A DNA stretch of 54,485 nucleotides, from positions 83,655-138,139 of the forward strand of contig NZ_PZJQ01000007.1 in the NCBI RefSeq assembly GCF_003206065.1, in the 5' to 3' direction. Numbering within the stretch: position 1 is the first letter of the stretch; every line of letters starts with the position of its first letter. A model generated the notes under the pieces. The model ran no database searches. It had not been told where the DNA came from and saw only the letters and a list, made by a program, of their open reading frames with translations. The stretch is from Salinicola halimionae. GTDB taxonomy: Bacteria > Pseudomonadota > Gammaproteobacteria > Pseudomonadales > Halomonadaceae. Positions 1 to 54,485 of this stretch are shown here, in pieces. The position numbers and the translations under genes were made by a program.

Positions 1-1
1 C

Positions 2-3000
2 GGCGATATCGGCGATGACGCCGCCAACCGCACCGTACTGGCCACCGACAATTCGATCTACCAGCGTCAGCCGGCGGCAGTTCTCTATCCACGCGACGCC
101 CAGGATCTCGAGCTGATCGCCCGGCTGATCGGCCGCGAGACGTATCGCGATGTTGTGCTCGCCCCGCGTGGCGGCGGCACCGGCACCAACGGTCAGTCGC
201 TGACCGACGGGCTGGTGGTGGATGTTTCACGCCACATGAACCGGATCCTCGAGATCGACGTCGACAATCAGCGCGTGCGAGTTCAAGCGGGGGTGGTCAA
301 GGATCAGTTGAACGCCGCGCTCAAGCCCCACGGGCTGTTCTTCGCCCCGGAACTCTCGACCTCCAATCGCGCCACAATCGGCGGCATGATCTCCACCGAT
401 GCCAGCGGTCAGGGCAGCTGCGAGTACGGCAAGACGCGCAACCACGTCCTCGGACTCGATATCGTGCTGCCGGGCGGCGAACGTTTCGAGAGCTGGCCGC
501 TGGACGACGCGACCCTGTCAGAGGCCTGTAGTGGCGACGATCGTCGTGGCGAAATCTATCGCGCGGTCAGCGAGATCGCGTCCACGGAGCGCGAACGCAT
601 CGTGGAGACCTTCCCTCCGCTCAACCGTTGTCTGACCGGCTACGATCTGGCGCATTTGACGGACGACGATGGCCGTTTCGATCTCAACAGCGTGCTGTGT
701 GGCTCGGAAGGCTCGTTGGCGCTGCTCAACGAGGCGACGCTCAACGTGCTGCCGCTGCCCAAGCATTCGACGCTGGTCAACGTGCGCTACGCCGGTTTCA
801 TGGACGCTTTGCGCGATGCCAAGGCGCTGATATCCGAGGGCAATCCGACCTCGATCGAGACGATCGACGATCGCGTGTTGCAGCTGGCCATGGAGGATTT
901 CGTCTGGGATAGCGTGGCTGAATTTTTCCCTGCCGTCGTTGATGACAATGGTGATCGAGGCGCTCCGATTCGCGGCATCAATCTGGTCGAGTTCAACGAC
1001 GACGACCCGGCACGACTGGCCGGGCGCGTGCAGGCCTTCACCGATCATCTGGGCGCGGACGCCAGCGTCGAACGGCTCGGCTATACCTTGGCCGAGGGCC
1101 GCCCGCAGATCGGCCGGGTCTACGCGATGCGCAAGCGCGCGGTGGGCCTGCTCGGCAATGCCAGGGTCGATGCCAAGGGCGAAAAACGCCCGATCCCGTT
1201 CGTCGAGGACACCGCGGTGCCGCCGGAATGCCTGGCCGACTATATCGCCGAGTTCCGCCAGTTGCTCGACAAGCGCGGCCTTGAGTACGGCATGTTCGGC
1301 CACGTCGATGCCGGCGTGCTTCACGTGCGCCCCGCCATCGACATGAAGGACCCGGCTCAGGCGCGGCTGATTCGCGAGATATCCGATCAGGTTGCGGCAC
1401 TCACCCAGCGCTACGGCGGGTTGCTGTGGGGCGAACACGGCAAGGGCGTGCGTTCGGAATACTCGCCGCGTTTCTTCGGCGAGCTCTACCCGGCCCTGCA
1501 GCGGGTGAAAGCCGCATTCGATCCCTACAACCAGTTCAACCCGGGCAAGATCGCGACGCCTCTTTCCATCCCGCCGCTTTTTAGCCCTCCCGAGGCCGAG
1601 GGTCTTTCCATCCCGCCCGAAGCCGCGGGCAGCGCAAATGAGACCGCCACGCAATCCGCAGCGTCGAGAGCCTGGTCAGCCGAGATCGGTATCGTCGACG
1701 GCCACGATCCCGGGCTGCTGGCGATCGATGGGGTGACGACGCGGGGCGAGCTGGATCGTCAGATCGACGAACGGGTGTGGCAGGAGAATGCCAGCGCGGT
1801 CTACTGCAACGGCAACGGCGCCTGCTACAACTACGATCCCGATGACGCCATGTGCCCGTCGTGGAAGGCGACTCGCGAGCGCGTCCATTCTCCCAAGGGA
1901 CGTGCCAGTCTGATGCGGGAGTGGCTTCGCCGCCAGGGCAATGCTGGGGTCGACGTCCTCGAGGTCGCTCAGGCGCAGCGCCGGGGCGGCTTCGGCACCT
2001 GGCTCGCCGCCCAGCCGGGCAAACTCCAGCGCTCGATGGCCCGACGCCGGGGAGAGGACGATTTCTCGCATCAGGTCTACGACGCCATGGCCGGTTGCCT
2101 GGCCTGCAAGTCCTGCGCCGGCCAGTGTCCGATCAAGGTCGACGTGCCGGACTTTCGCTCGCGCTTTCTGGAGAGCTACCACAGTCGCTACGCGCGGCCG
2201 CTGCGCGACTACCTGATCGGTGGGCTGGAGTTCGTCGTTCCGCATCTGCAACCGGTGGCGCCGCTCTACAATGCGCTGCTCGACAATCGTCTGGTCGACC
2301 GCTTCATGGCGAAAGGCATCGGCATCGTCGATGGCCCGAAGCTCTCCCGCGCCAGCCTCAAGAAGATGCTCGATGCCAGGGGTATCGCCGAGGCCACGCC
2401 GCTGACGCTGGGCGGGCTGACCGAATCGCAGAAAGAGCGCAGCGTGGTGCTGGTCCAGGACGCCTTCACCAGCCACTTCGAGTCGCGGCTGGTGATGGAC
2501 GTGGTCGAACTGCTGTCACGGCTCGATATCCGGGTGTTCGTCGCCCCGTTCCAGCCCAACGGCAAACCGCTACAGGTGCAGGGATTCCTCGGTCGCTTCG
2601 CGAGCACGGCCGAAAAGCAGGCCGCCGGACTCAGGGCGCTCGCCCGTTTCGGCGTGCCGCTGGTGGGCATCGATCCCGCGATGACGCTCACCTATCGACA
2701 GGAGTACATCAAGACATTGGGGCCGCAAGCGGTACCGGAAGTCCTGCTGCTGCAGGAGTGGCTGCTGTCGCTGGGGCCGTCGATCCTGCCGCCGGATTTC
2801 AGCGCCGACGCTCTCGAATCCGTCGATCCCGGGTATCGGCTGATGAGCCACTGCACCGAGAAAACCAACGCACCGGGCAGCCCCAAGGCGTGGCAGCAAC
2901 TGTTCGCGCGTTTCGGGCTCACACTGGATCTCGTTGCCACCGGCTGCTGCGGCATGTCAGGCACTTACGGTCATGAAGCCCGCCATCGCGAGACGTCGGA

Positions 3001-3175
3001 AAAGATCTACGATCTCTCATGGCGCGCACCGGTGGAGGACGATGCCCATTCAGGTCGACTGCTGGCCACCGGCTACTCCTGTCGCAGTCAGGTCAAGCGA
3101 CTCTCCGATCAGATACTGCCGCATCCGCTGCAGGCGCTGCTGAAGCACGTCAGGATCGCCAGCGCCATGTCTTGA
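2..3175 (+). CDS. ydiJ: YdiJ-family FAD-linked oxidase / Fe-S oxidoreductase, 5' end outside the window
   Basis: Large flavoprotein of the YdiJ family (about 1018 residues in E. coli), a D-2-hydroxyacid dehydrogenase-type enzyme (D-2-hydroxyglutarate or D-lactate type) that passes electrons through iron-sulfur clusters. The frame is open from base 2, so the true start lies upstream. The motif ATDNSIYQ near the window edge matches the family N-terminus, so only a few tens of residues are missing. Visible are the FAD-binding PRGGGTGTNGQ loop, the conserved FAPELSTSNRATIGGM and YGMFGHVDAGVLHVRP blocks, a ferredoxin-like cysteine cluster CLACKSCAGQCP, an extra Cys-rich segment around CNGNGACYNY, and the CCG-type GCCGMSGTYG motif near the C-terminus. 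A proline-rich linker between the oxidase and Fe-S halves carries a 42-bp-spaced in-frame direct repeat (1561-1575 and 1603-1617). The following gene is on the same strand but 185 bp away. Confidence 0.95.
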   Translation, partial: GDIGDDAANRTVLATDNSIYQRQPAAVLYPRDAQDLELIARLIGRETYRDVVLAPRGGGTGTNGQSLTDGLVVDVSRHMNRILEIDVDNQRVRVQAGVVKDQLNAALKPHGLFFAPELSTSNRATIGGMISTDASGQGSCEYGKTRNHVLGLDIVLPGGERFESWPLDDATLSEACSGDDRRGEIYRAVSEIASTERERIVETFPPLNRCLTGYDLAHLTDDDGRFDLNSVLCGSEGSLALLNEATLNVLPLPKHSTLVNVRYAGFMDALRDAKALISEGNPTSIETIDDRVLQLAMEDFVWDSVAEFFPAVVDDNGDRGAPIRGINLVEFNDDDPARLAGRVQAFTDHLGADASVERLGYTLAEGRPQIGRVYAMRKRAVGLLGNARVDAKGEKRPIPFVEDTAVPPECLADYIAEFRQLLDKRGLEYGMFGHVDAGVLHVRPAIDMKDPAQARLIREISDQVAALTQRYGGLLWGEHGKGVRSEYSPRFFGELYPALQRVKAAFDPYNQFNPGKIATPLSIPPLFSPPEAEGLSIPPEAAGSANETATQSAASRAWSAEIGIVDGHDPGLLAIDGVTTRGELDRQIDERVWQENASAVYCNGNGACYNYDPDDAMCPSWKATRERVHSPKGRASLMREWLRRQGNAGVDVLEVAQAQRRGGFGTWLAAQPGKLQRSMARRRGEDDFSHQVYDAMAGCLACKSCAGQCPIKVDVPDFRSRFLESYHSRYARPLRDYLIGGLEFVVPHLQPVAPLYNALLDNRLVDRFMAKGIGIVDGPKLSRASLKKMLDARGIAEATPLTLGGLTESQKERSVVLVQDAFTSHFESRLVMDVVELLSRLDIRVFVAPFQPNGKPLQVQGFLGRFASTAEKQAAGLRALARFGVPLVGIDPAMTLTYRQEYIKTLGPQAVPEVLLLQEWLLSLGPSILPPDFSADALESVDPGYRLMSHCTEKTNAPGSPKAWQQLFARFGLTLDLVATGCCGMSGTYGHEARHRETSEKIYDLSWRAPVEDDAHSGRLLATGYSCRSQVKRLSDQILPHPLQALLKHVRIASAMS

Positions 3176-3250
3176 CGTTGAGACGAGGCGGTAAGCCATC
3201 GGCGGCCGTCAGCAACCGTCGATCTCGTGCCATACTTCGTCGACCCAGGC

Positions 3251-3340
3251 CTGTCGCTTTACGTTCTGGCCCGTGGCTTTACGTTCTGGCCCGTGGCTTT
3301 ACGTTCTGGCCCGTGGCTTTACGTTCTGGCCTGTCGCTTC
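3251..3340. repeat. 20-bp tandem repeat, about 4.5 copies
   Basis: Four full units with consensus CCGTGGCTTTACGTTCTGGC occupy 3251-3270, 3271-3290, 3291-3310 and 3311-3330, followed by a partial unit. The three inner or later copies are identical. The first unit and the trailing partial unit share the variant CTGTCGCTT. The array sits between ydiJ and the LysE-type exporter and ends about 6 bp before that gene's ribosome binding site, so it occupies its 5' leader. There are no spacers, so it is not CRISPR-like. Confidence 0.95.
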
Positions 3341-3360
3341 ACTGAATAGGAGCACGCTTC

Positions 3361-3984
3361 ATGTCGAGCAACTGGGTTCTGGTCAATTTCATCGCCATCT
3401 GGACAGTAGCTGCCGTCACCCCGGGACCTAACTTCTTTCTGACGCTGCAGACGGGGATCGTACACGGGCGCCGTGCAGCGATGATCGCCGTCACCGGGCT
3501 CGCCACGGGTACATTCGCCTGGGGGCTGTTCGGCTATTTCGGCATTGCCCTGCTGTTTGCGCTGGCGCCGTGGCTCTACCTCACGCTCAAACTGGTCGGT
3601 GGTGCCTATCTGCTGTTTCTCGGCGGACGACTGATTCTGCACAGCTTCCGCGGCGCGGGCGATGAGGCGATCCACACGCATCCCGGGCTATCCGGTGGTC
3701 AGGTCTATCGCCGAGGCGTGCTCACCGGCGCCTCGAACCCGAAGACGGCGCTGTTCGTGAGCAGTCTGTTCGCCTCGACGCTGCCGGCCCATGCACCGGC
3801 ATGGATGGGCATCATCTGTATCGCCGCGATGCTGGCGGTCTCCGTGTGCTGGTACAGCTTGATCGCACTCGCCTCTACCACGCCGCGGCTGCGCGCCCTG
3901 TATCGGCGCACGCGGCACTGGATCGAACGCTGCGCTGGTGTCGTGTTCATCGGCTACGGCGGCCGACTGATCACGCTGCGCTGA
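3361..3984 (+). CDS. LysE/RhtB-family amino-acid or metabolite exporter
   Basis: Inner-membrane exporter of the LysE/RhtB superfamily, about 207 residues, the normal length. These proteins export amino acids or related small molecules by proton exchange. The N-terminus runs into the family hallmark VTPGPNF, followed by a glycine-rich second helix (RRAAMIAVTGLATG) and GASNPKTALF in the second half, with about six hydrophobic segments. The ATG at 3361 is preceded by AGGAG at 3349-3353 or thereabouts, directly after the 20-bp repeat array. The substrate cannot be told from sequence. It stands alone, with trxC 138 bp downstream. Confidence 0.88.
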   Translation: MSSNWVLVNFIAIWTVAAVTPGPNFFLTLQTGIVHGRRAAMIAVTGLATGTFAWGLFGYFGIALLFALAPWLYLTLKLVGGAYLLFLGGRLILHSFRGAGDEAIHTHPGLSGGQVYRRGVLTGASNPKTALFVSSLFASTLPAHAPAWMGIICIAAMLAVSVCWYSLIALASTTPRLRALYRRTRHWIERCAGVVFIGYGGRLITLR

Positions 3985-4122
3985 AGTTGCGACACGTGAG
4001 CGCGGTACATCTGAAGCGGTACCCCGAAACCGCATGACTCAACGGCCGTCGATCACCCGAGCAACCGTACTCTTCTTCATCTATGCTCGGCGGCAATCCT
4101 TTCATCCGGAGCTCGTCTCGCC

Positions 4123-4566
4123 ATGTCCGAAGCCCAACACGTCGTCTGCCCCCACTGCCACGCCGTCAATCGGGTCGCCAACGCGCGCCTGACGGACAGT
4201 CCCAACTGCGGGCAGTGCCATAACCCACTGTTCGCCGGCGAACCGTTGGCGCTGGATTCCGCCAACTTCGATCGCCACCTGACGCGCAGCGATCTTCCGC
4301 TGCTGGTCGATTTCTGGGCCGACTGGTGTGGGCCGTGCAAAGCGATGGCACCGGGATTCGCCAAGGCTGCCGGTGAGCTCGAGCCGCAGATCCGCCTGGC
4401 CAAGCTGGATACCGAAGCCGACACCGATGTTGCGTCACGCTATGGCATCCGCAGTATTCCCACGCTGATTCTGTTTCGCGGCGGTCGCGAGATCGCCCGG
4501 CAAGCCGGCGCCATGGGTCAGGCGGATATCGTCAGCTGGGTCCGGCGACAAACTGCCACACCCTGA
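4123..4566 (+). CDS. trxC: Thioredoxin 2 with N-terminal zinc ribbon
   Basis: Cytoplasmic thiol-disulfide reductant of the TrxC type, 147 residues (E. coli 139). Two CxxC pairs in the N-terminal zinc ribbon (Cys9/Cys12 and Cys29/Cys32) come before a thioredoxin domain with the active site WCGPC at residues 68-72, and the cis-proline loop IRSIPTL. The zinc ribbon distinguishes it from thioredoxin 1. In enterobacteria trxC is OxyR-regulated. No OxyR site was identified here. It lies between the exporter and the antiporter, on the same strand, with gaps too large to claim an operon. Confidence 0.95.
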   Translation: MSEAQHVVCPHCHAVNRVANARLTDSPNCGQCHNPLFAGEPLALDSANFDRHLTRSDLPLLVDFWADWCGPCKAMAPGFAKAAGELEPQIRLAKLDTEADTDVASRYGIRSIPTLILFRGGREIARQAGAMGQADIVSWVRRQTATP

Positions 4567-4655
4567 AAGTCCCGTCTCCGGTGTCGTTCGGCATTGCATC
4601 CATCGCATGCCCCGGCTAGTCTGCGCGCCTTTTGCCCCGGCCCGGAGAGACTGCC

Positions 4656-6455
4656 ATGGAAAATGCCGCCCTAGCGCTGACCGGCATCGGCCTGCTGGCG
4701 CTGATCTGTCAGTGGGTCGCCTGGCAACTGCGTGTCCCGGCTATTTTACCGCTGCTGATAGCCGGCATCGTCGTGGGTCCGATGACCGGCGTGCTCGAAC
4801 CCGACGCGGTGCTCGGCGAGCTGCTGTTTCCGTTAGTGTCGCTGGCGGTGGCGGTGATCCTGTTCGAGGGGGCGCTGACGCTCGACTTTCGTGAGCTGCG
4901 CGGCCATGGCCGGACCGTCAGCCGGCTGGTGACCTGGGGCGCGCTGATCACCGCGCTGATCGCGATCGCCGCCGCTCATCTCATCTTGGGATTGTCGTGG
5001 GAAATGGCCAGCGTGCTGGGCGCCCTGCTGGTGGTTACCGGGCCGACCGTGGTACTGCCGATGCTGCAGACGCTTCGTGCCCGCGAACACGTCAGCCAGA
5101 TTCTGCGCTGGGAAGGCATTCTGATCGATCCGATCGGCGCCATCGGTGCCGTGCTGGTCTATGAATTCGTCTCGCTGGGACTCTCCAACGGCGCCGCCGC
5201 CCACACCCTGATCAGTTTTGCCCAGACGGCGGTGATCGGCTTCGGGCTAGGTACCGCAGGCGGCTACCTGTGGGGCAGCGTGCTGCGTCATTACTGGCTG
5301 CCGCAGCGTCTCCACAGCTTCGGCACCCTGATGATCATGCTGACGCTGTTCACCCTCTCCAATCAGCTGTTCCATGAATCCGGTCTGCTGACAGTGACCG
5401 TCATGGGCGTATGGATGGCCAACATGCGTGGCGTGCCGACGCAACCGATCCTGGAATTCAAGGAGACGCTGTCGATCCTGCTGATCTCGGGACTGTTCAT
5501 TCTGCTGGCGGCACGCCTGAGTCTCGAGCAGCTGGGACTGCTGTCGTGGGAAGCCTGGGTGTTTCTGGCCATTCTGGTGTGGGTGGCGCGTCCGCTGGCT
5601 GTGTGGCTGTGCACCTGGGGTAGCTCGCTCAACTGGCGGGAAAAGGCCTTGCTGGCGTGGCTTTCCCCGCGCGGTATCGTCGCGGCGGCGGTGGCATCGC
5701 TGTTCGCGATACGACTCGAAGCCCTGGAAGTGCCCGGGGCCGAGCTGCTGGTACCGATCACGTTTCTGGTGATCATCAGCACCGTCGTCGTCCAGAGCCT
5801 GTTTTCGCGGCCCCTGGCCCGGCTCTTGAAGGTCAATGCGCCGAGGGCGTCGGGCTTTCTGGTCATCGGCGCCAACCCGGTCGCCAGAGCCCTGGGCAGC
5901 GCCCTGCAGGAAGCCGGCTTCGCGGTGCGCCTGTGCGATCACAACTGGGATGCGATTCAGGAAGCGCGAATGGCCAATCTGCCCATCTACTACGGCAATC
6001 CGTTGTCGGAGCACGCCTCCCAGCATCTGGGCCTGGCCGGTCTCGGCCACCTGCTGCCGCTGTCGCCCTATCGCGAGCTCAACAACCTCGCCGCGCTGCA
6101 CTTCGAGCATATCCTGGGTCATGGCAAGGTGTTTCGCCTGGCCGTCGAATCATCGCGCAGCGCGCGGCGCCACCATCAACAGGCACTGGCCCACCTGCCA
6201 CTGCTGTTCGACGGCAATACCACCTTCACCCGGCTATCCAGCCTGATCTCTCAGGGCGCCGTCGTTCGTCACGCCAAGATCAGCGATAGCTTCGACATCG
6301 ACGACTATCGGCGCATCCATCGCGATCGGCTGTTGACGCTGTTCACGCTCTCGACCAGCGGTCGCATCCGTATCGCCACCGCCGACAAGCCGCTGACGCC
6401 CAAAGCCGGCGACACCCTGATCAGCCTGATCTTTCCGGACTCGCCAGAATTCTGA
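4656..6455 (+). CDS. CPA-type cation:proton antiporter with C-terminal nucleotide-binding-like domain
   Basis: Multi-pass inner-membrane Na+(K+)/H+ exchanger, 599 residues. The first about 390 residues form the exchanger domain, with conserved blocks AVAVILFEGALTL, VVTGPTVVLPML and WLSPRGIVAAAVASLFA. The remainder is a soluble TrkA-N/RCK-like Rossmann domain starting at SGFLVIGANPVARALG, then a TrkA-C-like tail. The start was moved from a TTG at 4632 to the ATG at 4656 because GGAGA at 4644-4648 is correctly spaced before it. The role is probably pH and salt homeostasis, consistent with a halotolerant host. The cytoplasmic domain suggests gating by a nucleotide. Which ion is moved is unknown. 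Confidence 0.9.
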   Translation: MENAALALTGIGLLALICQWVAWQLRVPAILPLLIAGIVVGPMTGVLEPDAVLGELLFPLVSLAVAVILFEGALTLDFRELRGHGRTVSRLVTWGALITALIAIAAAHLILGLSWEMASVLGALLVVTGPTVVLPMLQTLRAREHVSQILRWEGILIDPIGAIGAVLVYEFVSLGLSNGAAAHTLISFAQTAVIGFGLGTAGGYLWGSVLRHYWLPQRLHSFGTLMIMLTLFTLSNQLFHESGLLTVTVMGVWMANMRGVPTQPILEFKETLSILLISGLFILLAARLSLEQLGLLSWEAWVFLAILVWVARPLAVWLCTWGSSLNWREKALLAWLSPRGIVAAAVASLFAIRLEALEVPGAELLVPITFLVIISTVVVQSLFSRPLARLLKVNAPRASGFLVIGANPVARALGSALQEAGFAVRLCDHNWDAIQEARMANLPIYYGNPLSEHASQHLGLAGLGHLLPLSPYRELNNLAALHFEHILGHGKVFRLAVESSRSARRHHQQALAHLPLLFDGNTTFTRLSSLISQGAVVRHAKISDSFDIDDYRRIHRDRLLTLFTLSTSGRIRIATADKPLTPKAGDTLISLIFPDSPEF

Positions 6456-6498
6456 TGCCCAGATATCAGGCAATCAGGTTTCTATCGATAGGATGGCG

Positions 6499-6534
6499 AA
6501 CGCCGCGCCCGAATTACATTCGGTTCGCGGCGTT
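6499..6534 (+). terminator. Hairpin terminator between antiporter and trpC
   Basis: Outer arms AACGCCGCG (6499-6507) and CGCGGCGTT (6526-6534) enclose an inner stem CCGAA/TTCGG (6509-6513, 6519-6523). TTTGATTGTT follows on the plus strand. It lies between convergent genes and best serves the antiporter transcript. It could also stop the trp transcript, although no T-run follows on the minus strand. Confidence 0.75.
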
Positions 6535-6568
6535 TGATTGTTACCCGTCAGCGAGTGCTCAGGTTGCG

Positions 6569-7381
6569 CTAAAAGAACATCCGGCGTAGCGCGCTACCGG
6601 GCTCTTCCTCGCGCATGAATGCCTCCCCCACCAGGAAGGCATTGACATCGAATTCCCGCATGCGCTCGACATCGTCCCGGGTATTGATACCGGATTCGGT
6701 GACGACCGTCACGCCCTGCGGAATGCGCTTGAGGAGCTCGAAGGTGGTATCGAGCGAGGTTTCGAACGTCCGCAGATCACGATTGTTGATGCCGATCAGC
6801 GGAAGATCCAGCATCAACGCTCGCTCGAGCTCGAAGATGTCGTGTACCTCGACCAGCACGTCCAACCCGAGCGCTGTCGCCTGCTGGTGAAGATCCTTTA
6901 GCTGTGCGTCGCTCAACGCCGCCACGATCAACAGAATGCAGTCGGCGCCGATTCCCCTCGCTTCGGCGATCTGATAGCCATCGATGATGAAATCCTTGCG
7001 GATCACCGGCAGCTCGCAAGCGTTCCGAACGGCGATCAAATCGTCTTCGTGCCCCTGAAAGTAATCGGCATCGGTCAACACCGACAGGCAGCTGGCGCCC
7101 GCCGACGCGTAATCGACGGCGATCTCCGTCGGCCGAAAATCTTCACGAATGACTCCCTTGGAGGGGGACGCTTTCTTGATCTCGGCAATCACCGCCGGAT
7201 CGCCACCCTCGATACATGCTTTGAGAGCAGCCACGAAGCCACGCGGTGCGCTCTGAGATTGAGCCCGATCGAGCCAGCCCTGCTCGCTGATATTCAAACG
7301 ACGCTCGGCGATCTCCTCACGCTTGCGCGTCAGAATCTTGGCCAGAATGGTCGGAAGTTCACTATCGGCGGCATCGGTCAT
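6569..7381 (-). CDS. trpC: Indole-3-glycerol-phosphate synthase
   Basis: Catalyses ring closure of CdRP to indole-3-glycerol phosphate in tryptophan synthesis. It is the monofunctional TrpC type (no fused TrpF), 270 residues. Seen are [11 protein letters not shown] at the N-terminus, [14 protein letters not shown] with the catalytic lysines, the beta-barrel strand [26 protein letters not shown], and the phosphate-binding end [12 protein letters not shown]...[10 protein letters not shown] longer frame opens at 7423, but the ATG at 7381 has AGGAAA properly placed and gives the usual N-terminus. It is the last gene of trpGDC, 77 bp after trpD, as in pseudomonads. Confidence 0.96.
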
Positions 7382-7458
7382 CGTGGGTTTCCTGTTGAGC
7401 TTGTTCGGCCGGCTACGGTTCATATGGCTTTAGTCGTTCGACTTCGTTCAGACAAAGC

Positions 7459-8478
7459 CTAGTCAGCAAAGACGCGAGTAAAATCGGAGAGCTCCTTGAG
7501 CTTCTCCAGCGGGAGCTTGGAAGCCTGTGCATCCTGAGCCATCAGCACGCCTTCCTTAAGTGAATCCGACACGCCGGAGGCATATAGCGCCGCACCGGCG
7601 TTGAGCGCAACGATATCCCCGGCCGTGCCCTTGCCGACCAGAGCCTCCTTGACCAGCTTGAGGCTGTCTTCGGCGGTCACGACCTTGAGAGCTTCGAGCG
7701 ATTGCCGTTCGATACCCAGTTCCTCCGGCGTGATGGTGTACTCGCGGATTTCGCCATCGCGGAGCTCGGCAACCCGCGTCGGCGATGCCACGGAAATTTC
7801 GTCGAGCCCATCCTCGGCATGGACTACCAGGACGTGTTCGCTGCCCAGCTTGCGCAGTGATTCCGCCACCAGCGGGACGAGATGCGGTGCGTAGACGCCC
7901 AACAGCTGATTGGGCGCGCCGGCCGGGTTGGTCAGCGGCCCGAGAATGTTGAACACCGTGCGCACGCCCATCTCGCGACGCGGGCCAATGGCATGACGCA
8001 TCGCCTGGTGATGCCGTGGCGCGAACATGAAGCCGACGCCGACCTGCTCGATGCAGCGCGCGATCGTCGCCGCATCCAGGTCGAGATAGATTCCGGCCAC
8101 GTCGAACAGATCGGCGCTACCGGCAGAAGAGGAGACACCGCGATTGCCATGTTTGGCGACGTGACCACCGGCCGCCGCGACGACGAAACTCGATGCCGTG
8201 GAAACATTGAACAAATTGGCGCCATCACCGCCGGTGCCGACGATATCGACGATGTTGTCGCAACGGATGGAGACCGGCTGCATGAGTTCACGCATCACCT
8301 GTGCGGCGGCCGTGATCTCGTCGGCGGTCTCTCCTTTCATCGCCAGTCCGATCAAGAAGCCGCCGATCTGAGACTCGGTAGCCTCGCCGGTCATGATGGC
8401 CTGCATCACGGCATGAGTATCTTCGTAACTGAGGTTTTGACCGCGCATGACTGCGCTAATCGCGTCCCGCATTTGCAT
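7459..8478 (-). CDS. trpD: Anthranilate phosphoribosyltransferase
   Basis: Transfers phosphoribose from PRPP to anthranilate. About 339 residues from the chosen start. The PRPP-binding GTGGDGANLFNVST and KHGNRGVSSSAGSAD motifs are intact, and the N-terminal helical bundle (MRDAISAVMRGQNLS, IGGFLIGLAMKGET) is typical. A GTG at 8521-8523 inside the end of trpG would give 15 extra residues. The ATG at 8478 is preferred because a GAGGAA ribosome site sits 6 bases upstream and the family starts here. Translation is likely linked to trpG, whose stop lies 37 bp upstream. Confidence 0.95.
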   Translation of the reverse strand: MQMRDAISAVMRGQNLSYEDTHAVMQAIMTGEATESQIGGFLIGLAMKGETADEITAAAQVMRELMQPVSIRCDNIVDIVGTGGDGANLFNVSTASSFVVAAAGGHVAKHGNRGVSSSAGSADLFDVAGIYLDLDAATIARCIEQVGVGFMFAPRHHQAMRHAIGPRREMGVRTVFNILGPLTNPAGAPNQLLGVYAPHLVPLVAESLRKLGSEHVLVVHAEDGLDEISVASPTRVAELRDGEIREYTITPEELGIERQSLEALKVVTAEDSLKLVKEALVGKGTAGDIVALNAGAALYASGVSDSLKEGVLMAQDAQASKLPLEKLKELSDFTRVFAD

Positions 8479-8515
8479 GAGTAGTTCCTCGCCTATCCCG
8501 GCCAGCTGTTTCAGA

Positions 8516-9103
8516 TCAGGCACGCCGTTTCAAGAAATTGGCCAGCAGTTCGTGCCCCTGGCGAGACAGAATCGACTCAGGATGAAATTGCACCCCTTCG
8601 ATGTCGAGCGTCTTGTGCTTCAAACCCATGATCAGCCCCGGGGTCGGATCATCGTCGTCGACCCACGCCGTGACTTCAAGACAAGCCGGTAGTGTCTCTT
8701 CGTCTACGACCAGCGAGTGGTAGCGCGTCACTTCCAACGGATCCTCGAGTCCCTCGAAGACACCCTGCCCTCGATGACGGATCCGAGACGTCTTGCCATG
8801 CATGACCTGCGGCGCACGAATCACGTCGCCACCATATACCTGACCGATGGCCTGATGGCCCAGGCAAACACCCAATATCGGCAGCTTTCCGGCAAAGTGC
8901 CGAATCGCCTCCATGGAAATACCCGCTTCATTGGGCGTGCACGGCCCCGGCGAAACCACCAGATGAGTGGGCGCATGGCGCTCGAGGTCAGCAAGATCCA
9001 CTTCATCGTTGCGCACCGTAATCACCTCTGCGCCCAACTCACCCAGATACTGGACGATGTTGAAGGTAAAGCTGTCGTAGTTATCGATCATGAGGACAGA
9101 CAT
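8516..9103 (-). CDS. trpG: Anthranilate synthase component II (glutamine amidotransferase)
   Basis: Class-I glutamine amidotransferase that supplies ammonia to TrpE for anthranilate formation, 195 residues. The N-terminus [12 protein letters not shown], the oxyanion strand [11 protein letters not shown], the nucleophile Cys80 in [12 protein letters not shown] and the His-Glu pair in VQFHPESI are all present. The ATG at 9103 has AGGAG about 9 bases upstream. It is the first structural gene after the trp leader/attenuator at 9225-9337. trpE is not in the window, which fits the split trpE/trpGDC arrangement of pseudomonads. It could also serve folate synthesis as PabA. Confidence 0.95.
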
Positions 9104-9224
9104 AGATTCAAGCTCCTGATATCACTAGCAGATCGAGCATTGGCTGCAATTCGTTACCCAAGACATTATCCAAGTCGACCATGTCACCTATGCCAACCCC
9201 ACGGAGCGCAACAGACAAACGAAA

Positions 9225-9287
9225 AATGCCGCCCCGAGGGACGGCATTCTTTTCGGACGTCAGTCTACAGACGTCGGCATGCCGCCC
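9225..9287 (-). promoter_or_regulatory. trp attenuator: competing antiterminator and terminator hairpins
   Basis: On the minus strand, just after the leader-peptide stop, GGGCGGCAT (9279-9287) can pair with AATGCCGTCC (about 9239-9248). The same segment can pair instead with the next one, GGGCGGCATT (9225-9235), which is followed by TTTTT (9222-9226), giving a rho-independent terminator. These mutually exclusive pairings directly follow a run of Trp codons, as in classical ribosome-mediated attenuation. High charged tRNA-Trp would favour termination before trpG. Attenuation of trpGDC is known in Pseudomonas. Its use here is inferred from structure only. Confidence 0.85.
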
Positions 9288-9292
9288 TTGGG

Positions 9293-9337
9293 TCAAAGGC
9301 GCCACCACCACTGGTTCAGTCTGTGCGTTGGGCTCAT
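9293..9337 (-). CDS. trpL: trp operon leader peptide with three consecutive Trp codons
   Basis: The 14-codon minus-strand frame reads MSPTHRLNQWWWRL followed by TGA. In-frame ATGs also exist at 9343 and 9352, giving 16 or 19 residues. Three TGG codons in tandem, 6 bases from the stop, are the sensor for tryptophanyl-tRNA supply. The stop codon sits directly before the antiterminator arm at 9279-9287, so a ribosome stalled at the Trp codons would leave that arm free. No strong ribosome site is visible before the first ATG, so the exact start is uncertain. The peptide has no expected function beyond its translation. Confidence 0.85.
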   Translation of the reverse strand: MSPTHRLNQWWWRL

Positions 9338-9350
9338 GTTCATGTCCGAC

Positions 9351-9380
9351 ATATTGCCGCTTGGCGACTTGACCTGTCAA
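9351..9380 (-). promoter_or_regulatory. Possible trpLGDC promoter
   Basis: A perfect TTGACA (9375-9380, minus strand) is followed after 18 bp by CAATAT (9351-9356), a poor -10. If used, transcription would start very close to the leader ATGs and leave almost no 5' untranslated region. The assignment is therefore tentative. Confidence 0.35.
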
Positions 9381-9461
9381 TTGGTCACACGGGGTTGTCG
9401 GCGCAGGCTTTTCCTGACGCTCCCTGCTCTGTACCTCACTGTCTACACCTCATACTCAATC

Positions 9462-9827
9462 TCACACCGGCTGGTCCTCGACGAGGTACCCCTCAAGATG
9501 CATCAGTAGTTCGTCGATATCGGGAAAAATAGGCTCGACCGCGGCCTGCCCAGCCCTCAGAGGACCCAGTCGTACGCACAGGAATTGCCAGAAAACCAAG
9601 CCGTAGTTACCGAGGTATTGACCGGTTCGAGACTGCTGGGGAACGCCTTCGCCACCCGCGAGTCGTCGTGCCAGGTAAGGAATGATCCGATCATGGAGCT
9701 GCTCGAATGCCGCCATGTCGCTTGCCGCCTCTGCCGTCAGCCCTGGCAAGGCGGGCATCAACGCCTCCCAGCGCTGCGGGGACGAAAACTTCGGTCTGAT
9801 TGCTACATCAAAAATGAACTCTTGCAT
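9462..9827 (-). CDS. Hypothetical protein, 121 residues
   Basis: No family recognised. The ORF could extend upstream to 9917, but the ATG at 9827 is preferred: GGGGAG lies about 6 bases before it and the protein then begins MQEFIFDVAIRPKF. The product is soluble and moderately acidic, with several Trp/Phe residues and no signal peptide or membrane helix. Codon usage resembles its neighbours. It ends about 110 bp before the trp leader on the same strand, so read-through into trpLGDC is possible, but nothing shows a link to tryptophan. Confidence 0.6.
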   Translation of the reverse strand: MQEFIFDVAIRPKFSSPQRWEALMPALPGLTAEAASDMAAFEQLHDRIIPYLARRLAGGEGVPQQSRTGQYLGNYGLVFWQFLCVRLGPLRAGQAAVEPIFPDIDELLMHLEGYLVEDQPV

Positions 9828-10072
9828 CTCTACTCCCCGCAACACTTTTGGCTGCTCGACACGAATCGCTGTCGCGTTCGCGGCATGCAACATTGTGAGA
9901 GACGTGCAACGGAGCAAAAAGACGAAGAACCGAGAATAATTAGGCTAATTCAGATTGGAAACTAGAGCCGGGAACCTGGGCGAGAGAACTTTGCCAGCCT
10001 TCGCCAAATGCGGGTGTCCCCGTGAGCCCATCTCTCTGAATCATCTTGAAACTCAATTGGAGAATACGAAAA

Positions 10073-10102
10073 AGCCGCTCGACGCGTTAGCGCCAAGCGG
10101 CT
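10073..10102 (-). terminator. Rho-independent terminator of tRNA-Ala
   Basis: On the minus strand AGCCGCT (10096-10102) pairs with AGCGGCT (10073-10079), with inner GCG/CGC pairs, followed by TTTTTC. It lies 16 bp past the 3' CCA of tRNA-Ala. Confidence 0.85.
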
Positions 10103-10118
10103 CATTCGAAAGCATTCT

Positions 10119-10194
10119 TGGTGGAGCCTAGCGGGATCGAACCGCTGACCTCAACACTGCCAGTGTTGCGCTCTCCCAGCTGAGCTAAGGCCCC
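10119..10194 (-). tRNA. tRNA-Ala (anticodon GGC)
   Basis: 76 bases including an encoded CCA. The acceptor pairs GGGGCCT with AGGCTCC (one wobble), the D-arm is AGCTCAGCTGGGAGAGC, the anticodon loop CTGGCAG gives GGC, and the T-arm carries GGTTCGATCC. It has its own promoter (10229-10257) and terminator (10073-10102), so it is a single-gene unit. Confidence 0.97.
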
Positions 10195-10598
10195 TGATAA
10201 CTACTGCTGTCCCGCAGGACGCGACGCACTATAGAAGGCCTCAAACTCGAGGTCAACCCCCTAGGTAATCCCTAATACCGGCATCTCCCCACTCTGGAGC
10301 ACAAGCACCCCGCATCCGTTTGCCGAGCGCAAATCCCAAAGCCGATTATGGAGCATATGGTCCGAGAATCTGTCACACTCATTAACATCAGAGCAAAATC
10401 GGACATCTCAGAATACCGATGCAGCGGTCCCCACTGCCACGAAGGCTCCATCTAGGCGGATGTTGACGCAAAGGCTTTGGACGCTAGCGCTTAACCAGCC
10501 CATGCAGGAACGGCGTGTTCAACGAGCCAATGGTGGGCGCTAAACTCAGTCGCCTATATAAGCAGTTTCGAGGGCAACGGCAGAATTCAGGAGTCACC
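10195..10598. other. Intergenic region between tRNA-Ala and uvrY
   Basis: About 400 bp without a credible gene. The left part holds the tRNA-Ala promoter. Close to uvrY a TATATAAG element (about 10554-10561) could be a -10 box, but no matching -35 is clear. An in-frame N-terminal extension of uvrY from 10515 was rejected in favour of the TTG at 10599. Confidence 0.6.
10229..10257 (-). promoter_or_regulatory. Sigma-70 promoter of tRNA-Ala
   Basis: Minus strand TTGACC (10252-10257), 17-bp spacer, TATAGT (10229-10234), then a GC-rich discriminator (GCGTCGCG) typical of stringently controlled stable-RNA promoters. It lies 35 bp before the tRNA 5' end. Confidence 0.8.
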
Positions 10599-11246
10599 TT
10601 GATCAGGGTATTGGTAGCCGACGACCATCATCTGGTGCGTACGAGTATTGCTCGCGTATTGGCCAGCGAGCCTGACATCGAGATCGTTGCCGAAGCCGAC
10701 AGCGGAGAGAGCGCGTTGCAAGGCTGTCGGGACCACGAGCCGGATATTGCGATGATCGATATTCGCATGCCGGGAATCGGTGGTCTGGAAACGATTTTGA
10801 AGCTGCTCAAGACGCAACCCGCCATTCGAATCGTCGTACTTACCGGTCAGGTCGAGGAAAGCACTGCACAGCGACTGATCGATTCCGGCGTCACCGGTTT
10901 CATCAGCAAGGGCACCGAACTGGACCTGATGATAGACGCCGTACGCCGCATTGCCAGCGGAGAGCGTTTCATCAGTCCCGATATCGCACAGCGAGTGGTG
11001 CTAGCACGTGGCGCAGGACATCAGAGCCCATTCGATCAGCTTTCGCACCGCGAATTGCAGATCGCGACCATGATCATCCACTGTCAGAAAGTGAATCGTA
11101 TCTCGGAGCAGCTCTGTCTCAGCCCCAAGACGGTCAACACCTACCGCTACCGTATCTTCGACAAGCTTCAGGTGCAGTCGGACGTGGAACTGACGCATCT
11201 CGGCCTCCGCTACGGGATGCTGGAAGGCTTCGAGTCGACATCGTGA
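10599..11246 (+). CDS. uvrY: UvrY/GacA-family response regulator
   Basis: LuxR/FixJ-type response regulator of the BarA-UvrY (GacS-GacA) system, which activates CsrB/RsmZ-type small RNAs. 215 residues, as in GacA. The receiver domain has Asp9/Asp10, phospho-acceptor Asp54 in MIDIRMPG, and the Lys in GFISKG. The HTH near the C-terminus reads LSHRELQIATMI...LSPKTVNTYRYRIFDKL. The TTG at 10599 is chosen: AGGAG at 10589-10593 precedes it and the product begins MIRVLVADDH, as in the family. An ATG frame from 10515 would add 28 non-conserved residues. uvrC follows 84 bp downstream, the conserved uvrY-uvrC-pgsA order. Confidence 0.95.
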   Translation: MIRVLVADDHHLVRTSIARVLASEPDIEIVAEADSGESALQGCRDHEPDIAMIDIRMPGIGGLETILKLLKTQPAIRIVVLTGQVEESTAQRLIDSGVTGFISKGTELDLMIDAVRRIASGERFISPDIAQRVVLARGAGHQSPFDQLSHRELQIATMIIHCQKVNRISEQLCLSPKTVNTYRYRIFDKLQVQSDVELTHLGLRYGMLEGFESTS

Positions 11247-11330
11247 TCGCCTTTGAAACATGAACCCAGGTTACCGTTCGATCGCGGCAAACCTCGGCGT
11301 GTACTGCCAGGATTTTGATATACTTCGAGA

Positions 11331-13172
11331 ATGAACGAATCCCCGATCGACACCCCGCCACGCTTTGATGCCAAGCACTTCCTGAAGTCGGTTTCGGAAT
11401 CGCCGGGCGTTTACCGCATGCTCGACGAGCATGCCAACATTCTCTACGTCGGCAAGGCCAAACGCCTGAAGCCGCGGCTGGCCAGCTATTTCCGTGGCGC
11501 CCTGAATGCCAAGACCCAGGCACTGGTCGCGCGAATCGAAGACATTCAGGTCACGATCACCCGCAGCGAAACCGAGGCTTTGCTTCTCGAGCAGACCTTG
11601 ATCAAGGACCTACGGCCGCCTTACAACATATTGTTGCGCGACGATAAGTCGTATCCCTATGTCTTCGTCAGCGACCGGCACCCCTACCCCGCGCTAGAGT
11701 TCAAGCGCGTTCGGCAGAAGCGGCGTGATGGACGCTATCTCGGTCCCTACCCGAGTTCCACAGCGGTTCGCGAGAGCCTTTCGCTGATGCAGAAGATCTT
11801 TCACATTCGCAACTGCGAAGACAGCGTCTTTGCGCATCGCCACCGCCCGTGCCTGCAGTATCAGATCAAACGCTGCAGCGCTCCCTGCGTCGATTACATC
11901 AGCGAGGCCGATTACCGTCAGGACGTCGAGCACGCCATGATGTGCCTCGAAGGGCGTAGCGAGCAGGTTACGCAGCAACTGACCGCCAGCATGGAGCGCG
12001 CCAGCGACTCGCTCGACTTCGAGGAAGCTGCGCGCCTGCGGGATCAGATTCAGCAGTTACGCCGGCTTCAGGAGAAACAGTACGTTGACAACGCCGATGG
12101 CGATGCAGACATATTCGCTCTCGCCGAGCAACCGGGCGGACTGTGTATTAGCGTGCTTGCCATTCGCCAGGGGCGCATGCTCGGCGCAAGACACCATCAG
12201 CCCGACAACGGCCTGGATCTCGCCGCAAATGAATTACTCAGCGAATTCGTCAGCCAGTACTATCTGGGGCAGTCCAAGGAGATTCCGCTCGAGATCATCG
12301 CCTCGCATCCATTGACGGATAGCGAACTGCTGCAGGCCGCGTTGAGCGAGCATGCTGGCCGCCGAATTCGCGTCGCCTCACAGGTACGCGGCCACCGCGC
12401 GCAGTGGCGGAAACTGGCCATTACCAACGCCGAGCAGCATCTGGCGACCCAACTCGCCAATCGCAGTCAATTGGGCAAGCGTTTCGAATCACTGCGCGAC
12501 GCGCTGGACATGCCGGCGCCCCCGGCTCGCCTCGAGTGTTTCGACATCAGTCATAGCCATGGCGAGGCGACGGTTGCCTCCTGCGTGGTGTTCGATCAGA
12601 ACGGGCCCGCCAAATCCGACTATCGGCGCTTCAATATCGAAGGCGTGGCCGCTGGTGACGACTACGCGGCAATGCGTCAGGCGCTGACACGTCGCTTCAA
12701 GCGCCTGCAGAAAGGCGAGGGCAAACTGCCCGATATTCTGATCGTCGACGGCGGCAAGGGCCAATTGAACATGGCCAGAGAAGTGCTTGTCGAACTGGAA
12801 GTCACCGGGGTCGCGCTGATCGGCGTCGCCAAGGGCACCACTCGCAAGGCCGGCCTGGAAACCTTGTTCATCGAGACGGTGGACCGCACACTCGATCTCG
12901 ATACCAGCTCGCCGGCACTGCATCTGATTCAGCATATTCGCGACGAGGCACACCGTTTCGCGATCACCGGGCATCGTCAGCGTCGCGACAAGCAACGCCG
13001 GACTTCAACGCTACAGGATATCCCTGGCGTTGGACCGAAACGTCGCCGGGAGCTGCTACGCTTTTTCGGAGGTCTGCAGGGCGTGCGCAAGGCCACCAGA
13101 GACGATCTATCACGCGTTCCCGGGATCAATGAACAGATGGCGGCTACCATTCATCAGGCGCTTCATGGATGA
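11331..13172 (+). CDS. uvrC: Excinuclease ABC subunit C
   Basis: Dual-incision nuclease of nucleotide excision repair, 613 residues (E. coli 610). Domains in order: GIY-YIG nuclease (SPGVYRMLDEHANILYVGKAKRLKPRL), a Cys-containing region (RPCLQYQIKRCSAPC), the UVR motif for UvrB contact (EEAARLRDQIQQLRRLQE), the RNase-H-like 5' nuclease (ECFDISHSHGEATVAS, LIVDGGKGQL), and a C-terminal helix-hairpin-helix (LQDIPGVGPKRRRELL). All are intact. It lies between uvrY and pgsA as in many gammaproteobacteria. Confidence 0.98.
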   Translation: MNESPIDTPPRFDAKHFLKSVSESPGVYRMLDEHANILYVGKAKRLKPRLASYFRGALNAKTQALVARIEDIQVTITRSETEALLLEQTLIKDLRPPYNILLRDDKSYPYVFVSDRHPYPALEFKRVRQKRRDGRYLGPYPSSTAVRESLSLMQKIFHIRNCEDSVFAHRHRPCLQYQIKRCSAPCVDYISEADYRQDVEHAMMCLEGRSEQVTQQLTASMERASDSLDFEEAARLRDQIQQLRRLQEKQYVDNADGDADIFALAEQPGGLCISVLAIRQGRMLGARHHQPDNGLDLAANELLSEFVSQYYLGQSKEIPLEIIASHPLTDSELLQAALSEHAGRRIRVASQVRGHRAQWRKLAITNAEQHLATQLANRSQLGKRFESLRDALDMPAPPARLECFDISHSHGEATVASCVVFDQNGPAKSDYRRFNIEGVAAGDDYAAMRQALTRRFKRLQKGEGKLPDILIVDGGKGQLNMAREVLVELEVTGVALIGVAKGTTRKAGLETLFIETVDRTLDLDTSSPALHLIQHIRDEAHRFAITGHRQRRDKQRRTSTLQDIPGVGPKRRRELLRFFGGLQGVRKATRDDLSRVPGINEQMAATIHQALHG

Positions 13173-13233
13173 GCACACTCATCAGGCGTAAACTGCCCGA
13201 CTTTCACCTCCCAGTAAGGATGCTAGTGGCACG

Positions 13234-13782
13234 ATGAACATTCCCAACATGCTCACCCTGGCAAGAATCGTGTTCATCCCGCTCATGGTGGTGCTGTTCT
13301 ATATCCCCTACAGCTGGAGCCTGCTCGTGACGGCGGCGCTGTTCGGCCTTGCCGCGATTACCGACTGGCTGGACGGCTATCTGGCCAGGCGCTGGGATCA
13401 GAGCACACCGTTCGGCGCCTTCCTCGACCCCGTCGCGGACAAGGTAATGGTGGCGGTCGCGCTGGCGCTGCTGATCGAGCGTTACGAGACTTGGTGGCTG
13501 ACGCTGCCCGCACTGGTCATCATCGGTCGGGAAATCGTGATCTCAGCCCTGCGTGAGTGGATGGCGGAAATCGGCCAACGCAAGCAAGTCGCCGTATCCT
13601 GGATCGGCAAATCGAAAACGACGCTGCAGATGATTTCTCTGCTGCTGCTGCTGGGCTTTCCCCCGGCCTCCTCCATCGCCCATCTAGGCATCGTGCTGCT
13701 CTATGCAGCGGCCTGCCTGACGCTGTGGTCGATGGTTCAGTATCTCAAGGCGGCGTGGCCGGAACTGACTCGCTCGCTCTGA
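13234..13782 (+). CDS. pgsA: CDP-diacylglycerol-glycerol-3-phosphate 3-phosphatidyltransferase
   Basis: Makes phosphatidylglycerol-phosphate at the inner membrane, committing to PG and cardiolipin. 182 residues, the family length. It contains the CDP-alcohol phosphatidyltransferase signature [20 protein letters not shown] followed by LDP-x4-D, with four to five membrane helices. The N-terminus [12 protein letters not shown] is the classic PgsA start. It is distinct from the second CDP-alcohol phosphatidyltransferase at 17831-18592. It is followed by the tRNA-Gly gene, which has its own promoter. Confidence 0.97.
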
Positions 13783-13802
13783 CCGAAAAACGACATAAGC
13801 GT

Positions 13803-13830
13803 TTGACACTTACGCACTTATCCTTATAAT
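13803..13830 (+). promoter_or_regulatory. Consensus sigma-70 promoter of tRNA-Gly
   Basis: Perfect TTGACA (13803-13808) and TATAAT (13825-13830) with a 16-bp spacer, then GCGACGGCG as discriminator, 15 bp before tRNA-Gly. It probably drives the Gly-Cys-Leu tRNA array. Confidence 0.9.
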
Positions 13831-13845
13831 GCGACGGCGTGTTCA

Positions 13846-13920
13846 GCGGGAATAGCTCAGTGGTAGAGCATCGCCTTGCCAAGGCGAGGGTCGGGAGTTC
13901 GAATCTCCTTTCCCGCTCCA
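13846..13920 (+). tRNA. tRNA-Gly (anticodon GCC)
   Basis: 75 bases with encoded CCA. Acceptor GCGGGAA/TTCCCGC, D-arm AGCTCAGTGGTAGAGC, anticodon loop TTGCCAA (GCC), T-loop GTTCGAATC. First of three tRNAs after pgsA, the glyW-cysT-leuZ order known from E. coli. Confidence 0.97.
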
Positions 13921-13992
13921 AACACAAAGTGTAAAGAAACGGATAGCGAGACAAAAAGTTGGAACGCCACCCGACGGATGGCCGCCCCATCG

Positions 13993-14013
13993 ATCTCCTT
14001 TCCCGCTCCAAAC
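13993..14013 (+). repeat. Duplicate of the tRNA-Gly 3' end
   Basis: The 21 bases at 13993-14013 are identical to 13903-13923, that is the T-stem 3' side, acceptor, CCA and three following bases of tRNA-Gly, exactly 90 bp downstream. No D-arm or anticodon arm precedes it, so it is not a tRNA. Tail copies of this kind are left by site-specific integration into tRNA genes, or by partial duplication of the tRNA. Confidence 0.9.
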
Positions 14014-14092
14014 GCATATTTCGATCCGAGATATCCAAGTCATCTGTACTGAAAGATCAGTTCAAACGACAGATTCTCGTAACTCGAAATCA

Positions 14093-14166
14093 GGCTGGAT
14101 GGCAGAGTGGTTATGCAGCGGACTGCAACTCCGTGTACGCCGGTTCGATTCCGACTCCAGCCTCCA
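14093..14166 (+). tRNA. tRNA-Cys (anticodon GCA)
   Basis: 74 bases with encoded CCA. Acceptor GGCTGGA/TCCAGCC, anticodon loop CTGCAAC (GCA), T-loop GTTCGATTC. Second tRNA of the array. Confidence 0.95.
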
Positions 14167-14266
14167 CTTCTCTAGTACATCGAATCCGCGTGATTCGGTT
14201 ACTCCCGTGGTAACCGGTACTTCGTTTTTCAAGAAGCCACCGGACAAGATTGACCGGATGTCGTCG

Positions 14267-14355
14267 GCCCGGATGGCGAAATTGGTAGACGCAAGGGACT
14301 TAAAATCCCTCGGAGCTAACGCTCCGTGTCGGTTCGACCCCGACTCCGGGCACCA
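14267..14355 (+). tRNA. tRNA-Leu (anticodon TAA)
   Basis: 89 bases with encoded CCA. Acceptor GCCCGGA/TCCGGGC, class-II long variable arm (CGGAGCTAACGCTCCG), anticodon loop CTTAAAA (TAA), T-loop GTTCGACCC. Last tRNA of the array. No clear terminator follows, only a run of seven A residues near 14385. Confidence 0.96.
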
Positions 14356-14988
14356 ACTACAGGCTAGTAACACTTCCCTCGTTAAAAAAACCCAACGGCA
14401 CCTTGAGACTTTTAGTTATTCCTCTATAGGCTTCCGATAAATCATAACCGTTGTTGTTGGTACTTCCCGATCACTGCGCTTGATACGTCTTTTCCGAAAC
14501 GTAGCTATTGATATACGTCATTAGGGAAACGTCCTTTTATTGCCAAGCTACAAAGCGAAGTGCCGTTCTCGATAGACATCACTCGGAACGAAGTGCGAGA
14601 AAAAATTGACGATGAAGCCCAAGGAAAAAAGCGACTCGATGACACTTGGCGCTGCCACCCCGCGCACCGAATCAAAGTCGTCGCAGGGAAGCGACAAAGG
14701 CGTCAGGTAGATTTGTTGCCGCCGAAAGTGGACCCGACCGTTGGCGGCGAACTTGCGAGCCCCGCCTCTGATGGAAGCTTTATCGGCCAATGCTTCGATG
14801 ACTTGAACATACGCCAATGCTTGAGCCGCGCCATGCGAAGCGGTCTGAAATAAGCGACACTTTCGCGCGCCGTTTCGACGTTGCGTTGCCCCATGGGCCA
14901 AGACGGTCCGCGTCGATTACAATGCTCTTCGACCACGATACCTTTCAACCACGGCTTTGACCAAAAGCTTTACCATGACTCTGACGCC
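14356..14988. other. AT-richer stretch after the tRNA array with no convincing gene
   Basis: About 630 bp. The first about 200 bp are visibly AT-rich compared with the window. From 14550 to 14950 open frames exist on both strands (for example 14560-14853 plus, 14548-14901 minus). None has a good ribosome site, a recognisable family, or a length that stands out. It may be a decayed gene or mobile-element scar. The end near 14989 serves as the dusA leader. Confidence 0.5.
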
Positions 14989-16026
14989 ATGACCCATCGC
15001 CAACCCAACGCCACGACAGCAACCTTCGACCGTACCTTCTCCGTTGCCCCCATGATGGAATGGACGACGAGGGACTACAGAGCGCTGGCCCGCTGCCTGA
15101 CGCGGCGCGCACTGTTGTATACGGAGATGGTAACCACTGGCGCGATTCTACACGGCTCACCACGGGAGCGTTTCCTTGGCTATGGTGCCGTCGAGCACCC
15201 GCTGGCGCTGCAGCTGGGCGGGAGCGATCCTGCGGAGCTGGCAGAGTGCGCGGTCATTGCCGAAGAATGGGGCTACGACGAGGTCAATCTCAACGTGGGC
15301 TGTCCTAGCGATAGGGTGCAGAACAACATGATTGGCGCCTGTCTGATGGCCTACCCCGACAAGGTCGCCGATGCCGTGGCCGCGATGCGTCGCGCAGTAT
15401 CGATCCCGGTCACGGTGAAGTGCCGCATCGGTATCGACGACCAGGACGAGGATGCCGATCTCGAGCGCTTCATCGAACGGGTGGCGGCGGCCGGTTGCGA
15501 GACCTTCATCGTGCACGCTCGCAAGGCTTGGCTGCAGGGACTTTCCCCCAAGCAAAATCGCGATGTACCGCCGCTCAACTACGAACGCGTCTATCGTCTC
15601 AAGGCCAACCACCCGGCGCTGCATATCGGCATCAACGGCGGCGTGAAGACGCTGGAAGCTTGCCAGATGCATCTGGCGGCAGGCGCGGATAGCGTGATGG
15701 TCGGCCGCGAAGCCTACCAGAACCCCTGGCTGCTGGCCGGGGTCGACAGCATGCTCTATGGCGATAACGCGCCGACTTTCAGTCGCCACGACGTCGCCCG
15801 CGCCTTTCGTCCCTACGTGATCGAGCGGCTCGACGAAGGCGCCAAGCTCAACCACGTGACCCGACATCTGCTGGGGCTGTTCCAGGGTTGCAAAGGGGGC
15901 CGTCGGTTCCGTCGCCATCTATCGGAACATGCTCATCGAGACGGCGCCGGCATCAGGATCTACGATGACGCCGTCGGCTTGGTGGACGAGCAAAAATTGA
16001 TGGAAGCCTCACCTGAAGCGATCTAG
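14989..16026 (+). CDS. dusA: tRNA-dihydrouridine(20/20a) synthase
   Basis: FMN-dependent enzyme that reduces U20/U20a in the tRNA D-loop. 345 residues from ATG 14989. Motifs: FSVAPMMEWT at the FMN-binding N-terminus, LLYTEMVTTGAILHG, VALQLGGSDP-type LALQLGGSDP, the catalytic-Cys segment NLNVGCPSDRVQ, VTVKCRIGIDD, FIVHARKAWLQGLSPKQNR (diagnostic of DusA) and DSVMVGREAYQNPWLL. An upstream TTG frame from 14881 adds 36 residues without similarity. The chosen ATG lacks a strong ribosome site, so the start is less sure than the function. It is convergent with the aspartoacylase-family gene. Confidence 0.94.
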   Translation: MTHRQPNATTATFDRTFSVAPMMEWTTRDYRALARCLTRRALLYTEMVTTGAILHGSPRERFLGYGAVEHPLALQLGGSDPAELAECAVIAEEWGYDEVNLNVGCPSDRVQNNMIGACLMAYPDKVADAVAAMRRAVSIPVTVKCRIGIDDQDEDADLERFIERVAAAGCETFIVHARKAWLQGLSPKQNRDVPPLNYERVYRLKANHPALHIGINGGVKTLEACQMHLAAGADSVMVGREAYQNPWLLAGVDSMLYGDNAPTFSRHDVARAFRPYVIERLDEGAKLNHVTRHLLGLFQGCKGGRRFRRHLSEHAHRDGAGIRIYDDAVGLVDEQKLMEASPEAI

Positions 16027-16081
16027 AAGCCGGTAGTTTAGAAACCGGAAGGTTTTAAACAGGGAATCTAGAAGCCGGAAG
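16021..16081. repeat. Direct repeat spanning the 3' ends of two convergent genes
   Basis: ATCTAGAAGCCGGTAG (16021-16036) and ATCTAGAAGCCGGAAG (16066-16081) are 15/16 identical and 45 bp apart. The first supplies the last codons and stop of dusA. The second supplies the stop and last codons of the convergent gene on the other strand. The pair flanks the hairpin at 16036-16060. Confidence 0.85.
16036..16060. terminator. Hairpin between convergent dusA and aspartoacylase-family gene
   Basis: GTTTA-G-AAACC (16036-16046) pairs with GGTTTTAAAC (16051-16060) around a GGAA loop, a 10-bp stem with one bulge. It is nearly symmetrical and T/A-rich at the base, so it could act in both directions, but no long T-run follows. 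Confidence 0.55.
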
Positions 16082-17090
16082 TCTCGTAGCGGGACTGAAA
16101 GCTTTCCACCGCGTTCTCGACGTCATCGATCTCCTCATAGCGAGCGACGTGAAATAGCGCCTCGCCCTCGTTGACCAACGGCAGATTGCTCATACCGATA
16201 ACGATGCCGTCGGCACTCGCGACCACTGGAGCCTCATCATTGCCGAACGGATCGGCGACCACCCCCAGTGTCTGCTGTTTGGCGACCCGCGCTCCCAGCC
16301 TGACACGCGGCCGCAGGATGCCATCGATTGGCGCTCTCGCCCAGCTGGAACCATTGGCAATTTCCGCCGCTGGCGGTGTACGCCGTCGACTGTCCGCCGG
16401 CAGCATGCCGATCAGGCGCATGACACGTCGAATCCCTCGAACCCCGGGCGCAATCGCCCACTCGTCGAAACGCAGCGCCTCGCCAGCCTCGTAGGTCAGC
16501 ACCGGCACGCCACGATTCTGGGCGTACTCACGTAGGCTCCCCTCGCGCAGCTCGGCATTCAGAATCACCGGTACGCCGAACGCCTCGGCCATGGCCTGGG
16601 TCTCGAGATTCTGGCGCAGCTGAGAGCGAATCTGCGGCAGATTGGTGCGATGGATGGCGCCGGTGTGCAAGTCGATGATATGCGTGGCCCGATCAACCAT
16701 CTCTTCGCGCAGTAACGCGGCGATACGCGAGCCCAGCGAGCCGCTTTCGCTCCCCGGGAAGCAGCGGTTGAGATCGCGACGATCCGGCAGATAACGTGAC
16801 TGGTGCACGAAGCCGAAGACGTTGACGACCGGCACGGCGATCAACGTGCCCCGCAGGCGCGAAAGGTTCGGCAGTCTCAGTAGTCGGCGAACGATCTCGA
16901 CGCCGTTCAGCTCGTCGCCGTGAATCGCGCCACAGACCAGCAGTACCGGGCCCGGCTGGCGGCCGTGAACCACCTCGACCGGAATATGCAGCGGCGCATG
17001 CGTGTAGAGCTTGGCGACCGGCACGTCGACCTGACGCCGGGTCCCGGGCTCTATTCTCTCGCCAACGAGCGTGAAAACTTCCTGCGCCAT
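16068..17090 (-). CDS. Succinylglutamate desuccinylase/aspartoacylase-family zinc hydrolase
   Basis: M14-family-like zinc carboxypeptidase fold of the AstE/AspA superfamily, 340 residues, cytoplasmic. Zinc ligands are recognisable in CGAIHGDELNG (His and Glu) and in IIDLHTGA (His). Arg-rich substrate loop RRDLNRCFPG and the C-terminal beta domain (PIDGILRPRVRLG, ASADGIVIG) are typical of the subgroup often annotated only as deacylase. The true substrate is unknown and it is not part of an ast operon here. The ATG at 17090 follows AAGGG. It lies downstream of yceI on the same strand (67 bp), so it could belong to that transcript. Confidence 0.85.
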   Translation of the reverse strand: MAQEVFTLVGERIEPGTRRQVDVPVAKLYTHAPLHIPVEVVHGRQPGPVLLVCGAIHGDELNGVEIVRRLLRLPNLSRLRGTLIAVPVVNVFGFVHQSRYLPDRRDLNRCFPGSESGSLGSRIAALLREEMVDRATHIIDLHTGAIHRTNLPQIRSQLRQNLETQAMAEAFGVPVILNAELREGSLREYAQNRGVPVLTYEAGEALRFDEWAIAPGVRGIRRVMRLIGMLPADSRRRTPPAAEIANGSSWARAPIDGILRPRVRLGARVAKQQTLGVVADPFGNDEAPVVASADGIVIGMSNLPLVNEGEALFHVARYEEIDDVENAVESFQSRYETSGF

Positions 17091-17157
17091 GACAACCCTT
17101 GGTAGTGAAAGGCAAATATAATGAAGATCTTATGATCATCGTAAAGCCATCATGCCA

Positions 17158-17769
17158 TCAAGGCGAGTCATCCTGCTGCACGGCTTCCAGTTCGAAGATC
17201 AGGGTCACGTGATCACCGACCATCTCATTGTTGACGCCATAATCCATTCCCCAGTCGCTGCGATCGAGAGCACCTCGAACCGACAATCCTAAAGTGCGCC
17301 GTCCATGACCAAACGGATAAACCTCGTCCTTGTTCAGTGTCACATCAAGCGTTACCGGCTCAGTATGCCCCAGCATGGTGAGCTCCCCCTCGAGCGTGCC
17401 GGTGGTCGGTGATGAGGGCTCGAAGTGAGAGGCCACGAAATGCAGCCGGGGATAATCGTCGGCATCCAGAAAATCGTCTTCACGAAGGTGGCGGTCACGA
17501 GCGTCGAGATTGGTGAAAACGCTGTTGGTCTGGATCGTGATCTCCGCCGAACTCAACGTCTGCATCTCCCGGTCGTAGACGAAACTGCCCTCGCCTTCCA
17601 GAAACTGGCCCAGCAGATTCTCATAACCCATGTGCTCCACCATGAAAGCAATGGTGAAGTGCTCGGGATCGATCTCGAAATGTCGGGGCTCGGCTTGCGC
17701 CGTCGATATCGTCGAAGACAGCAAAAGGGCCAGGGACGCGGTCAGTAAAGGCAATCGCATTGGGCCCAT
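17158..17769 (-). CDS. YceI-family periplasmic lipid-binding protein
   Basis: Secreted YceI-like lipocalin-fold protein, 203 residues. An N-terminal signal peptide (MRLPLLTASLALLLSSTISTAQA) with cleavage after AQA is clear. The mature part begins with the family pattern HFEIDPEHFTIAFMVEHMGYENLLGQF and has SVFTNLDARDRHLREDDFLDADDYP and the closing GDHVTLIFELEAV. Relatives bind polyisoprenoids or other amphiphiles in the periplasm. The ATG at 17769 is taken because AAGGAG lies five bases upstream. It follows the CDP-alcohol phosphatidyltransferase by 61 bp on the same strand and is probably co-transcribed, which suggests a lipid substrate from that pathway. Confidence 0.92.
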   Translation of the reverse strand: MGPMRLPLLTASLALLLSSTISTAQAEPRHFEIDPEHFTIAFMVEHMGYENLLGQFLEGEGSFVYDREMQTLSSAEITIQTNSVFTNLDARDRHLREDDFLDADDYPRLHFVASHFEPSSPTTGTLEGELTMLGHTEPVTLDVTLNKDEVYPFGHGRRTLGLSVRGALDRSDWGMDYGVNNEMVGDHVTLIFELEAVQQDDSP

Positions 17770-17830
17770 GAGGACTCCTTGTCATGAAGAGGAATAGGGG
17801 GAAGAAGGAAGCGCTGGCGTTCGAAGGTGA

Positions 17831-18592
17831 TCAAAATTCGGTATCGTCGACAGGCCGTCGGCGCCAGAGCCAGACGATGTCCCGACCGAAGGAGAGCGCC
17901 AGCAACAGCGCCGCCAGCAGTGCAAATCCGCTAGCCCAGGCGGGTTCGATGAAAGGCAGCAGGCAGACCATCAACGTCGCCACCTGCCAGACGCAGACCG
18001 TCTTGCGCAGGACGCTATCGGGCAGCGCACGATTGAGCCAGGGCGAATAGATTCCCGCAATCACGAACGCGTAACGAGCCAGCCCGATGACTAGAATCCA
18101 AGAGCCGACCTTGCCCAAGGCAATCACTGCCGTACACAGCACGACGATGAAAAATGCGTCCAGCTCCATATCGAAGCGTGCGCCAAATGCGCTCGACGAG
18201 CCGGTTCGACGTGCCACCCAGCCATCGATACCGTCGAGCGACAACGCCAGCAACGCCAACGCGGCAATACCCTCGGCATGTCGCTGGATAAAATCCGGAT
18301 AAACCACGACACCTGCGATGATGGCGATCAGTACGGCACGGATCAACGTGATGCGATTGGCCCAGCCGAGACCGTGACGAGACGCAGGCCAAGCCCACAG
18401 CACCGCCGTGGCGATCGCCACATAGATCCCGCCCGCGGTGAAGCGCAACCCCAAAGGAGCGGAAAATGCCCACTGCACCCATTCGGTCAACAAGGCGACC
18501 AGAGCCAAGCCCGCCGCCAGCTCGACCCACCCCCGAATGGACCGGAACCGCCGTGAAGGCGCCACCGGTATACGCGCCGACGAATGTCGCAT
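17831..18592 (-). CDS. CDP-alcohol phosphatidyltransferase-family membrane protein (second copy, not PgsA)
   Basis: Integral membrane transferase of the CDP-alcohol phosphatidyltransferase superfamily, 253 residues from ATG 18592. That start is chosen over 18778 because GGGAGG precedes it, and the longer version is Arg-rich and non-family-like. The catalytic signature DGIDGWVARRTGSSSAFG then ARFDMELDA keeps the DG-x2-AR-x8-G-x3-D-x3-D spacing. Several hydrophobic helices flank it. The acceptor alcohol cannot be told. Since pgsA is elsewhere in the window, this copy has a separate job. It is divergent from the MDR-PTPS-GT-MT operon. A GTAC-N7-GTAC dyad (18660-18674) lies 68 bp upstream of its start, and a second one nearer the divergent operon, suggesting shared control. 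Confidence 0.88.
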   Translation of the reverse strand: MRHSSARIPVAPSRRFRSIRGWVELAAGLALVALLTEWVQWAFSAPLGLRFTAGGIYVAIATAVLWAWPASRHGLGWANRITLIRAVLIAIIAGVVVYPDFIQRHAEGIAALALLALSLDGIDGWVARRTGSSSAFGARFDMELDAFFIVVLCTAVIALGKVGSWILVIGLARYAFVIAGIYSPWLNRALPDSVLRKTVCVWQVATLMVCLLPFIEPAWASGFALLAALLLALSFGRDIVWLWRRRPVDDTEF

Positions 18593-18659
18593 CGCTGGAT
18601 CCCTCCCATCGCAAGATCGTAGTCTGACTCCCGTCCGGCGCAGTCGCCATCGATATCCG

Positions 18660-18674
18660 GTACGCGATCCGTAC
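18660..18674. promoter_or_regulatory. Operator-like dyad GTAC-N7-GTAC (weak copy)
   Basis: GTACG-CGATC-CGTAC, five-base arms around a five-base centre. Same geometry and a similar centre (ATC shared) to the dyad at 18838-18856. It sits upstream of the CDP-alcohol phosphatidyltransferase start. Confidence 0.5.
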
Positions 18675-18837
18675 AAGTTTGGATGCACTTTGCCTCTTTT
18701 GCGAGAAACGCGCTTCAACCGACACGCATAGCCATCCACGAATGGCTCCACGGCCGGAACGAACAGAGAATCCGACACCCAGAAGGCACGCCCCTCGCGA
18801 CCGCCATGTCAGTCAATCTCAATCCGCCGATTTTTAT

Positions 18838-18856
18838 TTGTACACTATCTGTACAA
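18838..18856. promoter_or_regulatory. Operator-like perfect dyad TTGTACA-N5-TGTACAA
   Basis: Seven-base perfect inverted arms around CTATC. It overlaps a TACAAT that could be a -10 box and lies 134 bp upstream of the MDR gene. Probably a repressor or activator site for the divergent cluster. The regulator is not in the window or not recognised. Confidence 0.65.
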
Positions 18857-18989
18857 TGCTAAATCGTCACATTCTGCCATACTCCCTCATAGGATAACGT
18901 CGAACCAAAGCGATACGAACTAAAGTAAGACGAACTCGAACAACGGCGAGCCGGCCACTCATATCTGTCTTCATGGAGCGAAGCTTTCA

Positions 18990-19961
18990 ATGACCACGCC
19001 TTACGCCCACGCTTTCTGGTCACTCGGCGACGGTACCGGTGAAATTCGCCAAGCCGAGCTCAGTGCCAGCGGCGACCTGATGGTGAGAACCTGCTACTCG
19101 GCCATCAGTCGTGGCAGCGAGACTCTGGTTTTCAACGGCCAGGTGCCGGTCAGTGAATACCAGCGAATGCGCGCACCGTTTCAAAGCGGCGAGTTCCCAG
19201 GCCCGGTCAAATATGGCTATTCCAATGTCGGCGTCGTCGAACAGGGCGCTCACGACTGGCACGGTCGGTATGTCTACTGCCTTCACCCTCATCAGACCCA
19301 TTACCGCGTCACCGTCGACGACGTTGTCCCGCTGCCAGCCGACGTGCCACCGCAACGGGCAATCCTCGGCGCCAACATGGAGACGGCACTCAACGCCTTG
19401 TGGGATGCCGCTCCCGGCATTGGAGACCGTATCAGTGTCATCGGTGCCGGCGTGGTCGGCTCTCTGGTAGCGTGGCTTTGTGCTCGGTTACCCGGCGCCC
19501 ACGTCCAGTTGATCGATATCGATGAGCGCAAACGTTTCCTCGGCGATGCTCTGGCCGTCGATTTTCGCACCCCGGAAACGGCCGCTGCCGAACAGGATCT
19601 GGTCATCCATGCCAGTGCTTCCGATGCTGGCCTGCAGACGGCTCTTTCTTTGGCCGGGTTCGAAGCGACCGTGCTCGAAATGAGCTGGTACGGCAGCCGC
19701 GAGGTCAACCTGCCGCTCGGCGAAGCCTTCCACGCTCGTCGCCTGACGCTGCGTTCGAGCCAGGTCGGCAGCGTGTCGCCCGGCCATCGTCCTCGCTGGG
19801 ATCACAAGCGGCGGCTCTCTCTCGCCCTGTCGCTACTCAACCACGACTGTCTGGATGTACTGATCAGCGGAGAAAGCCACTTCCGGGATCTGCCAGAGAC
19901 ACTGAAGCGGCTTAGCCAGCGCGACGACCATACCCTGTGCCAACGCATCCGTTACGGCTGA
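18990..19961 (+). CDS. MDR-family dehydrogenase (zinc ligands not conserved)
   Basis: Medium-chain dehydrogenase/reductase-fold oxidoreductase, 323 residues, cytoplasmic. The Rossmann motif VIGAGVVG is at about 151-157. The N-terminal catalytic region has [10 protein letters not shown] (Cys35) and [11 protein letters not shown] (71-81). Here the usual GHE zinc/catalytic motif is replaced by YGYSNVG, so it looks like the zinc-free or divergent BchC-like branch rather than a classical alcohol dehydrogenase. It is the first gene of a five-gene plus-strand operon (MDR, PTPS-like, GT4, methyltransferase, membrane protein), 91 bp before the PTPS-like gene. Substrate unknown. Context suggests a pterin- or pyrimidine-derived alcohol or ketone. 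Confidence 0.85.
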
Positions 19962-20052
19962 TCCACGTAACCTGCTCGGCTCGCCAGCCGTGCGGCGAAA
20001 GCAGTCAGCGAGGAACGGTTCATCAGGTCTCAGCCATCAAGGAGCGATAGCA

Positions 20053-20451
20053 ATGTTCAGTCTGACCGTCCGCGATCACATGATGATCGCCCACAGTTTC
20101 AACAGTGACACTTTCGGCCCGGCACAGAAACTGCACGGTGCGACTTACGTGGTGGATGTCACCTTCAAGCGCCCCGAACTCGACGCGGACGATCTCGTCG
20201 TCGATATCGGTCTGGCCAGCGAGATTCTGAAACGGGTTCTCGGCGAATTCACCTTGAACAATCTCGACGAGATCGACGAGTTCAAGGGTCGTAACACCAC
20301 GACCGAGTTCATGGCGAAGGTCGTTTTCGATCGATTGGCCCACGCCATTCGCCAGGGCGAGCTGGGCGACGGCGGTCGCCATCTCACCGCACTGACGGTA
20401 ACGCTGCATGAATCGCACGTTGCCTGGGCCAGCTACGAAGGAGGCCTATGA
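20053..20451 (+). CDS. 6-pyruvoyl-tetrahydropterin synthase/QueD-family protein lacking catalytic residues
   Basis: T-fold protein of the PTPS/QueD family, 132 residues. ATG 20053 is chosen because AAGGAG lies just upstream. A frame from 19990 has no support. The fold is recognisable from HMMIAHSF (His14, zinc ligand), [26 protein letters not shown] and LHESHVAW (Glu120). Key residues differ: the HGH zinc pair is HGA (His28, Ala30), the nucleophilic Cys that precedes it in active enzymes is absent, and the Asp-His pair of the catalytic triad is Gly-Glu ([10 protein letters not shown]). It probably binds a pterin-like ligand or does another reaction, not the standard PTPS/QueD chemistry. Its stop overlaps the glycosyltransferase start (ATGA). 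Confidence 0.88.
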
Positions 20452-21512
20452 GCGACTTCACCCTTATCGTCGCCGGCGACCCCGGCCAACTGACAGGCGG
20501 CTACGTCTACGACGCGCGAATTGTCGAGGCGCTGCGCGCCAGCGGATGGCAGATCGACGTGGTCGGACTCGACGGGCGCTTCCCGGAGCCTGACGCCGTC
20601 GCCTCTCATGCTCTGGATAGTGCCCTGACCACGCTACCGGACGGCAGTCGAGCCGTCATCGACGGGCTCGCCATGGGCGGGCTGCCGGCGATCGTCGAGC
20701 GTCACGCGTCGCGACTGTCGATCACCGCATTGGTGCATCACCCGCTCTCTGACGAGACCGGGCTGGGAGCACCCGAGCAGCAGCGTTTCCGGATCAGCGA
20801 AACCCGCGTGCTGGCAGCCGTCGAAAGTGTCATCGTCACCAGTGCCTACACCGCCCGACGACTCGCCGACTTCGCCGTGCCGGCCGAGAAGATCGCCGTC
20901 ATCGAGCCCGGCGTCGAGACCGGCCAGTTGGCGAGCGGTGACGGCAGCGGCACACCGCGTCTGCTCTGCATCGCCACGGTCACGCCACGCAAGGGCCAGG
21001 ACCTGCTGGTCGAAGCCCTGGCGGGCCTCACCTCGTTGCCATGGCAGTGCGACCTTATCGGTGCCCTCGATCGGGCCGACGCCTACGTCGACAAGGTACG
21101 CGACGCAATTGCGCGATATCAGTTGGGCGAACGCATTCACCTGTTGGGCTCGCAATCCAGCGGCGGCCTGAGTGCCTACTACCGACAGGCCGATCTCTTC
21201 GTGCTGCCGTCGCATTACGAAGGCTACGGCATGGTGATCACTGAAGCTCTCGCCCACGGCCTCCCGGTCGTTACCACCACGGGCGGTGCCCTGGCTCACA
21301 CCCTGCCGGACGCCGCCGGACTCAAGGTGCCACCGGGAGACGTTGCGGCACTGCGCGACGCGATCCAGTGCATGCTGGAAGAGTCTGAAACCTACCGACG
21401 CTATCAGGCAGGTGCCCGAGAGATGCGCGACACCCTCGGCGACTGGACGGCTGCCGCCACTGCCTTTGGCAAAGCCTTGAAGCGCTCCACGACAGCGGAG
21501 GCGACGCGCTGA
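20448..21512 (+). CDS. GT4-family glycosyltransferase
   Basis: Retaining GT-B glycosyltransferase, 354 residues, cytoplasmic or membrane-peripheral. The N-domain begins with a strand and Gly-rich loop ([16 protein letters not shown]). The C-domain has [16 protein letters not shown] at about 176 and the EX7E motif in [18 protein letters not shown] (Glu258/Glu266), which binds the nucleotide-sugar. It starts in ATGA overlap with the PTPS-like gene and its stop shares one base with the next ATG, so the five genes are translated together. The acceptor is unknown. The neighbours suggest a pterin-like or lipid acceptor. Confidence 0.9.
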
Positions 21513-22450
21513 TGTCGATGCCGTCACCACCTGCCACCGACGCTCCGTTAAGCGACGCCCTGTTCAGCGATCAGTGGCTGACGCTGCGTGAGCCCACCGA
21601 TCACCTGGCGCGCGATGCTCAGCTCACCCACGCCGCGGATCGATGGCTGGCGCGCCGTGCCGCGCCGACCCGGCCTTCCGAGACTCAGCCATTAGTAACA
21701 GGACGCACGCTGGTCGATCTAGGATGCGGTAGCGGTTCGAACCTGCGCTATCTGGCGCCGCGGCTGCACGGCGCGCAGCACTGGCGCCTGATCGATCACG
21801 ACGCCGAACTGCTGGCCCATGCTCGACTGCGCTGTGAACAGCTGACCAGTGCCGATGCGCGACCGATTCATCTGGAGTCCCACACCGCTAGCCTGGCGGA
21901 TACCTGGAAGCACGGTCTGCAAGGCGCCGATCTGGTCACGGCTTCGGCACTATTTGACCTGCTGACGCCTGCCGATGTCGAAGCATTGGCGGACGCCTGT
22001 CAGAACCACGACTGCGCCGTGTTGTTCGCACTCAGCGTCGATGGCCATATTCGCTTCCACGATGCCAGCGGGGCCGCGTTATTCAGCGATGACGACCGCT
22101 TCATGCTGGCGGCGCTGGAGATGCATCAACACCGCGACAAGGGCAGCGGCCCGGCCATGGGGACAAAGGCATCGTACTACCTGCGCGAGAACTTCCATCG
22201 TCGCGACTACCTCGTCCGCGAAGCCACTTCGCCCTGGCGTCTCGGGCCCGAGTCACTGACGCTCGCCGAGTCCCTGCTGGCCGGCTGGCGCAGCGCGCTC
22301 CACGAGCAGCTGCCACAGCAGATCAGCCGCATCGACCGTTGGCATGGCGAACGTCTCGAAGGGCTGATGCGTGAAAAGCTGACATTGACCGTCGGCCATA
22401 AAGACATGTTCGCCACACCGATGGCGACCGCCTCGGGAACGCCAGCGTGA
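21512..22450 (+). CDS. Class I SAM-dependent methyltransferase
   Basis: 312-residue Rossmann methyltransferase. SAM-binding motif I is TLVDLGCGSGSNLRYLAP at about 69-87, followed by an acidic residue in WRLIDHDAELLAHA and the motif-IV region GADLVTASALFDLLTP. The first about 65 residues carry DALFSDQWLTLREPTDHLAR, common in this subgroup. ATG 21512 follows GCGGAGGCG. Translation is coupled to the glycosyltransferase (TGATG) and to the next gene (GTGA overlap). The substrate is not predictable. It likely methylates the product of the upstream enzymes. Confidence 0.88.
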   Translation: MSMPSPPATDAPLSDALFSDQWLTLREPTDHLARDAQLTHAADRWLARRAAPTRPSETQPLVTGRTLVDLGCGSGSNLRYLAPRLHGAQHWRLIDHDAELLAHARLRCEQLTSADARPIHLESHTASLADTWKHGLQGADLVTASALFDLLTPADVEALADACQNHDCAVLFALSVDGHIRFHDASGAALFSDDDRFMLAALEMHQHRDKGSGPAMGTKASYYLRENFHRRDYLVREATSPWRLGPESLTLAESLLAGWRSALHEQLPQQISRIDRWHGERLEGLMREKLTLTVGHKDMFATPMATASGTPA

Positions 22451-23511
22451 AACGCTGGCTTGCACCGGGGCTGCGTCTGGCGGCGACGCTGGCGCTACTC
22501 GGCATGCTGGCCTGGCAGCTGGACACCCGAGATCTGCTGGATCGACTCGGCGAGCTGTCGCCCGGCTGGGTATTGCTGGCCATCCTCATCGGCGTTCCCC
22601 AGGTCGTACTGTCGGCCTGGCGCTGGCGCATGACGGCGCATCAGGTAGGAATCGCCCTGCCCTGGCCTACCGCCATTCGCGAATACTATCTGGCGACGTT
22701 TCTGAATCAGGTGCTGCCCGGCGGTGTCGTGGGCGATGCCGCGCGGGCCTGGCGCCACGGCAGCGCCGGGCAGACGTCGAATGCGCCATCAAAATCGCAG
22801 TCCGGCCCGGCAATCCGCGCCGTGATCATCGAGCGCGCTTCCGGTCAGGTCGCCCTGCTGGGCGTCGCCATTCTGGCGATAGTCCTTTCACCCGCGCTGC
22901 GCGGGGGCATTCGTCAACTATGGCACGCACACGCTGGCGCCGGTTGGGTGGGCATCATCGGGCTATCGTTGACTGCCGTTTTAGTGCTTGTGGCCGCTTT
23001 CGGGCTGACGCGGAGCCCAGCAGGGGCAGCGTTGAAACGGTTCTGGCAGGATCTTCATCGTGCCCTGCTGACGGTCAAAGTATGGCCCGCACAACTCGCA
23101 AGCTCGCTGCTGGTCGTCGCGACCTATATCGCGGTATTCCTGTGCGCCGCCCGCGCGCTCGGCCTCGAACGTCCCATTGGCGAGCTGTTGCCGCTGATCC
23201 CCCCGCTACTGATGGCAATGGCGATTCCGCTGACCGTCGCCGGCTGGGGGTTACGTGAAGGCGCCGCCGCCGTGATCTGGCCGCTGGCTGGCCTGCCGAC
23301 GCAGGAGGGGGTGTTGCTATCGGTGACCTACGGCCTGCTGATCCTCGCCGGGAGCCTGCCCGGCCTGGCCGTGCTGTTGATGGATCATCGGTCGGCCCGC
23401 CGGGGTGCTGGCCGGCGAGCTGCTGATCGGCGAATGGTCAGGGACATACAGACTTTCACCCCCGATAGCGTCGTTCCTGATCGCCTCGCCTCGGGAGGAG
23501 AGCCAAGATGA
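22447..23511 (+). CDS. LPG-synthase-TM / UPF0104-family membrane protein (flippase-like)
   Basis: Integral membrane protein of about 354 residues with seven to eight hydrophobic helices, of the family that forms the flippase half of MprF and includes YbhN/AglD-type proteins. Conserved features are the SAWRWRMTAHQVGI and YYLATFLNQVLPGGVVGDAARAWR segments, the latter being the family hallmark, and AIRAVIIERASGQVALL. It lacks the cytosolic aminoacyl-transferase domain. GTG 22447 overlaps the methyltransferase stop. As last gene of the operon it probably moves a glycosylated lipid or exported metabolite across the inner membrane. This role is inferred from family and context. Confidence 0.85.
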   Translation: MKRWLAPGLRLAATLALLGMLAWQLDTRDLLDRLGELSPGWVLLAILIGVPQVVLSAWRWRMTAHQVGIALPWPTAIREYYLATFLNQVLPGGVVGDAARAWRHGSAGQTSNAPSKSQSGPAIRAVIIERASGQVALLGVAILAIVLSPALRGGIRQLWHAHAGAGWVGIIGLSLTAVLVLVAAFGLTRSPAGAALKRFWQDLHRALLTVKVWPAQLASSLLVVATYIAVFLCAARALGLERPIGELLPLIPPLLMAMAIPLTVAGWGLREGAAAVIWPLAGLPTQEGVLLSVTYGLLILAGSLPGLAVLLMDHRSARRGAGRRAADRRMVRDIQTFTPDSVVPDRLASGGEPR

Positions 23512-23513
23512 GA

Positions 23514-24416
23514 TCACTCTCCAGCCGCCGCGTGATCGCGCAGGTCCAGGTCGAACAGCATGTCGTCGCCCAGCTGGAAATGGCGACAGGCCGGTCGCAG
23601 CGCGCCATCCAGCGTATCGATCTCCGGCAGCGTCAGCGCCGGACGGCCGGAGCCGATCAGCATCGGTGCGACGACGCTGTGCAGTCGGTCGAGACAGTCC
23701 GCTTCGAGAAACCGCGAGATCGTAAGCCCCCCGCCCTCGACCAGAATCCGCCGATGGCCATGCTCGGCCAGCAGCGCCACGATCTGCGCCGGGTCGATAC
23801 CGGACGACCCCGGCGACAGCGATTTCACGCTGACGTGATCAGCGTCACCGTGGCCGGCCACGCCTTCGTTGACGATATGCCAGGTCGGCGCAACCGGCTG
23901 TCGGAACACGCCTCGCTCTACCGGCACTCGCCCGCGCGGGTCGAGCACCACGCGCAAGGGATTGTCGCCCTCGACGTGGCGAACCGTGAGCTGCGGATCA
24001 TCGGCGTCCACCGTTCCTGCGCCCACGACGACGGCATCCACCAGCGCCCGCAGTTGGTGAAGGTGTACCAGGCTCTGCGCCCCGGTGACGTAGTGGGAAG
24101 CACCACTCGCCGTGGCGATTCGGCCGTCCAGGCTCTGACCGATCTGGGCAATGACGCAGGGATCACGAGACGTGTCCGTCATGCACCACGGCAACCAGAT
24201 CGACAGCAGTCGAGCGGCCTGATCGTCGACCTGATGATTGCAGGTCCAGCCGCCGTGAGCGTCGATTTCGAGGCGCAGATCGCCCTCGACAATGACGCCG
24301 TCGAAGCGCGCTTCGGCAGTGCCATCCCGGGTCAGTGCTGCCACGCGACGAATCCAGCGCCAAGCCCTGACGCTCTGCTCGGAAGCGATCGGCAGGGAAG
24401 GTATGCGAAGAGTCAT
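23514..24416 (-). CDS. RibD C-terminal-type (dihydrofolate-reductase fold) pyrimidine reductase, stand-alone
   Basis: NADPH-dependent reductase with the RibD C-terminal/RIB7 fold, 300 residues, without a deaminase domain. The reductase starts at about residue 80 with QIGQSLDGRIATASGASHYVTG, then ALVDAVVVGAGTVDADDPQLTVR and ILVEGGGLTISRFLEADCLDRLHSVVAPMLIGSGR. The first about 75 residues are a separate segment with Trp-Arg repeats. ATG 24416 has AAGGAG five bases before it. The longer frame to 24575 was rejected. It is convergent with the flippase-like gene (stops 2 bp apart) and divergent from the RibA-like gene. In riboflavin synthesis this fold reduces the ribosyl side chain. Here it probably acts in the neighbouring cluster. 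Confidence 0.88.
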   Translation of the reverse strand: MTLRIPSLPIASEQSVRAWRWIRRVAALTRDGTAEARFDGVIVEGDLRLEIDAHGGWTCNHQVDDQAARLLSIWLPWCMTDTSRDPCVIAQIGQSLDGRIATASGASHYVTGAQSLVHLHQLRALVDAVVVGAGTVDADDPQLTVRHVEGDNPLRVVLDPRGRVPVERGVFRQPVAPTWHIVNEGVAGHGDADHVSVKSLSPGSSGIDPAQIVALLAEHGHRRILVEGGGLTISRFLEADCLDRLHSVVAPMLIGSGRPALTLPEIDTLDGALRPACRHFQLGDDMLFDLDLRDHAAAGE

Positions 24417-24552
24417 GGTCACTCCTTGGCCAGACGGCATGACAGGGTAGCAAAAATCGTCGTAGCAAAGATCACCGAGCGGGAGGCGGTGGCCGCCATT
24501 GGCGCATGTCCGCCAGCCACGCAGACCCCGGTATGAGGGATGTGAATCACCA

Positions 24553-24612
24553 ATGAAACGAATCATGGATGACACGCATCATGGACGACACGAATCATGG
24601 ATGACAATGTGA
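24553..24612 (+). CDS. Possible 19-codon upstream ORF before the RibA-like gene
   Basis: ATG at 24553 to TGA at 24610-24612 encodes a His/Met-rich 19-mer whose stop overlaps the GAGGAG ribosome site of the RibA-like gene. It is made almost entirely from the 16-bp repeat and has no clear ribosome site of its own. It could be a leader peptide, or chance. Confidence 0.25.
   Translation: MKRIMDDTHHGRHESWMTM
24558..24605. repeat. 16-bp tandem repeat, three copies
   Basis: ACGAATCATGGATGAC at 24558-24573 and 24590-24605 are identical. The middle copy, 24574-24589, differs at two positions. It lies in the 5' leader of the RibA-like gene, ending 12 bp before its ribosome site region. Confidence 0.92.
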
Positions 24613-24622
24613 GGAGACGAGC

Positions 24623-25762
24623 ATGCGACAGGTAGAACGCGCGATTTTCGATCTGCGACGCGGCCTTCCGGTTCTGGTACGAGCCGCCCAGGGCGACGTG
24701 ATGGTTCACCCGCTCGAGGGCTGCGATGATGATGCCCTGGCAGCGCTGCACGTCTTCAGCGGTAATCGTCCCGCACTGGCGTTGACGCGCCATCGCCTAT
24801 CTCGGCTGGGCATCGAGTTCGAGCCGAGGGTCGGACTGATACCGATCGACCCCGCCGACAGTGCCGAGGAGATCATAGCCAGAGCCAGTGCCGTTGGGCA
24901 TCGATTGACGCCAGATCGCCGGGCGGCCGCCGCCAGTGAGGGCAGCGTGGCAGCGCTGGACCTGATGCGCATCGGGCTGCTGATCCCGGCGGCGGTCGTC
25001 GCCGACATCAGCGATGCCCAGCGCGACCATGTCGAGACACTGGTTGCCGAGGGCACGGTGCTGGCCGTCGCTGCCGAACAGGTCTCGGAGTACGCCGACG
25101 CTCGCTCTCACTTTCTCAAGCGCACCAGCGACGCGGAAATTCCGTTGTCCCACGCAGAGCGCGCGAAGTTCGTGATGTTTCGCGAAGCGGACGGCATGCG
25201 GGAACATATCGCCATCGTCATCGGCGAACCCGCGGAGTGGAGCGATGCCGTCCCCGTGCGGCTGCACTCTGCCTGTCTCACCGGCGATCTCTTCGGCAGC
25301 CTGCGCTGCGACTGCGGCGAACAGCTGCGCGAGAGCGTGCGTACCATCGATGAACGTGGCGGCGGCGTGCTGCTCTATCTTGCCCAGGAAGGACGCGGCA
25401 TCGGCCTGGCCAACAAGCTGCGCGCCTATACCTTGCAGGATGGCGGACTGGATACGGTGGACGCCGATCACGTTCTCGGTTTCGGCAACGACGAACGCAC
25501 CTACGGCGTCGCGCTGGAGATGCTCGAACAGCTCGAGATCACTCGTATCGAGCTGTTGACCAACAATCCGGAGAAGATCGCCGCCATGGACCAGGGCGGT
25601 GTCGAAGTCGTCAACCGTCGCGGCGTCTACGGCAAACTGACCAAGCAGAACCGGCGCTACCTGGATGCCAAGGCCAAGCGCGCCGGCCACTGGCTGGAAG
25701 AGGTGCTCAACGATGGCGACGAGGGGCCGGTGACGCCACTCAGACGACCCGCGGCGCACTGA
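24623..25762 (+). CDS. GTP cyclohydrolase II with DHBP-synthase-like N-terminal domain
   Basis: 379 residues. The C-terminal half is a GTP cyclohydrolase II: zinc ligands Cys218, Cys229 and Cys231 in CLTGDLFGSLRCDCG, the phosphate loop YLAQEGRGIGLANKLRAY, catalytic Asp290/Arg292 in DERTYG, and LLTNNPEKI. The enzyme opens the GTP imidazole ring, releasing formate and pyrophosphate. The N-terminal about 165 residues resemble the DHBP synthase (RibB) part of RibBA but lack its usual acidic RE/DE active-site pattern near the start, so this half may be inactive. ATG 24623 has GAGGAG upstream. It resembles the long RibA type of alphaproteobacteria. It is divergent from the RibD-type reductase and convergent with the creatininase-family gene. 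A housekeeping ribBA is expected elsewhere, so it may feed this cluster. Confidence 0.9.
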   Translation: MRQVERAIFDLRRGLPVLVRAAQGDVMVHPLEGCDDDALAALHVFSGNRPALALTRHRLSRLGIEFEPRVGLIPIDPADSAEEIIARASAVGHRLTPDRRAAAASEGSVAALDLMRIGLLIPAAVVADISDAQRDHVETLVAEGTVLAVAAEQVSEYADARSHFLKRTSDAEIPLSHAERAKFVMFREADGMREHIAIVIGEPAEWSDAVPVRLHSACLTGDLFGSLRCDCGEQLRESVRTIDERGGGVLLYLAQEGRGIGLANKLRAYTLQDGGLDTVDADHVLGFGNDERTYGVALEMLEQLEITRIELLTNNPEKIAAMDQGGVEVVNRRGVYGKLTKQNRRYLDAKAKRAGHWLEEVLNDGDEGPVTPLRRPAAH

Positions 25763-25807
25763 GCACTGACTGAGCCAGCGCGACCTTAACCGGCAGAACC
25801 GTAGCCG

Positions 25808-26596
25808 CTAGCGCAGCGTCGCCAGATCGAAGCGGCCCGCCTCCTCGATGATCCGCGCCAGGCGATCGGCGAAATGGGAGACCAGCCGGCGGCCGGTCTC
25901 GGCGTCGGCCAGCGTTGCATTGCCGGTGACGCCGCTCGGGTGCAGATCCTGCGCCATCCAGGCGTAGCCGGCGTCCCCTTCCGGACCCAGCGTCGAACCG
26001 GCCTGTTCCTGCAGTCGGCCCGCGGACACCGCATCGGCCACATGCTCGGCGCGAACCTTGTGGGGCGCCAGATACAGCATCATCGAGGTTTCCAGTGCGC
26101 CGCCGTGCAAGCCGTGGCGCAACTCCTCGGCAGGCAGCGCCTGCGCTGGCGGCGCGAAGCGAAAGTAGTTGGCCTTGACCACCAGCATGGCGTGGGCCGC
26201 GCGCAGTTCGAGCGCCGCCAGATCGATCACCGCCTTGTTGCCACCGTGACTGTTGAACAGCACCAGCCGTCGAATGCCGGCACGATGAACGGCCTCGCCC
26301 AGCGACTCGATCACACGAATCGCCGTCTCCGGCATCAGGCTCAGCGTACCCGCGAAAGCGGTATGCTCGAGGCTCGAACCCAGCGCCAGCGGTGGCAGCA
26401 CGATCACCTTCTGTCCTGCCTCGAGCCGCTCGGTTGCCACCTCGAGCAGCCCCAGCCCGATATCCAGATCGGTGGAGAGCGGAAGATGGCTGCCATGCTG
26501 TTCGATCGCCGCCAGCGGCAACACCGCCACCGTCGCGTCGTCGACCAGCCCAGCGAGCTCCGTCGTGGTCAAATCCTGCCAGTGATGAACGCTCAT
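25808..26596 (-). CDS. Creatininase-family metal-dependent amidohydrolase
   Basis: Creatininase-superfamily hydrolase, 262 residues. Metal ligands are visible: Glu32 and His34 in AAIEQHGSHLPL, Asp43 in STDLDIG, His117 in FNSHGGN, and Glu169 in HGGALETS. The family includes creatininase, the mycofactocin peptidase MftE, and ArfB, which removes the formyl group from the FAPy intermediate of archaeal riboflavin/F420 synthesis. The last is relevant because a GTP cyclohydrolase II lies tail to tail 45 bp away. Its ATG at 26594-26596 overlaps the recD stop (ATGA), so it is translated as the fourth gene of recCBD. Whether it serves DNA repair or, more likely, the GTP-derived pathway is open. Confidence 0.88.
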   Translation of the reverse strand: MSVHHWQDLTTTELAGLVDDATVAVLPLAAIEQHGSHLPLSTDLDIGLGLLEVATERLEAGQKVIVLPPLALGSSLEHTAFAGTLSLMPETAIRVIESLGEAVHRAGIRRLVLFNSHGGNKAVIDLAALELRAAHAMLVVKANYFRFAPPAQALPAEELRHGLHGGALETSMMLYLAPHKVRAEHVADAVSAGRLQEQAGSTLGPEGDAGYAWMAQDLHPSGVTGNATLADAETGRRLVSHFADRLARIIEEAGRFDLATLR

Positions 26597-28671
26597 GCGT
26601 CACTCCCTGTCGAATCGGTCGAACTGGATGCCGGGATACCGTGCAGCAAGCGCTCGGCAATCGCACTTTCCCGCACCACCTGCCGCCCCACGGCCTCGCG
26701 CAGCTGGCGCTCGTCTTTCCCTCCTCGCGCCAGTGCCAGGGTCAGCCGCGAGCGCGCCCGGGTGATACCCGTGTAGATCAGCTCCCGGGTGACGATAGGG
26801 TTGGCCCGCCCCGGCAGCGCTAACAGCACATGCTCGAATTCCGAACCCTGCGACTTGTGCACGGTCATGGCGAATGCGGTTACCGCAGCATCGAGCCGAG
26901 ACGGAAGCACCTGTCGCACACCATCGCCCTGAGGGAAGCAGACTCGCAATCGCCCCGCCTCGTCGGTCAGTGTCAGCCCCAGGTCGCCGTTGTAGAGCCC
27001 CAGTTGCGGATCGTTATGGGTCACCATCACCGGGCGGCCGGCGAACCAGCCATCAGTGCGCGAAATCCAGCCCTGCTGCCACAATGCCCGCGCGATCCGC
27101 TCGTTCAATCCCTCGACGCCCCACGGCCCCCGTCGCAGTGCGCAGAGGACCTGAAAGCGACTCTGCAACGCCAGAATCGACGGTAGAGACCCTCCGTCCC
27201 GCAACGCCTCGAACAGTTCCCGATAACCCGACACCACGGCACGTTCGAACGAAGATGCATCGATATCCAGCATCGAGACGTCGGCAAAACCTGCTGCCAG
27301 CGCCTGGGTAAATGCCCGCCCGTCGCCGGCATTGGCAGCGCGGGCGAGCTCACCAATGCCGCTGTCAGCGTGAAAACGGAAACTCTTGCGCAGCATGGCG
27401 ACATGGTCGGCCAGCAGATTGGAATGATCAGCTGCCGGCAGCGGTTCCCCGGTCATGGTCTGCAGATAGTCACGGGTCGCCTCCGAGTAGCCAAGCATGC
27501 CGGCAGTCGGGGCGGCGCCCGGATCGATGACGTTCGCCCCGGCACACAGGTCGCCGAGCACCGAACCCGCCTCCACCGACGCCAGCTGATCCTTGTCGCC
27601 GAGCAGGATCAAGCGTGCGTCCGTCGGCAGCGCGTCCAGCAGTGCCGCCATCATCTCCAGATCGACCATCGATGCCTCGTCGACCACCAGCAGGTCCAAA
27701 CTCAACGGCTCCTCGGCGTTGTGACGAAAATGACGGGTATCCGGTCGCGCGCCCAATAGCCGATGGAGCGTCAACGCCTGCTGAGGTATCGCTTCACGCA
27801 CGGTCTCGTCGATGTCCAACCGGCCCACGGCGCCGGCAATGGATTCAGACAAGCGAGCCGCGGCCTTGCCGGTGGGGGCCGCCAGCCGGATACGCAGCGC
27901 CGCGCCACCGCCGGCCAGCGACTGCTGCTGCAGTAGCGCCAGCAGCCGTGTCACCGTGGTGGTTTTGCCGGTGCCCGGGCCGCCGGAGATGATCGTCAAT
28001 CGCTGACGCAGTGCCAATGCACAGGCCACGCGCTGCCAGTCGGGTTCGTCACCCTCGCGCTGGTTGCCGGCGAACAACGCATGCAGACGATCCGCCAGGT
28101 CGGCGGCGACCGGTAACGGCTCGCCCAGCCGCAGGCGAAGATGTGCCGCGACCCCGCTTTCGGCCTGCCAGTAGCGGCGCAGGTAGAGCCGATCGCCTTC
28201 GAGTACCAGCGGCGTGGCAAGGCCGACAGCGGCATCGCCGACAGCCACGGTAGGCGATTCGCGTAGCGCCTCGATCCAGTGCGCTAGCGTCACGCCCTCG
28301 AGCAGCGATTCCGGTAGCGTCACCGGCACATCCGTCTCGACGCCGCCATCCAGGGGCGGCAACGACAGTGCGGACCTGGGTGCGGCGAGAGCCCGCGGTA
28401 GCGACAGGCACACATGGCCCCGCCCGACCTGATGGCTGACCAGAGCCGCCGCCAGCCACACCAGCGGATCGCTGTGCGTTCCGACATCGTCATCGCGTGC
28501 GGCCAGGAAGATCGCGAAATGGCGATCGAGCTGTCGCAGCCAGCCGAGTTCGACCCACAGCGCCAGGGTCGCGAACAGCGTCTCGCGATCGAGCGATGAC
28601 GGTGGCAATGGTGATGGCGGCGCCGTATCGAGCGCCAGCGAGAACTGATCGTCGTGTCCGGTTCGACTCAT
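26593..28671 (-). CDS. recD: Exodeoxyribonuclease V alpha subunit
   Basis: 5'-3' SF1B helicase of RecBCD, 692 residues (E. coli 608). Walker A is ISGGPGTGKTTTVTRLL at about 235, Walker B LLVVDEASMVD, motif III LILLGDKDQLASVEAGSVLGDL, and the C-terminal UvrD-like motif VTAFAMTVHKSQGSEFEHV with ELIYTGITRARSRLTL. The N-terminal about 150 residues are the RecB-contacting domain. The gene overlaps recB at its start (ATGA) and the creatininase-family gene at its stop. Confidence 0.96.
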   Translation of the reverse strand: MSRTGHDDQFSLALDTAPPSPLPPSSLDRETLFATLALWVELGWLRQLDRHFAIFLAARDDDVGTHSDPLVWLAAALVSHQVGRGHVCLSLPRALAAPRSALSLPPLDGGVETDVPVTLPESLLEGVTLAHWIEALRESPTVAVGDAAVGLATPLVLEGDRLYLRRYWQAESGVAAHLRLRLGEPLPVAADLADRLHALFAGNQREGDEPDWQRVACALALRQRLTIISGGPGTGKTTTVTRLLALLQQQSLAGGGAALRIRLAAPTGKAAARLSESIAGAVGRLDIDETVREAIPQQALTLHRLLGARPDTRHFRHNAEEPLSLDLLVVDEASMVDLEMMAALLDALPTDARLILLGDKDQLASVEAGSVLGDLCAGANVIDPGAAPTAGMLGYSEATRDYLQTMTGEPLPAADHSNLLADHVAMLRKSFRFHADSGIGELARAANAGDGRAFTQALAAGFADVSMLDIDASSFERAVVSGYRELFEALRDGGSLPSILALQSRFQVLCALRRGPWGVEGLNERIARALWQQGWISRTDGWFAGRPVMVTHNDPQLGLYNGDLGLTLTDEAGRLRVCFPQGDGVRQVLPSRLDAAVTAFAMTVHKSQGSEFEHVLLALPGRANPIVTRELIYTGITRARSRLTLALARGGKDERQLREAVGRQVVRESAIAERLLHGIPASSSTDSTGSDA

Positions 28672-31600
28672 GAATCGGCCTCCGCTGGCTGCCGTCGTGT
28701 TTGTTGGATCAGCGCCCGCGCCGGCTCGGCGTCACCGTCGAGCCACGCATCCAACGCCTCGATCAACGCCCGCGACGGGCGACGATAAAACACCCCGTTC
28801 GCCGACGAATCCACGACACCCTCCGGCGCATCCTCGGGCTCCGTAGAAAGCGACATCGTGGAAAGCTCTGGCGCGGCATCGGGCGCCTTGGAAATCGGCG
28901 CCTTGGAAAGCCCGCGCAGAAAAACATAGCAGGCGCCGCCGACGTGGCGGTCGTAATCGTAGTCTTCCAGCCGGGACTTGAGCAGTCGATGCAGCGCCAG
29001 CACGTAGAGCACGTACTGTAGATCGTAGCGATGGTCCACCATCGCCGCGGCCAAGCGCGCGCCCTGATAGTCCTCCGGATCATCGCCCAGATGGTTGGAC
29101 TTCCAGTCGAGCACGTACCAGCGCCCGTGCGCCTGAAAGACCAGATCGATATAACCCTTGAGCATGCCGTTGAGTTTGCGCGGCGCCAGCCGAGGACGCG
29201 GGCCTGGCAGCGGCTCGAACCGAGTGACGAGCCGATCCAGCGGTTCGCTCCAGGCCGCTGTCGCCGGAAGCCAGAATTCCAGCTCGGTGCGCCATGCCTC
29301 GAGCCGATCGAGATGCACCGGCTGCCCGTCGAGGTGGATCAACGGCTGTCGCAGTCGCTCCAGCAGCCACTCAAGCAGCAGTGGCGCCCACGCCACGTCG
29401 AAACCACTCGTCGCCAGTCGGCGTTCGACATCGCGGCGCAGCGTATCCGCATAGGCGGGATCCGCCAGGCGGTCGAAATCGAGCATCTCGAGCAGCCCGT
29501 GAAGAAAGGTCCCGGGGCGCGGGCCACGGGGGAATTCGAACAGCGAACGAATCCTGGGCCGAGGCACGGGGTCGCGCTCGCGGCTGACCTCGACGTCCAG
29601 CGTCGCGGGGAGATCTTCGCTGGCCGCGGCGGCGTCCTCGCCGATACCCTCGCCCTCGCCTCGCTCGCTTCGACCCGTATCCTGACGGGCGTCGGCGATC
29701 AGCGCGGTATAGGAGGCGATCCACCAGTCGTCATCGATCCGGCCCTGAAAGCGCCGCGCCGGCTTGGTTTCCGGGGCGCCGCTGGCCAGGCGCAGCCGGT
29801 GATCCGGCAGTTCCGGCGGTGGCTCGATCGCCAACCAGCCAGCCCGCTGGCCTTGCCGCAACCGTTCCAGCAGCGCTACACCGTCGTCTTCCTTCTGGCT
29901 GCCCAGCAGTCGCCCCAGGGCCGTTTCGTGCAGGCATCCGCTTTTGCCCCGGCCACGCCCCACATGCGCAACCCCCATCCGGCAAGCGTAGGCCGCACGG
30001 GTCAAGGCGACATAGAGCAGACGAACATCCTCGTCCAGGCGGGCCAGGTCGGCCTCGCGCGTCTGCGCGTCATCAGGCGAGGCCACCATCACGCTGCCTT
30101 CGCCCTCGGCCGGTCGCAGCGCCAGCAGCTTGGTATTTCTATCGGGTTCCGCCGGGCGGTGCGAACAGATGAACGGCAGCAGCACGATGGGATATTCGAG
30201 GCCCTTGGACTTGTGCACCGTGATTACCCGCACCAGGTCCTCGTCGCTCTCCAGGCGCTGGCTGAGTGCCTGACTATCCAGCGTCTCGACGCCTTCCTGC
30301 AGTGCGCGGTGCCACCAGCGCAGCAGCGCCTGCTCGCCATCGAGCCGCTGCTGGGCGTTCTGCGCCAGTTCGCCGAGATGCAGCAGATCGGTCAGCGCGC
30401 GTTCGCCGTCGGCGCGTTGGGCGAGTCGCTCGGCGATCCGAAAATCCCGCATCACCGCGCGCAGCATGGGGAGCACGCCACGCCGCTGCCACTGGCGATG
30501 ATAATCGCTGAATCGTTCGACCTCGCGCTCCCAGGCCAGCTCATCAGCCAGCAGCGGCTCCAGCGCCTGCGGCGACTCGTTCAGCAGTTTGGTCGCCAGC
30601 GCCGCCTTGAGCCGCGAGTCCTGACGCGGCTGTGCCACGGCTTCGAACAGCTGCAGCAGCTCGAACGCCTGGGGCGTATCAAACACGCTCGAACGCTCGC
30701 TCAGATAGACGCTGCGAATGCCGCCGTCGGCGAGCGCGGCGCGCACCTTGAGCGCCTCGCCGCCGTGACGGACCAGAATGGCGATATCGGCGGGTTTCAC
30801 CGCGCGCTCGCCGGTCTCACCGACGAAGCGCCACTCGCCTTCCAGCAGCCGCTGCACCTCGGCACGGGTCGCGGCGGCCATCATGTTCTGATAGTCGTTT
30901 CTGGCGTAGCGCTCGGTATCCGGCCACCACACCCCGAGCGCCTCGACCGGCTGGCCTTCGCGGTCGACCAGGCGCGTCGCCTTGGGGTTCGACTCGACGG
31001 CGACGAAAGGAATCTCGTCGCTGCCGAACGGCTGCGGATGGCGCAGGAACAGCGCGTTGGTGGCGTCGACCATGGATTGGGTCGAGCGGAAGTTGCGCAT
31101 CAGCGTGAAACGACTGGGCGTCGCCCGGCGCGCATCGAGATAGGTATGGATATCCGCGCCGCGGAAGGCGTAAATCGCCTGCTTGGGATCGCCGATCATC
31201 AACAGCGCGGTCGCGGCCGGATCGCTCTCCGGCGCGCGGTAGATGTGCGAGAAAATTCGATACTGGACCGGATCGGTGTCCTGGAACTCGTCGATCAGCG
31301 CTACTGGCAGCTCATGGCGGATGCGCGCCGCCAGCCGCAGCGCCGGACTGTCGGTCGCCGCAGCCGGTTGCGGGCGAGCCAGCGCGGCGTCGAGATCGTT
31401 GAGCAGATCCGAGAACTCCCACAGCCCCCGGCGACGCTTGTCGGCGGCAAAGCTCACCGCGACCTGGTCACGGGCGTGAACGAGAACCTGCCTGGCAATC
31501 GTGGCGAAAGGCTGACCGATGGCAGCGAGCCGATCGAGCAGCGCGAAGAAAGGGTGCGTTGGCGCGGTCTGCCCTTTGCTGGCGGCGGCCTTGACCAGCG

Positions 31601-32630
31601 CCCCGTCGAGCTTCTCCTGGCTCAGCCAGAATCGCCCGCTGCTATCGGTGATGCCGTCGCCCGCGCCGAAATCCCCCTGGGCCAGCCAGGTCTCGAACGC
31701 CGCCAGCCGATCTTCCAGCTCGTGGCTCTTGTAGCTGGTCTTGTTGAGCGTCTGGTTGCGAAACGCTTCCGCCATGAGCTCCGCGATGGCCTCGCGATCC
31801 CAGGCGCCCGTCAGCGACGTCTCAAGCGCCGCCCGCTCGTCCAGGCCGCTTTCCAACTCGGCGAACAGCGGGCCCAGCGCGCGCGGTGCTTCGACCTCTT
31901 CTCCCGCGACCCAGAGCGGCTGCGGCTGGCCATCCTTCAGCAACGGGCGCAGCGCCCCCGCAAGCGCCTCCGGCCCGCTCCACTGGGCGCGAATCTGGCG
32001 CTGCCAGCGTTCGTCGAGCGGATAGAATTCGCGCCGCCAGTAGTCCTCGACGGCCTGATTCAGCAGTGTCTGACCATCCTGCAGCAGTTCGGCGGAAAAC
32101 CGCGCGCCGGCATCGAAGGCGTGACGAGTCAGCATGCGCTGACAGAAGCCATGAATGGTGAAGATCGCCGCCTCGTCCATCAGCCTCGCGGCCTGGTCCA
32201 GTCGTCTGGCGCCACTGCGACAGGCTGCCTCGCCCGCCGTGACCAGCGGTTCGAGCAGGTCCGCCAATACCGCATCCTGTCGCGTCCCGGGACTCGCCAG
32301 CAGCCAGTCGCGGGCCTGCTTGAGACGCGCCCGAATGCGCCCGCGCAGCTCGGCGGTGGCGGCCTCGGTGAAGGTGACGACCAGAATTTCCGGCGGTGTC
32401 AGCGGGCGTGGAAAATCGACCGCTTCACGCCCGGGCAACGGCCCCAGTACCAGCCTCACGTAGAGCGCGGCCAGCGTAAACGTCTTGCCGGTGCCGGCAC
32501 TGGCTTCGATCAGATGATGGCCGGTCAGCGGCAGGCCAGTCAGTTCGAGCGGTACGGTCTCATCAGGCATTCGCGGGTCACTCATTGACTCGACCATGCC
32601 CTCGGTCGCTGGCTCATTCGAGTCGTTCAT
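28668..32630 (-). CDS. recB: Exodeoxyribonuclease V beta subunit (helicase and nuclease)
   Basis: 3'-5' UvrD-type helicase with a C-terminal nuclease, 1320 residues from ATG 32630, longer than E. coli (1180). That ATG overlaps the recC stop (ATGA). A frame reaching 32993 runs antisense-like through recC and was rejected. Walker A IEASAGTGKTFTLAAL lies near residue 40, VALIDEFQDTDPVQY is motif II, MIGDPKQAIYAFRGADI motif III, and VITVHKSKGLEYPIVLLP motif V. The nuclease active site is GYIDLVFQAHGRWYVLDWKSN. The last about 100 residues hold a low-complexity linker with a duplicated SKAP unit (15-bp repeat near 28888-28917). RecBCD processes double-strand ends for recombination. Confidence 0.96.
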   Translation of the reverse strand: MNDSNEPATEGMVESMSDPRMPDETVPLELTGLPLTGHHLIEASAGTGKTFTLAALYVRLVLGPLPGREAVDFPRPLTPPEILVVTFTEAATAELRGRIRARLKQARDWLLASPGTRQDAVLADLLEPLVTAGEAACRSGARRLDQAARLMDEAAIFTIHGFCQRMLTRHAFDAGARFSAELLQDGQTLLNQAVEDYWRREFYPLDERWQRQIRAQWSGPEALAGALRPLLKDGQPQPLWVAGEEVEAPRALGPLFAELESGLDERAALETSLTGAWDREAIAELMAEAFRNQTLNKTSYKSHELEDRLAAFETWLAQGDFGAGDGITDSSGRFWLSQEKLDGALVKAAASKGQTAPTHPFFALLDRLAAIGQPFATIARQVLVHARDQVAVSFAADKRRRGLWEFSDLLNDLDAALARPQPAAATDSPALRLAARIRHELPVALIDEFQDTDPVQYRIFSHIYRAPESDPAATALLMIGDPKQAIYAFRGADIHTYLDARRATPSRFTLMRNFRSTQSMVDATNALFLRHPQPFGSDEIPFVAVESNPKATRLVDREGQPVEALGVWWPDTERYARNDYQNMMAAATRAEVQRLLEGEWRFVGETGERAVKPADIAILVRHGGEALKVRAALADGGIRSVYLSERSSVFDTPQAFELLQLFEAVAQPRQDSRLKAALATKLLNESPQALEPLLADELAWEREVERFSDYHRQWQRRGVLPMLRAVMRDFRIAERLAQRADGERALTDLLHLGELAQNAQQRLDGEQALLRWWHRALQEGVETLDSQALSQRLESDEDLVRVITVHKSKGLEYPIVLLPFICSHRPAEPDRNTKLLALRPAEGEGSVMVASPDDAQTREADLARLDEDVRLLYVALTRAAYACRMGVAHVGRGRGKSGCLHETALGRLLGSQKEDDGVALLERLRQGQRAGWLAIEPPPELPDHRLRLASGAPETKPARRFQGRIDDDWWIASYTALIADARQDTGRSERGEGEGIGEDAAAASEDLPATLDVEVSRERDPVPRPRIRSLFEFPRGPRPGTFLHGLLEMLDFDRLADPAYADTLRRDVERRLATSGFDVAWAPLLLEWLLERLRQPLIHLDGQPVHLDRLEAWRTELEFWLPATAAWSEPLDRLVTRFEPLPGPRPRLAPRKLNGMLKGYIDLVFQAHGRWYVLDWKSNHLGDDPEDYQGARLAAAMVDHRYDLQYVLYVLALHRLLKSRLEDYDYDRHVGGACYVFLRGLSKAPISKAPDAAPELSTMSLSTEPEDAPEGVVDSSANGVFYRRPSRALIEALDAWLDGDAEPARALIQQTRRQPAEADS

Positions 32631-35600
32631 GCTTTTGCCTCCGCAGATCGCTTCGCCGTCGCGTGCGCGTGAACCTGCTGGGAGGACCGCAGCAGCGCCT
32701 CCAGAATCGGCTGATAGTGCGCCACGCTCTCGCGGACGCCGCCCGCCGCTTCGAAGGCGTCGAAATCCGGCCATAGCTGACCCAGACTGCCTTCGCGCTG
32801 AATCAGCGACGACATCCCGAAGCCGCCCTCCTCGTACTCCTCCGCCAGACGGTCGCGCCAACTCGCGTCGAGCGATTCGCCCGCCGCCAGCCCCGCAAGC
32901 GCCTCGCGATCGCCCAGGCCCCACAGCATGCTGGCCAACGCACCACTGGCGGGCAGCGGTGCGCACCAGGCGCGCCACCAGGCCCGCAGCCACGACTCCA
33001 GCGACTCGCGAGCTTCGAACGGGGTCAATGCCGGGAACTCGAGCCAGCGGTCCTCGAAGATAGCCGTCCAGCGGCAGGGAAACTCACTACCGGCATTGGC
33101 CAGCAACCAGCGGCCGTAGCCGGAGAACAGCCGATGCGGTTTGCCCAGTTTTTTCCACGGGCCGTTGCCGGCATTCTGGCCCTGACTATCGAAGTGGCCG
33201 AAATGGCTGACCTCCAGGGTTACCAGGCTCAGGCTGCCATCCTGCTCCCGGTAGAGCCCATCGACACGGGATTCCAGCGCCAGCGCCGGGCACTCGTCAG
33301 TGTCGTCGATCGAGAAGCGCAGCATCGACGGCGAGATCGGTTCGCTGTCGGCGATTCGCCGATGCCAGCTCTCCAGCTGGATCTGCAGTCGCTTGAGCGG
33401 GGGCTCGATCAGCGCCAGACCGAAGCCGGCGGCGGGCAGACGCCCAGCCAGCCGCAGCCGATCGGCGACCTGCAGCAGCGGCTCGCCACGGCGGCCGGCA
33501 TCGAGCAGCTCGCGCTTGAGCGTGTGGTCTTCGAGAGCGTCCAGAATGAACGGTTCGCTATCCTCGTCAGGCACCTCCGGATCCTGAAAGCGCACGCCCA
33601 ACCGGCCGAGGTAGACGCTCCAGGGCCGTCGCAGCAGCCGCTGTAGATCGGCCAGGCCCAACGCTTCTGCCGGCAGCGCGACGGAGTCGTACCCTGCGGA
33701 CGAAGCAGCCTGTTCTTCGCACTTTGCAGCCGGTTCTTCGTCCTTGGTAGAGAGGTGCAGCGCCTCCCAACTGGTATCGAAGGTAAAACGTGAATCCTCG
33801 GCCTGGAAATAGCGCCGTGAGAACGGCTGCAGCGGGTGCGTCTCGATCAGTCGCTTCACCAGCGCCGCTTCGTCGCTCGGCGTCGCTGCGCCAGCCTCAC
33901 CTGACGTGATGGCCGGCCGCCAGCCCTGCTCCAGCGTATCGAGCAGTTCGCCGATCAGCACCGAGGGCGGTCGCGGCGTGTTGTCGCGTTGATCGAACCC
34001 GACCCAGGAGAGCGTCAGCCGTTCACGGGCGGAGAGCAGCGCCTCGAGCAGCAGATAGCGGTCGTCGTCGCGGCGCGAGCGGTCTCCCGGCCGCGGCCGC
34101 TGCGCCATCAGGTCGAAATCCTGAGGCTGGCGTGTTCGCGGGTAGGCACCGTCGTTCATTCCCAGCAGATAGACCTGCCGGAAGGGAATGGCACGCATCG
34201 GCATCAGCGTGGCGAAGTTGACCTTGCCGGCCAGGAAGCGCTGGGCCAGCCCGCCATCGTCGAGTTCGGCGCGGAGCGCATCGCGCACCACGGCGAGGCC
34301 GATCGGCTGGGTGAAGGATGCCAGCTCACAGCTCTGCTGCCAGCGACTGAGCGATTGATCCACCCGCGCCAGCACGTCGTGCTCATCCAGCGCCGTGGGT
34401 GCAAACAGCGCATCCATCAGCTCGCGCAGTCGCGTCAGCCACGCTTCCGGCGTGCCGGCGTGACTCAACGCTTCGCACTGGGCGGCCATCACCTGCATCA
34501 GCTCGGCCAGGCGCCCGGCGAGATCCGCTTCCAACCCGCCAACCTCGTCGTAGGGCACGATACCGTCGAACTGCCACGCGCTGTCGACAGACGTACCGTT
34601 CGGTACTTGCGGCCCAGCGGATCGCCCCGGCGGCATCGGGCCGGTCGATGGCAAAGCTCCGGTGGATGGCAGCGCTCCGGTGGAATACCCCAGCAGCATG
34701 CGCTCGAGCCCGAAGGCCCAGCTGTTCTCATGCAGCCCGGGGAAACCGAGCGACTCGCGGTGGGCGCCGGACAGACCCCAGCGCACGCCGCTTTCCGCCA
34801 GCCACTGCCGCAGGCGCGGCAATTCCGACTCCTCGATGGCAAAGCGCGACCGGAATGCCGGCACGTCGAGCGCATCGAGCAGCTCGCTGACCCCCAGCCG
34901 CCGTTCGGGGAGCTCCAGCAACGACAGTATCAACACCATCATCGGATGCGCCTCACTGGCGACCTGATCGGCGATGGTGAACGGAATATGGCGGGGGTCG
35001 TTCGGCGGCACCTGGCCAAAGACGGCTTCGATATACGGCGCGTAAACGTCGATTTCCGGCACCATGACCAGGATGTCCCGCGGCCGAAGCGGCGTGCCCT
35101 GGCCACTGGCTTCCTCGAACGCCGCCAGCAGCCGATCGTGCAGCACTTCCACTTCACGCAGCGGCGAGTGCACGCTGTAGAGCGACAGCGAGGCATCGTC
35201 TTCGGCGATCTCTCGCTTGGCGCCGGTTTCGCGGGTCCGCTCGCCGGGGTGCTTGAGATCCAGGATATCCTGCTGCAACTGATTGAGCAGCGGCGCCTGC
35301 TCGGCCGGGAATTCGTCGTCCGGCGCGGGATCGCGGAACAGGTCGGTTTCGACATCGAAGCCGCCATCCTGGCTCTCGAACTCGTAGAGACCGACGATGA
35401 AATCCCGCCCCTGGGCGCCCCAAGCCGCCAGCAGCGGATTGGCTTGAAGATGCAGCGCCTCCTCGTCCAGTGCCTCGAGCCATGGCGCCTCCGGGTGACG
35501 GGATTGCTGACGCGCCACGGCGTCGGCCGAGAGCCGCCCGGCACGTTTGATCGCTTCCCGGTCGGAGATGATGTCGCCCCAGTAGTGCCGGCAAGGATTG

Positions 35601-36418
35601 GTGATCATCAGGAACACGTCGATGACACCGGAGAGCGCGTGCAGCGCCTCGAGCGTCTGTGCTGGTAGCGTTGAAATACCGAACACGAAAACTCTTGGCG
35701 GTAATGCCTTGGGGCAGCTCTCCAACGCCCTGGCGGCACGCAGGAAACGCCCGTGCAGATTGGCGCGGTGGAAGGCGCGTTCGTCGGGGTCGGCATCGGC
35801 GATCAGCGCTCGCCACAGCGCCGGCTGCCAGCGCTGATCCGCAGGCAGATCTTTCGGCGAGTCCTCCCCCGCCTCCCAGGCCGCCAGCCAGTCGGGGCGG
35901 TAGTTGAGGTACTGATCGAACAGGTCGGCCAGTCGCACCGCCAGTTGCCAACGCTTGCGCTCGGCCTGCTCGGCGGCCTGGCGCTGCACCAACCCATGCG
36001 TCGGCGACGCCCGTCCAGGGCTTGCATCCTCACGTTCAGTATCCAGATAGTGCGCGAGCGGCGCGAAAGTGACCGGATCCCGAACGATCTCGCCTTCCAG
36101 CAGCCGCAGGATGCGCCACGCCAGCGGTCTCTTGTCGAACGGCGAATGCAGCGGAATCGATTGACGCTCCTCCGCCGGCCCGGCTTGCTCGAGCACTGCA
36201 CGATAGGCCCGCCAGACGAAGCTCGATGGCAGCGGGAAATCCACCGACGCCGCAATGCCGTCCGCTTCCGCCAGTGACAGCCGCAGCCACTGCGCCATAC
36301 CGTTGGACTGCACCAGGAAAGTTTCCGGCGTCAGCGGAGGCAACCGGTGACGCTTTATCAGCGCCAGTGCCAGATCGTGCAGGTCTTCGAGGTGATTGGC
36401 ATGCAGGACGCTGAACAT
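32627..36418 (-). CDS. recC: Exodeoxyribonuclease V gamma subunit
   Basis: Chi-recognition and scaffold subunit of RecBCD, 1263 residues (E. coli 1122). The N-terminus MFSVLHANHLEDLHDLA and PLTPETFLVQSNGMAQWLRLSLAE are family hallmarks, as are VFGISTLPAQTLEALHAL, DILVMVPEIDVYAPYIEAVFG, VGWG-type ESGVRWGLSGAHR, and FATLMPMRAIPFRQVYLLGMNDGAYPR. An insertion near residue 580-600 consists of the duplicated unit STGALP (18-bp repeats, 34647-34682), a likely surface loop. GGGAGAG precedes the ATG. It is the first gene of a recC-recB-recD-creatininase operon. ptrA, which lies between recC and recB in E. coli, is absent. Confidence 0.96.
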   Translation of the reverse strand: MFSVLHANHLEDLHDLALALIKRHRLPPLTPETFLVQSNGMAQWLRLSLAEADGIAASVDFPLPSSFVWRAYRAVLEQAGPAEERQSIPLHSPFDKRPLAWRILRLLEGEIVRDPVTFAPLAHYLDTEREDASPGRASPTHGLVQRQAAEQAERKRWQLAVRLADLFDQYLNYRPDWLAAWEAGEDSPKDLPADQRWQPALWRALIADADPDERAFHRANLHGRFLRAARALESCPKALPPRVFVFGISTLPAQTLEALHALSGVIDVFLMITNPCRHYWGDIISDREAIKRAGRLSADAVARQQSRHPEAPWLEALDEEALHLQANPLLAAWGAQGRDFIVGLYEFESQDGGFDVETDLFRDPAPDDEFPAEQAPLLNQLQQDILDLKHPGERTRETGAKREIAEDDASLSLYSVHSPLREVEVLHDRLLAAFEEASGQGTPLRPRDILVMVPEIDVYAPYIEAVFGQVPPNDPRHIPFTIADQVASEAHPMMVLILSLLELPERRLGVSELLDALDVPAFRSRFAIEESELPRLRQWLAESGVRWGLSGAHRESLGFPGLHENSWAFGLERMLLGYSTGALPSTGALPSTGPMPPGRSAGPQVPNGTSVDSAWQFDGIVPYDEVGGLEADLAGRLAELMQVMAAQCEALSHAGTPEAWLTRLRELMDALFAPTALDEHDVLARVDQSLSRWQQSCELASFTQPIGLAVVRDALRAELDDGGLAQRFLAGKVNFATLMPMRAIPFRQVYLLGMNDGAYPRTRQPQDFDLMAQRPRPGDRSRRDDDRYLLLEALLSARERLTLSWVGFDQRDNTPRPPSVLIGELLDTLEQGWRPAITSGEAGAATPSDEAALVKRLIETHPLQPFSRRYFQAEDSRFTFDTSWEALHLSTKDEEPAAKCEEQAASSAGYDSVALPAEALGLADLQRLLRRPWSVYLGRLGVRFQDPEVPDEDSEPFILDALEDHTLKRELLDAGRRGEPLLQVADRLRLAGRLPAAGFGLALIEPPLKRLQIQLESWHRRIADSEPISPSMLRFSIDDTDECPALALESRVDGLYREQDGSLSLVTLEVSHFGHFDSQGQNAGNGPWKKLGKPHRLFSGYGRWLLANAGSEFPCRWTAIFEDRWLEFPALTPFEARESLESWLRAWWRAWCAPLPASGALASMLWGLGDREALAGLAAGESLDASWRDRLAEEYEEGGFGMSSLIQREGSLGQLWPDFDAFEAAGGVRESVAHYQPILEALLRSSQQVHAHATAKRSAEAKA
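34647..34682. repeat. 18-bp in-frame tandem repeat inside recC
   Basis: Two units, 34647-34664 and 34665-34682, differ at two of 18 positions and encode the hexapeptide STGALP. A partial third copy continues as STGPMP. They form an extension of a variable loop of RecC. Confidence 0.9.
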
Positions 36419-36586
36419 CCGCTCTCCCGGGTTCTGGAGTCGATGAGGATAAAGATCGTGCCATCCTACCGTGGTGGACGGCGACGATCATCCGGAGGCT
36501 GTGGCAAGATATGACAACCTCATGACAGCCTTATCGTTGCCGCCTCGTCGCCGCCAAGGCAAAACTCCGAGTGAAAAGGATTCACG

Positions 36587-37429
36587 TTGACGACAACCGT
36601 CTTTCTAGCCGTACTCGCTGGCGCCCTCATGCATGCCAGCTGGAACGCGCTGGTCAAGGTAGGGCTGGACCGGTTGCTGAGCATCTCGCTGATTCAGGCC
36701 GCCTGCGCGGTCATCGCTCTCGCCGCGGTTGCCTTCGTGCCGCTGCCCCAGCGCGATGCATGGCTCTGGCTGGCTGGCTCGGCCGTTTTGCATATCGGCT
36801 ATAACGTGTTTCTGGCTCGCGCCTATCGGGTCGGCGATCTCGGTCAGATCTACCCGATCGCCCGCGGTTGTGCGCCCTTGCTGGTCACCGTGATCAGCGT
36901 CTTTGCCCTCAGCGAGCACCCTTCCTGGCTCGGTTATCTGGGTATCGCGGTGTTGGTGCTGGGCATCTTGTGCATGGCATTCCGTGGAGGTAAAGGGCCG
37001 CGTCTGGAACGCGCATCGCTGATCAATGCGCTGACGACCTCGGCTTTCATCGCAGCTTATACCCTGGCCGACGGCAGCGGCGCCCGGACCAACGGAGATG
37101 CCATCGGCTATGTGATCTGGCTGTTCCTGCTCGACGGCTTCGGCATGCTGCTGGTACTGGTAGCCATGCGTGGCGTTCGCGTCCTGCCTGAGCTGACCCG
37201 CCATTGGCGAGTGGGTCTAATCGGCGGCGCGCTCTCCATCGGCGCTTATGGCATTACCATCTGGGCCATGACCCAGGCCCCGATCGCGCTGGTCGCCGCG
37301 CTCCGCGAAACCAGCGTCCTTTTCGCCATCGCCATTGGCGTCGTCTGGCTGAAGGAACCGCTGCGGCGTGAACGCCTTTTGGCTGCCGGACTGATTCTGG
37401 GTGGCGTCATTCTGACGCATTGGGGATGA
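36587..37429 (+). CDS. EamA/DMT-family permease
   Basis: Ten-helix drug/metabolite transporter-type membrane protein, 280 residues, with two EamA repeats (residues about 1-130 and 145-280). Typical features: GALMHASWNALVK in helix 1, ARAYRVGDLGQIYPIARGCAPLLV, and in the second repeat AQAPIALVAALRETSVLFAIAIGVVWLKEPLRRERLLAAGLIL. The start is TTG 36587 preceded by AAAAGGA. An ATG-led alternative is lacking. It is divergent from recC. Substrate unknown; probably amino acids or other small solutes. Confidence 0.85.
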   Translation: MTTTVFLAVLAGALMHASWNALVKVGLDRLLSISLIQAACAVIALAAVAFVPLPQRDAWLWLAGSAVLHIGYNVFLARAYRVGDLGQIYPIARGCAPLLVTVISVFALSEHPSWLGYLGIAVLVLGILCMAFRGGKGPRLERASLINALTTSAFIAAYTLADGSGARTNGDAIGYVIWLFLLDGFGMLLVLVAMRGVRVLPELTRHWRVGLIGGALSIGAYGITIWAMTQAPIALVAALRETSVLFAIAIGVVWLKEPLRRERLLAAGLILGGVILTHWG

Positions 37430-37571
37430 CTGTCATACCACGACAGGACTGCTAGGCTTAAGGGAGCTGAGCCACCGCTCGGCCAACGCCGTTTCCTCGT
37501 CTTGCGGCGCGCAATTGACGCTCACTCAGACGAAAGCCACCAAGGCGACAGCGATCGGCAAGGAGCCCATT

Positions 37572-38576
37572 TTGTCTCTCACTGCTCCACCCCACGCCAC
37601 CAACGCCGACGGTCAGGCGCGCAAGGTTGGCGTCGAGCTCGAATTTGCCGGGGTCGGTCCGATTCAGGCCGCGCGCCTGGTCGAGATGACCTTCGGGGGT
37701 CACGTCGAGCAGCATAGCGCCCATCGGCTGACCGTAACGGGCACTCCATGGGGCAATTTTCATGTCGAGCTGGACAGCAAGTATGTCCACCCCGATGAGC
37801 AGATACTCGACCGCATTCGTTCCACCGACGGCCAACCACCGGGAATCGGCGAGCATCTTCGTGCCAGCGTGCACAGCCGCACTCGCGAATGGCTGGGGGA
37901 CATGGTGGCAGGCCTGGTGCCGACCGAAATCGTCTGCCCACCGATCCCCTGGGATGAGCTGGCACAGTTGGACGAGCTGTTCGTCGCCCTGCGTAGCCAT
38001 GGCGCCCAGGGAACCGATGCCAGCCTGTTTTATGGCTTCGGACTCCACCTGAATCCGGAAATTCCGTCGCCGAATGTCGAGAGCGTCCTGGCCCATCTTC
38101 GGGCGTATCTGATTCTGGCCGACTGGCTACGGGACGATATCGTGGTCGACGTGACGCGGGACATGCTGCCGCATACCCAGCCCTTCCACAGCGACTACAC
38201 GCGGAAGGTACTGGCACCGGACTATCATCCCACGGTAAAGACGTTGATCGACGACTACCTGGTCGCCAACCCGACGCGTAACCGTGAGCTGGATCTGTTG
38301 CCACTGTTTTCCTGGCTAATGCCGGATCATCCTAACGAGCTGCTGCGAGAGACGCTGGTCAAGCCGCGTCCGACTTATCATTATCGGCTGCCTAACGCGG
38401 CGCTCTCCGATTCGGAATGGGGCGTGGTCGTGGAGTGGAACCGATGGGCGGAGGTCGAGCGGCTCGCCGCCGATCCAGATCGACTGGCCGAGCGCGGCGC
38501 CGCCTATCGCGAGCACCTTGCGCAGCCAACCCTCAGCCGCTGGCTCGACTCCCTTCGCCACTGGATGCGTCATTGA
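37572..38576 (+). CDS. Amidoligase-family enzyme (glutamine-synthetase-like fold)
   Basis: Member of the putative amidoligase family, a carboxylate-amine ligase with a glutamine-synthetase/GCS-like fold, 334 residues. KVGVELEFAGVG near the N-terminus (Glu22 and Glu24) matches the metal/ATP-binding strand, followed by HVELDSKYVHPD, LFYGFGLHLNPEIPS and RDMLPHTQPFHSDYTRKVL. TTG 37572 is preferred: GGAG six bases upstream and a family-like N-terminus. A TTG at 37515 would add 19 residues. Its stop overlaps the start of a class-I glutamine amidotransferase. The pair is conserved in bacteria and predicted to make and cleave an unknown gamma-glutamyl or amino-acid conjugate. Its product is unknown. 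Confidence 0.82.
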   Translation: MSLTAPPHATNADGQARKVGVELEFAGVGPIQAARLVEMTFGGHVEQHSAHRLTVTGTPWGNFHVELDSKYVHPDEQILDRIRSTDGQPPGIGEHLRASVHSRTREWLGDMVAGLVPTEIVCPPIPWDELAQLDELFVALRSHGAQGTDASLFYGFGLHLNPEIPSPNVESVLAHLRAYLILADWLRDDIVVDVTRDMLPHTQPFHSDYTRKVLAPDYHPTVKTLIDDYLVANPTRNRELDLLPLFSWLMPDHPNELLRETLVKPRPTYHYRLPNAALSDSEWGVVVEWNRWAEVERLAADPDRLAERGAAYREHLAQPTLSRWLDSLRHWMRH

Positions 38577-39304
38577 TGGACTCTGCGAAACGTTCGGGAA
38601 CAGACGTCAAATCGCGCCAGACACGCCCGGTAATCGGGATCACCACGTCGGATCACAAGAGTCTTCTTGCCTGGTGGTGCGACTGGCTCTCGGTCTGGCG
38701 CGCGGGAGGAAAGCCACTACGTATCTCGCCGTCCCGTCCGCTGACACAGGCAGTGGATGGCCTGGTCATCGGTGGTGGTGACGACATCGGCGCTCAGCGC
38801 TACGGTGGCGAAGTGCAGCTGGATGTTCGTATCGATCCGGCTCGCGACGAACTCGAACTCGATCTACTCGGACACTATCTGCCGTCGCGTTTGCCGATAC
38901 TGGGGATCTGCCGCGGCGCACAGATGATCAACATCCACTGCGGCGGCAGCCTGATCGAAGATATTCAGACGACTTACAGCCATATCAAGAATCGGCGCAT
39001 GGTCCTGCCTCGCAAGCGAATCGAGATCGAGCCGTTCAGTCAGTTGGCCGACATACTCAACCGCCGCTACTGTCATGTGAACAGCCTCCACCATCAGGCC
39101 GTGGACCGACCGGGAAATGGCCTGAAAGTGGTCGCCCACGACCGCGACGATCTCGTGCAAGCTATCGAAGGCGAACGACACCCATTTTTGATTGGTGTGC
39201 AGTGGCACCCGGAATTTCTGCTCTTCAGTCGCTCCCAGCAGCGCCTGATCCGAGCGCTGGTAGAGGCGGCTCGACAGCAGCGTCAAGCGGTCAGTACGGA
39301 GTGA
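38576..39304 (+). CDS. Class-I glutamine amidotransferase-like peptidase (C26, gamma-glutamyl hydrolase type)
   Basis: 242-residue PuuD-like hydrolase. The N-terminus RPVIGITTSD, the turn DGLVIGGGDDIGAQRYGG, nucleophile Cys112 in LGICRGAQMINI, CHVNSLHHQAVD, and His211/Glu213 in GVQWHPEF give a complete catalytic triad. It normally hydrolyses gamma-glutamyl amides. Its ATG (38576) shares one base with the stop of the amidoligase gene, so both are made together. The pairing suggests removal of gamma-glutamyl or other acyl groups from the amidoligase product. Confidence 0.88.
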   Translation: MDSAKRSGTDVKSRQTRPVIGITTSDHKSLLAWWCDWLSVWRAGGKPLRISPSRPLTQAVDGLVIGGGDDIGAQRYGGEVQLDVRIDPARDELELDLLGHYLPSRLPILGICRGAQMINIHCGGSLIEDIQTTYSHIKNRRMVLPRKRIEIEPFSQLADILNRRYCHVNSLHHQAVDRPGNGLKVVAHDRDDLVQAIEGERHPFLIGVQWHPEFLLFSRSQQRLIRALVEAARQQRQAVSTE

Positions 39305-39337
39305 AGACGCTGCTGCGCGGATGACATTGACGAACCC

Positions 39338-40645
39338 TCAGGACGGCATCACCGCCAACCTCCGTCCTGCCGGCGAGCGCAACAGAAACAGGCCGATGAC
39401 GATGCCCATCACCGCCAGCGCCGCGACGTAGATCGCCGGCGACATGGGGTACCAGCGCATCAGCGTAGTGACGATGATTGGCGTGAAACCACCGAAGAGT
39501 GCGTAGGCGACGTTGTAGGAGAACGAGAGCCCGCTGAAACGCACCGCCGCGGGGAAGGCCTTGACCGCAATCGCCGGTATCGCGCCGGTGATACCCACCG
39601 CAAAACCGGCCAGTGCGTAGAGCGGCATCAACTGCTCGGGGCGGTGGCCGACCACGCTCATCATCAGCCAGTAACTCGCGCCCAGCAGCGCACTCCACCC
39701 CACCAGCGTCGCCCCGCTACCGAAACGATCGGCACACCAGCCGGCGACCACGCAGCCGACGATCAGACACAGAATCGCCACCACGTTGGCGAGCGAGGCG
39801 TCGAGCCCGGCGTACTGCGCCGCCAGCAGCGGCGGCGTCATCAGCATGACGACGACGATGGCTGCGGTCAGAATCCAGCTCACCGCCATGGCCAGCAGTA
39901 CCCCGCCCAAGTGATCGCGAAGTACCGTCTTGACCGGCAGTCCGGCCGCCAGGGCTCGGCGCTTGCGCATTTCGGCGAAGACCGGGGTTTCACTCAGCCA
40001 GCGGCGCAGGTAGACCGCGATGAGTCCGAACGCGCCACCGAGCAGAAACGGTATGCGCCAGGCGCCGCTCGCCAGTTCTGGCGCAGAGAAGTGCGATTTC
40101 ATCACCGCCGCCACCAGCGAGCCGATCAGAATTCCCGCTGCGAGTCCGGCCGATAGCGTGCCGCAGGCAAGGCCGACGTGACGACGTTGGACATGCTCGG
40201 TGACGAATACCCAGGCGCCGGGTACCTCGCCACCCACGGCGGCACCCTGCAGCATGCGCAGCAGGACCAGTATCAGCGGCGCCAGGTAGCCGATAGATTG
40301 GTAGGTCGGAAGACAGCCGATCGCCAACGTGGGCAGCGCCATCAGCAGGATCGACAGCGTGAACATGCGCTTGCGCCCCAGCAGGTCGCCGAAGTGCGCC
40401 ATCACAATGCCGCCCAGCGGCCTGACCAGGTAGCCGGCGGCGAAGATGCCGAAAGTCTGGATCTGGCGCAGCCATTCCGGCATGTCCGGCGGGAAGAACA
40501 GCTGCCCGATGACCGTGGCGAAGTAGACGAAGATGATGAAGTCGTAGAATTCCAGCGCGCCGCCAAGTGCGGACAGCGACAGCGTCTTGACGTCGCCACG
40601 GGAGATCGGACGCGACGACTCGGACGAGGTGGGGTCGTGAGACAT
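39338..40645 (-). CDS. MHS-family MFS metabolite:H+ symporter (copy 1)
   Basis: 12-helix major-facilitator protein of the metabolite:H+ symporter type (ProP/KgtP/citrate-like), 435 residues. N-terminal ALGGALEFYDFIIFVYFATVIG, the loop 2-3 motif AHFGDLLGRKRMF, and LLRMLQGAAVGGEVPGAW are family marks. It is closely similar to the next gene upstream (same length, same motifs), so they are tandem paralogues. A ribosome site GGAAG precedes ATG 40645. A strong terminator hairpin (40663-40684) lies directly upstream. Substrate probably an organic acid or osmolyte. Confidence 0.9.
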   Translation of the reverse strand: MSHDPTSSESSRPISRGDVKTLSLSALGGALEFYDFIIFVYFATVIGQLFFPPDMPEWLRQIQTFGIFAAGYLVRPLGGIVMAHFGDLLGRKRMFTLSILLMALPTLAIGCLPTYQSIGYLAPLILVLLRMLQGAAVGGEVPGAWVFVTEHVQRRHVGLACGTLSAGLAAGILIGSLVAAVMKSHFSAPELASGAWRIPFLLGGAFGLIAVYLRRWLSETPVFAEMRKRRALAAGLPVKTVLRDHLGGVLLAMAVSWILTAAIVVVMLMTPPLLAAQYAGLDASLANVVAILCLIVGCVVAGWCADRFGSGATLVGWSALLGASYWLMMSVVGHRPEQLMPLYALAGFAVGITGAIPAIAVKAFPAAVRFSGLSFSYNVAYALFGGFTPIIVTTLMRWYPMSPAIYVAALAVMGIVIGLFLLRSPAGRRLAVMPS

Positions 40646-40662
40646 AGTGATCTTCCAAAAAG

Positions 40663-40684
40663 GACGGCACCCGAAGGTGCCGTC
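40663..40684 (-). terminator. Rho-independent terminator with UUCG tetraloop between the two MFS genes
   Basis: Minus strand: arms GACGGCACC and GGTGCCGTC, perfectly paired around TTCG, followed by CTTTTT. It ends the transcript of the upstream MFS gene and stands only 18 bp before the start of copy 1, so it could also control copy 1 by read-through. Confidence 0.92.
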
Positions 40685-40756
40685 GCGATCATTCCGTAGC
40701 GGAACTGCCGAGATCGAAACTCGCTAGTCAGCGCGGTTCGGAACTCGAGACGCGGT

Positions 40757-42064
40757 TCAGTGCTGCATCAATGCCAGACGTTGTCCGTTCGGCGCGCGCA
40801 ACAGGAAGATACCGATGACGACGCCGAGTGCCGACAACGCGGCGATATAGTACGCCGGGGCCGCGGGATGGCTCGCCATCAGCGTCGAGACCACCACCGG
40901 CGTGAACCCGCCGAAGATCGCATAGGCAACGTTGTAGGAGAACGAAAGCCCGGAAAAGCGCACCGCCGCCGGAAACGACTTGACCGCGATGGTCGGGACG
41001 ACGCCGACGATGCCCACGCCGAAACCGGCCAGGCAGTAGAGCAGCATCAGCTGGTCGGGATGGGTCGGCACCGTGTGCATCATGATCCAGTAGGTAATCC
41101 CCAGCAGCAGGCTCCATAGAATGATCGTGATGCCGCTGCCGATGCGATCGCAGCACCACCCCGAGACCACGCAACCGATGATCACGCAGACGATCGCCCA
41201 GACGTTGGCCAGCGAGGCATCGATGCCGTAGACCGCTTGCAGCAGGCTGGGCGTCATCAGGACGACCACTACCACGGCGCCGGTGAGAATCCAGGTGACC
41301 GCCATCGACAGCACCACACTGTCCAGATGCCGACTCAGCACACGCTTGACCGGCAGCCCGTCGGAAAGCGCCTTCTTGGCGCGCATCTCGGCGAATACCG
41401 GGGTCTCTTCCAGGTAACGACGCAGATACACCGCCAGAAACCCGAAGACGCCACCGATCAGGAACGGGACGCGCCAGCCGTATGCGCTCATCTCTTCAGG
41501 GGTGTAATAGGACTTCAGAAATGCCGAGATGATCGAGCCGATCAGAATGCCGGCCACCAGCCCGGAGGCAAGCGTGCCACAGGCGAGGCCAACGTCCTTG
41601 CGTGACACGTGCTCGGTGACGAAGACCCAGGCGCCCGGAACTTCACCGCCCACCGCAGCGCCCTGCAGGATGCGCATCAACACCAGCAGCAGTGGCGCCA
41701 GGTAGCCGATGGTCTCGTAGGTCGGCAGACAGCCGATCAACAGCGTTGGTACCGACATCAGGAAGATCGACAGCGTGAACATGCGCTTGCGACCCAGCAG
41801 ATCACCGAAGTGCGCCATGATGATGCCGCCCAATGGACGCGCCAGATAGCCCGCGGCAAAAATGCCGTAGGTCTGGATCATCCGCAGCCATTCCGGCATG
41901 TCAGGCGGAAAGAACAGATGCCCGATCACCGTGGCGAAATAGACGAATATGATGAAGTCGTAGAATTCCAGCGCACCGCCCAGGGCGGAGAGCGACAGGA
42001 TCTTGATGTCACCGCGTGACAGCGGACGCGAGGGAGCCGCATCGTATTGGGGTGCGTTAGCCAT
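40757..42064 (-). CDS. MHS-family MFS metabolite:H+ symporter (copy 2)
   Basis: Paralogue of the next gene downstream, 435 residues from ATG 42064, exactly the same length. It shares ALGGALEFYDFIIFVYFATVIG, AHFGDLLGRKRMF, GCLPTYETIGYLAPLLLVL (copy 1: GCLPTYQSIGYLAPLILVL) and AVKSFPAAVRFSGLSFSYNVAYAIFGGFTP. An upstream frame to 42172 is not supported. Substrate unknown. The duplicate suggests two related substrates or differing control. It ends at the terminator 40663-40684. Confidence 0.9.
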   Translation of the reverse strand: MANAPQYDAAPSRPLSRGDIKILSLSALGGALEFYDFIIFVYFATVIGHLFFPPDMPEWLRMIQTYGIFAAGYLARPLGGIIMAHFGDLLGRKRMFTLSIFLMSVPTLLIGCLPTYETIGYLAPLLLVLMRILQGAAVGGEVPGAWVFVTEHVSRKDVGLACGTLASGLVAGILIGSIISAFLKSYYTPEEMSAYGWRVPFLIGGVFGFLAVYLRRYLEETPVFAEMRAKKALSDGLPVKRVLSRHLDSVVLSMAVTWILTGAVVVVVLMTPSLLQAVYGIDASLANVWAIVCVIIGCVVSGWCCDRIGSGITIILWSLLLGITYWIMMHTVPTHPDQLMLLYCLAGFGVGIVGVVPTIAVKSFPAAVRFSGLSFSYNVAYAIFGGFTPVVVSTLMASHPAAPAYYIAALSALGVVIGIFLLRAPNGQRLALMQH

Positions 42065-42283
42065 GGCCGTGTTCTTTTTTCTGAGGCGTTGAAACGTACG
42101 TGTCCAGTAGCCAACGTGCTTCACGGAAGCTCGACAGAGGGCGTCATCCGCCGCACGAAGGGGAAACGACATTACCAGACTTTATAAGTTCCGTCAGTGT
42201 GGTGTCGTCAAGCGTCGAATGCCGGGAGAACAGGCTTCGGAACGGGAGTTTCGAGCGCAGAAATTAAAGAATCCGCACAAAAA

Positions 42284-42304
42284 AACCGGCCACGTGGGCC
42301 GGTT
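42284..42304 (-). terminator. Rho-independent terminator of osmC
   Basis: Minus strand arms ACCGGCC (42297-42303) and GGCCGGT (42285-42291) around a short loop, followed by a run of T (seven or eight). It lies 20 bp after the osmC stop. Confidence 0.93.
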
Positions 42305-42323
42305 ATCGAACTCACCAGATGCC

Positions 42324-42755
42324 TCAGCTCTCGAGCTTGGCATCCAGCGAAATCTTGGCGTTCAGCAGCTTGGAGATCGGGCACCCCTCTTTGGCCTTTT
42401 GCGCGGCACTGTCGAAGGTCGACTGATCAGCGCCGGGGATCTTGGCTACCGTCCTGAGCTGGACTTCAGTAATGGTAAAGCCGCTGTCGTCCTGCTCCAT
42501 GATCACGGTCGCGTCTGTCTTGATGCTGTCCGGCTCGATGCCCTCTTCACCCAGCATCATGGAAAGCGCCATCGAGAAACAGCTGGCGTGCGCGGAAGCT
42601 ATCAGCTCTTCCGGGTTGGTACCCGGCTGCCCTTCGAAACGGGTATTGAAACCGTAAGGGCTTTCCTTGAGCGCGCCACTCTCGGTCGATACGACACCCT
42701 TGCCTTTCTTGAGGTTACCTTTCCATTCAGCGGATCCGGATTTCTTGATCGTCAT
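42324..42755 (-). CDS. osmC: Osmotically inducible peroxiredoxin OsmC
   Basis: Thiol-dependent organic hydroperoxide reductase, 143 residues, the E. coli length. Redox Cys59 in ASAHASCFSMALSMMLGE and Cys125 in AKEGCPISKLL are both present, with TESGALKESPYGFNTRFEGQPGTNPEELIAS typical of OsmC rather than Ohr. Two ATGs lie in tandem (42758, 42755). The second sits 6 bases after AGGAG and gives the usual N-terminus MTIKK. OsmC is generally induced by osmotic stress and in stationary phase. Confidence 0.95.
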   Translation of the reverse strand: MTIKKSGSAEWKGNLKKGKGVVSTESGALKESPYGFNTRFEGQPGTNPEELIASAHASCFSMALSMMLGEEGIEPDSIKTDATVIMEQDDSGFTITEVQLRTVAKIPGADQSTFDSAAQKAKEGCPISKLLNAKISLDAKLES

Positions 42756-42910
42756 CATCAGCTCCTTCTGGTTCGATGTACCCTTTCGAGGCTATCTGCC
42801 ATCACGGGGATGGATTGGAGATCAGTGTAGACCACATGCGTCAGACGTCATCCCGATCTCTCACCGTCGATCGCGCTACCGCTTGGCAAAGGGAGCAGGG
42901 CCTGGAAATT

Positions 42911-43414
42911 CTAGACCTTGAGAACGGCAAGCGCTGAATCGTAGTCCGGCTCGTTCTTGATCTCGCTGACCAGTTCGGCATGCACAATCTTGTCCTGCTC
43001 GTCGATCACGATGACCGCTCGCGCGCAGAGCCCGTTCATGACCCCGCTCTGCAAGGCGACGCCGTAGCGTTCACGGAATTCCGGGTGGCGAAAGCTCGAC
43101 AGCGTAATCACTCGGTCGAGGCCCTCTGCGCCGCAAAACCGGCTTTGCGCGAAAGGGAGATCCGCCGACACGATGAGCACCGCCGTATTATCGAGGCCGC
43201 TGGCGTACTCGTTGAACTTGCGCGTCGACATGGCACAGGTTTTGGTATCGACGCTGGGAATGATGTTGAGAACCTTGCGTCGGCCGGCAAAATCCGACAG
43301 CGTCAGGTCCTTGAGTTCGGCATCGGTCAGGGTGAAGGCGGGTGCCGTATCGCCAACGGCAGGAAATGTACCGCCCACTTCGACGGGCACGCCGCCTCGC
43401 GTCACGCTCTGCAT
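42911..43414 (-). CDS. tpx: Thiol peroxidase (Tpx)
   Basis: Atypical two-cysteine peroxiredoxin, 167 residues, cytoplasmic or periplasmic. Peroxidatic Cys60 in [16 protein letters not shown] and resolving Cys94 in [12 protein letters not shown] match Tpx (E. coli 61 and 95). GGAGAG precedes ATG 43414 at six bases. It reduces hydroperoxides with thioredoxin, possibly trxC in this window. It is close to osmC on the same strand (152 bp), forming a small peroxide-defence pair. Confidence 0.96.
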
Positions 43415-43476
43415 GATTTTCTCTCCGGCTGGAATGATTCAAAGGTCAAAGGCAAAGATCAAAGGCACTAGGAAAG

Positions 43477-43498
43477 TGACATGCCTCACGGCATGACA
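43477..43498. terminator. Weak hairpin between the DUF1415-type gene and tpx
   Basis: CATGCC-TCAC-GGCATG with further partial pairing (8 of 9 base pairs per arm). No T-run follows on the minus strand. It may be a terminator for the DUF1415-type gene or a control element of tpx. Confidence 0.35.
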
Positions 43499-43515
43499 GT
43501 CCAGACCAGCATAGA

Positions 43516-44076
43516 CTATCCCTCGGGCTTGCCGGGCGAACCCGTCAGCAGTTCCCGCGATGTCGCCAGGGCTCTCGAGTCCGAGGCTCGTAACAACGCC
43601 ATATTGCGTTCGGGAATGGCCTCGGGGTCGGCATGACTCGCCAGTGCTCGTTCGAGCTCGGCTTCTCGCAAGATATGCAGCATCGGATAGGGCGAACGAT
43701 TGGTCGCGTTGGCGGGATCCGTCACCTCGACGCCGTCGAAACTATAATCCGGGTGAAAGCTCGCCAGTTGGTAGACCCCGCGATAGCCCAGATCGTCGAA
43801 CAGCCGCTCGGCCAGCTCGAGCCAATCCAGATAATCATCGAAATCGTCCATCCCGGCGGGCGCGATCAGCAGCGTGGTGGCAATCGCGGGGTCCGCATCC
43901 AGGCGACGGCATTCAGCCACCAGCTCATGAAGCAACCCTTCCAGCTCCACGGAGCTGGCGAGCGCATATCGGATGGTGTCCCGGCGCATTTCGCGCCCGG
44001 CAAACGGACAGATATCGTGGGCCACGACGAAGGATTCGAGCCAGGCTCGGGTAGCGGTGATCGCGGAAGCTTCGAT
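43516..44076 (-). CDS. DUF1415-family protein, apparent ATC start
   Basis: Small soluble protein of the DUF1415 family, 186 residues, function unknown. The conserved pattern ATRAWLESFVVAHDICPFAG lies at the N-terminus, and FHPDYSFDG, TNRSPYPMLHILRE and NMALLRAS further on. The first canonical start codon (GTG at 44025) falls inside the conserved block and would cut off ATRAWLESFV. Upstream in frame there is a stop at 44092-44094 and no ATG, GTG or TTG between. AGGAG (44083-44087) stands six bases before an ATC at 44074-44076, taken here as the likely start. Alternatives are a sequencing error in an ATG or a truncated product. It precedes tpx on the same strand. Confidence 0.7.
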   Translation of the reverse strand: MEASAITATRAWLESFVVAHDICPFAGREMRRDTIRYALASSVELEGLLHELVAECRRLDADPAIATTLLIAPAGMDDFDDYLDWLELAERLFDDLGYRGVYQLASFHPDYSFDGVEVTDPANATNRSPYPMLHILREAELERALASHADPEAIPERNMALLRASDSRALATSRELLTGSPGKPEG

Positions 44077-44261
44077 GACGGGCTCCTGATGTTATCGACG
44101 AATCGGACGGGATTTACACAAACTGAAAACGGGTTTCACGCAAGGAAAACATAGCTGATACAGAGTGCGAACAATACCACCACATTTCACCAAATCGGTT
44201 TGCGAAACTTGGGAGTGGCGGCCAGCATAACAGTATCGTTTTCACGAACCGGGAGTTTTCG

Positions 44262-45161
44262 ATGTCACGCATGCTGCCGCAGATCCTGCTACCCGAGAGT
44301 CAGAACGAACCTTCTCTAACCCTGCCGGCTGTCGGCCAGGGCACCTGGTACATGGGAGAGAATCTCGTTCCGCGTCAGCAGGAGAAAGATGCCCTGCGTT
44401 ACGGCCTGGATCTGGGGCTGAGTCTGATTGATACCGCCGAGATGTATGGCGACGGCGGTGCCGAGCAAGTGGTCGGAGAGGCGATCCGCGGGCGCCGTGA
44501 CGATGCCTTCGTTGTTTCCAAGGTCTATCCCTGGAATGCGGCGAGAGAAAGCGCCATTGCCGCGTGCGAACGTAGCCTCGAACGCCTGGATATCGACACC
44601 ATCGATCTCTACCTGCTGCACTGGCCCGGCAGCATCCCTCTCGAGGAGACTTTCGAGGCGTTCGAGCGGCTACGCGATCAGGGCAAGATCCGGCGCTTCG
44701 GCGTTTCCAACTTCGATGCCGGCAGCCTCAGGGCGATGGATGCGCTGCCCGCAGCCTCCGAGTGCGCCACTAACCAGGTGCTCTATCATCTCGGCTCCCG
44801 CGGCATCGAGGTTGACGTCCTACCTTGGATGCAGGACCACCATCGTCCGGTGATGGCCTACTGTCCGCTGGCCCAGGGCGGCCGGCTCAGGTCCAAGCTA
44901 CTCTCCTCGTCCGTGGTCAACGAGATCGCCGACAAACACGGCGCCAACGCCGCCCAAGTGCTGCTGGCCTGGGTCATTCGCCCCACGAGCAGCAATCCCG
45001 GGGCGCCACGCCCGGTCGTTGCCATTCCCAAGGCTTCTACCCTAGCGCACGTCAAGGCCAATGCCGAGGCACTGACTATCGACCTCGATGCCGAGGACCT
45101 GACCCGGCTCGACAATGCTTTCCCGGCGCCGAGAGAGCCGGTGTCGCTGGATATCATTTGA
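44262..45161 (+). CDS. Aldo/keto reductase
   Basis: NADPH-dependent (beta/alpha)8 oxidoreductase, 299 residues. The catalytic tetrad Asp57, Tyr62, Lys87 and His120 is present in LIDTAEMYGDG, VVSKVYPWN and LYLLHWPG, and IRRFGVSNFDAGSLRAM and VVAIPKASTLAHVKANAEAL (NADP-binding) are typical. The ATG at 44262 has GGGAG upstream. It stands alone, divergent from the DUF1415-type gene. Its substrate is not known. Confidence 0.92.
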   Translation: MSRMLPQILLPESQNEPSLTLPAVGQGTWYMGENLVPRQQEKDALRYGLDLGLSLIDTAEMYGDGGAEQVVGEAIRGRRDDAFVVSKVYPWNAARESAIAACERSLERLDIDTIDLYLLHWPGSIPLEETFEAFERLRDQGKIRRFGVSNFDAGSLRAMDALPAASECATNQVLYHLGSRGIEVDVLPWMQDHHRPVMAYCPLAQGGRLRSKLLSSSVVNEIADKHGANAAQVLLAWVIRPTSSNPGAPRPVVAIPKASTLAHVKANAEALTIDLDAEDLTRLDNAFPAPREPVSLDII

Positions 45162-45269
45162 GAGGGCCTTGACCGAAAGCCTTCACCTGCAAAGTGATCG
45201 GCCACTCCGACACTCAGCTGAGCCATGAGCTTTGACCTGTGGCCCGTGGCCTGTGAAGTAACCGATGAA

Positions 45270-46004
45270 CTATGGCAACGGCAATTGGCTGCTGGTCGCC
45301 ACCGAGCCCCGCCGGGACGCCAGCCGATCTGCCAGGCGGGTCGGCTCCGGCAGTTTGGTCCTGCCCAGGCAGCGCACGACCCAGTCGACGGCGCTTTCGA
45401 GCGACAAGCGATGCCCCGGCGACACGAACAGTGGTTTCACCCCTTCTCTCGAGCGCAGTACCGCCCCGATGGTGACGCGGCCGCGTTCGTCGACGGCAAC
45501 GTTGCTCGGGTCCTGTTCACGTCGGCGATCGGTCAGCGGCGTCCATTCGCCTTTGACCGACGGTACCTCGCCGAACTGCCCGCACAACCGGCTCTTACCC
45601 ACGCCGATGGTCGGCAGATCGAGCCATAGCCCCAGATGGGAGGCGATTCCCAGTCGACGCGGATGCGCGATGCCCTGCCCGTCGACCATGATCAGATCCG
45701 GGCGCTGCGACAGCTGCTCGAACGCGCCCAGCGCCGCCGGAATTTCGCGAAACGAAAGCAGGCCCGGCACGTACGGCATCCGCGTCGGCTCGCGGTGCAC
45801 CACCTGCTCGACCAGCGTGAGCGATGGCCATTCGAGCAGCACCAGCGCCGCCCGCGTCGTCTCGCCGCCATCCTCGAAGCCGATATCCATGCCTGCGATC
45901 AGGCCGACCTCTCCCAGCGTATCCTCGCGTATGATTCCTGGCGCCAGCTGCTTCTGCAGCGCGATCGCCGCCTCGGGCGTCAGATTCCATTCGTGTAGCG
46001 CCAT
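45270..46004 (-). CDS. nfi: Endonuclease V (deoxyinosine 3' endonuclease)
   Basis: Nicks DNA at the second phosphodiester 3' to deoxyinosine. 244 residues. Catalytic acidic residues are in LIAGMDIGFEDG and IMVDGQGIAHPRRLGIASHLGL, with YVPGLLSFREIPA and TIGVGKSRLCG as further family marks. ATG 46004 follows GGGAGAG. The frame reaching 46127 adds 41 residues without similarity. It is divergent from sbcD (gap 210 bp). Confidence 0.94.
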   Translation of the reverse strand: MALHEWNLTPEAAIALQKQLAPGIIREDTLGEVGLIAGMDIGFEDGGETTRAALVLLEWPSLTLVEQVVHREPTRMPYVPGLLSFREIPAALGAFEQLSQRPDLIMVDGQGIAHPRRLGIASHLGLWLDLPTIGVGKSRLCGQFGEVPSVKGEWTPLTDRRREQDPSNVAVDERGRVTIGAVLRSREGVKPLFVSPGHRLSLESAVDWVVRCLGRTKLPEPTRLADRLASRRGSVATSSQLPLP

Positions 46005-46214
46005 CCTGGGCTCTCCCGGTTGTCTCCATGAGTCCGAAAGACTAGTCCCAGGTCGCGCGTCTCTCCAACGGCCGAGGCAATATTGAGGCGCGGTCGTGAC
46101 GGTGCGCGGCCATAAGGAAGCGCGCATTGGGTCTTTTCCCCCACGCCCGCCACGTTACACTTGGCGACGCTTTTGCTTCTTCACTCTCTCTTCGTTGCCA
46201 CAGGGCGCCGCGCC

Positions 46215-47459
46215 GTGAAATTGATCCACACCGCCGACTGGCATCTGGGCCAGTCTTTCCATGGCCAGGAACGCCATGTCGAACATCGCGCCTTTCTCGA
46301 CTGGCTGCTGGCGACACTCGTCGACCGCCGCCCCGATGCGCTGCTGATAGCCGGCGATATCTTCGATGTGGTCAATCCTTCACTGCGCGCTCAGGAGCTG
46401 CTCTACGACTTCATCGTCGCCGCCCACGCCGCCCTGCCGGACCTGGAGATCGTGATGATCGCCGGCAATCACGACAGCGGTTCGCGGATCGAGCTGCCGG
46501 CACCGTTGATGAAGAGCCTCAAGACCCATGCCCTCGGCCGAGTGCATTGGCTCGACGATGGCCGTCTCGATAGCGACCATCTGCTGGTCCCGCTGCATGA
46601 TGCCGATGACGCGCTCAAGGCATGGTGTCTGGCGCTGCCTTTTCTGCGCCCCGCCGAGGTGACCGGCGGCGAGATCGACGATTACCGCGACGGCATTGCC
46701 CGAGTTCACGGCGAGCTGATCGCCGCGGCCGAGCTACGCCGCCAGCCGGGTCAGGCACTCGTGGCGATGAGCCACGCGCATCTGCAGGGCGCCGCCGTCT
46801 CCGAGGCGAGCGAGCGACCCATCGTCATCGGCGGCGAGGAGTCGGTCCCGGCGACGCTGTTTCCCGATTCGATCGCTTACGTCGCGCTCGGCCATCTCCA
46901 TCGGCCCCAGCAGGTCGGCGAGCCACGCATTCGCTACAGCGGCTCGCCGCTGCCGCTCGATTTCAGCGAGAGCCACTATCCGCACCAGGTGGTCGAACTC
47001 ACCCTCGACGGCGAAACGCTGGGCGAGATCGAGACGCTGCTGATCCCGCGCCACGTGGCACTGATACGCGTGGGCCCGGGCAGTATCGAAGAGATCGAGC
47101 AGACGCTTGGCGAACTGGAGACGGATGCCGATCTTCCTCGTGAACGCTGGCCATGGCTGGAGATCCGGGTCGATCTCGACGCCCCTCGCCCCGATCTGCG
47201 CGCCCGCATTGAGGCAGCGACGGCAGACAAGCCGCTACGTCTGTTGCGCATTCACAGCCGCTACCCCAACGCCAGCGGGCGCGCCGACGTGGATGCCAAC
47301 GTCGACCTCGACAGTTTGACCCCACAGGAAATCTTCACCCGGACCTGGCAGGCGCGCTACGGCAATGCGCCACCGGATGACGTCATGACCGACTTCGCCA
47401 GCCTTCTACAGCAGGTTCAGGACGCGGGAGCAGGAGTAGGGACAGGGGAAGAGTCATGA
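46215..47459 (+). CDS. sbcD: Nuclease SbcCD subunit D (Mre11-like)
   Basis: Metallophosphoesterase nuclease of SbcCD, 414 residues. Metal-site motifs HTADWHLGQ, LIAGDIFDV, IAGNHDSG, MSHAHLQG and YVALGHLHRPQ are complete. It starts with GTG at 46215, giving the usual VKLIHTADWHLG. Its stop overlaps the sbcC start (ATGA). SbcCD cuts hairpins and processes ends at stalled forks or palindromes. Confidence 0.96.
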   Translation: MKLIHTADWHLGQSFHGQERHVEHRAFLDWLLATLVDRRPDALLIAGDIFDVVNPSLRAQELLYDFIVAAHAALPDLEIVMIAGNHDSGSRIELPAPLMKSLKTHALGRVHWLDDGRLDSDHLLVPLHDADDALKAWCLALPFLRPAEVTGGEIDDYRDGIARVHGELIAAAELRRQPGQALVAMSHAHLQGAAVSEASERPIVIGGEESVPATLFPDSIAYVALGHLHRPQQVGEPRIRYSGSPLPLDFSESHYPHQVVELTLDGETLGEIETLLIPRHVALIRVGPGSIEEIEQTLGELETDADLPRERWPWLEIRVDLDAPRPDLRARIEAATADKPLRLLRIHSRYPNASGRADVDANVDLDSLTPQEIFTRTWQARYGNAPPDDVMTDFASLLQQVQDAGAGVGTGEES

Positions 47460-50400
47460 AAATTCTCGCCATTCGTCTGGAGAACCTCGCCTCGCTGGCC
47501 GGTCGTCACGAAATCGACTTCACCGCCTCGCCGCTGGCCGACCAGGGTCTGTTCGCGATCACCGGCCCGACCGGCGCCGGCAAGAGCACACTACTCGACG
47601 CGCTCTGCCTGGCGCTCTACGGCAGCACGCCGCGCCTGCGTCAGGCACCGAAACGAGACTCCCAGATCGCGGATGTCAATGACGACACCCTGACCACAGC
47701 AGACGCGCGCACCTTGCTGCGTCGAGGCTGCGCCAGTGGCTTCGCGGAAGTGGATTTCGTTGGCCGCGACGGGCACCGATACCGGGCACGCTGGTCGGTA
47801 CGCCGCGCCCGCAACAAGATCGACGGCAGCCTGCAGAAAATCGAACAGTCATTGACCGACCTGGACGCCAACCGGCTGCTGACCGCTCAGACGCGGGAGT
47901 TCGAGAAGCTGCTGCCCGAACGTCTGGGACTGAAATTCGACCAGTTCACCCGTGCCGTATTATTGGCCCAGAGCGAGTTCGCCGCCTTCCTCAAGGCAGA
48001 CGACAACGAGCGCAGCGAACTGCTCGAACGTCTGACCGACACTCAGCACTATTCCGAAATCTCCAAGGCAGCCTATCAGCGCGTTAGAGAGGCCAGAGCC
48101 GCTCTCGATGCCATCGAGGTCAGGCTAGCCGACGCGCTGCCGGCGGATGCGGACACGCGCGCAACTTATGAACGACAGGCTCAGATCGAGGAGCACGCGC
48201 TGGCCGATCTCCAGGCTGAGTTGTCGCGTCATCAGACACAGGGCATCGAACTCGAACGCGATGTCCAACTGACACAAGCCTGGCAACAGGCCAACGCCAG
48301 TTGGCAACAGGCTGATCGCGAGTGGCAGCAAAACCGGGGGGAGCGCGAGCAACTCGCCCAGCTCGACGAGCTGGCTCCCTGGCGGGACCGAGCAAAGCGC
48401 CGCCAGACGCTCGAACAGTCGCTCGCCGGCCACCGCCATGCGCTGATCAAGGAGCGCCGTCAGTCCGAGGATTGCGACCGGGAGCGCGAAGCGCTCGAGC
48501 CTCAGCTCGCTACCGCCCAGCAGGACCACGAACAAGCCCGGGACGACTACCGGGACGCCCAGCCCCATCTGGACGAGGCCCGCCGGCTGGCCGCCAATCT
48601 CGAACACCAACGCCAGCAGCTCGACCAGCAGCACAACGAGCACCGCCAGCTCGCCGAGGCAACGCAGGCCGACGAGCAGCGCCGGACGCAGCTGACGCAA
48701 GCACGCCAGCCACTCGAGACGCGCCTTCGCGAACAGCGGGTCACCCTCGAAGGGTTGCTGGAAGACGCCGACAAGGGCGGCGAACGTCTGACCGCCCATG
48801 AATTGCGCTCGACCCTGAATCGCCAGCGCGATCTGACGCAGAGCGAACTGCAAGCACTGCAGAGTCTGCAGCAGGACTGGCGCGAGGGGGAACGGCTACG
48901 GCGAGAGCAGACAGATACGCTCCAGCAGCTCGATAGCGAGCGCCGCCGGCTTCAGGACCTGGAAACTCAGGGCAAGCAGGCCGCGGAGCGGCTCAAGGCG
49001 GCGGAGTCCGAGGAAACGCTGATTCGCCAGCAGATCGAGGGCGCAAGGGCTGCACGAAGCGACAGCGTCGAACAGCTGCGCCAGCATCTGAGCGACCATG
49101 AACCTTGTCCGGTCTGCGGGGCAACGGATCACCCCTACCGGCAAGCGCCCCCGGCCCACCCCGGCGCCGCCATGATCGAGGCGATCGAGCGTCAGGAACG
49201 ACAACAGCTCGACAGCCAGCGCGAGCAAGTCGAAAACGCACACCAGATCTATCACCAGTGCAGCGCCGATTATCGCGCCTGCCGCCAGGGCCTGTTCGAA
49301 CGCGAGCGCCAGCTCGAGACACTGTCCCGGCAGCTCGAGCACGCCGAAGTCGCCATCGACACTCATGCCGCGGCCTCTGCCTTGCGCCAGAGTGAGGCGA
49401 CCGGCGGCTGGTTCGAGGCGCGCCACGAACGACTGTCCCGTCAATGGCGGCAAGCCAGTGATCGTCTCGCCACGCTCGATGAAGCGGAGCGCACTCTGCA
49501 GCCGCTGGAAGCCGAGTGGCAGCAGCTGTCACTTGAACAGGGCAAGCTGGAGGAGCGCCAGTCCTTGAACCGCGAGCGTCTGCGAGCGCTCGAGGACGCA
49601 CTGCCCTCAATGCAACAGCAGGTGGACGATACCGAGTCACAACTCGCAGCCCGGCTCGGCAGTCACGACTCCGTTCCGGCCTGGCAGGCAGCACTAGAGC
49701 AGCGGCGCCACCAGGCGGAAGCGACTCTCGAGGAACATCGGACGCGGTGGCAGATACTGGCCCAGACTCGTACCCAATTGACGCAGCGACTGACGGATCT
49801 CGAGCAGCGCCAGCGGGAGGCGCAAACGGAGTTCGACGAGCTCGACGGCGAATGGCAAGCCTGGCGCCGAGAACGTCCGGCACTGGACACTGACACGATC
49901 GACGCCCTGCTGGCGGTCAGCGAGGCGGACCACCGTCGACGGCGGGAGAGCATCGTGCAATGCGAGCGCGATCTCGCCGCCGCCACCGTCAAACGAGAGG
50001 AACGTCAGCAGGCGCTACGCGACCACCGTCGGGCACTACTCTCGGCAAGAGGCGAAGACGTCCCGGCGAAAGGCGAAGACGATCTACTCGATGAGGCTAG
50101 CACCCGCGAACTGGCGGCGCGGCTGACCCAGCAGCGCGAGACCGCCGAAGCCCTGACCCGCCAGCGTGACGAGCGTCAGGAGACCCGCGATGCCGCCCAA
50201 CATCAGCTCCGTGAAGACGACCGTCGCCGTCAGGCACAGCGCGATGGCGCCCAGGAGCGCGAGTCGGCCCAGCACGAGGTCAATCGCTGGGAGCGCCTGA
50301 ACGGCCTGATCGGCAGTGCCGATGGCAAGCGCTTCCGGCGCATCGCCCAGGCCTACAACCTCGACCATCTGCTGACCCATGCCAATCAGCATCTGCGCGC

Positions 50401-50785
50401 GCTGACGCCCCGCTATCGGTTGATACGCGGCGGCAGCGAACTCGGCATTCTGGTGATCGATGGCGACATGGCCGACGAGCGTCGCTCGGTCCACTCGCTC
50501 TCCGGCGGAGAAACCTTTCTGGTGTCGCTGGCGTTGGCGCTGGGGTTGGCATCGATGGCGTCTCACCATCTGGCGATCGAATCGCTGTTCATCGATGAAG
50601 GCTTCGGCAGTCTCGACCCCGAATCGCTGGCATTGGCGATGGACGCGCTCGACGGCCTGCAGGCCCAGGGGCGTCGCGTGGGGGTGATCTCCCACGTCCA
50701 GGAAATGCACGAGCGGATCCCGCTACAGATTCGTGTCGAGCCCAGTGGCAACGGTGCCAGCCAGCTCGTGATTCGTCGCGCTTGA
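47456..50785 (+). CDS. sbcC: Nuclease SbcCD subunit C (Rad50-like ATPase)
   Basis: SMC-like ATPase, 1109 residues. Walker A ITGPTGAGKSTLLDALCLALYG is at about residue 35, signature SVHSLSGGETFLVSLALALGLA and Walker B ESLFIDEGFGSLD near the C-terminus. Between them run two long coiled coils rich in Gln/Glu/Arg, joined by the zinc hook CPVCG at about residue 550. Translation is coupled with sbcD. It is convergent with the ROK repressor (44-bp gap). Confidence 0.96.
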   Translation: MKILAIRLENLASLAGRHEIDFTASPLADQGLFAITGPTGAGKSTLLDALCLALYGSTPRLRQAPKRDSQIADVNDDTLTTADARTLLRRGCASGFAEVDFVGRDGHRYRARWSVRRARNKIDGSLQKIEQSLTDLDANRLLTAQTREFEKLLPERLGLKFDQFTRAVLLAQSEFAAFLKADDNERSELLERLTDTQHYSEISKAAYQRVREARAALDAIEVRLADALPADADTRATYERQAQIEEHALADLQAELSRHQTQGIELERDVQLTQAWQQANASWQQADREWQQNRGEREQLAQLDELAPWRDRAKRRQTLEQSLAGHRHALIKERRQSEDCDREREALEPQLATAQQDHEQARDDYRDAQPHLDEARRLAANLEHQRQQLDQQHNEHRQLAEATQADEQRRTQLTQARQPLETRLREQRVTLEGLLEDADKGGERLTAHELRSTLNRQRDLTQSELQALQSLQQDWREGERLRREQTDTLQQLDSERRRLQDLETQGKQAAERLKAAESEETLIRQQIEGARAARSDSVEQLRQHLSDHEPCPVCGATDHPYRQAPPAHPGAAMIEAIERQERQQLDSQREQVENAHQIYHQCSADYRACRQGLFERERQLETLSRQLEHAEVAIDTHAAASALRQSEATGGWFEARHERLSRQWRQASDRLATLDEAERTLQPLEAEWQQLSLEQGKLEERQSLNRERLRALEDALPSMQQQVDDTESQLAARLGSHDSVPAWQAALEQRRHQAEATLEEHRTRWQILAQTRTQLTQRLTDLEQRQREAQTEFDELDGEWQAWRRERPALDTDTIDALLAVSEADHRRRRESIVQCERDLAAATVKREERQQALRDHRRALLSARGEDVPAKGEDDLLDEASTRELAARLTQQRETAEALTRQRDERQETRDAAQHQLREDDRRRQAQRDGAQERESAQHEVNRWERLNGLIGSADGKRFRRIAQAYNLDHLLTHANQHLRALTPRYRLIRGGSELGILVIDGDMADERRSVHSLSGGETFLVSLALALGLASMASHHLAIESLFIDEGFGSLDPESLALAMDALDGLQAQGRRVGVISHVQEMHERIPLQIRVEPSGNGASQLVIRRA

Positions 50786-50829
50786 CCGCTTTCGCAGCAA
50801 GGGAGTCGACCGAGCCCAATACGCTCCGC

Positions 50830-52020
<1,191 letters not shown>

Positions 52021-52112
52021 GGGAAGGCGGCAACGTCAGGTGGCGGTGGATGCTGCGACTATATCAAAGCCCGCCGACGTCGACCGGACAGCACTACGAT
52101 TATGCGACCTAA

Positions 52113-52164
52113 GTCTTAAAGCCAATCGTCTTACCCACAATAGTCTTAACACCAATGGTCAATA
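52113..52164. repeat. 15-bp tandem repeat in the ROK/SDR intergenic region
   Basis: Three units with consensus GTCTTAAMMCCAATV at 52113-52127, 52128-52142 and 52143-52157, then a partial copy GTCAATA. The units are 15 bp, close to one and a half helical turns. Could be repeated protein-binding sites or slippage products. Confidence 0.8.
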
Positions 52165-52202
52165 GCAGCCCGCGCCCCTTACGCGCATGATCCGCACATC
52201 AT

Positions 52203-52223
52203 TTAGTTAACAGATTTTACTAA
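52203..52223. promoter_or_regulatory. Probable ROK-repressor operator
   Basis: TTAGTTAA-CAGAT-TTTACTAA, arms matching 7 of 8, ends 15 bp before the SDR start and just before its AGGAG. Similar TTAGTT...AACTAA arms are known in ROK-type XylR operators. Binding by the neighbouring repressor is inferred. Confidence 0.6.
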
Positions 52224-52238
52224 CCATCAGGAGTTTTC

Positions 52239-52973
52239 ATGCCGTCAGCCATCTACCCCAGTCTCGAGCGCAAGCGCGTAGTCATTACCGGCGGCGGTTC
52301 CGGCATCGGTGAAGGTCTGGTAAGGGCCTTCGCCGAGCAACGCGCCGAGATTCACTTCATCGATATTATCGATGATGCCAAGGCGCTGGCCGAGGAGCTC
52401 GGGAGCAATGTCCATTTCCATCAATGCGACCTGACCGATGCCGAGGCGCTGATCGCGACGCTCACCGCCATCGGCGATGTCGACATCCTGGTCAACAACG
52501 CGGCAAACGACGATCGCCACCGCCTCGAGGATATTACCCCCGAGTATTGGGAAAATCGGATGGCGGTCAATCTGCGCCATCTGGTGCTGGCTGCTCGCGA
52601 AGTGGCGCCTGCCATGCGCCGTCGAGGTGAGGGCGTCATCATCAATCTGGGCTCGATCAGCTGGCACCTCGGGCAGCCTGGCCTGGTGCTCTACGAGACT
52701 GCCAAGGCCGGCATCGAGGGGCTGACGCGAGCGTTGGCGAGCGAGCTTGGCAGCGACGGCATCCGCGTCAACTGTGTGATCCCCGGCAACGTCAAGACGC
52801 CACGCCAGTCGCGCTGGTACAGCCCCGAGGATGAAGAGCAGATCGTCGCCGAACAGAAGCTCAAGGTCCGTATCCATCCTCATCACGTGGCCTCCATGGT
52901 GCTCTTCCTCTCCTCGGACGCCGCGGCCGCCTGTACCGCTCACAACTATTGGGTCGATGCCGGCTGGCTCTGA
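52239..52973 (+). CDS. SDR-family sugar dehydrogenase, D-xylose 1-dehydrogenase-like
   Basis: NAD(P)-dependent short-chain dehydrogenase, 244 residues. Motifs: RVVITGGGSGIG (cofactor), LVNNAANDDRH, INLGSISWHLG with the catalytic Ser, and LYETAKAGIEG with Tyr-x3-Lys. From memory it closely resembles Caulobacter XylB of the oxidative (Weimberg) xylose pathway, including the IYPSL start, NDDRH, SISWHLG, PGNVKT and the YWVDAGW end. An L-arabinose or other aldose dehydrogenase is possible. AGGAG precedes ATG 52239. It is followed by a sugar symporter and faces a ROK repressor, so a sugar catabolic operon is likely, with further genes beyond the window. Confidence 0.88.
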   Translation: MPSAIYPSLERKRVVITGGGSGIGEGLVRAFAEQRAEIHFIDIIDDAKALAEELGSNVHFHQCDLTDAEALIATLTAIGDVDILVNNAANDDRHRLEDITPEYWENRMAVNLRHLVLAAREVAPAMRRRGEGVIINLGSISWHLGQPGLVLYETAKAGIEGLTRALASELGSDGIRVNCVIPGNVKTPRQSRWYSPEDEEQIVAEQKLKVRIHPHHVASMVLFLSSDAAAACTAHNYWVDAGWL

Positions 52974-53021
52974 TCGCAAGCTGCCTCGGAACCCTCATCG
53001 AGAGACCATTGGAGTTCAACA

Positions 53022-54428
53022 ATGCCAACATCAAGCACTTCACAAAATCCTGTCGTGGTTCTACTTATCTGCTGCGTGGCCGCCATTGGCGGCTTCCTGT
53101 TCGGTTTCGATAGCGGTGTCATCAACGGCACCGTCGACGGCCTTCAGCAGGCTTTCCAGTCGGAAAGTGTCGGCACCGGTTTCAACGTCGCCTCGATGCT
53201 GCTGGGCTGCGCCGTCGGCGCCTTCTTCGCCGGCCGACTGGCGGATAAATTCGGCCGTCGTACGCTGCTGCTGGTCGCTGCCGTGTTCTTTATCATCAGC
53301 GCCTGGGGTTCCGGCATCGCCGGGGGATCATTCGAGTTCGTGATCTATCGGATACTGGGCGGTCTGGCAGTGGGTGCGGCCAGCGTCATGTCGCCGGCCT
53401 ACATCAGTGAAATCGCCCCCTCGCACCTGCGCGGCCGATTGGCGACCATTCAGCAAGTCGCGATCATCGGCGGACTGTTCTTCTCGTTTCTCAACAACTA
53501 CGCCCTGGCCAATATCGCCGGCGGCTCCACCGCCGAGCTGTGGTTCGGTTTTGAAGCTTGGCGCTGCATGTTCTGGATGGAACTGATTCCGGCCGGCATC
53601 TTCCTGATCGCGCTGATGTTCATCCCGGAAAGCCCGCGCTTTCTGGTCAGTGCCGGACATGACGACAAGGCCAAACGCGTTCTTCGCCTCGTTTACGACG
53701 AAGCCGGAACCGAAAAACGTCTGGCAGACATTCACGCCTCGCTTTCCAACCGTCATAAACCGCGCCTGTCGGACCTGATCAACCCCGCTACCGGCAAGCT
53801 GCTGAAACTGGTCTGGATCGGCATCGGCCTGGCGGTGTTCCAGCAGCTGGTCGGGATCAACGTGGTGTTCTACTACGGTGCGGTACTGTGGCAGGCGGTC
53901 GGTTTCTCCGAAAGCGATGCCCTGATGATCAACGTCATCAGCGGCGCGGTCAGCATCGCGGCCTGCCTGGTCACGATCGGCCTGATCGATCGTATCGGTC
54001 GCAAGCCGCTGCTGTGGGCCGGCTCGGTGGGCATGACGATCACCCTGGCAATTCTGGTCTACGCATTCTCTACCGCAGAGATCGTTAACGGCAGCCTGGC
54101 ACTCTCCTCGGGCAACGGGATCCTCGCCCTGCTGGCGGCCAATGCCTACGTCTTCTTCTTCAACGTCTCCTGGGGCCCGGTAATGTGGGTCATGCTCGGG
54201 GAGATGTACCCCAACCAAGTGCGCGGGTCGGGACTGGCCGTTGCCGGGCTGTTCCAGTGGGTCGCCAACTTCGCCATCACCATGACCTTTCCGATCATGC
54301 TGGCGTCGATCGGTCTCACCGGCGCCTATGGCTTCTACGCTGTCTGCGCGCTGCTCTCGGTCATCTTCGTCGCCCGCTTCGTGCGCGAAACCAACGGCAA
54401 GGAACTCGAGGAGATGGCGTACGAATGA
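53022..54428 (+). CDS. Sugar:H+ symporter of the MFS SP family (XylE/AraE-like)
   Basis: 12-helix sugar porter, 468 residues. Signatures: GGFLFGFDSGVINGT in helix 1, DKFGRRTLLL loop 2-3, YISEIAPSHLRGRL, MFIPESPRFLV, QQLVGINVVFYYG in helix 7, and the C-terminal MWVMLGEMYPNQVRGSG. Typical of XylE, AraE or GalP; the sugar fits the xylose-dehydrogenase-like neighbour. GGAG stands upstream of ATG 53022. It follows the SDR gene by 48 bp. Confidence 0.92.
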   Translation: MPTSSTSQNPVVVLLICCVAAIGGFLFGFDSGVINGTVDGLQQAFQSESVGTGFNVASMLLGCAVGAFFAGRLADKFGRRTLLLVAAVFFIISAWGSGIAGGSFEFVIYRILGGLAVGAASVMSPAYISEIAPSHLRGRLATIQQVAIIGGLFFSFLNNYALANIAGGSTAELWFGFEAWRCMFWMELIPAGIFLIALMFIPESPRFLVSAGHDDKAKRVLRLVYDEAGTEKRLADIHASLSNRHKPRLSDLINPATGKLLKLVWIGIGLAVFQQLVGINVVFYYGAVLWQAVGFSESDALMINVISGAVSIAACLVTIGLIDRIGRKPLLWAGSVGMTITLAILVYAFSTAEIVNGSLALSSGNGILALLAANAYVFFFNVSWGPVMWVMLGEMYPNQVRGSGLAVAGLFQWVANFAITMTFPIMLASIGLTGAYGFYAVCALLSVIFVARFVRETNGKELEEMAYE

Positions 54429-54485
54429 GCGTTCAATAAGCCGTGACCTGAACGTCATCCTGTACGCAACAAACAAGGCCCGCGC

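Follow-up and report, generated by a model that had tools for sequence, protein, structure and literature searches.

The ten-gene locus at positions 17158..26596 of the Salinicola DNA (the window, the whole stretch of 54,485 nucleotides analysed) appears to be a dedicated biosynthetic module whose product is, as far as we could find, undescribed. We put the probability of this reading at roughly 0.5 and consider the chances about even that such a module would use GTP to make a glycosylated compound, attach it to lipid and carry it over the membrane, a scheme in which we infer all reactions, their order and the product. The observed basis of the model is gene linkage, genome-wide co-occurrence and active-site changes. 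No description of the pathway was found in searches of an open-licence paper library. The ten families named in a preliminary description of this DNA were all confirmed at the locus by the ORF list, Pfam and NCBIfam, with additional support for the MDR oxidoreductase from its predicted fold:

17158..17769, minus strand: YceI-like protein, an optional member (Pfam PF04264, 1.2e-38)
17831..18778, minus strand: CDP-alcohol phosphatidyltransferase (PF01066, 3.3e-15)
18990..19961, plus strand: MDR-fold oxidoreductase lacking the usual zinc ligands (NCBIfam bchC, 4.6e-9; Foldseek)
20053..20451 (ORF from 19990), plus strand: PTPS-fold protein of the SCO6650 type (PF01242, 5.1e-24)
20448..21512, plus strand: GT4 glycosyltransferase (PF00534, 3.6e-30)
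21512..22450, plus strand: class I SAM-dependent methyltransferase (PF13649, 3.5e-8)
22447..23511, plus strand: LPG-synthase-TM/flippase-like membrane protein (PF03706, 1.9e-38)
23514..24575, minus strand: RibD_C reductase, no deaminase domain (PF01872, 5.3e-39)
24623..25762, plus strand: GTP cyclohydrolase II, GCHII (PF00925, 3.9e-57 over residues 167-332)
25808..26596, minus strand: creatininase-family amidohydrolase, candidate deformylase (PF02633, 3.4e-66)

Overlaps of 1-4 bases had been ascribed to five of these genes. Overlaps do exist, but by the ORF coordinates they are confined to three junctions among four cluster genes: PTPS/GT4 (4 nt), GT4/methyltransferase (1 nt) and methyltransferase/LPG-synthase-TM (4 nt). 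The creatininase gene also overlaps recD by 4 nt, recD lying outside the ten-gene set. Since the block shared by 26 aligned PTPS homologues begins at 20053, with Met there in 25 and Val in one, the PTPS gene probably starts at this position and not at the ORF start, 19990; the ORFs of some homologues extend further upstream of the block. The CDP-alcohol transferase ORF opens with about 60 residues that have no counterpart in most aligned relatives, so its genuine start is probably internal.

To follow the families across genomes, 105 homologous loci from four phyla were compared around the PTPS-like gene (106 with the Salinicola locus). The families stay together, and the order and strand of MDR, PTPS, GT4 and methyltransferase genes are identical in 102/105 loci, in agreement with the preliminary view of an uncharacterised module. 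The unity of all ten genes was only partly borne out. The MDR, GT4 and methyltransferase genes are near-constant (104/105 each), followed by the CDP-alcohol transferase (90/105, upstream and divergent in 85 of the 90), the RibD reductase (84/105) and the flippase-like gene (82/105), but GCHII (58/105, counted within 9.5 kb of the PTPS gene, with some loci ending at contig edges), creatininase (45/105) and YceI (38/105) are optional. Given these frequencies of GCHII and creatininase, a GTP origin is not encoded at every locus. GT4 and methyltransferase are fused into one ORF in 25 loci. In a sample of 369 genomes of one class, the MDR was found in all 17 PTPS-positive genomes; this and the shared neighbourhoods speak against a chance assembly. 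The commonest family beyond the ten in a first clustering occurred in 23/106 loci and was later assigned to the pathway. From Streptomyces to Marinobacter the module is conserved in order as a set of ten to twelve genes, and an eight-gene form is present in genomes of 1 Mb. On two Streptomyces plasmids there is a PTPS homologue, and their listed genes include no module.

The PTPS-like protein is a close homologue of Streptomyces coelicolor SCO6650 (PDB 3d7j, 5.7e-52), which, studied as a single protein, reportedly has no PTPS activity. PTPS and QueD enzymes hold zinc by three His (the H of AAH, and HxH) and use a catalytic Cys with an Asp-His pair. In the 26 homologues the HGH motif is replaced by HGA (25) or HGT (1), Ala occupies the catalytic Cys position in every sequence, and a by-eye alignment to the QueD residues revealed no conserved His at the place of the Asp-His pair. 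The fold is nevertheless that of QueD and 6-pyruvoyltetrahydropterin synthase, TTxE is retained, and Glu120, which we take to be the Glu anchoring the pterin ring, is invariant across 19 sequences (alignment A1). Canonical PTPS/QueD identity was rejected on the loss of the catalytic Cys and His and of one zinc His, and on a QueD profile (TIGR03367) score of 41.1 bits against a curated cut-off of 89.25; the label PTPS/QueD-like, read as a working enzyme of that kind, was thus mistaken. Homologues are automatically annotated as 6-carboxytetrahydropterin synthase.

The MDR protein was the weakest call by sequence, with only NAD_binding_8 in Pfam (8.6e-4) and the bchC match in NCBIfam, both under cut-off. 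Its predicted structure has a clear MDR fold (pLDDT 91.9), nearest to polyol, sugar and alcohol dehydrogenases, with L-idonate 5-dehydrogenase as the top Foldseek match (1.5e-19). The catalytic ligands of zinc-dependent MDR enzymes are Cys38 and His59; when this motif was compared by eye, Ser and Tyr stood in their places, and no invariant Cys was found among 31 aligned members. Zinc-dependent alcohol dehydrogenase identity was rejected on the absence of these ligands.

The entry from GTP or a pyrimidine suggested earlier is supported by gene content, as GCHII, creatininase and a deaminase-free RibD are all present. Only RibD_C was found by Pfam in the module RibD, and the deaminase motif was absent from the 7954 ORFs of the 106 loci, while the same pattern detected the housekeeping RibD as a control. 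The identity of a bifunctional riboflavin RibD was rejected on the missing deaminase domain. The best PDB match is 6p8c, a 2,5-diamino-6-ribosylamino-pyrimidinone 5'-phosphate reductase; NCBIfam rib_reduct_arch scored 100 bits, under its cut-off of 186. The Salinicola protein has Gln where bacterial RibDs have Lys. Among 84 loci, 67 counted by pattern and 17 by eye from the same output, this residue is Gln in 59, Ser in 14 and His in 11; it is Lys in housekeeping RibDs and Asn in two stand-alone reductases. Together, the PDB matches and this residue fit a stand-alone RibD_C reductase fold without the bacterial Lys.

The N-terminal part of the GCHII, about 160 residues, had no Pfam match. All 57 aligned members (of 59; L042 and L098 were left out) retain the catalytic positions Asp126/Arg128 along with three zinc-binding Cys, and the Salinicola protein keeps the zinc cysteines and the Tyr105 equivalent. 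Tyr, the residue associated with release of the deformylated product, is found at this position in 33/34 non-actinomycetal GCHIIs, Salinicola included. In the 23 from Actinomycetota it is Tyr in 12, all without creatininase, and Met, His or Gln in 11, all with creatininase, a split that largely tracks Micromonosporaceae versus the rest and may reflect few evolutionary events. In Streptomyces and a number of other Actinomycetota, clusters combine a Met-type GCHII, presumably of the SCO6655 type, with creatininase; SCO6655, also studied as a single protein, is said to be a GCHII forming a formyl intermediate. The paper library yielded only listings and isolated mentions of SCO6652 and SCO6655. 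In some Actinomycetota, GCHII probably stops at the formyl intermediate, and the creatininase, as a candidate deformylase, would then act on it. Outside Actinomycetota the creatininase cannot be accounted for by a Met-type product in need of deformylation, because 30/34 GCHIIs there pair it with Tyr. The creatininase matched NCBIfam mftE (9.2e-32) under its cut-off and ArfB with 22.1 bits against a cut-off of 180. The creatininase-annotated BrbF is reported to deformylate this very formyl intermediate (PMC9478397). A formyl intermediate and a deformylase would be features in common with the archaeal ArfA/ArfB/ArfC riboflavin entry and bacterial BrbF. The module differs in using GCHII instead of ArfA and in continuing to GT4, methyltransferase and lipid enzymes; deaminase and lumazine synthase are both missing from it.

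The glycosyl, methyl and lipid/membrane steps of the preliminary description likewise agree with gene content; we infer the product and its lipid linkage. The motif D-x2-DG-x2-AR-x8-G-x3-D-x3-D, which we take to be that of the CDP-alcohol phosphatidyltransferase family, is intact in the Salinicola protein, in a region conserved in 66 aligned members. An additional member, mostly unlinked to the module, is an LtaS/MCR-like membrane phosphotransferase. In the 369 genomes it was present in 12 of the 17 with the module and in 1/352 others (Fisher p 7e-18, phylogeny ignored), being missing from five module genomes (families f184 and f188); genome G484 has two copies and no PTPS. Of 13 unlinked loci opened, FkbM adjoins the gene in three and a flippase-like gene in one. 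The gene is adjoined by a flippase gene at L165 and by a CDP-alcohol gene at L166, and the main loci of those two genomes are without them. The model of the protein has membrane helices and an alkaline-phosphatase fold with metal-site residues, matching LtaP/LtaS, MCR-1 and GacH in Foldseek. Glu246, GDH and GGxS, presumably metal-site residues by their roles in LtaS, are invariant in 15 aligned sequences; PF00884 was over cut-off in two of seven members scanned, under it in four and unmatched in one. The pairing of a membrane phosphotransferase with a CDP-alcohol enzyme is shared with transferases of the LtaS, OpgB and EptA types, though identity to LtaP/LtaS is about 15%.

In the proposed pathway, GCHII would open GTP directly to 2,5-diamino-6-ribosylamino-pyrimidinone 5'-phosphate or, in some Actinomycetota, would halt at the 5-formyl compound, to be deformylated by the creatininase-family protein. 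The RibD-type reductase would then reduce the ribosyl chain with the 2-amino group retained, as in archaea, where reduction precedes deamination in the riboflavin route. The core, either pterin-like or a modified pyrimidine, could then be formed by two proteins: the MDR, which may oxidise an alcohol of the side chain, and the PTPS-fold protein, whose retained Glu could bind the 2-amino-4-oxo ring and which perhaps aids ring closure. GT4 and methyltransferase, sometimes one protein, would decorate the core, the CDP-alcohol transferase would couple it to a phospholipid and the LPG-synthase-TM protein would flip the lipid-linked compound. The LtaS-like enzyme might transfer the phospho-head-group to some acceptor, such as a glycan of the periplasm, and YceI may carry the lipid form in some proteobacteria. 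A more specific and less probable proposal is that a new class of phospholipid exists in bacteria of several phyla, its head group being a pterin-like ring that derives from GTP and carries sugar and methyl groups. GCHII, deformylase and RibD reductase would form an archaeal-like branch without deaminase that makes the ring, and the zinc-less MDR and the catalytically rewired PTPS fold would close it. Once flipped outward, the lipid would be the donor from which the LtaS-like enzyme decorates periplasmic glucans, or would have a redox or light-absorbing role in the envelope.

The same early steps could instead lead to a soluble pterin-type cofactor or a secreted pterin glycoside without lipid link, the CDP-alcohol, flippase and LtaS-like proteins acting on a separate, co-inherited envelope lipid. 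Some bacteria are known to make pterin glycosides with GT4-type enzymes, and in L037, L048, L107 and L130 the four core genes have no adjacent CDP-alcohol or flippase gene. We consider this unlikely given the frequency of both genes near the PTPS gene and their position beside the LtaS-like gene at L165 and L166. An improbable reading too is a lipid-glycan decoration whose head group does not come from GTP, with the RibD, GCHII and PTPS folds recruited to other substrates. The 47/105 loci without a nearby GCHII, the lost PTPS residues and the relation of the MDR fold to polyol and sugar enzymes would suit it, but the invariant GCHII residues, the Met/creatininase pairing in Actinomycetota and the ring-anchoring Glu argue for GTP.

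That the locus merely adds riboflavin, folate or queuosine capacity through extra housekeeping copies, as the individual family names and automatic PTPS annotations would suggest, is very improbable. The host genome separately carries RibA, a deaminase-bearing RibD, RibBA-like, QueC and tandem-PTPS (QueD-like) genes. By Pfam, none of the module's ten genes encodes a deaminase, lumazine synthase, riboflavin synthase, QueC or QueE. The low QueD score is against it, and GT4, flippase and CDP-alcohol parts are foreign to those pathways.

A conserved set for which no assigned product was found marks a sizeable gap in what is known of bacterial metabolism. The set would offer a context for orphan proteins of the SCO6650 and SCO6655 types and would correct many records whose automatic name is QueD or zinc alcohol dehydrogenase. 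It also predicts a lipid or glycan modification, possibly UV-absorbing, testable in laboratory-tractable strains. Elsewhere the module is accompanied by an FkbM methyltransferase, an LtaS-like transferase and, rarely, a cytochrome b, and in some genomes opgG or mdoH adjoins it.

The gene block at 17158..26596 is a real module. Its ten genes lie at the positions given in the preliminary description, and the families named there were confirmed by Pfam and NCBIfam. Of the five overlapping genes claimed, four cluster genes were found to be coupled, by overlaps of 4 nt (PTPS/GT4), 1 nt (GT4/methyltransferase, MT) and 4 nt (MT/LPG-synthase-like membrane protein, LPGS); recD has a 4-nt overlap with the creatininase gene. 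The window comes from a Salinicola-like genome: the nearest relative of the MDR protein is from Salinicola halophyticus (98% identity).

The prediction that these families stay together in other genomes was borne out. Neighbourhoods of 9.5 kb around PTPS were searched by multi-query tblastn in 105 loci, namely 25 from genomes of the order and class and the best 80 of at least 587 loci from a species-genome scan, and MDR, GT4 and MT were each present in 104. The tblastn counts were used as a first-pass ORF selection was too low for RibD, creatininase and others.

Genes within 9.5 kb of PTPS in 105 loci (tblastn). Counts are non-independent: near-duplicates are included (L031 and L064 have identical MDR), 80 loci are the closest relatives of at least 587, and some loci end at contig ends.
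MDR 104, GT4 104, MT 104
CDP-alcohol transferase 90, RibD 84, LPGS 82
GCHII 58, creatininase 45, YceI 38
LtaS-like 24, OpgG 20, FkbM 19

The order and strand of MDR, PTPS, GT4 and MT were constant in 102 of the 105 loci, GT4 and MT being fused in a single open frame in 25. The CDP-alcohol transferase gene was upstream and divergent in 85/90 loci, RibD was downstream on the opposite strand in 68/84, and the flanks outside the module varied from genus to genus. The PTPS protein was patchily distributed, in 12/145 genomes of the order and 17/369 of the class. The 80 loci kept from the species-genome scan, biased to close relatives, included Halomonadaceae, Marinobacter, Variovorax and other Burkholderiales, Alphaproteobacteria, Streptomyces, Micromonospora, Amycolatopsis, one Acidobacteria MAG and two Gemmatimonadota MAGs. 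In a quick MDR tree, the 25 Actinomycetota all fell to one side of a supported branch and the Halomonadaceae genera were scattered, a topology compatible with old inheritance and with transfer alike. Three genomes of 1.0-1.1 Mb (family f188; L040, L045, L049) carry an eight-gene module, diverged in sequence, without GCHII or creatininase. An AstE/AspA-type deacylase gene (16068-17090 in the window; weak DoeB match) adjoins the module in 12 loci, this one included; those named are from Salinicola, Kushneria and one Halomonas. Genes of the inositol-monophosphatase and PfkB/ribokinase families adjoin some modules (L094, L108, L145, L148) and possibly serve phosphate-handling steps.

Plasmid copies of the module have the same family annotations, at times with cytochrome b, MdoH, sulfatase or ribokinase. 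Thirteen of 20 plasmid matches were examined in an incomplete gene table: nine held the whole or partial module, two held PTPS without module genes and two were unannotated. PTPS homologues on two Streptomyces plasmids (L142, L147) had no module member among the listed genes; they adjoin MBL-fold and cupin genes, another context. Carriage by phage was rejected, as a scan of viral contigs gave 29 pattern matches and no relatives. Cytochrome b, within or adjoining the module in a few genomes (L140, L141, L150, L105), was rejected as a core member, being found by BLAST in only three loci and by annotation in one; as a neighbour it hints at redox chemistry.

Two of the proteins do not match the enzymes whose names they might be given. 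The PTPS alignment (n = 26) was read against the canonical catalytic and zinc residues. The second His of HGH is replaced by Ala, once by Thr, Ala stands at the catalytic Cys position, and no conserved counterpart of the catalytic Asp-His was found in the 26 sequences. H14, H28, D51, TTxE and the anchoring Glu are retained. Canonical PTPS/QueD identity was rejected on these residues. The sole match among PDB sequences at E <=0.01 was SCO6650 (3d7j), which reportedly has no zinc, no PTPS activity and a pterin-like pocket. For MDR, the fold is clear from a predicted model and Foldseek. Since the usual zinc residues are missing, identity as a zinc alcohol dehydrogenase was rejected and the name 'zinc-binding alcohol dehydrogenase' appears mistaken.

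An additional supply of riboflavin, folate or queuosine was considered as the function of the module. The genome has, away from it, RibA (234 aa), a RibD with a deaminase domain (392 aa), a DHBP-synthase/GCHII protein (396 aa) and a QueC/radical-SAM/tandem-PTPS gene group. Because these Rib and Que genes are separate, and scores and residues of the module proteins misfit, this reading was rejected. The module RibD lacks the deaminase domain. The Lys with which RibD reads the 2-oxo group is present in bacterial 2b3z, 3zpc and 2o7p and in the housekeeping RibD, and is Asn in the stand-alone archaeal reductases 6p8c and 2azn. In 84 module loci (67 scored by pattern, 17 by eye) it is Gln in 59, Ser in 14 and His in 11.

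All 57 GCHII sequences compared retain the three Cys together with the positions Asp126 and Arg128; L042 and L098, with GCHII by tblastn and a clean ORF missing, were left out. For this comparison the Actinomycetota list was drawn up by hand from record titles, and the creatininase of the window was entered as present by hand. Met at the Tyr105 position reportedly makes SCO6655 halt at the formyl product. In 11 Actinomycetota loci with creatininase the position is Met (8), His (2) or Gln (1), and in 12 without it is always Tyr (Fisher 7e-7, phylogeny ignored). BrbF of Sinorhizobium and Brucella, originally annotated as creatininase, deformylates the formyl product (PMC9478397). A universal rule of formyl product followed by deformylase was rejected, because 30 of the 34 sequences from other phyla combine Tyr with creatininase (three have Tyr without it, one Ile with it); the rule holds only in the sampled Actinomycetota.

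Co-occurrence extends beyond linkage. All 17 PTPS-positive genomes among the 369 have MDR (E 6.4e-64 or better), including one (G211) with PTPS, GT4 and MT on a different contig; four more without PTPS gave weaker matches (1e-32 to 1e-45). A family that first turned up, unnamed, among the neighbours combines helices at its N terminus with a domain of the sulfatase type, PF00884 exceeding its cut-off in two of seven members scanned. Its predicted model (pLDDT 87) matches LtaP/LtaS, MCR-1, EptC and GacH, and all 15 sequences compared share an early Glu, GGxS and GDH. A profile search scoring at most three candidates per genome, so that misses are possible, found this LtaS-like protein in 13/369 genomes: 12 of the 17 module genomes and one of 352 others (Fisher 7e-18, phylogeny ignored). 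The gene does not lie near PTPS in 10 of the 12, including the genome under study:
G000:C6:548261-549943, LtaS-like gene, not near PTPS
Unlinked LtaS-like loci (n = 13) adjoin FkbM in three cases, a flippase-like gene in one, and CDP-alcohol transferase with MDR in one. Given its tie to module genomes and these neighbours, the protein is counted as a pathway member. It is absent from the other five module genomes, which fall in families f184 and f188 (f188 having genomes of 1 Mb); one genome (G484, 85% complete) has two copies and no PTPS. Some relatives in Halomonas and Marinobacter have the periplasmic glucan synthesis genes opgG/opgH next to the module (opgG/opgH or mdoH at L029-L033, L065-L069, L075-L089, L144, L149), and mdoH lies beside it on Methylosinus and Neorhizobium plasmids. 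Two MdoG genes of the present genome are away from the module (L154, L155).

From the linkage, co-occurrence and residue changes observed we infer a pathway, conditional at every step, to a GTP-derived, glycosylated, methylated compound that would be lipid-linked and flipped. GCHII, with or without creatininase, would convert GTP to diamino-ribosylamino-pyrimidinone, which RibD would reduce to the ribityl form; MDR and the PTPS fold may carry out oxidation and ring work, and GT4 and MT would glycosylate and methylate. Phosphatidyl transfer could fall to the CDP-alcohol enzyme, flipping to LPGS, transfer of a phospho-head-group outside to the LtaS-like protein, and carriage to YceI. In one attractive, purely conjectural detail, MDR would oxidise C2' after the reduction by RibD; the resulting ketone would be the one that GTP cyclohydrolase I forms in its Amadori step, after which a PTPS-type fold could close the second ring. 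Searches of open-licence PMC papers listed no description of such a pathway; one may exist elsewhere.

Elsewhere in the window, 39338-42172 holds two similar, adjacent MFS-type transporter genes (family assigned by eye), an apparent duplication. A tRNA with a four-base anticodon called by ARAGORN within one of them (39708-39800) is probably spurious.
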